From positions 1-41,640 of the IMG/VR virus record IMGVR_UViG_3300029913_000050: a DNA stretch of 41,640 bases; one strand, given 5' to 3'. How positions within the stretch are numbered: the first letter of the stretch is position 1; the number at the start of each line of letters is the position of its first letter. The notes beneath the pieces were generated by a model, which saw only the letters and a list, made by a program, of their open reading frames with translations, searched no databases and was not told the DNA's origin. Below, piece by piece: positions 1-41,640 of this stretch. Source of the stretch: a virus. The translations under genes and the position numbers were made by a program.

Positions 1-50
1 TTTTTTTAAAAAATAGTTTGATTTTACTATGGTATATCAGATTTTTTTAT

Positions 51-58
51 TACTTTTG
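51..58 (+). promoter_or_regulatory. Putative Bacteroidota-type -7 box
   Basis: TACTTTTG matches the TAnnTTTG -7 consensus of the Bacteroidota primary sigma factor and lies 20 bases before the first start codon used here (78). No clear TTTG -33 box sits at the usual distance. In DNA this AT-rich the motif arises often by chance, so the call rests on its position just ahead of a gene cluster. Confidence 0.4.
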
Positions 59-77
59 TAGTACAAAAAACATAAAC

Positions 78-257
78 ATGATTTATATACTGATATATTT
101 AATTTTAGCTATAATATGGGCTATTTATTGTTTACACAGAACGTATAAAATGGGTAATTTGGGTAAGAAATTTAGCAATTTAATTCGTACATTTTTAATG
201 AATTTGATAATATTTCCTTATTCTGTTTATTACTCTATAAAAAACAAAAAATTTTAA
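78..257 (+). CDS. Small membrane protein, unknown
   Basis: A 59-residue protein, not recognised. It has a strongly hydrophobic N-terminal helix (about residues 1-17), a short basic stretch rich in Lys and Arg, and a second hydrophobic segment (about 38-52), so two membrane passes are likely. The frame stays open upstream to an ATG at 18, but those codons run through the putative -7 box and look like leader, so the start at 78 is preferred. It is followed after 2 bases by another small membrane protein, suggesting a joint transcript. Function cannot be inferred. Confidence 0.55.
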   Translation: MIYILIYLILAIIWAIYCLHRTYKMGNLGKKFSNLIRTFLMNLIIFPYSVYYSIKNKKF

Positions 258-259
258 AC

Positions 260-439
260 ATGAAAGCATTAAAAAAATACTCATATAGATTATATGAAAG
301 CGTATTATGGTTTATTATATTAATAGTATTTTTTATATCAGCTATATTCACAACTATTCCATATATTATATCAGGAAAAGATTATATTGAATATATTAGC
401 AAAATATATACAAAATTATTATTTAAAAACAAAAAATAA
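260..439 (+). CDS. Small single-pass membrane protein, unknown
   Basis: A 59-residue reading frame starting MKALKKYSYRLYE, with a basic N-terminus, one long hydrophobic helix at about residues 15-38 and a Lys-rich C-terminus ending FKNKK. This is the layout of a small inner-membrane protein. It starts 2 bases after the preceding membrane-protein gene and stops 1 base before the next start (441), so the three look translationally coupled. No family is recognised. Confidence 0.55.
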   Translation: MKALKKYSYRLYESVLWFIILIVFFISAIFTTIPYIISGKDYIEYISKIYTKLLFKNKK

Positions 440-440
440 A

Positions 441-1445
441 ATGGGCAAAAAACAAGATTTATTATCATTATTTACGCAAGATGTAGAATATAATTATCAT
501 ATTATATCTACGATTGAGCCAAGTGGTAGTCTCATTTACTTAATTAAAAATGGGTTAGAATTAAATACAGATTCATTAGAATTTTCTCCATTGAAAATAG
601 TTGAGGAATTAATTGAGCAATGTTCAATTAAAATTGAAAAATTTGCACCTGCTATTTATTTCACAGAAGAAACTGATGTTAATTTATTATCTAGTAAATT
701 AAATAATAAATTGATTAAAAATATTGAGTTTTCTAATTTTATTGAAAGTATAAAAGATGAGTATAGAATATTAGAAGTAAAAGATTCTCTTTTATATAAG
801 AAAGATCCTGAAGCTTATGAAGAAGCTAAAAAGAAGGAACATATAGATCATCAGAAAGAATTATGGGATAAATATGCTAAGCAAATAGAGAATGATGTTA
901 AGGATAGAAAAGATGCATTATTAGCATATGATAATGACTTAATTAAACTTTTAAAAGAGTATTTTGAAAGTATAATTGAATATGAAAAACAAGATTTTTC
1001 ATTTGAGGTAGAATTACAAAAAATAATAGGAAATTTAATTAATCCTGAGACATGGATAAAAATTAATGATAAACCTTATGTTTGTATAATTAAAGTATTA
1101 TCCTTGGAGAAAGATAGAATTAATGTATATCTAACAGATAATAATGATTATTCATATACTGCAACTTTAATATTTAAAGATACTATAATTGATACTGAAA
1201 ATATCGTAAAAATTGAATATGGCGATACTATACCAGATATTATACAAGATTATGATGTATTATCAATATTATATGATGTTGATTTAAAATCTGTAAAAGA
1301 TTGGGAATTTAAAAATGAAACAGAACGGTTTGAATATATCATTGACTATTTGGTTCCTATTTTCAAAAAAATAAAAGATGATAAAGCTCAAGAATATTTA
1401 AAAACATTAACTGATGAAGAAAATGAAGAAAATGTAAATGAATAA
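441..1445 (+). CDS. Unknown 334-residue acidic protein
   Basis: Hypothetical protein starting MGKKQDLLSLFTQD. The frame is open from 387, but the preceding small gene ends at 439 and A-rich sequence precedes the ATG at 441, so that start is preferred. The middle (about residues 120-175) is charged and probably helical or coiled coil. The C-terminal half (about 195-300) has alternating hydrophobic residues consistent with a beta-rich domain. It ends in an acidic tail rich in Glu and Asn. It precedes the MoxR-type ATPase gene by about 230 bases, so a functional link is possible but unproven. After the TAA at 1443-1445 the same frame stays open for 38 more codons. Confidence 0.6.
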   Translation: MGKKQDLLSLFTQDVEYNYHIISTIEPSGSLIYLIKNGLELNTDSLEFSPLKIVEELIEQCSIKIEKFAPAIYFTEETDVNLLSSKLNNKLIKNIEFSNFIESIKDEYRILEVKDSLLYKKDPEAYEEAKKKEHIDHQKELWDKYAKQIENDVKDRKDALLAYDNDLIKLLKEYFESIIEYEKQDFSFEVELQKIIGNLINPETWIKINDKPYVCIIKVLSLEKDRINVYLTDNNDYSYTATLIFKDTIIDTENIVKIEYGDTIPDIIQDYDVLSILYDVDLKSVKDWEFKNETERFEYIIDYLVPIFKKIKDDKAQEYLKTLTDEENEENVNE

Positions 1446-1562
1446 TTAAAAAATTCTATTGATACATTTTATGATAAAAATTCAGAAGATGATAAAAACT
1501 TAATTAATAATACAATAGAAAAAAATAAAAATAAAAATGAAGAATATGATGATATTCTTTAA
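1446..1562 (+). other. In-frame extension beyond a TAA stop
   Basis: Directly after the TAA of the 334-residue gene, the same frame continues for 38 sense codons to a second TAA. The translation is acidic and Asn/Lys-rich and ends EEYDDIL, similar in style to the tail before the stop. This may be the lost C-terminus of the gene after a nonsense change (for example CAA to TAA), a readthrough extension, a sequencing error, or chance. No separate start codon or upstream signal supports an independent gene. Confidence 0.3.
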
Positions 1563-1603
1563 TAATAAGTACAAAAATATTTTTTTATATCAGAAATAAG
1601 TAG

Positions 1604-1611
1604 TATCTTTG
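1604..1611 (+). promoter_or_regulatory. Putative -7 box for the MoxR-type ATPase gene
   Basis: TATCTTTG is an exact TAnnTTTG match in the 115-base gap before the ATPase gene at 1678. It leaves a leader of roughly 60 bases that is A-rich. No convincing TTTG -33 element was seen. Confidence 0.45.
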
Positions 1612-1677
1612 TAATGTATTAAAAACAAAACATCAATTAAATAATAAATATTAAATTAAAATTAAATTGAATTAATT

Positions 1678-2955
1678 ATGACAGAAAAAAACATGGGTAA
1701 AGGTGTAACACTGACTCCAGCTAACAGATTTCCAGAAGGGTATGAATCTCTATCAGAAAGAGAGAAAAGGTATTTTAAAATTATGAATTCCAAAAGTGGA
1801 GTTCTTTTTATAACATCTCCTCCTGGTTATGCCAAGTCTGCAATTATGAGATCAATTGCGAATAAAGTAGGATTTCAATATTTTGATATCAGGTTATCAA
1901 TGATTGATGAAACAGATGTAGGGTTATACCCATCATTGGATGAAGAAATGGTAGATGGTAAAATGCAACGAATGTTAGCTCACGTTGCACCTAAATGGGC
2001 ATATGAAGCTAATAAACGTCCGACCATTATTCACTTTGAAGAATTAAATCGTTCTACTCTTGCAGTAAGGAATGCTGCTCTTCAAATATTACTTGAAAGA
2101 GAAATTGGTTCATTTTTCGCTTTTAATTCAAATGTATTTATGTGTTCTTCTGGTAACCTTGGAGAAGAAGATGGTACAGATGTAGAAGAATTTGATCAAG
2201 CTCTTAATAATCGTTTAATTCATATTGAACATACTTTACCATTTACAGAATGGGCTGATCAATATGCAAATAAAAATGTAGCTCCAATAATTGTTCAATT
2301 TTTGAAAAATCAAACTGAACATTATTATAAAAAACCTGATCAAAGGAACATCACAAATAAAACGAATAAAGCATATGCTACACCTCGTTCTTGGACTTTT
2401 TTAAGTGATTATATTTTTGAAAATTTTGGAGGATTTGTTGAAAAAACTGATGTTTCTGGAAATTCTATAAAAGATGAAAAAGGTAACTCAATAATGGTCA
2501 AAAAATTCCCATCTATTCGTACTTGGATAAATGACATTAAAGAAATTGGTCATGGTTATGTTGGTGCATCAAATGTACAATTCATTAGATATTGTGAAGA
2601 TACTCTTAAAATAACTCTTGATGATGTTCTTAATCGTTTTGATGATATTATTGATGACATCAAAAACTTCAATCGTGATAAAAAATCTGAACTTCTTGCA
2701 AACATGAAAGAACGTAGTGTTTCAGTATTGAAATCTAAAGAAGTTGAAAATCTTATCAAATTTCTTGGAACCATTTCAGATGATGAAGTTGTAGGTTATT
2801 TACTTCATGTTCTTGATACAGAATATACTTTATCTGAAGACTCTAAAACAAATAAAGCTGCACAAAAATTCTTAGCAGATAAGAGGTTTAATAAATTTAG
2901 AGAATCTATCTTCAAACATGTTGATGATAGTGATGATAGTGATGATAAAAAATAA
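1678..2955 (+). CDS. MoxR-type AAA+ ATPase
   Basis: A 425-residue AAA+ ATPase of the MoxR/AAA_5 kind, probably a remodelling factor that acts on a partner protein complex. The nucleotide site is visible but unusual. The P-loop reads SPPGYAKS (about residues 47-54), where most relatives have GPPGTGKS, so one conserved Gly is Ser and another Ala. Walker B reads IIHFEELNRS, with Glu in place of the usual Asp before the catalytic Glu, and sensor 1 is likely SSGN. The C-terminus ends in an acidic Ser/Asp run. It has its own putative promoter and a strong terminator directly downstream, so it is probably monocistronic. MoxR ATPases usually pair with a VWA-domain protein; none is visible next to it. 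Confidence 0.75.
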   Translation: MTEKNMGKGVTLTPANRFPEGYESLSEREKRYFKIMNSKSGVLFITSPPGYAKSAIMRSIANKVGFQYFDIRLSMIDETDVGLYPSLDEEMVDGKMQRMLAHVAPKWAYEANKRPTIIHFEELNRSTLAVRNAALQILLEREIGSFFAFNSNVFMCSSGNLGEEDGTDVEEFDQALNNRLIHIEHTLPFTEWADQYANKNVAPIIVQFLKNQTEHYYKKPDQRNITNKTNKAYATPRSWTFLSDYIFENFGGFVEKTDVSGNSIKDEKGNSIMVKKFPSIRTWINDIKEIGHGYVGASNVQFIRYCEDTLKITLDDVLNRFDDIIDDIKNFNRDKKSELLANMKERSVSVLKSKEVENLIKFLGTISDDEVVGYLLHVLDTEYTLSEDSKTNKAAQKFLADKRFNKFRESIFKHVDDSDDSDDKK

Positions 2956-2968
2956 TTAATAATTAATA

Positions 2969-3000
2969 AAAAAAGTCACTCAAATTGAGTGACTTTTTTT
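2969..3000 (+). terminator. Rho-independent terminator
   Basis: Perfect stem AGTCACTCAA/TTGAGTGACT directly followed by a run of T and preceded by a run of A. It ends the ATPase transcript. Confidence 0.9.
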
Positions 3001-3018
3001 ATTTAAAAAGTAAAATTT

Positions 3019-3246
3019 ATGAAAAATGATAGAGTATGTGATTCTAATTGCAATAACTGTCCATTATTGACTGAACCTAATTCAAGAATGTTAACTAAAA
3101 TATTCAATCAACTATACGATGAACTTGGATAAAAAGTGTTTAGAATTGTGGAAAGTAATTGTCCAAATTTAACTTGTTGTTATGATTGTCACATAGATGA
3201 TTTTTGTCATTTAGAAGGTTGTAAGTTAATTGATAATGAAGAATAA
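3019..3246 (+). pseudogene. Cys-rich small reading frame interrupted by TAA
   Basis: From ATG 3019 a 37-codon frame (start MKNDRVCDSNCNNCP) ends at TAA 3130-3132, then stays open in the same frame for 37 codons to a second TAA at 3244-3246. Both halves are rich in cysteine: C-x3-C-x2-C before the stop, then six Cys after it including a CC pair. In a genome this AT-rich, Cys clusters on both sides of one stop suggest a single metal-binding-like protein of about 75 residues broken by a nonsense change, or read through. A GTG at 3136 could start the second half separately. A terminator follows at once. Confidence 0.45.
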
Positions 3247-3260
3247 AAAATTCACAAAAT

Positions 3261-3293
3261 AAAAAACTACTAATTAAATTAGTAGTTTTTTAT
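3261..3293. terminator. Bidirectional terminator
   Basis: An 11-bp perfect stem (AACTACTAATT with its complement, 1-base loop) flanked by A-run and T-run. It lies between the rightward Cys-rich frame and the end of the leftward replication block and can serve both. Confidence 0.9.
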
Positions 3294-3421
3294 TTGAATA
3301 ATCTTATGAACGGATCTTTATGAAAATCATAACTTTCATTATAAGAAATACTCATTCTTAATTTCTTTGTTATTTGAAAATGATACTTATAAATCCTCAA
3401 ATTAAATATTAAATTACTCAT
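3290..3421 (-). CDS. Small unknown protein at the end of the nrdJ block
   Basis: A 43-residue reading frame, MSNLIFNLRIYKYHFQ at its start and PFIRLFK at its end, basic and rich in aromatic residues. It begins 3 bases after the stop of the zinc-finger homing endonuclease and ends inside the bidirectional terminator, so it would be the last gene of the leftward transcript. No family is recognised. Position and spacing are the only support. Confidence 0.35.
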   Translation of the reverse strand: MSNLIFNLRIYKYHFQITKKLRMSISYNESYDFHKDPFIRLFK

Positions 3422-3424
3422 ATT

Positions 3425-4456
3425 TTAAAATAATTTTTTGAAATACTTATTAAACTCAGAATAATTTTTATCTAAAATTAATAAATAATATTTACCTGCT
3501 CTTTTAACAGATTTTCTTTTTATATCAATAACTTCTTCTCCTCCTTGTTTCTCTAATATATAAGATGATTTAATCTCAATCTCCATATCATCAATACAAA
3601 AATCAGTAATTGTCCTTAATCCATATGAATAATCTTCTTCTAAAAACTTATATGTATGTCCATTTTCAACTTTATTAAGTATTTGATACTTATCACATAA
3701 ATCTAAAAAGTCTTCTTCATATGAACTCTGATAACACAAATCAGTATCTTTATATCTCTTAATGTTATAACAATTTCTAAAATCCAAATCAAAATTTGAA
3801 TTATTTTCTATCATTCTCTTACTTGCACTCTCCCTATTCTTCATCATTTTAGAAGGATGATCTACTTCATATCTTTCAAGCATAGTTGTTTTATTTTTAT
3901 CATAAAATAATTTAGTACTAAAAAAAGATACTGTACCATATCTTTCTAAACAAGTTTTTTTAATTTTATTTAAAATTTCATTTTTTTCATTTTCATTTTT
4001 TTCATTTTTAGATTTTGATATTTTTTCTTTAACTTCATCTAAAAATGATACATTATCTACTCCATATCTTTCTTTAACAGTTTGTTTAACTTTCTCTTGA
4101 TTCCATTGACAAGGAAAACAACTTGGTGAGCAATAAATATTTGGTATTCCTCTATGCCATTTTACATCTTCTCCACAATTTACACATTTAGGTATACCAT
4201 ATTTTTTTATATAACCTTCCTTTAAAGATTTATATTTTTTATGTTCACTACTTTTAGTCAAAAATGTACCTCTATAAAAAGGTGCATCATCATCACAATA
4301 ACCACATTGACATTTTGGAGTTATACCATCTAATTCATATTTAATAATATAATCTTTTAAAGATATATTGTGTTCTTCCATTAAATGAATTGTAAATTTT
4401 CCAGTAGTATAAGGAAAAGTTAATCCACATATTTCACATTTTTTATATTTTACCAT
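3425..4456 (-). CDS. Zinc-finger homing endonuclease, PD-(D/E)XK-like
   Basis: A 343-residue free-standing homing-endonuclease-like protein. It opens with a C2H2-like finger (CEICGLTF then two His, about residues 7-29), followed by further Cys pairs (around CQCGYC and CVNCG), and a middle with repeated ERYG-type modules seen in phage endonucleases. The C-terminal part has a likely PD-(D/E)XK core: a Glu in SSYEEDFLDLC, the Asp of TDFCIDD and the E-x-K of EIEIKSS (about residues 245-300). It lies 70 bases downstream of nrdJ, whose sequence it probably targets. Its start codon falls in a predicted mRNA hairpin, which would limit translation from the nrdJ transcript. The nuclease assignment is from motifs only. 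Confidence 0.7.
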   Translation of the reverse strand: MVKYKKCEICGLTFPYTTGKFTIHLMEEHNISLKDYIIKYELDGITPKCQCGYCDDDAPFYRGTFLTKSSEHKKYKSLKEGYIKKYGIPKCVNCGEDVKWHRGIPNIYCSPSCFPCQWNQEKVKQTVKERYGVDNVSFLDEVKEKISKSKNEKNENEKNEILNKIKKTCLERYGTVSFFSTKLFYDKNKTTMLERYEVDHPSKMMKNRESASKRMIENNSNFDLDFRNCYNIKRYKDTDLCYQSSYEEDFLDLCDKYQILNKVENGHTYKFLEEDYSYGLRTITDFCIDDMEIEIKSSYILEKQGGEEVIDIKRKSVKRAGKYYLLILDKNYSEFNKYFKKLF

Positions 4457-4504
4457 AATCTATATATTAAATTATGGTAGTCATAACCGTGAAATATGTG
4501 GATT
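4422..4504 (-). promoter_or_regulatory. Nested inverted repeats hiding an endonuclease start codon
   Basis: Two nested perfect inverted repeats span the nrdJ-endonuclease junction. The outer arms are 4422-4437 and 4489-4504 (16 bp). The inner arms are 4451-4459 and 4471-4479 (9 bp). The ATG of the endonuclease (4454-4456) lies in an inner arm, and the outer arm pairs intergenic RNA with the codons of the first zinc finger. In T4, I-TevI translation is known to be blocked by an RNA hairpin, so a similar control is plausible here. Confidence 0.65.
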
Positions 4505-4526
4505 TATTTTAAATTAATTGTATTAA

Positions 4527-7085
4527 CTAGTCACAGCGCGAATATCCACATTTTCTGCATGTCCGACATCCATTCTCATAAACCAAGTCATCTCCAGTTG
4601 CTCCGCAATTTGGACATTTTTCTCCAACCACAGCAGAATTTATATATTTCTTAATAATTCGTTTCACTCCACTTTTCCATGTACCAAAAGCTGCATTGTC
4701 TGTCATTTGTAAAGTATCGATAAGGTGAATAACACTTGGTAAGTGAATTCTATGTCTTAAGAAAGCTGATAATAATTTACTTGTATTCCATAGTTCTCTA
4801 TTAAAAGCTCTATTTAATCCTTCCATAGTCACATTATATCCATCTTTATCTTTATAAACAAAGTCATATCTACTCTTACCTTCTTCACCATTTTTTGGTT
4901 CAGTTTTAAATCTAACAATTTCTCCTTTTTCTACACTAACAGGAATAAGAAATGATTCAGCCAAACCAGTAAATAATTCATAAGGATATTTTTCACCTTT
5001 ATCATCTACATTCAATCCTAAAAATCCAATCCATTTCTCACCTTTATTTGTAAATCTAACAACATCGCATTCAAGTTTTTTTGGACGTTTTTTTGCATTA
5101 TTTTCACCTGATTCTAATACAACATTTTGAGTAGTACCTTCATTTGACATGATAACTCCTTCTCTAGATCCATCACGATAAACAGTGATTCCTTTACATC
5201 CACTTTTCCATCCTGTTTCATAAACTTTTGAAACAAGTTCTTCTGTTACATTATTTGGTAAATTTACTGTTACTGAAATAGAATGATCAATAAATTTTTG
5301 AATACTACCTTGCATTTTTACTTTTTCTACCCAATTAACATCATTAGCAGTTGCTTTATAATATGGTGATTTTTCAATAATTGGATTTAAATCTACATCT
5401 TTCATTAATTTAACTTCATCTACATTATATCCATTTATTTCCAACCATACTTCAAATTTCTTATGAAATACGTAATATTCTTCCCATTTTTGTCCTTCTG
5501 CATCTATGAAGTCTACTCTACCATTTTTATCACTTGGATTTATCTTCCTTCTTCTCTTATATGATACTTTATATGCAGGTTCAACACCTGATGTAGTTTG
5601 AGATAAAATGCTTACACTACCAGTAGGCGCAATCGTCAACAATGCTATATTTCTTCTACCATATTCTTTCATCATAGTATCTAATTCAGGATCAATATCT
5701 TTCAATCTCTGAACAAATGGATTATTTATCTCATTATTATAATTATAAACAGAAAATGCTCCTCTTTCTTTTGCCATAATAGCAGATGATTTATAAGCAT
5801 ATACAGCTAAATTTTTATGAACTTCTGTTGAAAAATCAGTTGCTTCTGTTGTTCCATAAGTCATACCAAGAGCAGCTAACATATCACCTTCAGCAGTCAC
5901 ACCTAATCCTGTTCTACGCCCTTTAATAGTCATATTTTTTATTTTGACCCATGTTTCTTTTTCAACCATTTTTGTATTCTCGTTTTCTGGATCAGATTCA
6001 ATTTTTTCTAGAATTTTATCTATTTTTTCAGATTCCAAATCAACAATATCATCCATAAATCTTTCAGCATAAATTGTATGTTCTTTAAATAATTTCCAAT
6101 CGAAATATGCATCTTTAGTAAAAGGATTTATAACATAACTATAAAGATTTATTGCTAATAATCTACAAGAATCATATGGGCATAATGGCAACTCTCCACA
6201 AGGGTTTGTTGATACAGTTTTATATCCATATTCTTGATAGCAATCTGCGACAGATTCTCTCATTACAGTATCCCAAAATAATATACCAGGTTCTGCTGAT
6301 TTCCATGCATTATGTATAATTTTTTTCCAAAGTTTATTTGCATCTATTTGTTTTGTAATTAATGGAGTTTCAGAATCAATTGGATATAATTGAGTAAACA
6401 TTCCAGAATTCATAGCTGCTTCCATAAATTCATCCGTTAATTTTATTGATATATTCGCTCCTGTTACTTTTCCTTGCTCTAATTTAGCATCAATAAATGA
6501 TTCAGAATCAGGATGAAGAACAGAACAAGATAACATCAACGCACCCCTTCTTCCTCCTTGAGCAACTTCATTTGTTGAATTTGAATATCTACTCATAAAA
6601 GGAACTAAACCTGTTGAAGTTAATGCAGAATTTTTAACAGGCATTCCTGCTGGCCTAATATGTGAAAGATCATGTCCAACTCCTCCACGCCTTTTCATTA
6701 ATTGAATTTGTTCTTCATCTACTTGCATAATTGATCCATAAGAATCAGAAGGATTACCAATAACAAAACAATTTGATATGGACACTACTTGATTATCATT
6801 ACCTATCCCTGACATTGGAGAGCCCTGAGGTATAATATATTTAAAATCTTTTATCAAATCAAATATAAAATCTTCTGATAACGGATTTTCATATTTTAAT
6901 TCAATTCTATATATTTCTTTAGCTAATCTTCTATGCATATCATCAGGAGTCAACTCATAATAAACTGTTTCATTATCTACCGTTTCTTTTAATGCATACT
7001 TATTAACCCAAACATCAGCAGCTAATGTATCTCCTTTGAAATATTTTAATGCTGCATCAAACGCTTCTTCTCTTTTAAAACTCAT
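4527..7085 (-). CDS. nrdJ: Adenosylcobalamin-dependent (class II) ribonucleotide reductase
   Basis: An 852-residue class II ribonucleotide reductase, which reduces ribonucleotides to deoxyribonucleotides in the cytoplasm using adenosylcobalamin, supplying phage DNA synthesis. The finger-loop N-x-C-x-E motif is intact as NPCGE (residues 294-298), one partner Cys is in SNCFV (Cys106), and APTGS is present. The C-terminus carries the usual four-Cys zinc ribbon, CPNCG then CRTCRKCG, with a last Cys in SRCD. There is no small-subunit gene nearby, as expected for class II. It is uninterrupted, but flanked on both sides by homing endonuclease genes. Use of this enzyme makes replication depend on cobalamin from the host or its surroundings. 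Confidence 0.93.
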   Translation of the reverse strand: MSFKREEAFDAALKYFKGDTLAADVWVNKYALKETVDNETVYYELTPDDMHRRLAKEIYRIELKYENPLSEDFIFDLIKDFKYIIPQGSPMSGIGNDNQVVSISNCFVIGNPSDSYGSIMQVDEEQIQLMKRRGGVGHDLSHIRPAGMPVKNSALTSTGLVPFMSRYSNSTNEVAQGGRRGALMLSCSVLHPDSESFIDAKLEQGKVTGANISIKLTDEFMEAAMNSGMFTQLYPIDSETPLITKQIDANKLWKKIIHNAWKSAEPGILFWDTVMRESVADCYQEYGYKTVSTNPCGELPLCPYDSCRLLAINLYSYVINPFTKDAYFDWKLFKEHTIYAERFMDDIVDLESEKIDKILEKIESDPENENTKMVEKETWVKIKNMTIKGRRTGLGVTAEGDMLAALGMTYGTTEATDFSTEVHKNLAVYAYKSSAIMAKERGAFSVYNYNNEINNPFVQRLKDIDPELDTMMKEYGRRNIALLTIAPTGSVSILSQTTSGVEPAYKVSYKRRRKINPSDKNGRVDFIDAEGQKWEEYYVFHKKFEVWLEINGYNVDEVKLMKDVDLNPIIEKSPYYKATANDVNWVEKVKMQGSIQKFIDHSISVTVNLPNNVTEELVSKVYETGWKSGCKGITVYRDGSREGVIMSNEGTTQNVVLESGENNAKKRPKKLECDVVRFTNKGEKWIGFLGLNVDDKGEKYPYELFTGLAESFLIPVSVEKGEIVRFKTEPKNGEEGKSRYDFVYKDKDGYNVTMEGLNRAFNRELWNTSKLLSAFLRHRIHLPSVIHLIDTLQMTDNAAFGTWKSGVKRIIKKYINSAVVGEKCPNCGATGDDLVYENGCRTCRKCGYSRCD

Positions 7086-7113
7086 TCTATTCTATTTTAT
7101 TTTATAATTATTA

Positions 7114-7132
7114 ATCTACTATATTAGTAGAT
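7114..7132. repeat. Short hairpin between endonuclease gene and nrdJ
   Basis: ATCTACTA and its complement TAGTAGAT with a 3-base loop, in the 77-base gap upstream of nrdJ. On the coding (-) strand it is not followed by a T-run, so it is not a clear terminator. It may be a regulatory stem or operator for nrdJ. Confidence 0.35.
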
Positions 7133-7162
7133 ATTTTTATATTAGTTTTTGATATTTTTATA

Positions 7163-8032
7163 TTATTTAAATTTGGCATTTAATCTACCAAGTATATTAT
7201 CTTTATATGATATTCTATATAAATCAATATTATTATTTAAACAAAAAATATTTTTAATTTCATCATTTTCTTTAGTATATTCAAGATTACCCCAATTAAG
7301 AACTTCTATAAAATGCTGAGCACCATCGAATTCTATACATAAATTATAATCAGGTAAATAAAAATCAAAAGATAATAATCTTTTATTCATACAACCTTCA
7401 AATTTTTTTTGTCTTTCAAAAATAATATCATGCTCTATTAGATAACTTTCTACCGCTCTTTCTCCTTTACTTTCATCACATAAAGGACAACCATTTCCTC
7501 TTAAATGATTATTTAATATTTGTTCAAATTCTCCATGTAAAGGACATATTATTTTTATTATATCCTTTGTTCTATTAAAAATAGACAATGAATAATCATA
7601 TTTATTATTATGAACTTTATTTAATTTATTTAAAATCGTTTTTTTATCTTTTTTATAATTTGGTGCACATTTTTGACAACCTTTACCTGCTAAATGATTA
7701 ATCACTTGTTGTTCAAATTCACCATGAATTTTACATATTATAGTAGAATTATTATACATACCAATATATTTAAATTTAGAATAATCATATCTATCTCCAT
7801 GTATTTTAGTACATCTATTTAATACAACTTTTTCATCTAATAATTTACCACATTTTTTACAACCATATCTCTTATGATTAAGAGGTTCTTGTTCAAATAT
7901 TCCATGTATTGGACAAATAATTTTTATTTTAGTATGAGCATTAATATATAAAACTAAACTATAATCATAATAATAATTATGTATTATTGAAACTTCTTTT
8001 ATATAATCATCTACATTTTTTACTTTGCTCAT
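7163..8032 (-). CDS. Homing endonuclease with three HG-F-type zinc repeats
   Basis: A 289-residue endonuclease-like protein. Three tandem modules of about 60 residues (roughly 9-65, 66-125, 128-187) each carry iHg/n-k-YDYS, then C-x2-HG-x-F, then H-x(3-5)-GC-x2-C, a Cys/His set fitting a DUF723-like zinc repeat. The C-terminal 100 residues look like a Vsr/PD-(D/E)XK-related nuclease: ERQKKFEGC, LSFDFYLPDYNLCIEFDG and QHF. The start overlaps the stop of the acidic-protein gene upstream (ATGA), so the two are translationally coupled. It lies just upstream of nrdJ and is a paralogue of the gene at 8758. Probably a selfish free-standing homing gene, though its cut site is unknown. Confidence 0.75.
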   Translation of the reverse strand: MSKVKNVDDYIKEVSIIHNYYYDYSLVLYINAHTKIKIICPIHGIFEQEPLNHKRYGCKKCGKLLDEKVVLNRCTKIHGDRYDYSKFKYIGMYNNSTIICKIHGEFEQQVINHLAGKGCQKCAPNYKKDKKTILNKLNKVHNNKYDYSLSIFNRTKDIIKIICPLHGEFEQILNNHLRGNGCPLCDESKGERAVESYLIEHDIIFERQKKFEGCMNKRLLSFDFYLPDYNLCIEFDGAQHFIEVLNWGNLEYTKENDEIKNIFCLNNNIDLYRISYKDNILGRLNAKFK

Positions 8033-8736
8033 ATAAAATTTATATTGTTTAAATTTGTTAAATGACCACGCTGTTTTAATTCTACTATTATACGTGTTGC
8101 ATATTCTTTATCTAATAATTTAAACATATTGAAGATGTTGTCTGTGAAATAATAAGAAAGTTCTACAAATATTTCAGATTTACTATATTCTTTTCCAATA
8201 TTATTTAATAACATTCTATAATAATCGTTAAATGCTTGCTTATTTGGTTTTCTTCTATTTGAAGAAAAATCCAAATCTGTTTTCTCACTTAATAAATCAT
8301 AAATATCTCTTTGCAAATTTAATCTATCTACGTAATCTTCATAATGTTTACTTTCAAATTCATACGATGATCCAGCTTCTATCGGCAATCCATCATTTAA
8401 ATTAAAATCTTCTTGTTGATTAATATTATAATCATATTCTTGCTGATCTACATTATCTTCAACTTTACCTTTAAATATTGTATCTCTAGATAATGCATGT
8501 TTACCTTCAATTTTATGATTATTTGTATTGAATTTAACCATTATATCTATTTCATTATCTTCATCATCTTCATCATCTTCATCAATAGATTCATCAGATA
8601 CTAATGCATCTTCTTCAGACGAGTCATCTAAATTTTCATCTAATAGATTCAAATCTTCTTCTAAATCTTCTTCCAAATCTAAATCGTTATCCAAATCTTC
8701 ATTCAAATCGTCATTTATTTCTTCATCATTTTTCAT
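8029..8736 (-). CDS. Acidic protein of the replication block, unknown
   Basis: A 235-residue protein, not recognised. The first 65 residues are almost all Asp, Glu, Asn, Leu and Ser and likely disordered. The C-terminal 110 residues are less biased and probably helical, with a basic patch NRRKPNK. Acidic tails of this type occur in proteins that bind basic partners or mimic DNA, but nothing here fixes a function. It lies between the helicase and nrdJ, with homing genes on both sides, so a role in replication is a reasonable guess from context only. The reverse strand of the acidic stretch gives a Ser-rich open frame that is not a gene. Confidence 0.65.
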   Translation of the reverse strand: MKNDEEINDDLNEDLDNDLDLEEDLEEDLNLLDENLDDSSEEDALVSDESIDEDDEDDEDNEIDIMVKFNTNNHKIEGKHALSRDTIFKGKVEDNVDQQEYDYNINQQEDFNLNDGLPIEAGSSYEFESKHYEDYVDRLNLQRDIYDLLSEKTDLDFSSNRRKPNKQAFNDYYRMLLNNIGKEYSKSEIFVELSYYFTDNIFNMFKLLDKEYATRIIVELKQRGHLTNLNNINFI

Positions 8737-8757
8737 TTATTAATTATTAATTGATTT

Positions 8758-9636
8758 TTATTTGAGAAATTCTAATTTCTCAATGATATTCTCATCATAT
8801 TTTATTCTTATTAATCTTATATTATTATTTAAGCAAAATTCATTTTTAATATTATCATTTTTATTTGTTTTAATTAAATTATCTTCTCCATATATTGGAC
8901 TATAATGCTGTATACCATCATATTCTATACATATATTATAATCTATTAGATAAAAATCAAAAGGTAATTTTTTATTATTTTTACATTTTTCAAATTTTTT
9001 TTGTCTTTCGTGTTTAATAAATTTATCAATTAATATATTTTCAATTTCAATCTCACCTTTAGATTCACTACACAGCGGGCAGCCATTAGCTTGATGTATA
9101 TGATTGTTCAATCTTTGATTAAATTTACCATGTTTTTTGCAATAAATAGTTAAAATAGTTTCATTCATTCTTTTATCTAACTCAAAATCATCATACTTAT
9201 ATTTAAAATTATGTATATTATTAGCTTTTTCTAATATTTCTTTTTTAGTATAAACATTATTTGCACATTTTGGACATCCATGGCCATTTAAATGTAGTTT
9301 AGTATTTTGTGAAAAATATCCATGTCTATCACAATAAATAATAATATCGCTACTATAATTAATAAAAATAGTTTTATCATATTTATATTTAAAATTATGA
9401 ATAATATTAACTTTTTCTATATAATTAATTGTAGTAAAATGATTATTTCCACATTCCGAGCATCCATGTCCATCCAAATGAGATTTAGCATTTTGAATAA
9501 ATTCTCCATGTTTAGGACATACAATTTTCACATAACAATCATTATTTATATAATTAGTATTTGGATAACTATAAAAATTATTATGAATTATATTTGATCT
9601 TTCTATAAATATATCATTAGTTAATCTTTTTCCCAT
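8758..9636 (-). CDS. Homing endonuclease, paralogue of the 7163 gene
   Basis: A 292-residue protein with the same plan as the endonuclease at 7163-8032. It has three zinc modules (C-x2-HG-x-F, then H-x-GC-x2-C, at about residues 10-63, 67-120 and 124-183) and a C-terminal Vsr/PD-(D/E)XK-like domain with ERQKKFEKC, LPFDFYLIDYNICIEYDG and QHY. The two copies clearly share ancestry but have diverged. It starts 6 bases after the stop of the helicase C-half, a typical site for a free-standing homing gene riding on a conserved replication gene. Activity is inferred from conserved motifs. Confidence 0.75.
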   Translation of the reverse strand: MGKRLTNDIFIERSNIIHNNFYSYPNTNYINNDCYVKIVCPKHGEFIQNAKSHLDGHGCSECGNNHFTTINYIEKVNIIHNFKYKYDKTIFINYSSDIIIYCDRHGYFSQNTKLHLNGHGCPKCANNVYTKKEILEKANNIHNFKYKYDDFELDKRMNETILTIYCKKHGKFNQRLNNHIHQANGCPLCSESKGEIEIENILIDKFIKHERQKKFEKCKNNKKLPFDFYLIDYNICIEYDGIQHYSPIYGEDNLIKTNKNDNIKNEFCLNNNIRLIRIKYDENIIEKLEFLK

Positions 9637-9642
9637 TTTTTA

Positions 9643-10731
9643 TTATTTAACTCCTACTAAAACATCATTCTCCATAGTTAAAAAATTTGTATTAAAATCA
9701 AATCTAACTTGTTCTTCATGATGTTCACCATCTCTTAACTTTAATATTTTTAATCTATAACTATTATTTCTTTTCATTTCGGGATTTCTTATGATCCCCC
9801 AGACTGAATCAGATGTATCTGCTATCGCTTTACTTTCAGGAATAGCATTAAGTGTAATATCAGAAGCACCCCAAACGCTCTTATCGGTTTGAGTTGCAGT
9901 TATAACTGCACATTCATACTTATCTGCTACACGTCTTAATCCTTCAGCTAAATGTTTACCTTTTAGGTAAAGCATATTAGTAATATCATAGCCTTTTTCA
10001 ATTGACATAATATTTATATAATCTACGATTACCATTCCAACTTTAATTCTTTTAACTTCTTCGAATTTTTTAATATAATTATCAATATCAGTAACAGTAC
10101 AATCACTGGTATTATATTTTTTAACAAATATTTTACCTGGTTGAGCATCGAATAAATTACCAACAGTTGATTGTGATTTAAGATTATTTAATTTTTGTTT
10201 CATGAAAACTGGATCTTTTGATTTTTCATCATACTCATCAGATTTAATTTTAAGTCTCATAGAACCTAATCTCTTCATTACTTTTCTTGTAGCCATCTCT
10301 AATGTAATAAGTAATACATTAGTACCAGCGTTTGCTGCATTAGTAGCTATATTATGTAACCACATTGAATTGTGGGATAAAATTCCATCTGAATAAAATC
10401 TATGATTATCATCAGATAATGATAAATCATACATATTAGATGATTTTTCTGTTTCATAAACTTCTGTCACATCACTTATACCATTTTTTGTTATTATTTT
10501 ATCTCCAATTTTCAAATATTTAACAAAAACTTCATTGAAATTTTCATCAAAAACAATATGAGTATCTGCGCATATCAAACTAAAATCATCCGATGTTTTT
10601 AATACCCACTCAACATATTCTATAGTCTTACCAATTTCTTTAATATCAGACCAACCATTATCAGTTTCAATTTCCCAATCTTCTACATCAAATGTTTCTA
10701 CAAATTTTTTATATATATTATCACTTATCAT
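9643..10731 (-). CDS. Replicative helicase (gp41/DnaB), C-terminal half fused to IntC
   Basis: The product has two parts. Residues 1-121 are the C-terminal piece of a split intein, with a block-B-like CADTHIVF, a Hint-type LKIGDKIITKNG, and the end block DNHRFYSDGILSHN. The extein starts at Ser122 and continues the RecA-like helicase core exactly after the P-loop: SMWLHNIA, then ITLEMA, Walker B MVIVDYINIM, and ATQTDKSVWG. The other half is the gene at 12105. The frame is open to a TTG at 10737, but ATG 10731 is preferred; it overlaps the end of the small ORF upstream by 11 bases. Joined to the N half, it should unwind DNA at the phage fork. Confidence 0.88.
   Translation of the reverse strand: MISDNIYKKFVETFDVEDWEIETDNGWSDIKEIGKTIEYVEWVLKTSDDFSLICADTHIVFDENFNEVFVKYLKIGDKIITKNGISDVTEVYETEKSSNMYDLSLSDDNHRFYSDGILSHNSMWLHNIATNAANAGTNVLLITLEMATRKVMKRLGSMRLKIKSDEYDEKSKDPVFMKQKLNNLKSQSTVGNLFDAQPGKIFVKKYNTSDCTVTDIDNYIKKFEEVKRIKVGMVIVDYINIMSIEKGYDITNMLYLKGKHLAEGLRRVADKYECAVITATQTDKSVWGASDITLNAIPESKAIADTSDSVWGIIRNPEMKRNNSYRLKILKLRDGEHHEEQVRFDFNTNFLTMENDVLVGVK
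10369..10731 (-). other. C-terminal fragment of an atypical split intein (IntC)
   Basis: About 121 residues before the conserved HN/Ser junction at 10366-10371. It holds all intein blocks except the N-terminal one, so the break lies just after block A rather than at the usual endonuclease position. The terminal HN and +1 Ser are present. AceL-TerL-like inteins split at the same place (from memory of that family). Confidence 0.85.
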
Positions 10732-10996
10732 ATTCAACTTCTTCCTTTTGTTTAAATTCTATATCATCATTATCATATAAAATATTATAAAACACTTCAA
10801 TTATTTTATCAGTTAATATTAAATTACCAATATATGTATCTCCAACAATTGATTGTTCTCCATCATATATTTCAAAATTATCAAATTGTTCTATTTTATC
10901 AGATAAATATTTTGATATATGTATTTCATCATATTCACCTACATTTTCTTCTATAAATTCTATTATATACTTTTCAAAATCACTCATATTAATCAT
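10721..10996 (-). CDS. Small acidic ORF in the helicase gap
   Basis: A 91-residue acidic protein (start MINMSDFEKYIIEFIEENVG, end EEVEYDK) between the endonuclease remnant and the IntC-helicase gene. It overlaps the gene on each side by a few bases (ATGATTAA upstream, 11 bases downstream), so the cluster is translated as a coupled unit. It has no visible intein block, zinc site or nuclease motif. It may be cargo of the homing element, an accessory to the split intein, or a host-interacting protein. It is not recognised. Confidence 0.55.
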   Translation of the reverse strand: MINMSDFEKYIIEFIEENVGEYDEIHISKYLSDKIEQFDNFEIYDGEQSIVGDTYIGNLILTDKIIEVFYNILYDNDDIEFKQKEEVEYDK

Positions 10997-11249
10997 TTTT
11001 TATAAAATCTATACATTGCTGTACAACTTTTTGTTTATTATTATTGTAATCATATTCCCAAATTATTAATGCTTTATAACCAAGTTTTTCAATTGAATCT
11101 ATTTTAATTTTATCATAATTCCATATATCTTTTGCAAACATTTGTTTACTTTTATTAAAAAAATCTTCTTTATAAATTAAAGGATTGCAATGCCAATAAT
11201 CACCATTAAATTCTATAACCTTTTTTTTTACAAACAAAATCATATGCAA
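10989..11249 (-). CDS. EDxHD/Vsr-like endonuclease, C-terminal part (frameshifted)
   Basis: This 86-residue frame carries the catalytic part of the endonuclease that begins in the gene at 11206-12102. After the A-run it reads VIEFNGDYWHCNP, the E-x(n)-GD-x-WH signature of the Vsr-like EDxHD homing nucleases, and then IWNYD, GYKALIIWEYDY and a helical end. It is in the +1 frame relative to the N-terminal part. The two frames overlap over a run of nine A (coding strand, 11221-11229); eight A would fuse them into one protein of about 370 residues. It therefore probably belongs to a broken or frameshift-expressed gene, not an independent one, even though an ATG exists at 11249. Confidence 0.65.
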   Translation of the reverse strand: MHMILFVKKKVIEFNGDYWHCNPLIYKEDFFNKSKQMFAKDIWNYDKIKIDSIEKLGYKALIIWEYDYNNNKQKVVQQCIDFIKND

Positions 11250-12102
11250 ATGTTTTACCTATATCTTTAATATATCTATAAAATTGATTATCACCAAAAT
11301 AAAATTTATCAAAATTTTTAGAAACTTCAGAAAATAATTCTATTTCACTATTAGAATATGGTTCTTTTCTAAATTTTACGAAAAGTCCATCTTTATACAT
11401 AATTTCAATTTTTTCACTCCAATTTTTTTGTCTTTCAGTCCAAATATTCAATCCTTCAGATTTACCATATTTTTGAATACATTTTTCAATTGTAAATGTT
11501 TTCTGTCTCTCTTTTATTTTATATTCTGATTCTTCTTGTGAATATCCTTTTTTTAACCAATATCCTATTTGAGTAGTATTAACATCTTGATATAATTCTG
11601 GATTTTCTCTACGTTTTTTCCATGTTTTAGTATGAATATCATCAAAAGATTTTTTGACTTCTATTTCAGAATCTTCTTGTGAATATCCTTTTTTTAGCCA
11701 ATATTCAACGCATTGTCTGGATTTTTCTTTAAAAAAATTTTCGTTTTTTTCAAAACTTTTTTGTAATCCATTTTTAGTTTTTATACTATTATCTTTAATT
11801 CTACTATTTAATAATTTGATTGAATCTATTTCAGATAAATTATATTTATACATTAAAAATTCATATGTAGCTGTTGCTCTAGTTTTACCTAAACATATTT
11901 TAGAATTACATATTCTATGATATCCATTTGTAATATTTTTAAAAATTGCTTCTTCTCCGCAGAAATAACAAATACCTTCATTTTCATCTTTTAAATATTC
12001 ATCATAATATTCTTTTTTAATTATTTCGTTATGATATTTCGTTAAATGAATAGACAAACCTTTAGTAGTATCAAATTCTTTTCCGCATATTTCACATTTC
12101 AT
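11206..12102 (-). CDS. EDxHD/Vsr-like homing endonuclease, N-terminal part (frameshifted)
   Basis: A 298-residue frame between the two helicase halves. It starts with a C2H2-like finger (CEICGKEF then HLTKYH, residues 3-24), a second Cys pair (CYFCG) with later Cys, and two nearly identical DNA-binding-type modules, YWLKKGYSQEDSE and YWLKKGYSQEESE, each followed by a charged helix. It ends at the fold entry FAYDFVCKKK, then goes out of frame at nine A; the catalytic residues lie in the next frame (10989-11249). It starts 2 bases after the stop of the helicase N-half. The arrangement matches the 'fractured gene' pattern, in which a split intein brackets a Vsr-like endonuclease gene. As written, the protein would be inactive unless frameshifting occurs. 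Confidence 0.75.
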   Translation of the reverse strand: MKCEICGKEFDTTKGLSIHLTKYHNEIIKKEYYDEYLKDENEGICYFCGEEAIFKNITNGYHRICNSKICLGKTRATATYEFLMYKYNLSEIDSIKLLNSRIKDNSIKTKNGLQKSFEKNENFFKEKSRQCVEYWLKKGYSQEDSEIEVKKSFDDIHTKTWKKRRENPELYQDVNTTQIGYWLKKGYSQEESEYKIKERQKTFTIEKCIQKYGKSEGLNIWTERQKNWSEKIEIMYKDGLFVKFRKEPYSNSEIELFSEVSKNFDKFYFGDNQFYRYIKDIGKTFAYDFVCKKKGYRI

Positions 12103-12104
12103 TT

Positions 12105-12824
12105 TTATATTTTATTTTTAATTGAATCATAAAAATCCCCTATACTAATTTCTTCTATTTTTCCTGTTTTTTTATTTCTAATTTTTATAAATGTCTGATA
12201 ATGAGAGCATTTACCAACATTAGTTTCCCCCATAATAACATTTAACGTTGATTTACTCCATCCTCCTCCTAAAATATTATCTATACATGGCCATCCTGAA
12301 GGTATACAATTTTTAGAAATCATTTGTTTATGAGATTCAGGGTCATCAAAATCAGATCCTAAATCGTTATCATCATCATCAACTAAAAGTACGTTACCAA
12401 ACATACCTTTCATTTTTTGGGCAATTTCGAGAGCATTATCATAATTTACATCTTCTATACCTCGGACCATATCAATACTTTTTAGTACATCGCCTTTTAA
12501 TTGGTTTTGAATTTTCCAACCTTTGAACATTGGTAATAACCATTCAGGGCTAAACTCGCTATTATCAGATTGAAGAAGCATTTTTATTACTTTATCATTT
12601 ACTTTATTATCTGAATCAGCCAATTTAACCATTGAATAGATTTGCTTAATGCTTGGTACTGTATGACTATCGCTTTTAATATATTCTTCTCTTATTACAG
12701 TATAAATGAATTGAATATCCGAATTTCTAAAGAAAAAAGGATCTACTTTTGAAAATTGATCAGGATTGTCCAAAATGTGAACGAAATAATGTCGTTCCAT
12801 ATTTGTGTTTGTTGTATCTGCCAT
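12105..12824 (-). CDS. Replicative helicase (gp41/DnaB), N-terminal half fused to IntN
   Basis: A 239-residue product. Residues 1-205 are the helical N-terminal domain and the start of the RecA core of a DnaB/gp41 helicase, ending precisely in the P-loop GETNVGK (199-205). Residue 206 is Cys, the first residue of an intein, and the last 34 residues form a short N-terminal intein fragment ending DFYDSIKNKI. The partner begins at 10731. Alone this protein lacks the P-loop Ser, Walker B and DNA-binding loops, so it cannot be an active helicase without trans-splicing. A start at ATG 12824 fits the family. It lies 66 bases downstream of uvsX. Confidence 0.88.
   Translation of the reverse strand: MADTTNTNMERHYFVHILDNPDQFSKVDPFFFRNSDIQFIYTVIREEYIKSDSHTVPSIKQIYSMVKLADSDNKVNDKVIKMLLQSDNSEFSPEWLLPMFKGWKIQNQLKGDVLKSIDMVRGIEDVNYDNALEIAQKMKGMFGNVLLVDDDDNDLGSDFDDPESHKQMISKNCIPSGWPCIDNILGGGWSKSTLNVIMGETNVGKCSHYQTFIKIRNKKTGKIEEISIGDFYDSIKNKI
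12108..12209 (-). other. N-terminal fragment of an atypical split intein (IntN)
   Basis: Starts at Cys (codon 12207-12209) directly after P-loop GETNVGK and ends 34 residues later at a TAA. It contains only the block-A-like strand pair and GKIEEISIGDFYDSI, so the split comes very early. Canonical split inteins have an IntN of about 90-100 residues. Confidence 0.85.
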
Positions 12825-12890
12825 ATAAAGTACTATATTAAATTTTTATTATTGTTTATTTATTATCTATTTTTTAATTATTATTTATAT

Positions 12891-14135
12891 TTAAGTAAAT
12901 AATGTATCATCTGAATCAATATCGAATTCTTCGGAAGTTAGCATATCTTTATCTTCTAATTCGTTCAATCTTTCATCAATTTCATCTAATTCTTTCATAC
13001 ATTCTTCATATGATGGATATTTAAAATAATCATAAATTATTGGGTCCATTTTTTCTAATACTTCTTGCGTAAATACTTTTCTATTAAATAATTGAGCAGT
13101 AGCGACTGCTTTATCTAAATGTTTAACATACCATCTATTAGATGATTGATAAGTTATTTCTCCTGTTTCTTTATTTACAACTGGTTTAACTTTTGCAATT
13201 CCAATTTTATCAAAATTTTCAGGTGTACAAAACAGATCTAAACCTTTAAATGGATTAATACCTTTTGTATGATCAATTTCGAATTTAACTTTCTTAGGTT
13301 TAGCTAATCTATTTTTACCTGCTTTTGCAGTAATAATAGAACCAGAGCGTCCAAGATCCATTTCATCTTCTTCTCCAGTTTTCAATTTTGCATCACTTAA
13401 AAATACTATACTACTAGCTGCATAATACAAGCCTTCTCCACCTGACATGATAGTTTGAGGAAACATATCTTGAGTTAAATAAATATGATTCGTTGCTACA
13501 AGAGGTATTGACAAATATCCTAAGTCATTTGTTATAAGTCTAACAAGAGATTTTATTTGTTTTGCACGTGTCATATCTTGTTTAATATCTAATTTAAGAG
13601 TATCAGCCTTTTCTTTTTCTGATGATAGCATACCAATTGAATCTAAAAAGAAAATTGTTTTAGAAACATCCATACCTTTTTCTTTTAATTTTGTCATATC
13701 ATCTAGCATAGAAGTCATAAACATTTTAATTTTTTCTACTATATTAGTTCTAATTAACATAAATTTATTAGAATCTGATGTATCAATTCCATACATATCA
13801 AAATCTGATTTTTCAATAGAAAATTCAGTATCAATCCATATAATATTATATCCTAATTTTTGAGCATTTCTAGCTATGTTTAGAGAAAGAAACGATTTAC
13901 CTGTTTGTTTTGGCCCAGCCAACAGTGTTATTCTATTATTAGATATACCTCCATGTAAAATACTTTTAGATAATAACGCATCTAAAATATACACTCCAGT
14001 TGAAATAAAACTTTTTTCTTTTTCAAAATCTTCAATTGAAATAATTTCTTTTTTTGACATAGTATCAATCAATCCAGAAATATTCGAAAAATCAAAACTA
14101 TTTTTTTGTGAAGTTTGTGTGGTTTTTTTTGCCAT
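12891..14135 (-). CDS. uvsX: UvsX-like RecA recombinase
   Basis: A 414-residue RecA-family strand-exchange protein of the T4 UvsX type, which coats single-stranded DNA and drives recombination-dependent replication and repair. Walker A is GPKQTGKS (74-81), followed by IIWIDTEFS, the Walker-B-like FFLDSIGML, and the ATNHIY and TIMSGGEGLYY segments that match the RecA core. The C-terminus is acidic and ends DSDDTLFT, as in many single-strand-binding or recombinase tails. It is the first gene of the leftward replication block and is divergent from the baseplate cluster. Length and motif order fit the family with nothing missing. Confidence 0.93.
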   Translation of the reverse strand: MAKKTTQTSQKNSFDFSNISGLIDTMSKKEIISIEDFEKEKSFISTGVYILDALLSKSILHGGISNNRITLLAGPKQTGKSFLSLNIARNAQKLGYNIIWIDTEFSIEKSDFDMYGIDTSDSNKFMLIRTNIVEKIKMFMTSMLDDMTKLKEKGMDVSKTIFFLDSIGMLSSEKEKADTLKLDIKQDMTRAKQIKSLVRLITNDLGYLSIPLVATNHIYLTQDMFPQTIMSGGEGLYYAASSIVFLSDAKLKTGEEDEMDLGRSGSIITAKAGKNRLAKPKKVKFEIDHTKGINPFKGLDLFCTPENFDKIGIAKVKPVVNKETGEITYQSSNRWYVKHLDKAVATAQLFNRKVFTQEVLEKMDPIIYDYFKYPSYEECMKELDEIDERLNELEDKDMLTSEEFDIDSDDTLFT

Positions 14136-14309
14136 TTTTGATTTTTATTTTTTTTATTGTAACAATCATATTGTAATAAAAAATACATGAAAAGTTTTTT
14201 ATAAATTAATTTTCATAAATACCATTGTTATAGTTGCATATCTTTTATATTAAGTTATGTATTATTTTTAGATAAAAAAACAATAAAAGTTTTAAATATA
14301 ATAAAATAT

Positions 14310-14317
14310 TATTTTTG
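14310..14317 (+). promoter_or_regulatory. Putative -7 box in the divergent region 14136-14369
   Basis: TATTTTTG fits TAnnTTTG and lies 52 bases before the ATG at 14370. The 234-base region around it separates the leftward replication block from the rightward structural block and holds no gene. A leftward promoter for uvsX must lie here too, but no clear box was found on that strand. Confidence 0.35.
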
Positions 14318-14369
14318 AATTGAACCCTATTGAAAATATATATAATTCAAAATTAATATTATAAGATTT

Positions 14370-14771
14370 ATGGAATTCTACATAGTGTTCGTTAAAAATA
14401 GAAAAAAACTTGATAAGTATATTAAAATTAATAAAATTCGTAATAAAACGATAATAGACATCAAACAGCAATTAGAAGATCATGGCTTAGAAGATGTTAA
14501 TGAATGGAAAGAATATTTCAATCTTATAATTTATACAAAGATATCTCAAACTATAAGAAAAAGTAAAGATGTATATTATATTCCAAATTTATATAAAATA
14601 AACACATTAGAAATAGATGATATATTTCAAATCAAAGAAAATTTAATAGGAAAAATTAATTTCAACTTACTTTTTTTTTATGAAGATTTTAAAGATAATC
14701 AGAAATTATTTGATGATTTATTATCAAGTATATCGTTATTTGACTCTATTCAAATAATTAGGGATTATTAA
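14370..14771 (+). CDS. Unknown 133-residue protein ahead of the baseplate genes
   Basis: Hypothetical protein starting MEFYIVFVKNRKKLDKYIKI and ending FDSIQIIRDY. It is rich in Ile, Lys and Asp, with alternating helix and strand character and no signal or membrane segment. It is the first gene after the divergent region and precedes the large structural gene by 48 bases, so it may be co-transcribed with the baseplate genes. Its role is unknown; a chaperone or assembly factor would be a guess. Confidence 0.55.
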   Translation: MEFYIVFVKNRKKLDKYIKINKIRNKTIIDIKQQLEDHGLEDVNEWKEYFNLIIYTKISQTIRKSKDVYYIPNLYKINTLEIDDIFQIKENLIGKINFNLLFFYEDFKDNQKLFDDLLSSISLFDSIQIIRDY

Positions 14772-14819
14772 TAATCCACAGAAGATTTTTTTATATATAC
14801 AAAAAAATATATAAATAAA

Positions 14820-16856
14820 ATGGCACATTATTCCGAGATGGATTTTCTATTTTCTGATGATTATACTACAACGCAATTAAATAATACAAGTGTTGGAAAT
14901 ACTCGTAGTATTTTTAATTCTAAGTATACAGTATATAAAAAAAATGTTCAAGGTAGTATAGTAGCAGGTACAGCAAATATAAAAAATTACATACAAGAAA
15001 ATATATATAATAATGAGGTAAATAGTAGCAATCCTTATATTAAAATATTAAAAGATCCGACATTTACTAATACTGCAGGCACTCCAGGTGCTGGATTAAG
15101 GTTAAAACCATCAGATTTTGCATATTTGAGAGAATTAGGAGTATATCCTATAAATAGAATGGCTATTCTTAGAAGATTTCCAGAAGGAGTTTTTGTACCT
15201 GAAAATTTAGGACTTATGAACGTAGAGCCAATATCAACTATTGTAGGTTGGATTAAACCAGATGATAATTTTGGTACTATAAATTTTAATGAGTCTTGGG
15301 ACGTTACGAATAAAAGATTTGATGAAAAAATTGCTGAAATTGTCCACAGTGTAACAAAAATTGATGTAGCTAATCTTATTCCTATTCCAAGTTTTGCACA
15401 AGGTATGTTATTTGAAATATATAAAAGAATGGGTATAACAACATCAAATACTGCGAATGATGAATCAGATGATCCAACAACAAATATATGGGGACTTAAT
15501 AATATACCAGTAGGAAATCCTAACGTATTAAAGGAAGCTCCTTATAGAAATGCAGAAGTTCAAAATATAAGATCCTCATTTGAATTTGAACTTATATCTA
15601 CTTATGAACAAAAATTGATAGGAGATGTGGATCCAGGTTCTGCATTACTAGATATAATAGATAATATTTATGCAATGGGTACATCAAATATGGCATTTTA
15701 CTGGAGTGACTCATCACAAATTATACAAGAAGCAAAAGGGGCTGTAGCTAAAAGGGGTAATAATATAAATGAGTGGTGGAATCTTGTAAAAACAATTACT
15801 GAAAAATTTTGGAATACTTTAAAAACATTATTTACAGAAACATTATCAGGATTGACTGCTAATGCAGATTATTTATCAACTTTTGCTCAAACAGATAAAG
15901 CTACACAATCAGCAAATGCAGCAGCAACAAGATCAAATCAAGCAAACATTAATGCTTATACAAATAAAATAGCGGTATTAAAACATAATTTAAATTTTTA
16001 TGCTAAAGGATCTCCTAATGCAAATAGTGATGAATATAAAACAACTCAAAAAAGCATAGCATATAATCAATCATTACTTGATAAAGCCAATGAGAAAGGA
16101 AAAACTGATTCATTATCAGCAGCAAAAAATAGTGCAACTGCAGCATTAAACGCAGCAGCAGCAAACGGCGCATCAGCATTAACAACAGTTGTAAAATCAG
16201 CATTAGGCGTAATACAAACAATATTAACAAGTACAGTAGCAATACATAGATTTGAACTTAGAGGATCAATAGAATTGATGACTGGAGGACAAGATAGTGC
16301 TGCTCCTTGGCATTTAACGATAGGAAATCCATATTCTCCTTGGATAAATACAAGTCATATAATAGTAAAAACATGCACATTAGAAACAAGTAATGAAATG
16401 GGTTTCAATGATATGCCACAAAAATTAACAGCAAAATTCACGTGTGGACTTTCTAGATCATTAGGTAAACAAGAGTTAATGAGAATGTTTAATAATACAT
16501 ATAAAAGAGAATACACAAAAGTTCCAACAACACCAATACAATATAATGGTGAAACAGTATCAGCAAACGCAGATACAGAGGCAACTGATGTTGTTTTACC
16601 AAATGTTACTATTACTGCGAAATATATTAAAGTACCTGGCAAAGCAGCATTTGATGATCAAGGTTCAATTGAAAATTATTTATTTAATCAAACTGGAGGT
16701 AAAAACGCACAAGGACAAAATGTTGGTACATATTATACTTTTCAGCAAAGAAAAGTCTTAGCAGAACAATCAGGAATAGAAAACTATACTGGTACTGCTG
16801 AGCAAAATACTGCATGGCTAAATTCACTAAAAAATTCAAATAATATACAACAATGA
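14820..16856 (+). CDS. Large virion structural protein, probably baseplate
   Basis: A 678-residue protein heading the baseplate cluster. Residues 1-330 are mixed and globular (YPINRMAILRRFPEGVFVPE is a distinctive segment). Residues about 340-475 are Ala/Asn/Ser-rich and probably a long coiled coil. A conserved-looking beta domain follows (about 480-570), with LTIGNPYSPW, FNDMP and a LGKQELMRMFNN motif I associate with structural proteins of large Bacteroidota phages. The Asn/Gln-rich end is likely flexible. It overlaps the gp53-like gene by 4 bases (ATGA). A wedge or neck component is likely from position; the exact T4 equivalent is not identifiable. Confidence 0.6.
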   Translation: MAHYSEMDFLFSDDYTTTQLNNTSVGNTRSIFNSKYTVYKKNVQGSIVAGTANIKNYIQENIYNNEVNSSNPYIKILKDPTFTNTAGTPGAGLRLKPSDFAYLRELGVYPINRMAILRRFPEGVFVPENLGLMNVEPISTIVGWIKPDDNFGTINFNESWDVTNKRFDEKIAEIVHSVTKIDVANLIPIPSFAQGMLFEIYKRMGITTSNTANDESDDPTTNIWGLNNIPVGNPNVLKEAPYRNAEVQNIRSSFEFELISTYEQKLIGDVDPGSALLDIIDNIYAMGTSNMAFYWSDSSQIIQEAKGAVAKRGNNINEWWNLVKTITEKFWNTLKTLFTETLSGLTANADYLSTFAQTDKATQSANAAATRSNQANINAYTNKIAVLKHNLNFYAKGSPNANSDEYKTTQKSIAYNQSLLDKANEKGKTDSLSAAKNSATAALNAAAANGASALTTVVKSALGVIQTILTSTVAIHRFELRGSIELMTGGQDSAAPWHLTIGNPYSPWINTSHIIVKTCTLETSNEMGFNDMPQKLTAKFTCGLSRSLGKQELMRMFNNTYKREYTKVPTTPIQYNGETVSANADTEATDVVLPNVTITAKYIKVPGKAAFDDQGSIENYLFNQTGGKNAQGQNVGTYYTFQQRKVLAEQSGIENYTGTAEQNTAWLNSLKNSNNIQQ

Positions 16857-17338
16857 AAATACTATCATTTGACGACAATGGAAACAATTTAATTAAAAGA
16901 GATCCTAATCAAAATAATCTTTTTGATATATTTCAAAAAAATATAGTTAATACATTAACTATATCTAAAAGAATATATATAGTTCCACGTGAATATGAAA
17001 TGAGATTAGATGCAATATCTAATTATATATATGGATCATCTGATTATGTTGAAGAATTAATGATATTAAATGACTTAATAAATCCGTATTCTGTTAAAGA
17101 AGGTCAATATATTTATTATTGTCAGTATTCTGATTTATCTAAATTATATGTAACTGATGATATACCTACACAACAAGATAAAGCTCGTCAGGCATTAATA
17201 AATTCTATTCAAACAAATAGAAATAAAAAGAATTTATCTAATAATGAAAATTTACCACTTACTATTAAGCCAACTACATTAAATCAAATTAGTGTAACTA
17301 ATGACAACAAAATAAAAATAATAAATTCTTTTGAATAA
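16853..17338 (+). CDS. gp53-like baseplate wedge protein
   Basis: A 161-residue protein resembling T4 gp53, the wedge subunit with a LysM-like fold that helps join baseplate wedges. The diagnostic stretch is at about residues 45-85: YEMRLDAISNYIYG, then ELMILNDLINPYSVKEG, giving the pattern R-D-x-I-S-x-x-x-YG ... L-N-x-I-x-NP-x-x-x-x-x-G shared by gp53/LysM baseplate proteins. The C-terminal half is Asn/Lys-rich and probably extended. The start overlaps the previous stop (ATGA), and the hub gene follows after 14 bases, consistent with a baseplate assembly operon. Confidence 0.75.
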   Translation: MKILSFDDNGNNLIKRDPNQNNLFDIFQKNIVNTLTISKRIYIVPREYEMRLDAISNYIYGSSDYVEELMILNDLINPYSVKEGQYIYYCQYSDLSKLYVTDDIPTQQDKARQALINSIQTNRNKKNLSNNENLPLTIKPTTLNQISVTNDNKIKIINSFE

Positions 17339-17352
17339 AATAACATTTAAAT

Positions 17353-18816
17353 ATGATACAAGTTACAGATAAAGCTAAAATTAAAACAATAGAATTGAAT
17401 TTTCAATTATATGATAAAGATGCTACCGATGTTTTTATACAGTCACTTGATTATGTACCTCTTGTATTTATTAGCAAATTATATGACACTAGTAATCCTC
17501 CTCTTAATGGAACTACAGTTGATTCAAAAGATATAATATCTCTAAAATTATATAATAATAGATTTTTACCTGAGGTAGAATTATTTTGTACAGATTCATT
17601 AGGTGTATTATTTACTGATTTTTATCCTTTTGATCATGATACAATTATAAGTGTTTTTGTTAAAGTTAGTTCCACTACAATCATGCCAATAAGAATGGAT
17701 TTTAGATTAACTGAATTCCAAACTATAAAATCTGATCCTAAAGTAGGAGCATTACAATTTTTAATAAAAGGAATATTAGACGTAGACGATTTACATGATT
17801 CTAATTATGAATCAATAAATGCAACAAGTTTTCAAGCAATAAAACAATTGGCACTTAGAATGAATTTAGGATTTGCATCAAATATTCAAGATAGTTCAGA
17901 TTCTATGAAATGGATAAATCCAAGTGATGAAAATCACATATTCATTAAAGATATAACTAAATATTCATATGTATCGGATCAATCATTTGTTTGGACATTT
18001 ATTGATTTTTATTATAATTTAAATTATGTAGATGTTCAAGCGGAACTAAATAGTATAATAAAAGATGAATCTCATATTCAAGCAAATACCCAATTAGAAA
18101 AAGTTGCAAATGAGATTCCTGTATTATTATATTTAAGTAATAATGATGGACTAAAAGGAAGTAATCAATATTTTAGTAAATATAATATTATAAATCAATC
18201 ATTTAGTATAAATTTAGAATTAGCTTATCAAACATTATGTACCTGGTATACAAAAAATGAAAATACTGTAACAAAAAAAGAAATAATAGATTTAGAAACA
18301 GATGAAAATAAAGTAGGAAGTCAATTAAAAATATTAAAAGATAAACAATCTAAAATATTTAATGATAACGTTAATGATGAATATTTTATTGGTAAAATGG
18401 ATAATCAGAATGTACATGAAAATTATAATTATGCAAAACTTTCTAATGAATATAATTTAGTTTCTATGGAAAAAATGAAATTAATTCTTACATTAGACGT
18501 ATTAAATTTATCTATAAAAAGATTTCAAAATATCAAAGTTGAAATATTTAATCCAAATGATTTATTTTCAAGTAATGCGAACACTAAAAAACCATTAAAT
18601 AATGTAAATACTAAATTATCTGGATATTGGTTTGTTACTGGTATAAATTATATATTTGAATATAACGAAGGAGTAAAGCAAGAAATTATTCTAATGAGAA
18701 GAGATTTAAATGTAGACTATGGTAATGGAAATAATGAGCAACATGATTTTTCTGCATTAGCAGGATCAAATAATGCTGGTGGAACAACTATTAGCACAGG
18801 AATAAAAACAACATAA
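17353..18816 (+). CDS. Baseplate hub protein (gp27/gpD-like)
   Basis: A 487-residue protein with the outline of the tail hub that sits at the centre of the baseplate and carries the spike. The N-terminal domain (about 1-150) contains IISLKLYNNRFLPEVELFCT and a DFRLTEF strand, like the first beta barrel of gpD/gp27 proteins. The C-terminal part (about 400-470) has KRFQNIKVEIFNP, then GYWFVTGINYIFEYNEG and IILMRRDL, the closing strands that gpD- and VgrG-type hubs share. Its place just before the tube initiator and the spike gene fits. The identification rests on pattern and order, so homology needs a profile search. Confidence 0.7.
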   Translation: MIQVTDKAKIKTIELNFQLYDKDATDVFIQSLDYVPLVFISKLYDTSNPPLNGTTVDSKDIISLKLYNNRFLPEVELFCTDSLGVLFTDFYPFDHDTIISVFVKVSSTTIMPIRMDFRLTEFQTIKSDPKVGALQFLIKGILDVDDLHDSNYESINATSFQAIKQLALRMNLGFASNIQDSSDSMKWINPSDENHIFIKDITKYSYVSDQSFVWTFIDFYYNLNYVDVQAELNSIIKDESHIQANTQLEKVANEIPVLLYLSNNDGLKGSNQYFSKYNIINQSFSINLELAYQTLCTWYTKNENTVTKKEIIDLETDENKVGSQLKILKDKQSKIFNDNVNDEYFIGKMDNQNVHENYNYAKLSNEYNLVSMEKMKLILTLDVLNLSIKRFQNIKVEIFNPNDLFSSNANTKKPLNNVNTKLSGYWFVTGINYIFEYNEGVKQEIILMRRDLNVDYGNGNNEQHDFSALAGSNNAGGTTISTGIKTT

Positions 18817-18823
18817 ATAAATT

Positions 18824-20281
18824 ATGAGTATAATTGGATTAGCAGCTAGTGAAGTATTAAATAATATTAATGATATAAGTAAAAATAGTGCAAAATATAT
18901 TAAAGGATATTCTGATCAATCAGCATTAGGTCAATTAGCGAATAGTACATTGGGTAGTTCATTAGGATTAACTCAAAATCAAACTGACGCATATGATCCT
19001 AATCATATGTCTGATGCCAAACCAGAAGAATTTTGGTATAATTCTGATGGAACTACTAACAGTTTTGGTAGAGATGTACAATCATTAGCGGATAATGATA
19101 CTAGCATATTTAAAAGAGCATTAAAAGGTACTGATATTGATTATTATTATGAAGATCCTTTTATTCCATCTTTTGAACTTTTTTTTGATCAAAATTCTCC
19201 ATTATTTGTAACCAGTCAGACAACTAATAATAGCTTTCAATATTTTATAACTAATTATAATATTATAAACTCTGCAGATTATACAAATAGAGTTGGTATT
19301 TGGAACGAATTTAGAAACACTTTTTTTAAAATATTTGAAACTACTTTATATAGCAATTCAAATAGAGGGATATCAGATAAATCATATTATGCAACAAAAA
19401 TTGAGGGATTAGGAAATTTAAATCATAAAATGATAAAATATGGTGAAGATAAAATTACGATAACATTAAATGAAGATATATCAATGATAGGTTGGTATTT
19501 AGCTGAATTATACAATACTATGATTTATAGTTATAAAAATAAAAGATATATGTTTCCAGAAAATGTTTTAAGATTTAATATGAAAATACAAATTAATGAT
19601 ATGAGAAATTTTACTATACCACAAAATAACTCAACATCATCTAATAATACATCTATTGATACAAGCAATATTAGCAATAATGTTAAAAATTCTGTATCAA
19701 GTAAATCAACAATAATATATACTTTAAATGATTGTAATTTTAATTTTCTTGAAAGTAAAAATTATGGAGATGATATTACAATAGGGGGTTACGGAACAAG
19801 TTCATCAAATATTCCATCGACTCTATCATTTGATATTTATTATAAATCTGTAGAAAGATCAAGTAGTTTTCCATTAATTAAAGAAAGTTATATAATCCAA
19901 CCTTATGAAGATAATATTATAACAAGTGCATCAGATGCTACAGATTATTTTAATATTACGCAACAGACTAAAAATAATAGTTCTTCTACAAGTAAAGGTT
20001 TTATGAATAGTTTAATGACTAAAGCACAATCTACTATTAGCACAGTTGGATCAAATTATATATCAAGTCTTGAAACATCATTAAGAGAAACTAGAGGATC
20101 AGCGGTCAATGGCTTATTAAATCAATTTACAAATTCAACTAATATAAATAAAATTGAGCCAGATAATGTTTATAGTTCTGATTTTAATAATAGAACTAGT
20201 GTTAAAAATCTTGGAAAAGAATTAGCATCTGGATTAATAAATGATTTTGTTGATGAAACAAAATCTGCTTTAAATTTTTAA
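18824..20281 (+). CDS. Tail tube initiator / baseplate-tube junction protein
   Basis: A 485-residue structural protein. A central domain (about residues 150-270, then 300-350) resembles the tail-tube fold used by T4 gp19, gp48 and gp54: YATKIEGLGNLNHKMIKYGEDKITITLNED in two parts, then RYMFPENVLRFNMKI and INDMRNF. The first 100 residues and the last 120 are Ser/Asn-rich and lower in complexity, so extra segments wrap the tube domain. It lies between hub and spike genes, where a protein that starts tube growth on the baseplate would be expected. The precise counterpart (gp48 or gp54) cannot be decided. Confidence 0.6.
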   Translation: MSIIGLAASEVLNNINDISKNSAKYIKGYSDQSALGQLANSTLGSSLGLTQNQTDAYDPNHMSDAKPEEFWYNSDGTTNSFGRDVQSLADNDTSIFKRALKGTDIDYYYEDPFIPSFELFFDQNSPLFVTSQTTNNSFQYFITNYNIINSADYTNRVGIWNEFRNTFFKIFETTLYSNSNRGISDKSYYATKIEGLGNLNHKMIKYGEDKITITLNEDISMIGWYLAELYNTMIYSYKNKRYMFPENVLRFNMKIQINDMRNFTIPQNNSTSSNNTSIDTSNISNNVKNSVSSKSTIIYTLNDCNFNFLESKNYGDDITIGGYGTSSSNIPSTLSFDIYYKSVERSSSFPLIKESYIIQPYEDNIITSASDATDYFNITQQTKNNSSSTSKGFMNSLMTKAQSTISTVGSNYISSLETSLRETRGSAVNGLLNQFTNSTNINKIEPDNVYSSDFNNRTSVKNLGKELASGLINDFVDETKSALNF

Positions 20282-20300
20282 ATAAAATAAAATAAAATAA

Positions 20301-22145
20301 ATGGAATTATTAAGGGATTTTTACGTTGGAGTAGTAGAAGAAAATATAGATTCTACCAAAAAAGGTAGAATAAAAGTAAGAGTACAAACATTATATCATA
20401 GTATATCTGTTGATGATATTCCATGGGCGTATCCATTCGGAAGTTTAAGTGGAAAAGAATTTTCAGTTCCAGCGGTTGGTAAACTAGTTAATATATTATT
20501 TTTATCTGATGATTTATATTCACCTTATTATATATATTCAGAAAATTATAATATCAATCTTCAAACAAGATTAACTGGATTGAGCGATGATGAATATACA
20601 AGATTCACTGCACTATTATACGATGATAGAACTCAAATATATTCTGATGATACATCATTATCTCTTGATTACTACTATAATAAAATATCAATTGAAAGAG
20701 ATGCAATAAATATTGAACTTAAAGATAACACAAGAACTTTAAATTTAGGTTCAAAAGAAGCAGGACAAGAAGCAGTGTTAGGTACCAGATTTTTCAATTG
20801 GATGGATACATTTATAAACGAATTTAGAAATCCATTATCCATGTTTGATAGCTCAATGGGTCCTATTCTTAAAACAAAACTCGATGCAATATGTGATGAA
20901 TATACATCATTAAGAGAAAATTTCGTATCAAGAAATGTTAAAATTGTTGATAATAATGCAGTTATTAGCGCAGAAAGACCATGTGACACTAATAGCAATA
21001 TAAATGATGTTGATTTAGTATTACCAAAAGACTCAGATTATACTAATTTATTAAATCGTGTAAATGCATTAAATTCCGCTGGTTGTGAAGAATTAAAAGC
21101 CACTAACGTGACAGATTATGTACCAACAAGTTCTGAGATGACTCTTCCATTATTAGGTGTTAGAATATCTTGTAGATTTGGGCCTAGACAACTAAAAGGA
21201 GAAGGAATAACATTTCATGCAGGTATAGACATAGCAGCACCAATAGGTACTATGATATTTAGTCCATTTGATGGAACTGTAGAATCTGCATCATTTGATA
21301 GTCAATATGGTGGTGGTAATACAATTAAAATAAAGCATACTAATGGTTTCACAACTGGATATTGTCATTTAAGTAAATTTTTAGTTAATGTAAATGATAC
21401 TGTGAAACGAGGTAATCCAATAGGATTAGTTGGAAATACAGGAGGTCACACAACTGGTCCGCATTTACATTTTGCTGTAATAACTCCAGCTAATAAAAAA
21501 ATTGATCCTGAATTATATTTCACATGGCCCACAAGAACAGGAGATGTACAAAAAGGTACTAATACAGGGTCAGGTCAATATAAAGGAAGTTCATATACAG
21601 CACCGACATCAAATACTCCATGTGATGTAAATAATAATGTATCATTGGAAGATATATATGGTTCACCTATTGTTGTTGGAGATTCTGCTAGTTCAGCATT
21701 AGCAAAAAAATCAGCAGATACATATTTAGGTAGAATTATGAGTGCAGTTGAATGGAATATGTTAATAAAAGCAGTATATGCAGAAGCATCTCATAACACA
21801 GAAGAAAGAGCATGGTGTATGGCAGTAATGTTAAATAGATCTAGATCCAAAGGAAGTAATAATAGTGTATATGAAACATTAACAGCAAAAAGTCAATTTC
21901 AATCAGTTACTGGTACAAATGCAAATGGACACAGACCGAGTAAAAATTTCATAGATGGCCCCAATGCAAAAAATCAAACTAGTATATTCCAAGCCGCAAT
22001 TTATATATTACCAAAAGTTCCAAAAAATATAATAAAATTCACTGCTGCATCAGCAAAAGCTTATGGAGCAGGAACTAATATTGGATATAGAAATAAATTA
22101 CTTGCTAGTGGTGGAATAACAATTGGAGGTACAGTATTTGCATAA
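20301..22145 (+). CDS. gp5-like tail spike with M23 peptidase and SleB-like hydrolase
   Basis: A 614-residue baseplate spike that should cut the cell wall during DNA entry. Residues 1-90 form a gp5-type OB domain (start MELLRDFYVGVVEENIDSTK, then GRIKVRVQTL and PWAYPFG). Residues about 285-410 are an M23 metallopeptidase with FHAGIDIAAP (the His and Asp zinc ligands) and the HLHF motif. Residues about 470-614 resemble the SleB/CwlJ hydrolase family (KAVYAEASHNTEERAW, then MLNRS and KSQFQS). T4 gp5 has one lysozyme domain; here two unrelated hydrolases take its place. A region of about 190 residues between OB and M23 is probably a linker or trimer contact. It closes the baseplate run. Confidence 0.88.
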   Translation: MELLRDFYVGVVEENIDSTKKGRIKVRVQTLYHSISVDDIPWAYPFGSLSGKEFSVPAVGKLVNILFLSDDLYSPYYIYSENYNINLQTRLTGLSDDEYTRFTALLYDDRTQIYSDDTSLSLDYYYNKISIERDAINIELKDNTRTLNLGSKEAGQEAVLGTRFFNWMDTFINEFRNPLSMFDSSMGPILKTKLDAICDEYTSLRENFVSRNVKIVDNNAVISAERPCDTNSNINDVDLVLPKDSDYTNLLNRVNALNSAGCEELKATNVTDYVPTSSEMTLPLLGVRISCRFGPRQLKGEGITFHAGIDIAAPIGTMIFSPFDGTVESASFDSQYGGGNTIKIKHTNGFTTGYCHLSKFLVNVNDTVKRGNPIGLVGNTGGHTTGPHLHFAVITPANKKIDPELYFTWPTRTGDVQKGTNTGSGQYKGSSYTAPTSNTPCDVNNNVSLEDIYGSPIVVGDSASSALAKKSADTYLGRIMSAVEWNMLIKAVYAEASHNTEERAWCMAVMLNRSRSKGSNNSVYETLTAKSQFQSVTGTNANGHRPSKNFIDGPNAKNQTSIFQAAIYILPKVPKNIIKFTAASAKAYGAGTNIGYRNKLLASGGITIGGTVFA

Positions 22146-22162
22146 TTATAATAAAACTTTTT

Positions 22163-22202
22163 TTATAAATATTTATATAAACTCATAAATGAATATTTAT
22201 AA
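22163..22202 (+). repeat. Inverted repeat before the heptose-kinase gene
   Basis: TTATAAATATT (22163-22173) and its complement AATATTTATAA (22192-22202) flank an 18-base spacer and end directly at the ATG of the next gene. It includes TATAAATA, the T4 late-promoter core, but that motif is common in this sequence. It could be a weak hairpin that masks the start. Confidence 0.35.
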
Positions 22203-23186
22203 ATGAAGTTATTTAAAAATAAAAAAATATTAATCATAGGTGACATCATGCTTGATTCTTATTTTTTTGGAAATGTAGAAAGAATTTCTCCTGAAGCACC
22301 TGTTCCAATTGTAGATATAATAAACAAAGAAAATAAATTAGGTGGTGCCGCAAATGTAGCATCTAATATAAAAAATCTTGGAGGTACTCCTATATTATGT
22401 TCAGTAATCGGAAAAGACCAAAATGGCGAAATATTATTATCTTTATTAAAAGAACAAGATATTTTAATTAATTATATTTACCAATCAAAAAATAGAATTA
22501 CAACAAACAAAACAAGAATAATTGGAAATAATCATCAAATATTAAGAATTGATGAAGAAATAAAAGAAGATTTAAAAGAAGATTCTGATAAATTTATATC
22601 ATTAGTAATATCTGCAATAGCATCAGAAAAAGTAGATTGTATTTTATTTCAAGATTATGATAAAGGAGTTTTAAATAAAAACATTATAAATATTATAATA
22701 GAAAAAGCGAATTTATTAAACACTTCTATATTAGTTGATCCTAAGAAAAAAAATTTCAACTACTACAAAAATATAGAATTATTCAAACCAAATTTTAAAG
22801 AATTTAAAGAAAGTATAAATTTAAATATATCAGACAAAAATGAACTACTTAAAAAAGGTTCTATAATATTACATAACAGAGGAATCAATATTATATTTAT
22901 TACATTATCAGAAAATGGAATTTTCATTTCTTATAAAAAAGAAAAGAAAATAATTAGTAAAATAGTTCCTACCACATCAAGAAATATTGTCGATCCGTCT
23001 GGCTGCGGAGATAGCGTAATTTCAGTTGTATCTATGTTAATAAATGATATAGATATAGAAGAAATTACAAAAATCTCAAACTTAGCAGGAGGAATAGCAT
23101 GTGAAAAAGTTGGAGTAGTATCAATTGATAAAAATAGATTATTAAAAGAATATTATAATGATAAACATACAAACTATACAAAATGA
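22203..23186 (+). CDS. D-glycero-beta-D-manno-heptose-7-phosphate kinase-like (HldE kinase domain)
   Basis: A 327-residue PfkB-family sugar kinase closest in motif to the first domain of HldE/RfaE, which phosphorylates heptose 7-phosphate at C1 on the route to ADP-heptose for lipopolysaccharide. It shows GDIMLDSYFFGNVERISPEA with PVPIVDI, the GGAANVA glycine motif, and the C-terminal ATP/catalytic motif DPSGCGDS with the catalytic Asp kept. The nucleotidyltransferase domain of bifunctional HldE is absent. It directly follows the baseplate spike gene and is AT-rich like its neighbours, so it is an integrated phage gene. A role in changing the host surface or nucleotide-sugar pool is inference; the sugar substrate is not proven. 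Confidence 0.8.
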   Translation: MKLFKNKKILIIGDIMLDSYFFGNVERISPEAPVPIVDIINKENKLGGAANVASNIKNLGGTPILCSVIGKDQNGEILLSLLKEQDILINYIYQSKNRITTNKTRIIGNNHQILRIDEEIKEDLKEDSDKFISLVISAIASEKVDCILFQDYDKGVLNKNIINIIIEKANLLNTSILVDPKKKNFNYYKNIELFKPNFKEFKESINLNISDKNELLKKGSIILHNRGINIIFITLSENGIFISYKKEKKIISKIVPTTSRNIVDPSGCGDSVISVVSMLINDIDIEEITKISNLAGGIACEKVGVVSIDKNRLLKEYYNDKHTNYTK

Positions 23187-23487
23187 TATTTATAATTTAT
23201 TAGATGATTTAATTATATATGAAAATAATAAAATTTCAAGAGATTTTATTAAATATCAATTTTATACATTTTTAAATAATCATAAATATAATAATATAAA
23301 TAAAATTAAAGTTACATGTGATAACTCAAATAATATTTTTGATATAGATAAGTTCATATATATTGATTTATATATTTATATGCCAGATAATTCTTGTTCA
23401 ACGATAATGAGTTTTGTAATTAAAATCGATGGAATTACGAAATTGAGAAAATTAAGAAAAAATAAATTAACAGAAATATATAAATGA
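23158..23487 (+). CDS. Unknown 109-residue protein, possibly structural
   Basis: Starts inside the end of the kinase gene (29-base overlap in another frame). Its middle reads KIKVTCDNSNNIFDIDKFIYIDLYI in two parts, a pattern reminiscent of the C-terminal strand motif of phage sheath or tail proteins (V-x-C/T-D-x-x-N-N ... D). That likeness is weak and could be chance. It overlaps the next gene by 4 bases (ATGA). A minor tail or assembly role is possible from the baseplate neighbourhood only. Confidence 0.5.
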   Translation: MINIQTIQNDIYNLLDDLIIYENNKISRDFIKYQFYTFLNNHKYNNINKIKVTCDNSNNIFDIDKFIYIDLYIYMPDNSCSTIMSFVIKIDGITKLRKLRKNKLTEIYK

Positions 23488-23681
23488 AAATAACAGATAT
23501 AGATAATATAGCATATAAACTATATTCAATTGATGCTAAAAAAAGACTTATAAATAAAAATATCGATCTAAGAATAGAATTGTTTATAATATATAAAAAC
23601 ATTTTTATAGATTATTATAAAAATGCAAATATAATTTTAAGAAAAGAAAAAATAAATGAAATAAATGAAAAATTATTATGA
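23484..23681 (+). CDS. Small unknown protein
   Basis: A 65-residue, Ile/Lys/Asn-rich, probably all-helical protein (start MKITDIDNIAYKLYS, end INEINEKLL). It overlaps the gene before by 4 bases and the gene after by 17 bases, so translation is coupled through the run 23158-24479. No family recognised. Confidence 0.5.
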   Translation: MKITDIDNIAYKLYSIDAKKRLINKNIDLRIELFIIYKNIFIDYYKNANIILRKEKINEINEKLL

Positions 23682-23958
23682 AGATGATAACTTTGAATAT
23701 GAAGAAGATAAATCTGAATATGATGCTGAAAATAATCCAATTGAAGATATCATTGATAAATTAAACTTTTGTAGAATAGACTATTATAAACTTTATAAAA
23801 AAGATTATAAAACTGCAGCTGTACGATTAAGACAAAATTTGGAATATATAATACAAACAGCAAAACAGTTAAAAAGAGACGCCCTATCTCACAGAAAAGA
23901 AATTGAAGAAAGACATAGAATATCAATAGAAGAAGCAAAAAATGAAGGAATATTATAA
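23665..23958 (+). CDS. Histone H1/Hc1-like small protein (tentative)
   Basis: A 97-residue protein with an acidic Tyr/Glu-rich N-terminus (residues 1-30) and a charged helical rest. The segment KKDYKTAAVRLRQNLEYIIQ followed by TAKQLKRDALSHRKEIEE matches the layout I associate with bacterial Hc1/histone-H1-like proteins of Bacteroidota and their phages (K-x-A-A-x-R-x-R-x-x-L ... K-x-x-R). If right, it could bind DNA or nucleoid. It overlaps genes on both sides and belongs to the small-gene run behind the baseplate cluster. A plain coiled-coil protein is the alternative. Confidence 0.5.
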   Translation: MKNYYEDDNFEYEEDKSEYDAENNPIEDIIDKLNFCRIDYYKLYKKDYKTAAVRLRQNLEYIIQTAKQLKRDALSHRKEIEERHRISIEEAKNEGIL

Positions 23959-24479
23959 TGAAAAATGAATGGTTAAAAATTAAAATTATAAGAGATATAA
24001 AAAACATAAAAAGATATCAAAAAATAACTGGAATGCTGTTTTATAAACTAAATTATGAATATATTATAACCTCAAAATTTTCTAAAGAATATAAAAATCT
24101 AATTGAATTATTAATCAATGATTTATTTAATAAAAATATAATTATATCACGAACATATTTAAATACTATTGATTTTAACTTATTTGTAGAAATTTCAAAA
24201 TTGAATAACGTAAATATTATAAATCAGCCAGCATTTATATATTATGCAATAGAAAATAACATGGTTATTACACATCAAGGTAGTGTTATATGTTTTGAAG
24301 GAGATGTATTAAATTACATAAAACATTCAAATAATATTTTTTATTTATATCAAATAAAACCAGATTATGCCAGATTTAAAGAAATTAAAGATAATAAATA
24401 CTGTAAAATGAATAGAAAAAATAAATTAGAAAAAATAATTAATAATCAAAATGAAGGAATATTATTTAATCTAATGTAG
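23958..24479 (+). CDS. Unknown 173-residue protein
   Basis: Hypothetical protein, Ile/Asn/Lys-rich, no signal peptide or recognised motif. Its start shares one base with the previous stop (TAATG), closing the coupled run that began with the kinase gene. Its last 14 bases overlap the end of the convergent gamma-glutamylcyclotransferase-like gene on the other strand. No terminator hairpin is evident at the convergence. Confidence 0.55.
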   Translation: MKNEWLKIKIIRDIKNIKRYQKITGMLFYKLNYEYIITSKFSKEYKNLIELLINDLFNKNIIISRTYLNTIDFNLFVEISKLNNVNIINQPAFIYYAIENNMVITHQGSVICFEGDVLNYIKHSNNIFYLYQIKPDYARFKEIKDNKYCKMNRKNKLEKIINNQNEGILFNLM

Positions 24480-24927
24480 TTGTTTTTGAAAGATTTTCAT
24501 AATAATCAGAACTAAATATATCTTTACCTTCTAAAATATATTTCATATAATTCTTATCAGGTAATATATTTTTTCTAATCATAGATGAATTAGCAATATA
24601 AACAATAGCCTTAACTTTTTCTCCATCACAAAAAACTTCAATTTCTTCTCTTATATAATGCTTCGGATGTCCTTCAAACTTATCAATCATTTTAATATCA
24701 GAATCTTCAATCTCATATAATGCGCCTTCTACTATATCACTAAGTGATGGTACAACATTTGCAAATCCCAAATAACAATTCTTCTTAGATACTTTATTAA
24801 AAACTAATTTATAATTTTCTAAAATTGCAAATTTTCTAGAAAAAAAATTTACATTCCTTTCATTTTTCATTCTATACTCCGAAATATTCGAACCATAAGC
24901 AAAGTATTTTATCATTTTTAATGTCAT
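24466..24927 (-). CDS. Gamma-glutamylcyclotransferase-like (GGCT/AIG2 fold) protein
   Basis: A 153-residue protein of the GGCT/AIG2/BtrG fold, enzymes that release 5-oxoproline from gamma-glutamyl amines or peptides. The substrate-loop signature YFAYGSNIS with R-x-K follows at residues 8-20. VEGALYEIED and the catalytic-Glu region MIDKFEGHPKHY are intact, then VKAIVYIA. Length fits the single-domain family. A second ATG at 24915 is also plausible (MIKYFAYGS). Such genes occur in many phages, where they may alter glutathione-like or gamma-glutamyl compounds; the actual substrate is unknown. It is transcribed against its neighbours and overlaps the convergent gene by 14 bases. Confidence 0.8.
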   Translation of the reverse strand: MTLKMIKYFAYGSNISEYRMKNERNVNFFSRKFAILENYKLVFNKVSKKNCYLGFANVVPSLSDIVEGALYEIEDSDIKMIDKFEGHPKHYIREEIEVFCDGEKVKAIVYIANSSMIRKNILPDKNYMKYILEGKDIFSSDYYENLSKTTTLD

Positions 24928-25012
24928 TTTTTATTATATATTAAAAAATATAAGTTCATTGAATAAACAATATAATTTTTTTATTATATAAAAAATAAAA
25001 CAATTAGATATT

Positions 25013-25444
25013 ATGATTACAATAATGAATAACATTGACTTCGAAATTACAAACATTACTATGACAAATAATTCAATTCCAATATCTTATGGAGGACAAC
25101 TCACACCGTATTCAAATATTCATGATACTAGTATAGAAATGACTGCAATAACTCATATTAGCAATATAGAATTATTAAAAGATTGGCTTCAAAAAAGTCA
25201 AAATGGTGGATGCTCTTCATCATATAAAATTGATACTTTTTACAATGGAATGATATTGAACGGTGTAATTCTTAGTAGTTTTGATTATAATTTTAGAAGT
25301 AATTATATAAATTCCACATTTTTAGTTGATTATACTTATTATGATGATGAACTTATGATGAAACTTAAGAGACAACAAGAAATAAAGGAAAGAAAAAATA
25401 AGTTAATTAAATTAGATAAAATTTGTAAAGAAGATAATAACTAA
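25013..25444 (+). CDS. Unknown 143-residue protein, possibly tail-associated
   Basis: Starts MITIMNNIDFEITNITM. The first 110 residues look beta-rich (SIPISYGGQLTPYS, FYNGMILNGVILSS, FLVDYTYYDD), and the last 30 are a Lys-rich helix. Such a plan fits a small tail or baseplate accessory protein, but no motif decides it. It precedes the SbcD-like gene by 41 bases on the same strand, probably in one transcript. Confidence 0.5.
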   Translation: MITIMNNIDFEITNITMTNNSIPISYGGQLTPYSNIHDTSIEMTAITHISNIELLKDWLQKSQNGGCSSSYKIDTFYNGMILNGVILSSFDYNFRSNYINSTFLVDYTYYDDELMMKLKRQQEIKERKNKLIKLDKICKEDNN

Positions 25445-25485
25445 AATAATTAAAAAATTATAAGAAAAAGAAAATTTATAGAATA

Positions 25486-26463
25486 ATGTCAAAAATATTC
25501 ATAATTAGCAACACGAATTTTAATATATCAAAAAACTTATCTACAAAAGATTGGCTTAAAAATATGGAAATATATTATAAAAACGAATTTATTCCATATC
25601 TTATAAAAAATGTAAACCCAAATGATATACTAATTCATCTAGGCAACTTTTTAATCAAATCAAGAAATATTGATTTGTCTGTATTAAATTTTATTCAAAA
25701 ATTATTTGAAAAAATATCAAAAATACTACCTGTTTATATTATTGAAGGAGAAAATGATAAACTATCACTTAATATACTCAAAAATTTCAATAATATAGAA
25801 ATAATTAAAGAACCAACTCAAATAAAATTATTAGTTGAGCAAATATTTACTATACTTCCATATAACACAAAAATTGAAGATATCGATAAATTTGATTCTG
25901 AAGTATGCTTCTTCAATTTTGATTATTTAAATTCTCCAAAAAAAGATATTATTATAAATAAATTAAAAAAATTTAAAAAATGCTACAATGGTTATTATGA
26001 TAAAAATGGAGTAATAAAAAATATCAAAAATTTAGGAGCACCATATAATACAGAAAGTGATGAAACAAAAGGATTTATTGTACTAGATGTTTATAATGAT
26101 AAAGACAAATTCATAATAAATAAAATAAGTCCAAATTTTAAAAAAATATCAATAAACTCAGAATCAGACATAAATATAGATAAAGAAATTTTTAAAAATA
26201 ATTATATAAGTCTTAATATTAACAAATCTCTATTAATTGATAATAAACTTAAAATTGATATGTTAATATCAGAAAATGATATTGTAAATATCACATATTC
26301 TGATGATGAAATAATAAAAAATAAAGAAGAAATTTTAGAATTAAATGAAAATTCATTATCTTTAAATGAAATGATTGTAGATTATATAAATAAATCAGAC
26401 TCAATAAACAAAAATAAAGTAATAGAGGAATTTAAAAATATAATTGAATTAAACAAAAAATAA
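25486..26463 (+). CDS. SbcD/Mre11/gp47-like protein lacking metal-binding residues
   Basis: A 325-residue protein with the layout of the T4 gp47/SbcD nuclease subunit. The scaffold is visible: KIFIISNTNF at the N-terminus, DILIHLGNFL (48-56), LPVYIIEGENDK (81-92), FTILPY (121-126), and near the end NLGAPYNTESDETKGFIVLD (182-201), which matches the gp47 'lGspy ... kGf.vlD' segment. But each metal motif is altered: D-x-H is N-T-N (9-11), GD is GN (53-54), GNHD is GEND (88-91), the lone His is in NFDY, and GH-x-H is GYYD (169-172). It should therefore bind partner or DNA without nuclease activity. No gp46/SbcC partner is in the window. A strong terminator follows. Confidence 0.65.
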   Translation: MSKIFIISNTNFNISKNLSTKDWLKNMEIYYKNEFIPYLIKNVNPNDILIHLGNFLIKSRNIDLSVLNFIQKLFEKISKILPVYIIEGENDKLSLNILKNFNNIEIIKEPTQIKLLVEQIFTILPYNTKIEDIDKFDSEVCFFNFDYLNSPKKDIIINKLKKFKKCYNGYYDKNGVIKNIKNLGAPYNTESDETKGFIVLDVYNDKDKFIINKISPNFKKISINSESDINIDKEIFKNNYISLNINKSLLIDNKLKIDMLISENDIVNITYSDDEIIKNKEEILELNENSLSLNEMIVDYINKSDSINKNKVIEEFKNIIELNKK

Positions 26464-26465
26464 AT

Positions 26466-26496
26466 AAAAAACCTATCATATATGATAGGTTTTTTT
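26466..26496. terminator. Rho-independent terminator
   Basis: A 20-base perfect palindrome (ACCTATCATA joined to TATGATAGGT) with flanking A-run and T-run, directly after the SbcD-like gene. Confidence 0.9.
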
Positions 26497-26554
26497 GTAA
26501 CACAATTTTAATATCATCATAAACACTTCATATTAAACAACTTATCATAAAAAG

Positions 26555-26570
26555 TATGTTATATAACATA
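26555..26570. promoter_or_regulatory. Palindrome copy 1, likely operator
   Basis: TATGTTATATAACATA is a perfect 16-bp palindrome. It is bracketed by a second inverted pair, TTATCAT (26542-26548) and ATGATAA (26574-26580). It lies about 100 bases ahead of the secreted-protein gene and has an identical second copy at 26605-26620. Confidence 0.55.
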
Positions 26571-26603
26571 AAAATGATAAACTTCATAATTTTTTATTTA
26601 TAT

Positions 26604-26621
26604 ATATGTTATATAACATAT
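26604..26621. promoter_or_regulatory. Palindrome copy 2, likely operator
   Basis: The same palindrome extended to 18 bp, 50 bases from copy 1 (about five helical turns centre to centre) and 47 bases before the ATG at 26668. Two identical palindromes on one helical face suggest a dimeric repressor or activator site. The 204-base gap holds no gene. Confidence 0.55.
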
Positions 26622-26667
26622 TTTTAGTGTATATTGCACTAAAATATCAAAAAAAAAATTAAAAATT

Positions 26668-27099
26668 ATGAAAAAAATTATTTTATTTTTATTATTAGGA
26701 ACATTAAGTTTAAGTTGTTTAAACGCAAATGATGTAAAAACTTATAATCTAATATATAAACAAATTCAAACAACAAGAACTATATTTCCAGATCTGTTGT
26801 TACAAAATAGCAAATGGATCAAAACAGATTCTGTAAATGTTATTTTTGATTTTATAAAAAATAATAAAATTATTGTTAATGATAACAATTATAAAAGTAT
26901 ATATAAAATAAAATCAAAAAAATTAGTTAAATATGATAATGCAGATCAATACATAATTGAAGTTATTGATTCAAAAAACAACAAACACAATATAGAGTTA
27001 TTGTATTATAATACAAATATTGCATTATTTACTATAGTAAATGATAGTAACATTGAGAGATATTTACTAAATAGTAACAGCATAAAATTAAAAAAGTAA
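26668..27099 (+). CDS. Small secreted or periplasmic protein, unknown
   Basis: A 143-residue protein with a clear signal peptide: MKK, a Leu/Ile-rich core (residues 4-16) and a small-residue region LSCLNAND, cleavable after Ala or possibly lipid-modified at Cys (the lipobox is imperfect). The mature part is beta-rich and Asn/Lys/Ile-rich with no known motif. It stands alone between terminators, behind twin palindromes, which suggests individually regulated expression. A surface or superinfection-exclusion role is possible but unsupported. Confidence 0.65.
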   Translation: MKKIILFLLLGTLSLSCLNANDVKTYNLIYKQIQTTRTIFPDLLLQNSKWIKTDSVNVIFDFIKNNKIIVNDNNYKSIYKIKSKKLVKYDNADQYIIEVIDSKNNKHNIELLYYNTNIALFTIVNDSNIERYLLNSNSIKLKK

Positions 27100-27121
27100 T
27101 TTCTAATTGAAATTACCTTTT
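27091..27121 (+). terminator. Rho-independent terminator
   Basis: GTAATTTC/GAAATTAC stem with a 5-base loop, preceded by A-run and followed by CTTTTATTA. It overlaps the stop codon of the secreted-protein gene. Confidence 0.75.
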
Positions 27122-27197
27122 ATTATATTTGTATAATTTATATTATAGTTTTCAATTTAAATAAAATATATAATTTTATTTAAACTATTTAAATATA

Positions 27198-27383
27198 TTA
27201 TACATGTATTCTTGATAATATAGCTAGTAATCCGAATACTTTAAGTAACCAAACTACTAAAACTATAATTACTACTATGTTGAGTACTTTTTTAATAGTT
27301 GCGTTCATAGGAATATATGAATTAACAAGCCATAATAAAATACCAACAACAACTAAAACTAATAAAACTGTTAAAATTGACAT
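27198..27383 (-). CDS. Thivi_2564-family-like small membrane protein
   Basis: A 61-residue protein made of two hydrophobic helices (about 3-22 and 33-54) joined by a short polar turn with SYIPMNATIKKVLN. The pattern of two Val/Leu-rich helices around YIPM-x-x-x-IKK-x-LN, ending WLLKVFG, matches the small Thivi_2564-type membrane proteins found widely in bacteria, including Bacteroidota. Their function is unknown. It is a leftward single gene after the strong hairpin at 27424-27472. It may have been acquired from a bacterial host. Confidence 0.65.
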   Translation of the reverse strand: MSILTVLLVLVVVGILLWLVNSYIPMNATIKKVLNIVVIIVLVVWLLKVFGLLAILSRIHV

Positions 27384-27386
27384 AAT

Positions 27387-27560
27387 TTACTTTATCGTAT
27401 ATATAGAATCAAAATATAGATAAATAGTCATAAAAAATGATATCAATTTGATATCATTTTTTTTATGACTATATATTTTATCTCTTAATTTTTCACATTC
27501 CAAATAATTTTCAGTATTCAAATTATCAAATACTTCTTTCGTCATGTTATTATATTTCAT
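27387..27560 (-). CDS. UVR-motif-like micro-ORF coupled to the AAA+ gene
   Basis: A 57-codon frame starting at the ATGA overlap with the stop of the BCS1-like ATPase, so translation coupling is likely. Residues 1-30 (MKYNNMTKEVFDNLN, then TENYLECEKLRDKI) resemble a UVR motif, the short helical hairpin of UvrB, UvrC and Clp-associated proteins (E-x-Y-x-x-C/A-x-x-L-R-D-x-I). The second half of the frame runs through a strong hairpin (27424-27472), and the first in-frame stop lies beyond it. Either the mRNA ends without a stop, or the hairpin is read through. Size and coupling support expression; function is unknown. Confidence 0.45.
   Translation of the reverse strand: MKYNNMTKEVFDNLNTENYLECEKLRDKIYSHKKNDIKLISFFMTIYLYFDSIYTIK
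27424..27472. terminator. Long bidirectional terminator hairpin
   Basis: Arms ATAGTCATAAAAAATGATATC and its complement (two extra T on one side) form a stem of about 20 bp. The inner part ATGATATC/GATATCAT with flanking A and T runs is a classical two-way terminator. Confidence 0.8.
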
Positions 27561-28714
27561 TTAAATCCTATTTTCTTTATTTCAGTATCTATATCTATCA
27601 ATTGTTTACTTCCATCAATTTCTTCATAAATTTCAGCGAGTGTAGATGATTCAGAATATATCTTATTCAATCCAATATATTCAGATAATTTAGTAGCTTG
27701 TTTAGCTGTTAATTTTTTAAATTTACAATCCACCATAAGTCTGCCTTTTCTTAATAATGCTTTATCTATTATTTTTTTATCTACATTAAATGTTGCTATA
27801 ATTTGCATATCCATATGATCATTTAGCAATCCATCACTAATATTTAATATATTACTAACAGCTTGATTTCTTTCTTCTTGTGGAGATGTTAATATTGATT
27901 CTGCATCTTCCAATAATAAAATAGAATTTTTAAATTTAGAAATAAATGAAATTAAAACAGGACTTGCGATATCCATCATCAAATATGATGGTACATAAAT
28001 TATAGTTTTTTCTTCTGCTAAATCGGAAATAAGTTTACGAAGATATACAGTTTTTCCTGTACCTTCTTCGCCATGGAATAAAAATAAACCATGTTTATTA
28101 TTTTTAATTTTATCTAATATATCTTTATGCTTTGATACAAAAGAATCTCCATAATTCAAATCTATTTGAATATCATAATCTTTAATATTAGCTGCTTGTA
28201 ATTCATAACCCATTGAATTAGATGATATAATAAAAAAAGTTTTACTTATTGGTTGGGTAAATACAATTTTTCTAAGTTCATCAGACATATCATTTATATA
28301 TTTTACTGCATCAGAATCATAGTATACCAATAGATCTGAAACTTTATTTTTTTGAGATTCTATCGTTTCATATATTTTATCATCTATAACTTTTTCCTCA
28401 TCATAAAATTGAAACATAATTTTATATGGTTTTTCAATTTTAATTATATATTTAAATATTTTCTCTACTCTATTTTTAGTATCTGAATGAACATCACAGA
28501 AAAACGTAATATTTTCACTCTTTATTTTAAATTTATCATTTATATATTTCCAAAAATCATCAGAATATATTTGATCACTTAAAAAAAGTCTATTAACTAT
28601 TTTACCAAATTCAGCAATTGCATAAACATCTTCTCGTCTATCTAATGCTTGATCAGTAAATAAATATGGGGGTAATTTATTTGATGCTAATTTTTCATTC
28701 ATATCACTCATCAT
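27557..28714 (-). CDS. BCS1-like AAA+ ATPase
   Basis: An AAA+ ATPase of about 385 residues. The N-terminal half (to about 215) is a unique domain. The ATPase core has Walker A HGEEGTGKT, a Walker-B-like ILLLEDAE (Glu before Asp), sensor 1 IIATFN and ALLRKGRL with the paired Arg typical of BCS1/FtsH-type AAA proteins. These remodel or move a protein substrate; the substrate here is unknown. The frame is open to ATG 28747, but the first 11 codons look like leader (LYIIKNKILY), so the MMSDMNEK start at 28714 is preferred. It is followed by a coupled UVR-like micro-ORF and diverges from the leader/tail family genes. Confidence 0.8.
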   Translation of the reverse strand: MMSDMNEKLASNKLPPYLFTDQALDRREDVYAIAEFGKIVNRLFLSDQIYSDDFWKYINDKFKIKSENITFFCDVHSDTKNRVEKIFKYIIKIEKPYKIMFQFYDEEKVIDDKIYETIESQKNKVSDLLVYYDSDAVKYINDMSDELRKIVFTQPISKTFFIISSNSMGYELQAANIKDYDIQIDLNYGDSFVSKHKDILDKIKNNKHGLFLFHGEEGTGKTVYLRKLISDLAEEKTIIYVPSYLMMDIASPVLISFISKFKNSILLLEDAESILTSPQEERNQAVSNILNISDGLLNDHMDMQIIATFNVDKKIIDKALLRKGRLMVDCKFKKLTAKQATKLSEYIGLNKIYSESSTLAEIYEEIDGSKQLIDIDTEIKKIGFK

Positions 28715-28785
28715 ATATAATATTTTATTTTTAATAATGTATAACATATTTTTTTATTAGTTTATTTTTTAATATATAGATTAAT

Positions 28786-29085
28786 ATGAAATACTTAAAA
28801 ACATTTGAAATAAAAAAAGAAAAATATAATATTAATGATTATATTCTAATTAAAGATTATTATATTAATTTTTGGAAATCAAAAAAACTAGGCATTTTTA
28901 AAACAGGTAAAATTATAGATTTTGATTATGAACATGGAAATACACTATACTACACAATTTCTGTTATTCAAGATAATAATATGAATGTTATTTACTCAGA
29001 TGCCGCAATAATAAAAAGAAAATCAACAAAAAAAGAAATATTAGAATTTGATACAATAAAAGATACATTAAAATTTAATTTATGA
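28786..29085 (+). CDS. Leader/tail family protein 1 (MKYLKTFE ... KFNL)
   Basis: A 99-residue protein, the first of a run sharing an N-terminal octapeptide and a C-terminal KFNL. After MKYLKTFE comes a short linker, then a small beta domain opening YNINDYILIKDYYINFWKSK, close to the product of 29430 (both have DYILIK-x-YYI-x-FWKSK). The last third carries KSTKKEILEFDTIKDTLKFNL in two parts, like the 'ATPKEIEKF ... KFNL' end of the 32677 product. An SH3-like nucleic-acid- or protein-binding fold is possible. It has no membrane segment. It overlaps the next potential start by ATGA. Confidence 0.7.
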   Translation: MKYLKTFEIKKEKYNINDYILIKDYYINFWKSKKLGIFKTGKIIDFDYEHGNTLYYTISVIQDNNMNVIYSDAAIIKRKSTKKEILEFDTIKDTLKFNL

Positions 29086-29102
29086 TAAAAAATTATACTA
29101 AT

Positions 29103-29378
29103 ATGAAATACATCAAAACATTTGAAAATGCAAATACAAATATAAAAGTAGGCGACTATGCTGTGCTAAAAAATGATATTAATCCTCATTCAAATTTTAA
29201 ACATTTTTTAGATAAACCTTGTGAAGTTATATCATATAATTTTTCAGAACCTGGATATAATATATGTTTAAAATGTAATAATGATAAAATATGGTGGAAA
29301 ATATCACAAATAGAATATCATTCCAAAAATAAAGAAGATGTTGAAGCATTTTTAGCTTCAAGAAAATATAACATATAA
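29103..29378 (+). CDS. Leader/tail family protein 2
   Basis: A 91-residue protein starting MKYIKTFENANTN and ending RKYNI. An upstream ATG at 29082 overlaps the previous stop (ATGA) and would add MIKNYTN, but the family leader begins at 29103, so that start is preferred. The core NIKVGDYAVLKNDINPH and ICLKCNNDKIWWKIS suggests a small beta barrel with a KOW/SH3-like turn (VGDYAVL). Followed by a short palindrome and another family member. Confidence 0.65.
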   Translation: MKYIKTFENANTNIKVGDYAVLKNDINPHSNFKHFLDKPCEVISYNFSEPGYNICLKCNNDKIWWKISQIEYHSKNKEDVEAFLASRKYNI

Positions 29379-29389
29379 CATATAACTTA

Positions 29390-29406
29390 TGACAACGTTG
29401 TTGTCA
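29390..29406. repeat. Short palindromic stem between family genes
   Basis: TGACAAC and GTTGTCA with a 3-base spacer, in the 51-base gap between two leader/tail genes. It is GC-richer than its surroundings. No T-run follows, so it is more likely an operator or mRNA processing stem than a terminator. Confidence 0.4.
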
Positions 29407-29429
29407 ATAAAAAATTTAAATAATTTTTA

Positions 29430-29729
29430 ATGAAATATATTAAAACATTTGAAGACAATAAAAATATAGATTATAATGTTGATGATTATATTCTAATTAA
29501 AAAATATTATATTGATTTTTGGAAATCAAAGTGGGCAATAGAAAAACAAGATGTTTTTAAATTTGCTAAAATTATTGGAAATTATGAAATTAGGTATGCG
29601 ATTGAAGTAATATCAAATAATACAATAAAAAAATTTTATTTACCTGATAAATATTTTGAAAGAAAATTAAATGAAGAAGAAATAGAAGAATTTGAAATTA
29701 AAAAAGCATCGCTAAAATTTAATTTATAA
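29430..29729 (+). CDS. Leader/tail family protein 3
   Basis: A 99-residue protein, MKYIKTFEDNKN at the start and KKASLKFNL at the end. It is a clear paralogue of the 28786 product: both have the central VDDYILIKKYYIDFWKSK-type stretch and an EIEEFEIKK-like segment before the tail. Divergence is mostly in the middle strands. It is followed after 5 bases by a gene with a variant leader, so these form one operon. Confidence 0.7.
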   Translation: MKYIKTFEDNKNIDYNVDDYILIKKYYIDFWKSKWAIEKQDVFKFAKIIGNYEIRYAIEVISNNTIKKFYLPDKYFERKLNEEEIEEFEIKKASLKFNL

Positions 29730-29734
29730 AAAAC

Positions 29735-30316
29735 ATGATAACAAAATACTTACAATACATAAAAGAATCAATAACAACTGATGTTGATGGATTATTAAAC
29801 AGCATAAATGACACTAAAGTAGACTTCTTTAAAATTGGTTTATCTAATGATGATTATCTAAATAAAACTATAGAATTTTTATATGATGATAGTGATTTTA
29901 ATAATCAATTATTTAAACAAAATCTTAAAAAAGGAGAAATTCTTTCTACAATGGAAATTGAAAATTTTTTAAGAAAAGATATTGATATGAAATTCTTCTT
30001 TCTTTATAGTAGAAATGAAACTGTTCTAGATAATCCTAATTTTTTAATTTTACAATATTATAAAGATGATAAATGGCATCCTATTGAAATATATTCAATT
30101 AACAGTAAAGTTGAAGATTTTTATAAAAAACTAACAGCAAAAACTATAAAATTAACTTTTGATAATATTATATACATTTATCAAACATCAAATTCTGGCA
30201 ATAACTGGATATTAAAAGAAACAGAAAAGAAAACATCTAAATTCAAAGAAAATATTAGTACAGATGAAATAAAATCTTTAATAAAAGACGGCTCAAAATT
30301 AAAAATTGTAGATTAA
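29735..30316 (+). CDS. Unknown 193-residue protein with a variant leader
   Basis: Starts MITKYLQYIKESITTDVDGL. The first 11 residues resemble the family leader with one or two inserted residues, and YIKE also looks like a T4-type prohead cleavage context (I-x-E). The rest is mixed alpha/beta without known motif and ends KLKIVD rather than KFNL. It shares one base with the next gene start (TAATG) and follows a family member by 5 bases. It may be a packaged protein if the leader hypothesis holds. Confidence 0.6.
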   Translation: MITKYLQYIKESITTDVDGLLNSINDTKVDFFKIGLSNDDYLNKTIEFLYDDSDFNNQLFKQNLKKGEILSTMEIENFLRKDIDMKFFFLYSRNETVLDNPNFLILQYYKDDKWHPIEIYSINSKVEDFYKKLTAKTIKLTFDNIIYIYQTSNSGNNWILKETEKKTSKFKENISTDEIKSLIKDGSKLKIVD

Positions 30317-30684
30317 TGAAATATTTAAAAACATTTGAAAAATTAAATAATCCAAAAAAATATCTTCTTTGTTTACTCAACAAAGAAGATAGATGGAATA
30401 GAAATTTTTATAATAAAGGAGAAGAACCAGTATATGTAATATTCAAAGTTTTACATATGTATTCTAATATTAATAATGATAATCTATATGACATAGAATT
30501 AAAAATATTATACGAATATCAAGACGAACACAATTATAGTGATCGTAGAATGGGAAAGATTAACAACAAGGAATATTACCGTTTTAAAAACTTAAATGAT
30601 AAAATAGTATATCAAGCTAATACATCAAAAGATGTTTTTGATGAACTATCATTAATTATACAAACAAACAAATTTAATCTATAA
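30316..30684 (+). CDS. Leader/tail family protein 4
   Basis: A 122-residue protein starting MKYLKTFEKLNNPKKYLLC and ending TNKFNL. It is a close tandem paralogue of the next gene: shared segments are DRWNRNFYNKGEEPVYVIFK here against DRWDRNYHNEGEEPVYVIYK there, and YEYQ-x-EHN-x-SDRR in both. The core seems to be a small alpha/beta domain, and the LC-x-L Cys is kept in both. No catalytic motif is recognised. The start shares a base with the previous stop. Confidence 0.7.
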   Translation: MKYLKTFEKLNNPKKYLLCLLNKEDRWNRNFYNKGEEPVYVIFKVLHMYSNINNDNLYDIELKILYEYQDEHNYSDRRMGKINNKEYYRFKNLNDKIVYQANTSKDVFDELSLIIQTNKFNL

Positions 30685-30685
30685 C

Positions 30686-31051
30686 ATGAAATATTTAAAA
30701 ACATTTGAAAGGTTAAATACAGATTTAAAAAAATATATTCTATGTAAACTTAGTTATAGTGATAGATGGGATAGAAATTATCACAACGAGGGTGAAGAGC
30801 CAGTATATGTAATATATAAAATTTTACCTAATGATAGTGGTATAAATAATTATGAAAAAGAAAAATTAAAAATAGTTTATGAATATCAAAATGAGCACAA
30901 TTTTAGTGATCGTAGATGTGAAAGAAAGAATAATATAGAATACATATATACTGAAAAATTAAATGATATGATAATTTATCAATCTAATAATTCAAAAGAT
31001 ATTATAGATAAACTTTCATTAATAATAAAAACAGAAAAATTTAATTTATAA
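30686..31051 (+). CDS. Leader/tail family protein 5, tandem copy of the previous gene
   Basis: A 121-residue protein starting MKYLKTFERLNTDLKKYILC and ending TEKFNL. It lines up with the 30316 product over its whole length with few gaps, so this is a local duplication. The middle shows YEYQNEHNFSDRRCERK. The two genes are 1 base apart. Retention of two diverged copies suggests different partners or dosage, but no function is known. Confidence 0.7.
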   Translation: MKYLKTFERLNTDLKKYILCKLSYSDRWDRNYHNEGEEPVYVIYKILPNDSGINNYEKEKLKIVYEYQNEHNFSDRRCERKNNIEYIYTEKLNDMIIYQSNNSKDIIDKLSLIIKTEKFNL

Positions 31052-31053
31052 AA

Positions 31054-31401
31054 ATGAAACATTTAAAAATATTTGAAACATTTGATGAAGAATATAATAT
31101 TGACACAAATAAAATATATATTTATCATACTATTCGATATATAACAATTGGTAAAATTAAGCCGTATAAACACAGAAATATTGAGCCAAAAACAATATTT
31201 TATTTATATGACATTTTTGATAACGGTTATGATGGTACATCAAAAACATCTGATAAATATGGAACAGAAATAGATTTTAATAAAACATTGAAATATATTA
31301 AAACTCTAACAGAAAAAGATTTATTCTTCACAAGAGAAGCTACACCAGAAGAATCAGAAAAATATTATTTGTCATTATCTGCAAATAAATTCAACTTATG
31401 A
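31054..31401 (+). CDS. Leader/tail family protein 6
   Basis: A 115-residue protein starting MKHLKIFETFDEEYNID and ending SANKFNL. The leader keeps K-x-F-E. The core contains IYIYHTIRYITIGKIKPY and a FYLYDIFDNGYDG stretch, probably beta-rich, then REATPEESEKYYL, which resembles the 'ATPEE' helix of other members. Its end overlaps the convergent methyltransferase gene by 6 bases. Confidence 0.65.
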   Translation: MKHLKIFETFDEEYNIDTNKIYIYHTIRYITIGKIKPYKHRNIEPKTIFYLYDIFDNGYDGTSKTSDKYGTEIDFNKTLKYIKTLTEKDLFFTREATPEESEKYYLSLSANKFNL

Positions 31402-31923
31402 TTTTATTTCAAAACATTGTCCAAAGTCAGAAAATAATAAATGAAATTTTCCATAATTCTCTCCAAAATATATAAAACAGCAAGCCATTGGAGCACCTTT
31501 TTTATCTTCAACTCCTTCACTCCAAAATTTTAATCTTGTATCTTTTAAAAAACACAATCCTTTTGCTTTTTTGAAAATTAAATCTTTAAAATGCTTAGTA
31601 TTAGTTGCAACTGGAATTAAATATAAAATTTCACTTTTATAATTCTCATTCGCATCAACCCCTTTTTCAATCCAATTATATAATGATGTTTTATTTTCAA
31701 CAATTCTACCAAATGGCGGATTTACAAATATTGTATTATAATTCCAATCTTCTTTTAATCCATCAGTTGGCAAAATATACTTAATCTTAGCATCTATTAT
31801 ACTATTTTTATTACTACAAGGATCTAATATTATATCACCTAACATTTTATTAATCAATTCTACAAATTTAGGTGGTGTATTCCAATCTTTTTTACTTGAT
31901 ATACTATTTCTTCCTGCAGTCAT
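31396..31923 (-). CDS. Phage-type DNA N6-adenine methyltransferase
   Basis: A 175-residue methyltransferase of the phage Dam-like family (PF05869 type), which moves a methyl group from S-adenosylmethionine to adenine in DNA. Visible motifs are DWNTPPKFVELIN, DIILDPCSNK (cofactor site) and NPPFGR (catalytic), then ILYLIPVATNT and CFLKDTRLKFW. Length fits the family. No restriction enzyme gene adjoins, so it is probably an orphan methylase protecting phage DNA or marking it. It is transcribed against the leader/tail genes and diverges from the deoC-like gene. Confidence 0.85.
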   Translation of the reverse strand: MTAGRNSISSKKDWNTPPKFVELINKMLGDIILDPCSNKNSIIDAKIKYILPTDGLKEDWNYNTIFVNPPFGRIVENKTSLYNWIEKGVDANENYKSEILYLIPVATNTKHFKDLIFKKAKGLCFLKDTRLKFWSEGVEDKKGAPMACCFIYFGENYGKFHLLFSDFGQCFEIKS

Positions 31924-31973
31924 TAATTTGATTATTATTTTTTAATATATATAGAAAAAATAACGTTACAAAA

Positions 31974-32666
31974 ATGATTGTCTATAAAAAAATATTCGAA
32001 TATTTAGATAATAAAGAAAAGAATGAAAATTATAAATTAATTGATTATACTAAATTATCAGATAATTTAACTAATGATCAAATTAAAGATATCTGTAAAG
32101 AAGCAGAAGATAATAATTTTTATGCAATATCAGTATTACCCGAATTTGTAGCAACAGTTTATTCATTTGTTAAAAATGAAATTAAAGTATCTGCATTAGT
32201 TGATTTTCCAAAAGGTACATCAATTACTAAATACAAACTTGATCAAATTGATAAATCAATTGTAAATGGAGCTGATGAAATTGACGTCGTACTCAACTAT
32301 CAATTAATTAAAAGTGATGATAAAACGGAAGAAATAGAAACAGAAATTAGAAAATTAACTGAATATTGTCATAAAGAAGGTTCTATCATAAAATTAACAA
32401 TTGAAATAGGCGCACTTAATTATCAAGAAATTGAAAAAATTTGTAGAATATGCATTGAAAATAATGTAGATTATATATCAACATCAACTGGTAAACTACC
32501 AAATGATGACTCATTTGAAAAGAAAATTGAAAAAGTTAAATTTATGAGAAAAATTCTACCTGAATATGTTAAAATTAAATTCACGGGGGGAGTACGAGTT
32601 AATGAACAAATTAAAGAAATTAAGCAATACGTAGATCGAATAGGCACATCAACTATAATTAATTAA
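31974..32666 (+). CDS. DeoC-like aldolase with the Schiff-base lysine replaced
   Basis: A 230-residue protein of the deoxyribose-phosphate aldolase (DeoC) family. Preceding the domain is MIVYKKIFEYLD, similar to the leader of the neighbouring small proteins. Recognisable are LIDYTKLSDN, SALVDFPKGTSITKYK, NGADEIDVVLN (Asp104, the E. coli D102 equivalent), IKLTIEIGAL, DYISTSTGK and KIKFTGGVR, and IGTSTI at the end. In active enzymes the strand reads K-TSTG with the Schiff-base Lys (K167 in E. coli). Here it is Ser169 (codon TCA). The Lys matching K201 (Lys202) is kept, and the Cys matching C47 is Ser. Normal cleavage of deoxyribose 5-phosphate is therefore doubtful. Confidence 0.8.
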   Translation: MIVYKKIFEYLDNKEKNENYKLIDYTKLSDNLTNDQIKDICKEAEDNNFYAISVLPEFVATVYSFVKNEIKVSALVDFPKGTSITKYKLDQIDKSIVNGADEIDVVLNYQLIKSDDKTEEIETEIRKLTEYCHKEGSIIKLTIEIGALNYQEIEKICRICIENNVDYISTSTGKLPNDDSFEKKIEKVKFMRKILPEYVKIKFTGGVRVNEQIKEIKQYVDRIGTSTIIN

Positions 32667-32676
32667 ATAATAATTC

Positions 32677-33012
32677 ATGAAATATTTAAAATACTTTGAA
32701 AATAATCAAAATAAATATAAAATTGGAGATTTTGTTATAGGTAACGTTAATTGGACAGAAACGAATAACGAATACACAATTAACGATGTAAATAATTATT
32801 TAAATAATAATGCCGGAAAAATAATAGATATGGAAATAGACGGAAATGAAAATGATTTTATTTATCTAAGATATATAAATTTACCAATGCCTATGTTTGA
32901 ATTTTGTGAAGATATAATATGTTTTGATATTAATAAAATACTAAGATATGCAACTCCAAAGGAAATAGAAAAATTTAAAATGAAAGAAAATGCAGAAAAA
33001 TTCAATTTATAA
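32677..33012 (+). CDS. Leader/tail family protein 7
   Basis: A 111-residue protein starting MKYLKYFENNQNKYKIGDFV and ending AEKFNL. It has the small beta-domain opening YKIGDFVIGNV, an acidic middle, and ILRYATPKEIEKFKMKE before the tail, the clearest example of the shared C-terminal helix. It follows the deoC-like gene by 10 bases on the same strand and ends in a terminator, so the deoC-like gene and this one form an operon. Confidence 0.7.
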   Translation: MKYLKYFENNQNKYKIGDFVIGNVNWTETNNEYTINDVNNYLNNNAGKIIDMEIDGNENDFIYLRYINLPMPMFEFCEDIICFDINKILRYATPKEIEKFKMKENAEKFNL

Positions 33013-33046
33013 AAAAAGTGATTATCAATTGATAATCACTTTTTAT
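33012..33046. terminator. Terminator, left copy beside the GIY-YIG gene
   Basis: Perfect 24-base palindrome AGTGATTATCAA/TTGATAATCACT between A-run and T-run, followed by TTATTTATT. The same arms recur at 34954-35019 on the other side of the GIY-YIG gene. Confidence 0.9.
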
Positions 33047-33104
33047 TTATTCATATTTAAATATAAAACCTTAATTTATTTATATATAAATTAAAAGATA
33101 ATAT

Positions 33105-34949
33105 ATGAATTTACTAAATAAAGATAAATATAATATTCAAGAATTACAGGAAGAAGCAAATAAATATAAAACCAGGAATGAATTCAGAAAAAAAAGCATA
33201 GTATATTACAATTATTCTAAGAATAAAAAATTATTAAACGAATTATTTAAAAATCATGATAACGAAGGATACTCTATAAATAAGCATAATCATTGGATAG
33301 AAGAAACATTACAAGAAGAATCAAACAAATATCAAACTAGAACAGAATTTAAAAAAGAAAACAACTTAGCATATTGTGCAGCTAAAAGATTAAAAATATT
33401 AGATACTTTATTTAAAAAACATTTAAACAACGGATATTCTAATGATAGAGTTAGAGATGGTCATTGGACAAAAGAAACATTACAAAAAGAAGCAAATAAA
33501 TATCAAACTAGAAATGAATTTAAAACAAAAAATAATAGTGCTTATATAATATCATTCAGGAATAACATAATAGATGAATTATTTAAAAATCATATAAATA
33601 ATGGTTATTTAGATAAAAAAGAATGGAAAGAAAATAGTTATGTTATATATGTTTATGAATTATTAGAATTTAATAAAGCTTATGTTGGGTTAACTAATGA
33701 TATAGATAGAAGGGACAAAGAACACGTATTCAATGAAACCGAACTATTAAACAAATTTTGCAAGGAAAATAATATGCCTTATCCAAAATATAAAATATTA
33801 GAAGAAAAATTAAAATCAACTGACGCAAAAAAACAAGAAGAATATTGGATAAATTATTATAAAAATAATAATTGGTTTATGTTTAATATAGCTAAATCTG
33901 GATCATTAGGTGGGTATACTACAAAATGGACAAAAAAAGCATTACAAAAAGAAGCAGATAAATATGAATATAGAATAGATTTTTATAAAAATAATACACA
34001 TGCATATTCCGCCGCTGCTAGAAAGAAATTATTAGATGAATTATTTAAAAATCATAAAAACAATGGATATTCTAATAATCATGTTAAATACGGATATTGG
34101 AATGAAGAAAAAATTCAAGAAGAAGCTAATAAATACGAAACAAGAAGTGAATTTAGAGAACATAACGGTTCTGCATATATGACAGCAACAAAATTAAAAA
34201 TATTAAATGATATATTTAAAAATCATTTAAATAATGGATATTCCAAAGATAAAAAAATAAATGGTTATTGGACTGAAGATAAATTACAAGAAGAAGCTAA
34301 TAAATATACATCTATAATAGATTTTTATAAAAATAATACAAATGCATATTCCGCCGCTGTTAGAAATAAATTATTAGATGAATTATTTAAAAACCATAAA
34401 AACAATGGATATTCCAAAGATAAAAAAATAAATGGTTATTGGACTGAAGATAAATTAAAAGAAGAAGCTAATAAATATAAAACAAGGCTTGAATTCAAAA
34501 ATGAAGATTTTCAAGCATATTCTGCATCAAAAAATAAAAAAATGCTTGATAAACTATTTGAAAATCATTTAAATAAAGGATATTCTAAAGATAGAAATAT
34601 AAATGGATATTGGACAGAAAATAGATTACAAGAAGAAGCTAATAAATATAAAACAATAAATGAATTTAGTATTAAAAATAAAAAAGCTTGGGAATCTGCT
34701 CGTAGTAAAAATATACTATATAAATTATTTGATGATCACAAAAATAAAGGGCATTTAGAAAATAGAGTTAAATATGGATATTGGACTGAAGATAAATTAC
34801 AAGAAGAAGCTAATAAATATAAAAATAGAAATGATTTTGTTAAAAATAACATAAATGCATATTCAGCAGCAAAAAAGAAGAAGATAATAAATAAATTATT
34901 TAAAAATCATTTAAATAATGGATATATACAAAAAATAAAAAAAAATTAA
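33105..34949 (+). CDS. GIY-YIG endonuclease flanked by nine tandem helical repeats
   Basis: A 614-residue protein. A GIY-YIG nuclease domain lies at about residues 180-285 (YVIYVYE, then AYVGLTNDIDRRDKEH and a later conserved Glu/Asn region, EEYWINYY and FNIAKSG). Three repeats precede it and six follow. Each repeat is about 56-58 residues: W-T-E-x-x-L-Q-E-E-A-N-K-Y, then a T-R-x-E-F turn, then NN-x-AY-x-AA and LLDELFKNH-x-NNGY. Each could be a three-helix HTH-like DNA-binding unit, so the array would read a long DNA site. Most differences between repeats sit around the AY-x-AA helix. It is probably a homing or mobile nuclease; target unknown. It stands alone between two related terminators. 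Confidence 0.8.
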   Translation: MNLLNKDKYNIQELQEEANKYKTRNEFRKKSIVYYNYSKNKKLLNELFKNHDNEGYSINKHNHWIEETLQEESNKYQTRTEFKKENNLAYCAAKRLKILDTLFKKHLNNGYSNDRVRDGHWTKETLQKEANKYQTRNEFKTKNNSAYIISFRNNIIDELFKNHINNGYLDKKEWKENSYVIYVYELLEFNKAYVGLTNDIDRRDKEHVFNETELLNKFCKENNMPYPKYKILEEKLKSTDAKKQEEYWINYYKNNNWFMFNIAKSGSLGGYTTKWTKKALQKEADKYEYRIDFYKNNTHAYSAAARKKLLDELFKNHKNNGYSNNHVKYGYWNEEKIQEEANKYETRSEFREHNGSAYMTATKLKILNDIFKNHLNNGYSKDKKINGYWTEDKLQEEANKYTSIIDFYKNNTNAYSAAVRNKLLDELFKNHKNNGYSKDKKINGYWTEDKLKEEANKYKTRLEFKNEDFQAYSASKNKKMLDKLFENHLNKGYSKDRNINGYWTENRLQEEANKYKTINEFSIKNKKAWESARSKNILYKLFDDHKNKGHLENRVKYGYWTEDKLQEEANKYKNRNDFVKNNINAYSAAKKKKIINKLFKNHLNNGYIQKIKKN

Positions 34950-34953
34950 TAAC

Positions 34954-35019
34954 AAAAAGTGATTATCAAATTATCAAGTAAACTGAGCAAAATACTTAAC
35001 AATTTGATAATCACTTTTT
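34954..35019. terminator. Terminator, right copy with enlarged loop
   Basis: Arms 34954-34972 and 35001-35019 (AAAAAGTGATTATCAAATT with its complement) enclose a 28-base loop that holds a small inner stem (AAGTA/TACTT). It can stop both the GIY-YIG gene and the leftward endolysin gene. Arms match the left copy at 33012-33046. Confidence 0.85.
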
Positions 35020-35021
35020 AT

Positions 35022-35627
35022 TTATTTCAAAAGGTTATAATATTTATTAAACAAATTTATTCTATCATCTAATCCGTTATAGGCACCATTAATTTTTAAT
35101 GTTAATTTTTTTATTGTAATTAAATCACAACCAAGATCACATATACTCCACAGATTGTTAGTTTGAAAGAAAAATGCTGCACTCATTAAAGGATATTTAG
35201 TAGCAACTAATCCTGGATTTGTTAATAAATCTTCACCTATAAATTTACCAAAGGCTACATAATTTACCTTACCTGTCAATTCTATATATCCGCGTCCACA
35301 ATATTTATATCCGTCTCCAGATGCTTCATCACCATTACCCATTCTATTGGCATATGCTCTATCTGCAATTTTTTCTGGATTATGTGCATATGACTCATTT
35401 AATGTACCAGGAAAATGTGTAGGAAAAGTTGCTTTTAATGCCGCAGCAGAATAATTTAAATTTTCTTTAACTGCGGTAAAGTTTTCACTCTCATGTGCGC
35501 ACTGAGATAAAAAATGGCATAATCTAAGAACTGTTGTTATATTGAATTTTGTAGCAGTTTCAGGTATTTGTGATAATACATTATCTGGAATATATCCTTT
35601 TAATTTATTTATTATATTTTGTTCCAT
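35022..35627 (-). CDS. GH19 chitinase-like endolysin
   Basis: A 201-residue glycoside hydrolase family 19 domain, the common phage muramidase-type endolysin that degrades peptidoglycan at lysis. The catalytic-acid region LSQCAHESENF (about residues 40-50) and the signature YKYCGRGYIELTGKVNY (about 107-123) are intact, with ADRAYANRMGNGDEASGDG before it. It has no signal peptide or membrane helix, so release would need a holin; none is identified with certainty. It is transcribed leftward as a single gene, ending at the shared terminator. Confidence 0.92.
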   Translation of the reverse strand: MEQNIINKLKGYIPDNVLSQIPETATKFNITTVLRLCHFLSQCAHESENFTAVKENLNYSAAALKATFPTHFPGTLNESYAHNPEKIADRAYANRMGNGDEASGDGYKYCGRGYIELTGKVNYVAFGKFIGEDLLTNPGLVATKYPLMSAAFFFQTNNLWSICDLGCDLITIKKLTLKINGAYNGLDDRINLFNKYYNLLK

Positions 35628-35690
35628 TATTTTATATATTATTTTTTATATATAATGTATATATAATTTTTTTATTACATAAAATAGTTG

Positions 35691-35698
35691 TATATTTG
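35691..35698 (+). promoter_or_regulatory. Putative -7 box
   Basis: TATATTTG matches TAnnTTTG and lies 15 bases before the ATG at 35713, in the divergent gap between the endolysin and the rightward three-gene operon ending with the Nudix gene. Confidence 0.45.
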
Positions 35699-35712
35699 CA
35701 AAAAATAAAAAT

Positions 35713-36024
35713 ATGGAAATTCAAAAATTTAATGAGAATGATAATTTAAAAAATCTTATAAAAGATGTAAATGATCCTATTGAGCATTCTAAGATAGACA
35801 ATAATTTTGATAAATTTGAAATAATAAAAAACGAATTAATATCAAAATTAAATACTGAAAAATTAGTTGGAAACACACTTGCAGATTTAGGAAATTTTAT
35901 CGGACAAACAATATATCAATATATGGATGATGATAATTTTTCTGAAGAAGATTTCATAGGCGGATTTGAACATGGAGTAGATTCAATGAAAGAACCATCA
36001 AAATCAAAATGGCATAATTTTTAA
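35713..36024 (+). CDS. Unknown 103-residue acidic protein
   Basis: Starts MEIQKFNENDNLKNLIKD. It has an acidic helical middle and a C-terminal region with LGNFIGQTIYQYMDDDNFSE and EDFIGGFEHGVDS, a style I associate with small conserved proteins in Bacteroidota and their phages, function unknown. First gene after a putative promoter, followed by a leader-type gene after 19 bases. Confidence 0.55.
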   Translation: MEIQKFNENDNLKNLIKDVNDPIEHSKIDNNFDKFEIIKNELISKLNTEKLVGNTLADLGNFIGQTIYQYMDDDNFSEEDFIGGFEHGVDSMKEPSKSKWHNF

Positions 36025-36043
36025 AAAATAAATACAGGCAAAT

Positions 36044-36295
36044 ATGAAACATGTAAAAAAATTTGAAGGCTCATTATTCAAAAAATACGTTTATAAATAT
36101 GATAATTACTATTTATATATGGATGATGTTATTGGAGAAATGCTTGTATTAGATATAGAAGATGCTAGAACATTTTCAGAAAAAAATATAAAATATTTTG
36201 ATGTTGATAAAATTGTCAATAATTTAGATATGGTACTAAATCAGGAAGATGAAGAAATAAAAATCACTCATCCTTTCGAAAAAATAGAAATATAA
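36044..36295 (+). CDS. Leader family protein 8 (no KFNL tail)
   Basis: An 83-residue acidic protein starting MKHVKKFEGSLFKKYVYKYD. It carries the octapeptide leader in the form MKHVKKFE but ends FEKIEI, so the KFNL tail is missing or changed. The core is Asp/Glu-rich (LYMDDVIGEMLVLDIED). It lies between the 103-residue gene and the Nudix gene (3 bases to the next ATG), so it is co-transcribed with them. Confidence 0.6.
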   Translation: MKHVKKFEGSLFKKYVYKYDNYYLYMDDVIGEMLVLDIEDARTFSEKNIKYFDVDKIVNNLDMVLNQEDEEIKITHPFEKIEI

Positions 36296-36298
36296 TTA

Positions 36299-36949
36299 AT
36301 GATAACAAATTTTAAAAAATTTAATATGAATGAATCTTTATCAAATTTCGATTTGAGTAAATTAGTAACTATTATATCAATAAATAAAGATTCCGAAGGA
36401 AACTGGATTTATAAAACAGATGATAGAAAAGAATTTATTTTACAAAAAGAGCAAGTAGGAAAATTAACATTAATTGATGATAAGTTTGCAAATTTTGTGA
36501 ACTCTGGACATCCAATAACTAAATATTTTGAAACAATTGATGATAATATAATAACATATGTTGCAAATTTTGCAGTAGATGCAGTGGCTTTAAGAGAGGG
36601 TAGAGTTTATCTAATAGAAAGACAAGATGGTAGAGGTTGGGCTTTACCAGGAGGCTTTATTGATGCAGGAGAAACACCTGAACAAGCAGTTCTCAGAGAA
36701 CTAACGGAAGAAACAAAGGCAAAAAGTGACGATATAAAAGGAATAGAACCATTAGATATGATAAGAACCACGGATCCAAGGGAAATAAATTTCTTCACAT
36801 TTCCTTTTGTCATTCATATAAAAAATACATCCGAATTATCATTTGATGATGATGCTAAAAATGGAAAATGGATGTTATTAAATAGAGCATCAAAATCACA
36901 ATTAGCATTTTCTCACCACAACGAAATTCTTAAAAAAGTATCATTCTAA
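36299..36949 (+). CDS. Nudix hydrolase, ADP-ribose pyrophosphatase-like
   Basis: A 216-residue protein with an intact Nudix box, GGFIDAGETPEQAV then LRELTEETKA (about residues 118-141), where the metal-binding REx2EE core is present. Before it lies FAVDAVALREGRVYLIERQD and GWALPGG, after it TTDPREINFFTFPF, a D-P-R motif seen in ADP-ribose/NAD-type Nudix enzymes. The first 85 residues are an extra N-terminal region that opens MITNFKKFNMNESL, loosely like the family leader. It would hydrolyse a nucleoside diphosphate linked to another group; substrate unproven. T4-like phages often carry Nudix enzymes acting on NAD metabolism. Confidence 0.85.
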   Translation: MITNFKKFNMNESLSNFDLSKLVTIISINKDSEGNWIYKTDDRKEFILQKEQVGKLTLIDDKFANFVNSGHPITKYFETIDDNIITYVANFAVDAVALREGRVYLIERQDGRGWALPGGFIDAGETPEQAVLRELTEETKAKSDDIKGIEPLDMIRTTDPREINFFTFPFVIHIKNTSELSFDDDAKNGKWMLLNRASKSQLAFSHHNEILKKVSF

Positions 36950-36953
36950 AAAC

Positions 36954-36985
36954 AAAAAAGCTGAAATTAAATTTCAGCTTTTTAT
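36954..36985. terminator. Bidirectional terminator
   Basis: Stem AGCTGAAAT/ATTTCAGCT with flanking A and T runs between convergent genes (Nudix on +, 36982-37464 on -). It overlaps the stop codon of the leftward gene. Confidence 0.88.
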
Positions 36986-37464
36986 AAATTAAATTTTAAA
37001 CTATCTTTATATAAATTAAAATATTTTATATTTATAGTAGAAATGAGTTTATCTACATCATTCTGCTTAATAATAGTCGAAAAACTATAATACTTACCAT
37101 AATCTTCTTTTGCTGACATTAGATGTCTTAGAAATGATAATTCAAGCAACCATTTATTTTTATGATACTCTATTACAGATTTACCCCAATGAAAATCTAT
37201 TTTAATATCAACATTATCATTTATTGTAAAAAGAATATAAAAAATAACATCTGATTCTGAAGTAGGAAATTCATATCTATTAATAGTTATCATATGTTCA
37301 TAATCTGGAGGAGAATTAGTAACATAGTATAAATTATCATCAATATTCTTTAAAAATTCAACGATTTTATCTGATATTTTGATTACTTTATAATGAGTAT
37401 CAAGGTGTGACAAAAATTCATCTGTATAAATTACATGTTCATTATATTTTCTCAGCATAATCAA
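36982..37464 (-). CDS. Unknown 160-residue protein ending KFNL
   Basis: Last gene of a three-gene leftward operon. It is a diverged paralogue of the next gene: both end with a pattern Y-G/S-x-YY-x-FS ... (D/N)(V/S)-x-x-L-I ... KFNL or KFNI. The N-terminus (MIMLRKYNEHVIYTD) has no clean family leader, but the KFNL tail is exact. It overlaps the gene before by 4 bases (ATGA). The core is mixed alpha/beta with many Tyr and Ile. No function recognised. Confidence 0.6.
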   Translation of the reverse strand: MIMLRKYNEHVIYTDEFLSHLDTHYKVIKISDKIVEFLKNIDDNLYYVTNSPPDYEHMITINRYEFPTSESDVIFYILFTINDNVDIKIDFHWGKSVIEYHKNKWLLELSFLRHLMSAKEDYGKYYSFSTIIKQNDVDKLISTINIKYFNLYKDSLKFNL

Positions 37465-37940
37465 ATATTAAATTTTTTAATATCATTTGAAAAATCATAA
37501 TCTTTAATGGATAACTCTTTAATTAAATATGGAATAGAATCTATATCAAATGAATTAGAAAATAAATAATATTGTCCACTATAATCAAATGGAGAAATTA
37601 TTTTTTTAATAAACAATAAAAATTTTTCACATTTTATCATATCTGTTATATTACTACCATTTTCAATTGCTATTTGAATATAAGGACCATATTCATCAAA
37701 TTTGCTATCTTTAGTATCAAATGTAATATGAAAAATGTTACTTAATGTGATATCATCTTTATAAAAATTTATATAATATTCATTCTCTGATTTCCACCAT
37801 GAATTATGTTTAATTTTAATATCAATATTTTCTTCTTTGATAATATGATTAAATAATAGTAAAATAGATTTTGCTAATTTCTCAATATATTTTCTTGAAG
37901 ATATTCTTGAATTATATTTATCATATTTATCTATCATCAC
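37461..37940 (-). CDS. Unknown 159-residue protein ending KFNI
   Basis: Middle gene of the leftward operon, starting MMIDKYDKYNSRISSRKY. A helical N-terminus is followed by strands (HNSWWKSENEYYINFYKDD), and the C-terminal part YSGQYYLFSNSFDIDSIPYL ends DIKKFNI. It resembles the 36982 product in length and C-terminal pattern, so the two derive from a duplication. It overlaps both neighbours by 4 bases. Function unknown. Confidence 0.6.
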   Translation of the reverse strand: MMIDKYDKYNSRISSRKYIEKLAKSILLLFNHIIKEENIDIKIKHNSWWKSENEYYINFYKDDITLSNIFHITFDTKDSKFDEYGPYIQIAIENGSNITDMIKCEKFLLFIKKIISPFDYSGQYYLFSNSFDIDSIPYLIKELSIKDYDFSNDIKKFNI

Positions 37941-38734
37941 AATTTATTTATTTTATCTTTAATTTTTTTAATTGATATTTCGGAAGATTTTATTCTATCT
38001 TGTTTCCAATAAATATGTTGTTTTTTCCAATTATCAATAAGGTAATCTACATATTCTTGATGTTCTTTATTCCAACTTTCTTTAGTATTATTTTGTTTAG
38101 AATGAGATTCATTATCTAATGTTTCCCAAGTTAACAACATAAGTCTACCATATGATTCATCTAGCAATAAATTAAAAATATCTTTATCTGATAATTTAAT
38201 TGATTCTGATATTTCTTTTTCAGCAGATGAAATGATATTTTTATAATACTCAATTTCTTTTTGAAGTTTTTCAGTTTTATTTAATTTCTTAATTTTTTCT
38301 GCATAAATATTTGTCAACTCAGAATTATTAGTTTGAGGTAAAGTAGTTTTAGTAATATATCTATAATGAGATTTTTGAATATTATATCCACCTGCTATTA
38401 TAACTTCAGTAGAAAATGGATAAAATACTTCATCTCTTTGTATTTCTGCATAAATTTCAAGATTTCCTTTATTAGAATATCTTGTTCTCAAATCAATAAG
38501 TTTATCAGATGACTTTGTATATTTTTCAATAGATTTCACCATATCAAATATCAAATACAATAATGTATTTTCCTTTTGAAATTCTGTAAAATATCTACCT
38601 GTTTCATCGAAATTGCTTTCTTCATATTTAGTCAGCAAATCTTCTAACGTTGGCTCAATTATAGTAAGAATTTTATCAATTAGTTCATTCTTATACTTTA
38701 TATCCAAAAAACCTTTATAATTTAGAATACTCAT
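37937..38734 (-). CDS. Unknown 265-residue mostly helical protein
   Basis: First gene of the leftward operon 38734-36982. Starts MSILNYKGFLDIKYKNELID. The N-terminal 150 residues are mixed, and the C-terminal 115 are charged and likely coiled coil (KLNKTEKLQKEIEYYKNIIS, then a Trp/Lys-rich end). No family is recognised. It begins about 40 bases downstream of a putative -7 box on the same strand and overlaps the next gene by 4 bases. Confidence 0.6.
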   Translation of the reverse strand: MSILNYKGFLDIKYKNELIDKILTIIEPTLEDLLTKYEESNFDETGRYFTEFQKENTLLYLIFDMVKSIEKYTKSSDKLIDLRTRYSNKGNLEIYAEIQRDEVFYPFSTEVIIAGGYNIQKSHYRYITKTTLPQTNNSELTNIYAEKIKKLNKTEKLQKEIEYYKNIISSAEKEISESIKLSDKDIFNLLLDESYGRLMLLTWETLDNESHSKQNNTKESWNKEHQEYVDYLIDNWKKQHIYWKQDRIKSSEISIKKIKDKINKL

Positions 38735-38771
38735 AATTATATTTTTTAATTATTAATTTATAATTTATATA

Positions 38772-38779
38772 CAAAGATA
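38772..38779 (-). promoter_or_regulatory. Putative -7 box on the minus strand
   Basis: On the minus strand the sequence reads TATCTTTG, an exact TAnnTTTG match, 38 bases before the ATG at 38734. A short inverted repeat (AACTATGA ... TCATAGTT, 38794-38818) lies just upstream and could be an operator or the end of the previous transcript. Confidence 0.5.
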
Positions 38780-38827
38780 ACACATTATAATATAACTATG
38801 AAAAATAATCTCATAGTTTAAATTTTT

Positions 38828-40087
38828 TTAATTATTACTGTTAATATATAACGAATCTACTTTTTCTATTTTATTAGTTGGAGTAAAACCATCTTTATTA
38901 TCATATAATTCTTCATTATCCAATGTATTATTAACTATTATATTATCATATAATATTTCATTTTTAAGTGAATTATTTATTTTTATACTATCATCATATA
39001 ATGATTCTGATGTTAATGTGTTATTGACCTTAGTATTTTCATCATATAATTGTTCGTTCTTTAATGTATTATTTTTTATTGTATTTTCATCATACAATTG
39101 TTCACTCTTCAAAGTATTATTTATTTTTATACTATCATCATATAATTGTTCGTTCTTTAATGTATTATTAACTTTAATATTTTCATCATATAATGATTCT
39201 GATGTTAAAGTATTATTCTTTTTTGTATTCTCATCATATAATGATTCTGATGTTAAAGTATTATTTTTTATTACATTTTCATCATATAATGATTCTGATG
39301 TTAATGTGTTATTGGCCTTAGTATTTTCATCATATAATGATTCTGATGTTAATGTGTTATTTTTTATTGTATTTTCATCATATAATTGTTCGTTATTTAA
39401 TGTATTATTAGCTTTAATATTTTCATCATACAATGATTCTGATGTTAATGTGTTATTGACCTTAGTATTTTCATCATATAATGATTCTGATGTTAATGTG
39501 TTATTGACCTTAGTATTTTCATCATATAATGATTCTGATGTTAAAGTATTATTTTTTATTACATTTTCATCATATAATGATTCTGATGTTAATGTGTTAT
39601 TAACCTTAGTATTTTCATCATATAATGATTCTGATGTTAATGTATTATTGACCTTAGTATTTTCATCATACAATTCTTCATTAGTTAATACATTATTCTT
39701 TTTTGTATTTTCATCATACAATTGTTCATTAGTCAATGTATTATTCACGACATTATTAGTAAATAATTGTTCATTATTAGGAGTTTTATTCACTACATTA
39801 TTAGTAAATAATTGTTCATTATTAGGAGTTTTATTTCTTAATGTGACATTTTCAATCCAAGTTCCTGTTACATTATCATTTACTCCATATTCATACATAG
39901 ATTTTGGCGGAGTTTTAGTTCTCGCTGTAACTTTTTCAGCATCTCCTGTAACATCTTCCAATACTACTCTTCGAATAATTTTTGGTAATGATGGCTGAGT
40001 ATATACGGTTTCGTTATTGGGAGTTAATCCTAAAAGACCATGATTATTAACCACAATATTATCAATAACATAATTTTTATTACTCAT
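38828..40087 (-). CDS. Repeat-built protein, probably structural or surface fibre
   Basis: A 419-residue protein. Residues 1-84 form a unique Thr/Asn/Pro-rich head (LTPNNETVYTQPSLPK). Residues 85-397 are tandem repeats: two of 15 residues (NKTPNNEQLFTNNVV), then sixteen of 16 residues (type NNTLTSESLYDENTKV), one of 15 and a partial one. A 22-residue tail ends INSNN. Such short polar repeats with one Leu-Tyr pair per unit suggest an elongated beta-solenoid or fibre. Near-identical repeats indicate recent expansion. It is in a leftward operon with two other unknown genes (8-base overlap upstream). A decoration or tail-fibre role is inference. Confidence 0.7.
   Translation of the reverse strand: MSNKNYVIDNIVVNNHGLLGLTPNNETVYTQPSLPKIIRRVVLEDVTGDAEKVTARTKTPPKSMYEYGVNDNVTGTWIENVTLRNKTPNNEQLFTNNVVNKTPNNEQLFTNNVVNNTLTNEQLYDENTKKNNVLTNEELYDENTKVNNTLTSESLYDENTKVNNTLTSESLYDENVIKNNTLTSESLYDENTKVNNTLTSESLYDENTKVNNTLTSESLYDENIKANNTLNNEQLYDENTIKNNTLTSESLYDENTKANNTLTSESLYDENVIKNNTLTSESLYDENTKKNNTLTSESLYDENIKVNNTLKNEQLYDDSIKINNTLKSEQLYDENTIKNNTLKNEQLYDENTKVNNTLTSESLYDDSIKINNSLKNEILYDNIIVNNTLDNEELYDNKDGFTPTNKIEKVDSLYINSNN
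38897..39835 (-). repeat. Tandem 48-bp coding repeat array
   Basis: About eighteen in-frame units, most exactly 48 bp, coding for the 16-residue repeats. Units of two sub-types alternate (TSES and NEQ/SEQ cores). Length probably changes by slippage or recombination. Confidence 0.9.
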
Positions 40088-40532
40088 TTCCTTCTAATTT
40101 TCTTTTCTTTATCATTTCTTCAATATATTGATCAGTAGGCAATTTAATATTTGGATCTGATTTTTTAATAGGTTTATCAATATTATCTTTAATTCCTTCT
40201 TTTTCATTTATCTCTTTAACAATAGATGCTAAATAATTTTCTGGCGACATTTTCATATCATCTTTAGTATAAAGCATACTATAAATAGTTTCTTCATTAA
40301 ATATATAAAATTCAGTTGATGATAAATTAAAATCTTGATAAAAAATTAATTTTCCTATTGAACCATATGTTAAAATTTGTGTTCCTGTCATATTAAAATA
40401 TTTAATCATGAACGGATCTTTTAGCATTACGGTTTCTTGTTTCAAATCAATAAAATTAGAACCTAGATCCATTTTAAATATTGAAATTTTTCTAAATATA
40501 TTTAACATTGATGTATTTGCGACTATTATCAT
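40080..40532 (-). CDS. Unknown 150-residue protein
   Basis: Middle gene of the leftward operon 41086-38828. Starts MIIVANTSMLNIFRKISIFK. A beta-rich N-terminal domain (about 1-100) with DLKQETVMLKDPFMIKYFNM and a charged C-terminus (KEINEKEGIKDNID, end KRKLEGNE). Overlaps the 185-residue gene by 4 bases and the repeat-protein gene by 8. It may be a virion or assembly protein accompanying the fibre-like protein, from context only. Confidence 0.55.
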   Translation of the reverse strand: MIIVANTSMLNIFRKISIFKMDLGSNFIDLKQETVMLKDPFMIKYFNMTGTQILTYGSIGKLIFYQDFNLSSTEFYIFNEETIYSMLYTKDDMKMSPENYLASIVKEINEKEGIKDNIDKPIKKSDPNIKLPTDQYIEEMIKKRKLEGNE

Positions 40533-41086
40533 TGTGTATGAATATTATCTTTTAAATCATTTTGATCTATTCCTTTATCATCTGATTTATCTTTTAATTG
40601 ACCTATTTTATCAATAATAAAATCTTCTTTTATATCTTCAACATTGACTTCTTCTACTAATTCACCTTTTTCTTTCATATCATCATCAAATTGATGAATT
40701 TTCAATAATACTTTATTTATTTCAAGTGATTTACCTTCAACTGGAGTTTCTATTGGTGCAGTACCATCTCCTTGTGATTGAGAGTTATCTGTACCTTTCA
40801 TTTCATCAAGTCTAACCATAAATATAACTCTATATCTAAAAATAGAATTTTCTTCATCTTCATCTTTTTTATTTTTAGTTTCTTCTATAGGCTCAGAAAA
40901 ATTAAAAATTAAAAATTTCTCCATTGGATTTGAATTAGATATATCAATTTGTCCATCTAATGCACAACCTTGAGCAGCCAATGAGCCTTCAGTAAACCAT
41001 CTTTCAATTTGAGATTTTAATTCTTTAAAAAATACTGAAATTTTATAATCAGCAGATTCTACATATTCTTCAAATAGTTTCTTCAT
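40529..41086 (-). CDS. Unknown 185-residue acidic protein
   Basis: First gene of the leftward operon. It starts MKKLFEEYVESADYKISVFF, a charged, aromatic N-terminus vaguely like a capsid-targeting leader, then a globular region (FKELKSQIERWFTEGSLAAQ, later FRYRVIFMVRLDEMKG) and an acidic, Asp/Lys-rich end. A Gly/Pro/Ser-rich linker lies at about residues 98-118. No family recognised. Coupled to the next gene by a 4-base overlap. Confidence 0.55.
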   Translation of the reverse strand: MKKLFEEYVESADYKISVFFKELKSQIERWFTEGSLAAQGCALDGQIDISNSNPMEKFLIFNFSEPIEETKNKKDEDEENSIFRYRVIFMVRLDEMKGTDNSQSQGDGTAPIETPVEGKSLEINKVLLKIHQFDDDMKEKGELVEEVNVEDIKEDFIIDKIGQLKDKSDDKGIDQNDLKDNIHTQ

Positions 41087-41164
41087 TTATATTAATTATT
41101 TTAAAGTATATATAAAAATAACTTCACAGAAAATTATAAAATAAAAATTAATATATAAATAAGT

Positions 41165-41377
41165 ATGAAATATATAAAAATATTTGAAAATTCTAAAGAA
41201 GAAGGTAAATTTTGGAAAATAAATACAGATGAACCATATTTTGAAATCTCATTAAATAAACTTAAATTTGATGATTTTTTAAAGCAACAAATATATGATA
41301 TGAATAATGGTTATATAAAAAATAGTGGATGGATTTTTATTTACGTTATAGATACAAAAACTTCATGGATGGGGTAG
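41165..41377 (+). CDS. Leader family protein 9, apparently truncated
   Basis: A 70-residue protein starting MKYIKIFENSKEEGKFWKIN. It carries the family leader (MKYIKIFE) but stops at WMG before any KFNL tail and is shorter than most members (about 83-122). The stop comes in a GGGG-containing stretch just ahead of a gene resembling IS607 TnpA. Insertion of that element may have cut this gene. A naturally short member is the alternative. Confidence 0.6.
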   Translation: MKYIKIFENSKEEGKFWKINTDEPYFEISLNKLKFDDFLKQQIYDMNNGYIKNSGWIFIYVIDTKTSWMG

Positions 41378-41484
41378 TAACAGTTAGATAAATTCTTATT
41401 TATATTTGCTTATTATTATTCAAAATTAACTAAAATTGACTTTATTTTATTTATATATAGTTTATAAAAAAAATAAATAAATAA

Positions 41485-41640
41485 ATGTTAAATTTGAATG
41501 AAGCATCTGAATATTTAAAAGTATCAAAATCAACACTAAGACGGTGGGAGAGCAATGGAATTATAACTTCAATAAGAACTAATGGTAATCATAGGAGATA
41601 TGATATAATTGAATTGAATAGATGTATAAACACTAAAATT
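41485..41640 (+). CDS. MerR-type HTH gene, IS607 TnpA-like (partial, runs off the window)
   Basis: The first 52 residues of a gene cut by the window end. The sequence MLNLNEASEYLKVSKSTLRR, then W with HRRYD further on, is a MerR-type winged HTH like the N-terminus of the IS607-family serine recombinase TnpA (typical form: L-x-x-A-x-x-x-L-G-V-S-x-x-T-L-R-R-W ... G-H-R-R-Y). The start ATG follows A/T-rich leader. The serine recombinase domain and any tnpB lie outside, so a plain MerR-type regulator remains possible. Confidence 0.65.
   Translation, partial: MLNLNEASEYLKVSKSTLRRWESNGIITSIRTNGNHRRYDIIELNRCINTKI

What the first reader, a model, noticed from the sequence alone, without database searches (positions are those of the whole stretch)
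9643..12824. Replicative helicase split by an atypical trans-splicing intein with a very short IntN
The P-loop of a gp41/DnaB helicase is cut after GETNVGK. The upstream gene ends in a 34-residue intein fragment starting with Cys. The downstream gene begins with about 121 residues carrying the remaining intein blocks, ends ILSHN and resumes the helicase at Ser. Most split inteins break near the endonuclease site (IntN about 90-100); here the break is right after block A, as in the rare AceL-TerL-like type. The gap holds a Vsr-like endonuclease gene and a small ORF, matching the known 'fractured gene' plan. Phage replication would depend on trans-splicing.
Basis: partly seen in the sequence, partly recalled or inferred. 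Interest (0 to 1): 0.9.

Follow-up and report, generated by a model that had tools for sequence, protein, structure and literature searches.

The report
Split intein in phage helicase P-loop
A phage's replicative helicase is encoded as two separate genes that a self-splicing protein element must rejoin, and related elements sit at the same ATP-binding motif in several quite different phage motor proteins.

Summary
The N gene (12105-12824, minus) is helicase ending GETNVGK plus a 34-aa IntN; the C gene (9643-10737, minus) is a 123-aa IntC ending SHN plus helicase from Ser. The halves meet in the DnaB-like helicase family. Of 47 helicase records compared, 26 are uninterrupted at exactly that codon and 21 split. 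The IntC family profile finds VidaL, gp41-1 and Cat inteins; a fused 153-aa relative folds as an intein (pLDDT 93, VidaL Z 21.8) and puts the break after the first helix, a known atypical position. No second helicase was found in a 111-kb contig with the identical locus. The gap's endonuclease is frameshifted here but open in relatives. The window is a new member of a known kind. Less ordinary: all 114 distinct close relatives examined precede Ser/Thr, and 98 of 98 with a recognised IntN follow Gly-Lys: the Walker A of helicases, terminases, SbcC, Clp ATPases and a clamp loader. Intein and helicase trees disagree, so the element moves. Splicing was not tested.

The parts
12210..12824 (-). Helicase N-terminal extein, 205 aa, ends ...GETNVGK (first part of Walker A)
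   Evidence: phrog_19 E 1.4e-16 to column 366; 94% identical to intein-free L024
12108..12209 (-). IntN, 34 aa, Cys1, followed by TAA stop (12105-12107)
   Evidence: Aligned with 13 other IntN; a matching IntN in each of the split helicase loci L003-L013 except L006, whose contig lacks that side
11206..12102 (-). Endonuclease gene, 5' frame (298 aa; N-terminal C2H2-type zinc finger, sub-threshold)
   Evidence: Open together with the next piece in relatives, e.g. L003; Pfam zf-C2H2_4 E 0.0011, below cut-off
10989..11249 (-). Endonuclease gene, 3' frame (86 aa; IEFNGDYWHCNP stretch), displaced by a frameshift at the A9 run (plus strand 11221-11229)
   Evidence: phrog_22677 E 3.1e-14, homing endonuclease phrog_3339 E 4.9e-5; comparison with relatives
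10721..10996 (-). Small ORF, 91 aa, unknown, seen only in copies of this same locus
   Evidence: No family hit; tblastn hits only in identical loci
10369..10737 (-). IntC, 123 aa from TTG (121 from ATG 10731), ends SHN
   Evidence: Alignment A1; profile hits in the PDB: VidaL E 3.9e-10, gp41-1 2.3e-9, CatC 5.6e-6
9643..10368 (-). Helicase C-terminal extein from Ser+1 (241 aa and stop)
   Evidence: phrog_19 E 1.9e-41 from column 368, Pfam DnaB_C E 8.1e-16

Best explanation
This is a class-1 split intein of the atypical (S2) type that interrupts the replicative helicase between Lys and Ser of Walker A, together with a now frameshifted homing-type endonuclease gene in the gap. N-helicase-IntN (net charge +3 on IntN) and IntC-helicase-C (net -16 on IntC) are made as separate proteins; IntN docks onto IntC and completes the intein fold; Cys1, the block B and F histidines, the terminal His-Asn and Ser+1 would carry out N-to-S shift, transesterification and Asn cyclisation, leaving GETNVGK-SMWL, the sequence that intein-free relatives encode directly. 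The endonuclease would have spread the element by cutting empty helicase alleles. Shown: anatomy, conserved residues, the empty site, sporadic distribution, family fold. Inferred: splicing, cleavage, homing.
For: Halves abut in the helicase family. 26 empty and 21 split records are intermixed on the helicase tree: 8 changes of state, at least 6 forced by starred branches. The window copy is nested with eight empty relatives (helicase 91-94% identical), yet its IntC groups with L011/L013 (100/87), whose helicase N parts are only 45-46% identical while IntC is 65-70%: the intein has its own history. Median dN/dS: IntC 0.255, IntN 0.349, against HelC 0.198, HelN 0.309, EndoA 0.506, EndoB 0.369. 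IntC profile finds VidaL, gp41-1, CatC, NrdJ-1 in the PDB. Fused relative L131 (153 aa): pLDDT 93.2; VidaL Z 21.8, 1.4 A over 137 residues; its least confident block (residues 31-40, mean 69) is where the window is split: window IntN aligns without gaps to residue 31. No other helicase in 10 records, one of 111 kb with this very locus.
Against: No splicing or expression data. The records are metagenome contigs; completeness was given for none of the 10. Synonymous sites are near saturation (median dS 0.63-1.20 over pairs with dS 0.05-2; the other pairs were dropped), so dN/dS is rough, and single pairs reach 1.16 for IntN. The window's IntC alone is below Pfam's intein cut-off (E 0.044), although 17 of 18 family members match that model at E up to 1. 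Endonuclease nature rests on profile hits to phage families and weak Pfam hits; no PDB hit. The fold model is of a family member, not of the window's own pair.
Confidence: 0.92

Rival explanations
1. The split intein has been domesticated as an expression or assembly switch: the ATPase stays inactive until both halves are made and spliced, and the element is kept for that benefit rather than by homing.
For: Endonuclease is frameshifted in the window and reduced or absent in several split relatives: remnants in L008 and L012, no profile hit in 9 gaps under 700 bases, while IntN and IntC stay constrained in the helicase set. Walker A is completed only by splicing.
Against: 26 relatives do without any intein; the patchy distribution and mismatched trees are those of a mobile element. 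A split intein also cannot easily be lost without a precise deletion, so retention needs no benefit (inference).
Confidence: 0.15
2. The two halves work, or are tolerated, without splicing (non-covalent complementation), or the gene is dead and the host helicase serves.
For: No splicing data exist for this pair.
Against: Without splicing no polypeptide has a full Walker A; the helicase halves stay constrained, and Cys1 and the terminal SHN are invariant in the aligned family.
Confidence: 0.04
3. Assembly artefact joining two genotypes.
For: Metagenomic source.
Against: Identical arrangement in two further contigs (L001, L002) and the same layout in diverged loci.
Confidence: 0.01

Closest known systems
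AceL-TerL and GOS-TerL atypical split inteins (and engineered Cat)
   Same: Short IntN (25 and 37 aa; here 34), break after the first helix (S2), large IntC, phage ATPase host; CatC is a PDB profile hit (E 5.6e-6). IntN sizes and split sites from passages of PMC13014065 and PMC11766414.
   Different: Those are in terminase with Cys+1; here a helicase at Walker A with Ser+1.
VidaL split intein, PDB 6VGV
   Same: Top PDB sequence hit and top Foldseek match, tied first by VIA-align; short IntN. That its host is a T4-like helicase (VidaL T4Lh-1) is recalled, not checked.
   Different: IntN 16 aa, break after strand beta2 (S1) rather than after helix 1.
gp41-1 and other 'fractured genes' (Dassa et al. 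2009, PMC2677866, not held; content recalled, only its citation seen)
   Same: Phage replication genes split by a split intein with a free endonuclease gene between the halves (recalled); gp41-1 is a profile hit.
   Different: gp41-1 has a canonical break, long IntN and short IntC (recalled).
P-loop terminase inteins: mycobacteriophage TerL1-a (PMC5050341 passages); Klebsiella phage Magnus TerL intein (MN045230)
   Same: Insertion between Lys and Thr of Walker A. The Magnus intein matches this family's IntC profile at E 1.6e-32.
   Different: In terminase; the Magnus intein is contiguous (annotated 159-aa mat_peptide).

Membership tests
Intein (HINT splicing domain, class 1) | Nucleophile at position 1, block B His, terminal His-Asn, Ser/Thr/Cys at +1 | tested here: met
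   Cys1 in 14 of 14 aligned IntN; His60 and SHN in 18 of 18 aligned IntC; Ser+1 in the window
Intein (HINT splicing domain, class 1) | HINT fold | tested here: met
   Contiguous family member L131: pLDDT 93.2, VidaL Z 21.8 and other inteins at Z 15-22. The window pair itself was not folded
Intein (HINT splicing domain, class 1) | Excision and ligation of exteins | not testable with these tools
   Needs protein; only the empty-site sequence shows what the product would be
Atypical split intein, S2 position | IntN 15-37 aa, break after first helix | tested here: met
   34 aa; window IGDFYDSIK aligns ungapped with residues 23-31 of L131, the model's helix. MAFFT had misplaced the second half of the IntN rows, so that alignment was not used. 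Definition
Fractured gene with homing endonuclease | Endonuclease gene between the halves | tested here: met
   49 of 61 split loci with a readable IntN have an endonuclease-profile hit in the gap, five of them partial or weak (L008, L012, L083, L097, L122); 12 have none; window copy frameshifted
Vsr-like (EDxHD) homing endonuclease | Vsr/PDDEXK-type catalytic domain | tested here: inconclusive
   Pfam MTES_1575 E 0.0023 (window), 0.0061 and 0.035 (two of three relatives), all under cut-off; no PDB match to a Vsr-type nuclease
gp41/DnaB-like replicative helicase | Family profile across both halves, Walker A at junction | tested here: met
   phrog_19, DnaB_C; GETNVGK-S

The most novel reading that the evidence does not exclude
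One lineage of mostly split inteins, travelling with its own endonuclease, is addressed to the Walker A Gly-Lys|Ser/Thr of P-loop ATPases as such rather than to one gene: it has colonised phage replicative helicases, terminases, SbcC-like nucleases, both ATPase domains of Clp-like unfoldases and a clamp loader, and has jumped between Walker A sites, even within one gene (L186, L201: Clp-like gene in three pieces, whose first-domain inteins nest among second-domain inteins). Endonuclease erosion and loss, minimal splits (8-39 base gaps) and contiguous forms such as L131 would be stages of one life cycle.
Probability: 0.75. Interest if true: 0.72.

Novelty: new member of a known kind. Interest (0 to 1): 0.6.

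Why it matters
The window gives a clean natural system for trans-splicing: closely related phages with and without the element at the same codon, so the cost of depending on trans-splicing for replication can be measured. The clade offers many short-IntN split inteins whose native junction is GK|S/T, pairs that should be orthogonal within one protein (L186, L201; untested), and a case in which a selfish element's target seems to be a functional motif shared by unrelated genes, which bears on why inteins cluster in ATP-binding sites.

Tried and rejected
Second helicase: PF03796 in the window's own record and phrog_19 in 10 related records found only the helicase (two halves, or the intact gene) and weak UvsX P-loop matches.

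Programmed frameshifting in the endonuclease: the frame needed at the A9 run is not the one a -1 slip would give (my reading), and relatives have it open, so I take it as decay; not tested.

Alternative genetic code joining the frames: in several loci the N and C frames coincide, but the N gene ends in ordinary stops (TAA 17, TAG 1, TGA 1 of the 19 loci) and the frames differ in the window.

Number of jumps between ATPases: the extein label needs 8 changes on the IntC tree of 73 (one row, L049, was mislabelled TerL there; it is SbcC-like) and 10 on a quick tree of 98 joined IntN+IntC. Most forks are weak, helicase inteins as one clade were not rejected (p-AU 0.141), and starred branches alone force at most 2 changes per label, so the number is uncertain. 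AU tests for SbcC, Clp and for the split state did not finish. Extein labels are by flanking motif; profile checks covered 27 pieces, some overlapping.

Limits of the Walker A count: one search kept the best 80 of 478 relatives and the best 80 of 403, so the nearer part of the family is covered. The E 1e-30 cut was chosen after seeing a first table. Five partial hits were dropped. For 16 of the 114 no IntN was recognised, so only the +1 side is known. The 21 less related distinct IntC have Cys (13), Ser (5) or Thr (3) at +1; their GK pairing is not meaningful, because the script takes the best IntN within 4.5 kb and several terminases hold two or three inteins.

Endonuclease profile against the PDB: two chance-level hits only. 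Vibrio phage vB_VmeM-32 has an interrupted helicase, but at G|TGKS with a distant intein (E 5e-4), so not the same site.

Literature: Dassa 2009, Bachmann and Mootz 2015 and Burton 2020 are not held; their content is recalled or from citing passages. Searches listed no title or abstract start on a Walker-A-restricted split-intein family, in an open-licence library only.
Full report
What is there. On the minus strand the order is UvsX (12891-14135), helicase N half with IntN (12105-12824), endonuclease in two frames (11206-12102, 10989-11249), a 91-aa ORF (10721-10996), IntC with helicase C half (9643-10737). The N half matches the DnaB-like helicase family phrog_19 up to column 366, the C half from column 368. 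The cut lies between Lys and Ser of Walker A, GETNVGK|SMWL.

The empty site exists. Scans of viral contigs with both genes brought in relatives with and without the interruption. Of 47 helicase records compared (39 distinct proteins), 26 are uninterrupted with zero extra bases at the junction and 21 are split, one of them (L006) judged from its C side alone. On the helicase tree the two states need 8 changes, at least 6 of them forced by starred branches. The window's copy (L001 is identical) sits next to eight uninterrupted copies that are 91-94% identical, whereas its IntC is closest on the tree to those of L011 and L013, in helicases whose N halves are 45-46% identical. Among the 12 split relatives compared, IntC is 64-75% identical to the window's while the helicase N half, where held, ranges from 43% to 80%. 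That is the mark of horizontal movement.

It is an intein. Eighteen aligned IntC keep the block B His and the terminal SHN; fourteen aligned IntN begin with Cys. The IntC profile finds VidaL, gp41-1, CatC and NrdJ-1 among solved structures, and 17 of 18 members match the Pfam intein model at E up to 1, the window's own only at 0.044. L131 is a natural contiguous 153-aa member; its model (pLDDT 93.2) superposes on VidaL (Z 21.8) and many other inteins. Its least confident block (31-40) follows the helix at residues 23-31; the window's IntN aligns ungapped with L131 to residue 31 and ends at 34. That is the S2 split site of AceL-TerL and GOS-TerL; natural atypical IntN lengths are given as 15-37 aa (PMC13014065, passages).

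The gap. A profile of the endonuclease C-terminal part hits 49 of 61 gaps, including four remnants (L008, L012, L083, L097) and one weak hit (L122); nine gaps under 700 bases and three longer ones have no hit. Some splits are minimal: from the end of the IntN frame to the start of the IntC match are 8 bases in L088, 19 in L049, 27 in L095, 39 in L147. In the window the gene is frameshifted at an A9 run, identically in L001 and L002. The helicase-borne endonucleases have an N-terminal zinc-finger-like motif and an IEFNGDYWHCNP-like stretch, but 'Vsr-like' stays unproven.

Function under constraint. Median dN/dS is 0.255 for IntC and 0.349 for IntN, near the helicase halves (0.198, 0.309) and below EndoA (0.506); saturation makes this rough. 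No further helicase was found in ten records, among them a 111-kb contig holding this locus; none is known to be complete.

The wider family. Two profile-guided scans of viral contigs and one of genomes, added, gave 210 IntC hits, 135 distinct, 114 of them at E below 1e-30. All 114 are followed by Ser (42) or Thr (72). In 98 an IntN was recognised upstream; all 98 start with Cys and all 98 are preceded by Gly-Lys, which the script did not require. Four of the 98 are contiguous (L104, L116, L131, L191), the rest split. Labels by flanking motif for the 98: terminase 40, helicase 20, SbcC-like 20, AAA+ 18; representatives were checked by profile: phrog_77 SbcC-like, phrog_2 terminase, phrog_4871 and Pfam AAA_2/ClpB_D2-small, and a Gp44 clamp-loader lid for L202 alone. 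Of the 21 less related distinct IntC, 13 have Cys+1, several of them in the same terminases at other sites, so the site goes with the lineage. Across the 98 junctions the only DNA bases shared by all are the two G and two A of the Gly-Lys codons, with near-fixed C at the second base of the next codon, no more than the codons require. L186 and L201 have one split intein in each of the two ATPase domains of a Clp-like protein, and the first-domain inteins fall inside a starred group of second-domain ones (quick tree). L044, L111 and L123 have two or three inteins in one terminase. Cultured relatives exist: 320 phage records match IntC at E up to 1e-3; Klebsiella phage Magnus carries a contiguous, depositor-annotated intein at ARQSGK|T of its terminase.

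How novel. Insertion between Lys and Thr of a P-loop is described as classic (PMC5050341 passages), about 70% of inteins are said to lie in ATP-binding domains (PMC10663303 passages), and short-IntN split inteins and fractured phage genes are known. The window is therefore a new member of a known kind. The restriction of one large split-intein lineage to Walker A across at least five ATPase families was not seen in the listings of four searches of an open-licence library that lacks key intein papers.

Noticed in passing
L004, L007, L010, L020, L035: UvsX of related phages is interrupted before TQ(D/E)M (end of insert ...SHN|TQ) by a different intein; the window's UvsX (12891-14135) is intact.
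   Followed up: partly
L186, L201: Clp-like unfoldase gene broken into three pieces by two split inteins, one in each Walker A (domains checked for L186).
   Followed up: partly
L044/L046, L111, L123/L126, L147: Terminase genes with two or three intein C parts; the extra ones have Cys+1, some by a Walker-B-like LDEFA.
   Followed up: no
KU160494 (L150, L152): Cultured Vibrio phage vB_VmeM-32 has intein parts in helicase, UvsX and terminase; the helicase C piece carries no annotation.
   Followed up: partly
window 8758-9636 and 7163-8032: Two related free-standing endonuclease-like genes (phrog_559) downstream of the helicase, 46% identical as seen in the identical locus L001.
   Followed up: no
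window 10721-10996: 91-aa ORF between endonuclease and IntC gene, matched only in copies of this locus; its end overlaps the IntC start.
   Followed up: partly
L143, L144, L145, L051: Terminase-type C halves whose IntC frames begin with extra N-terminal stretches and for which no IntN was recognised.
   Followed up: no
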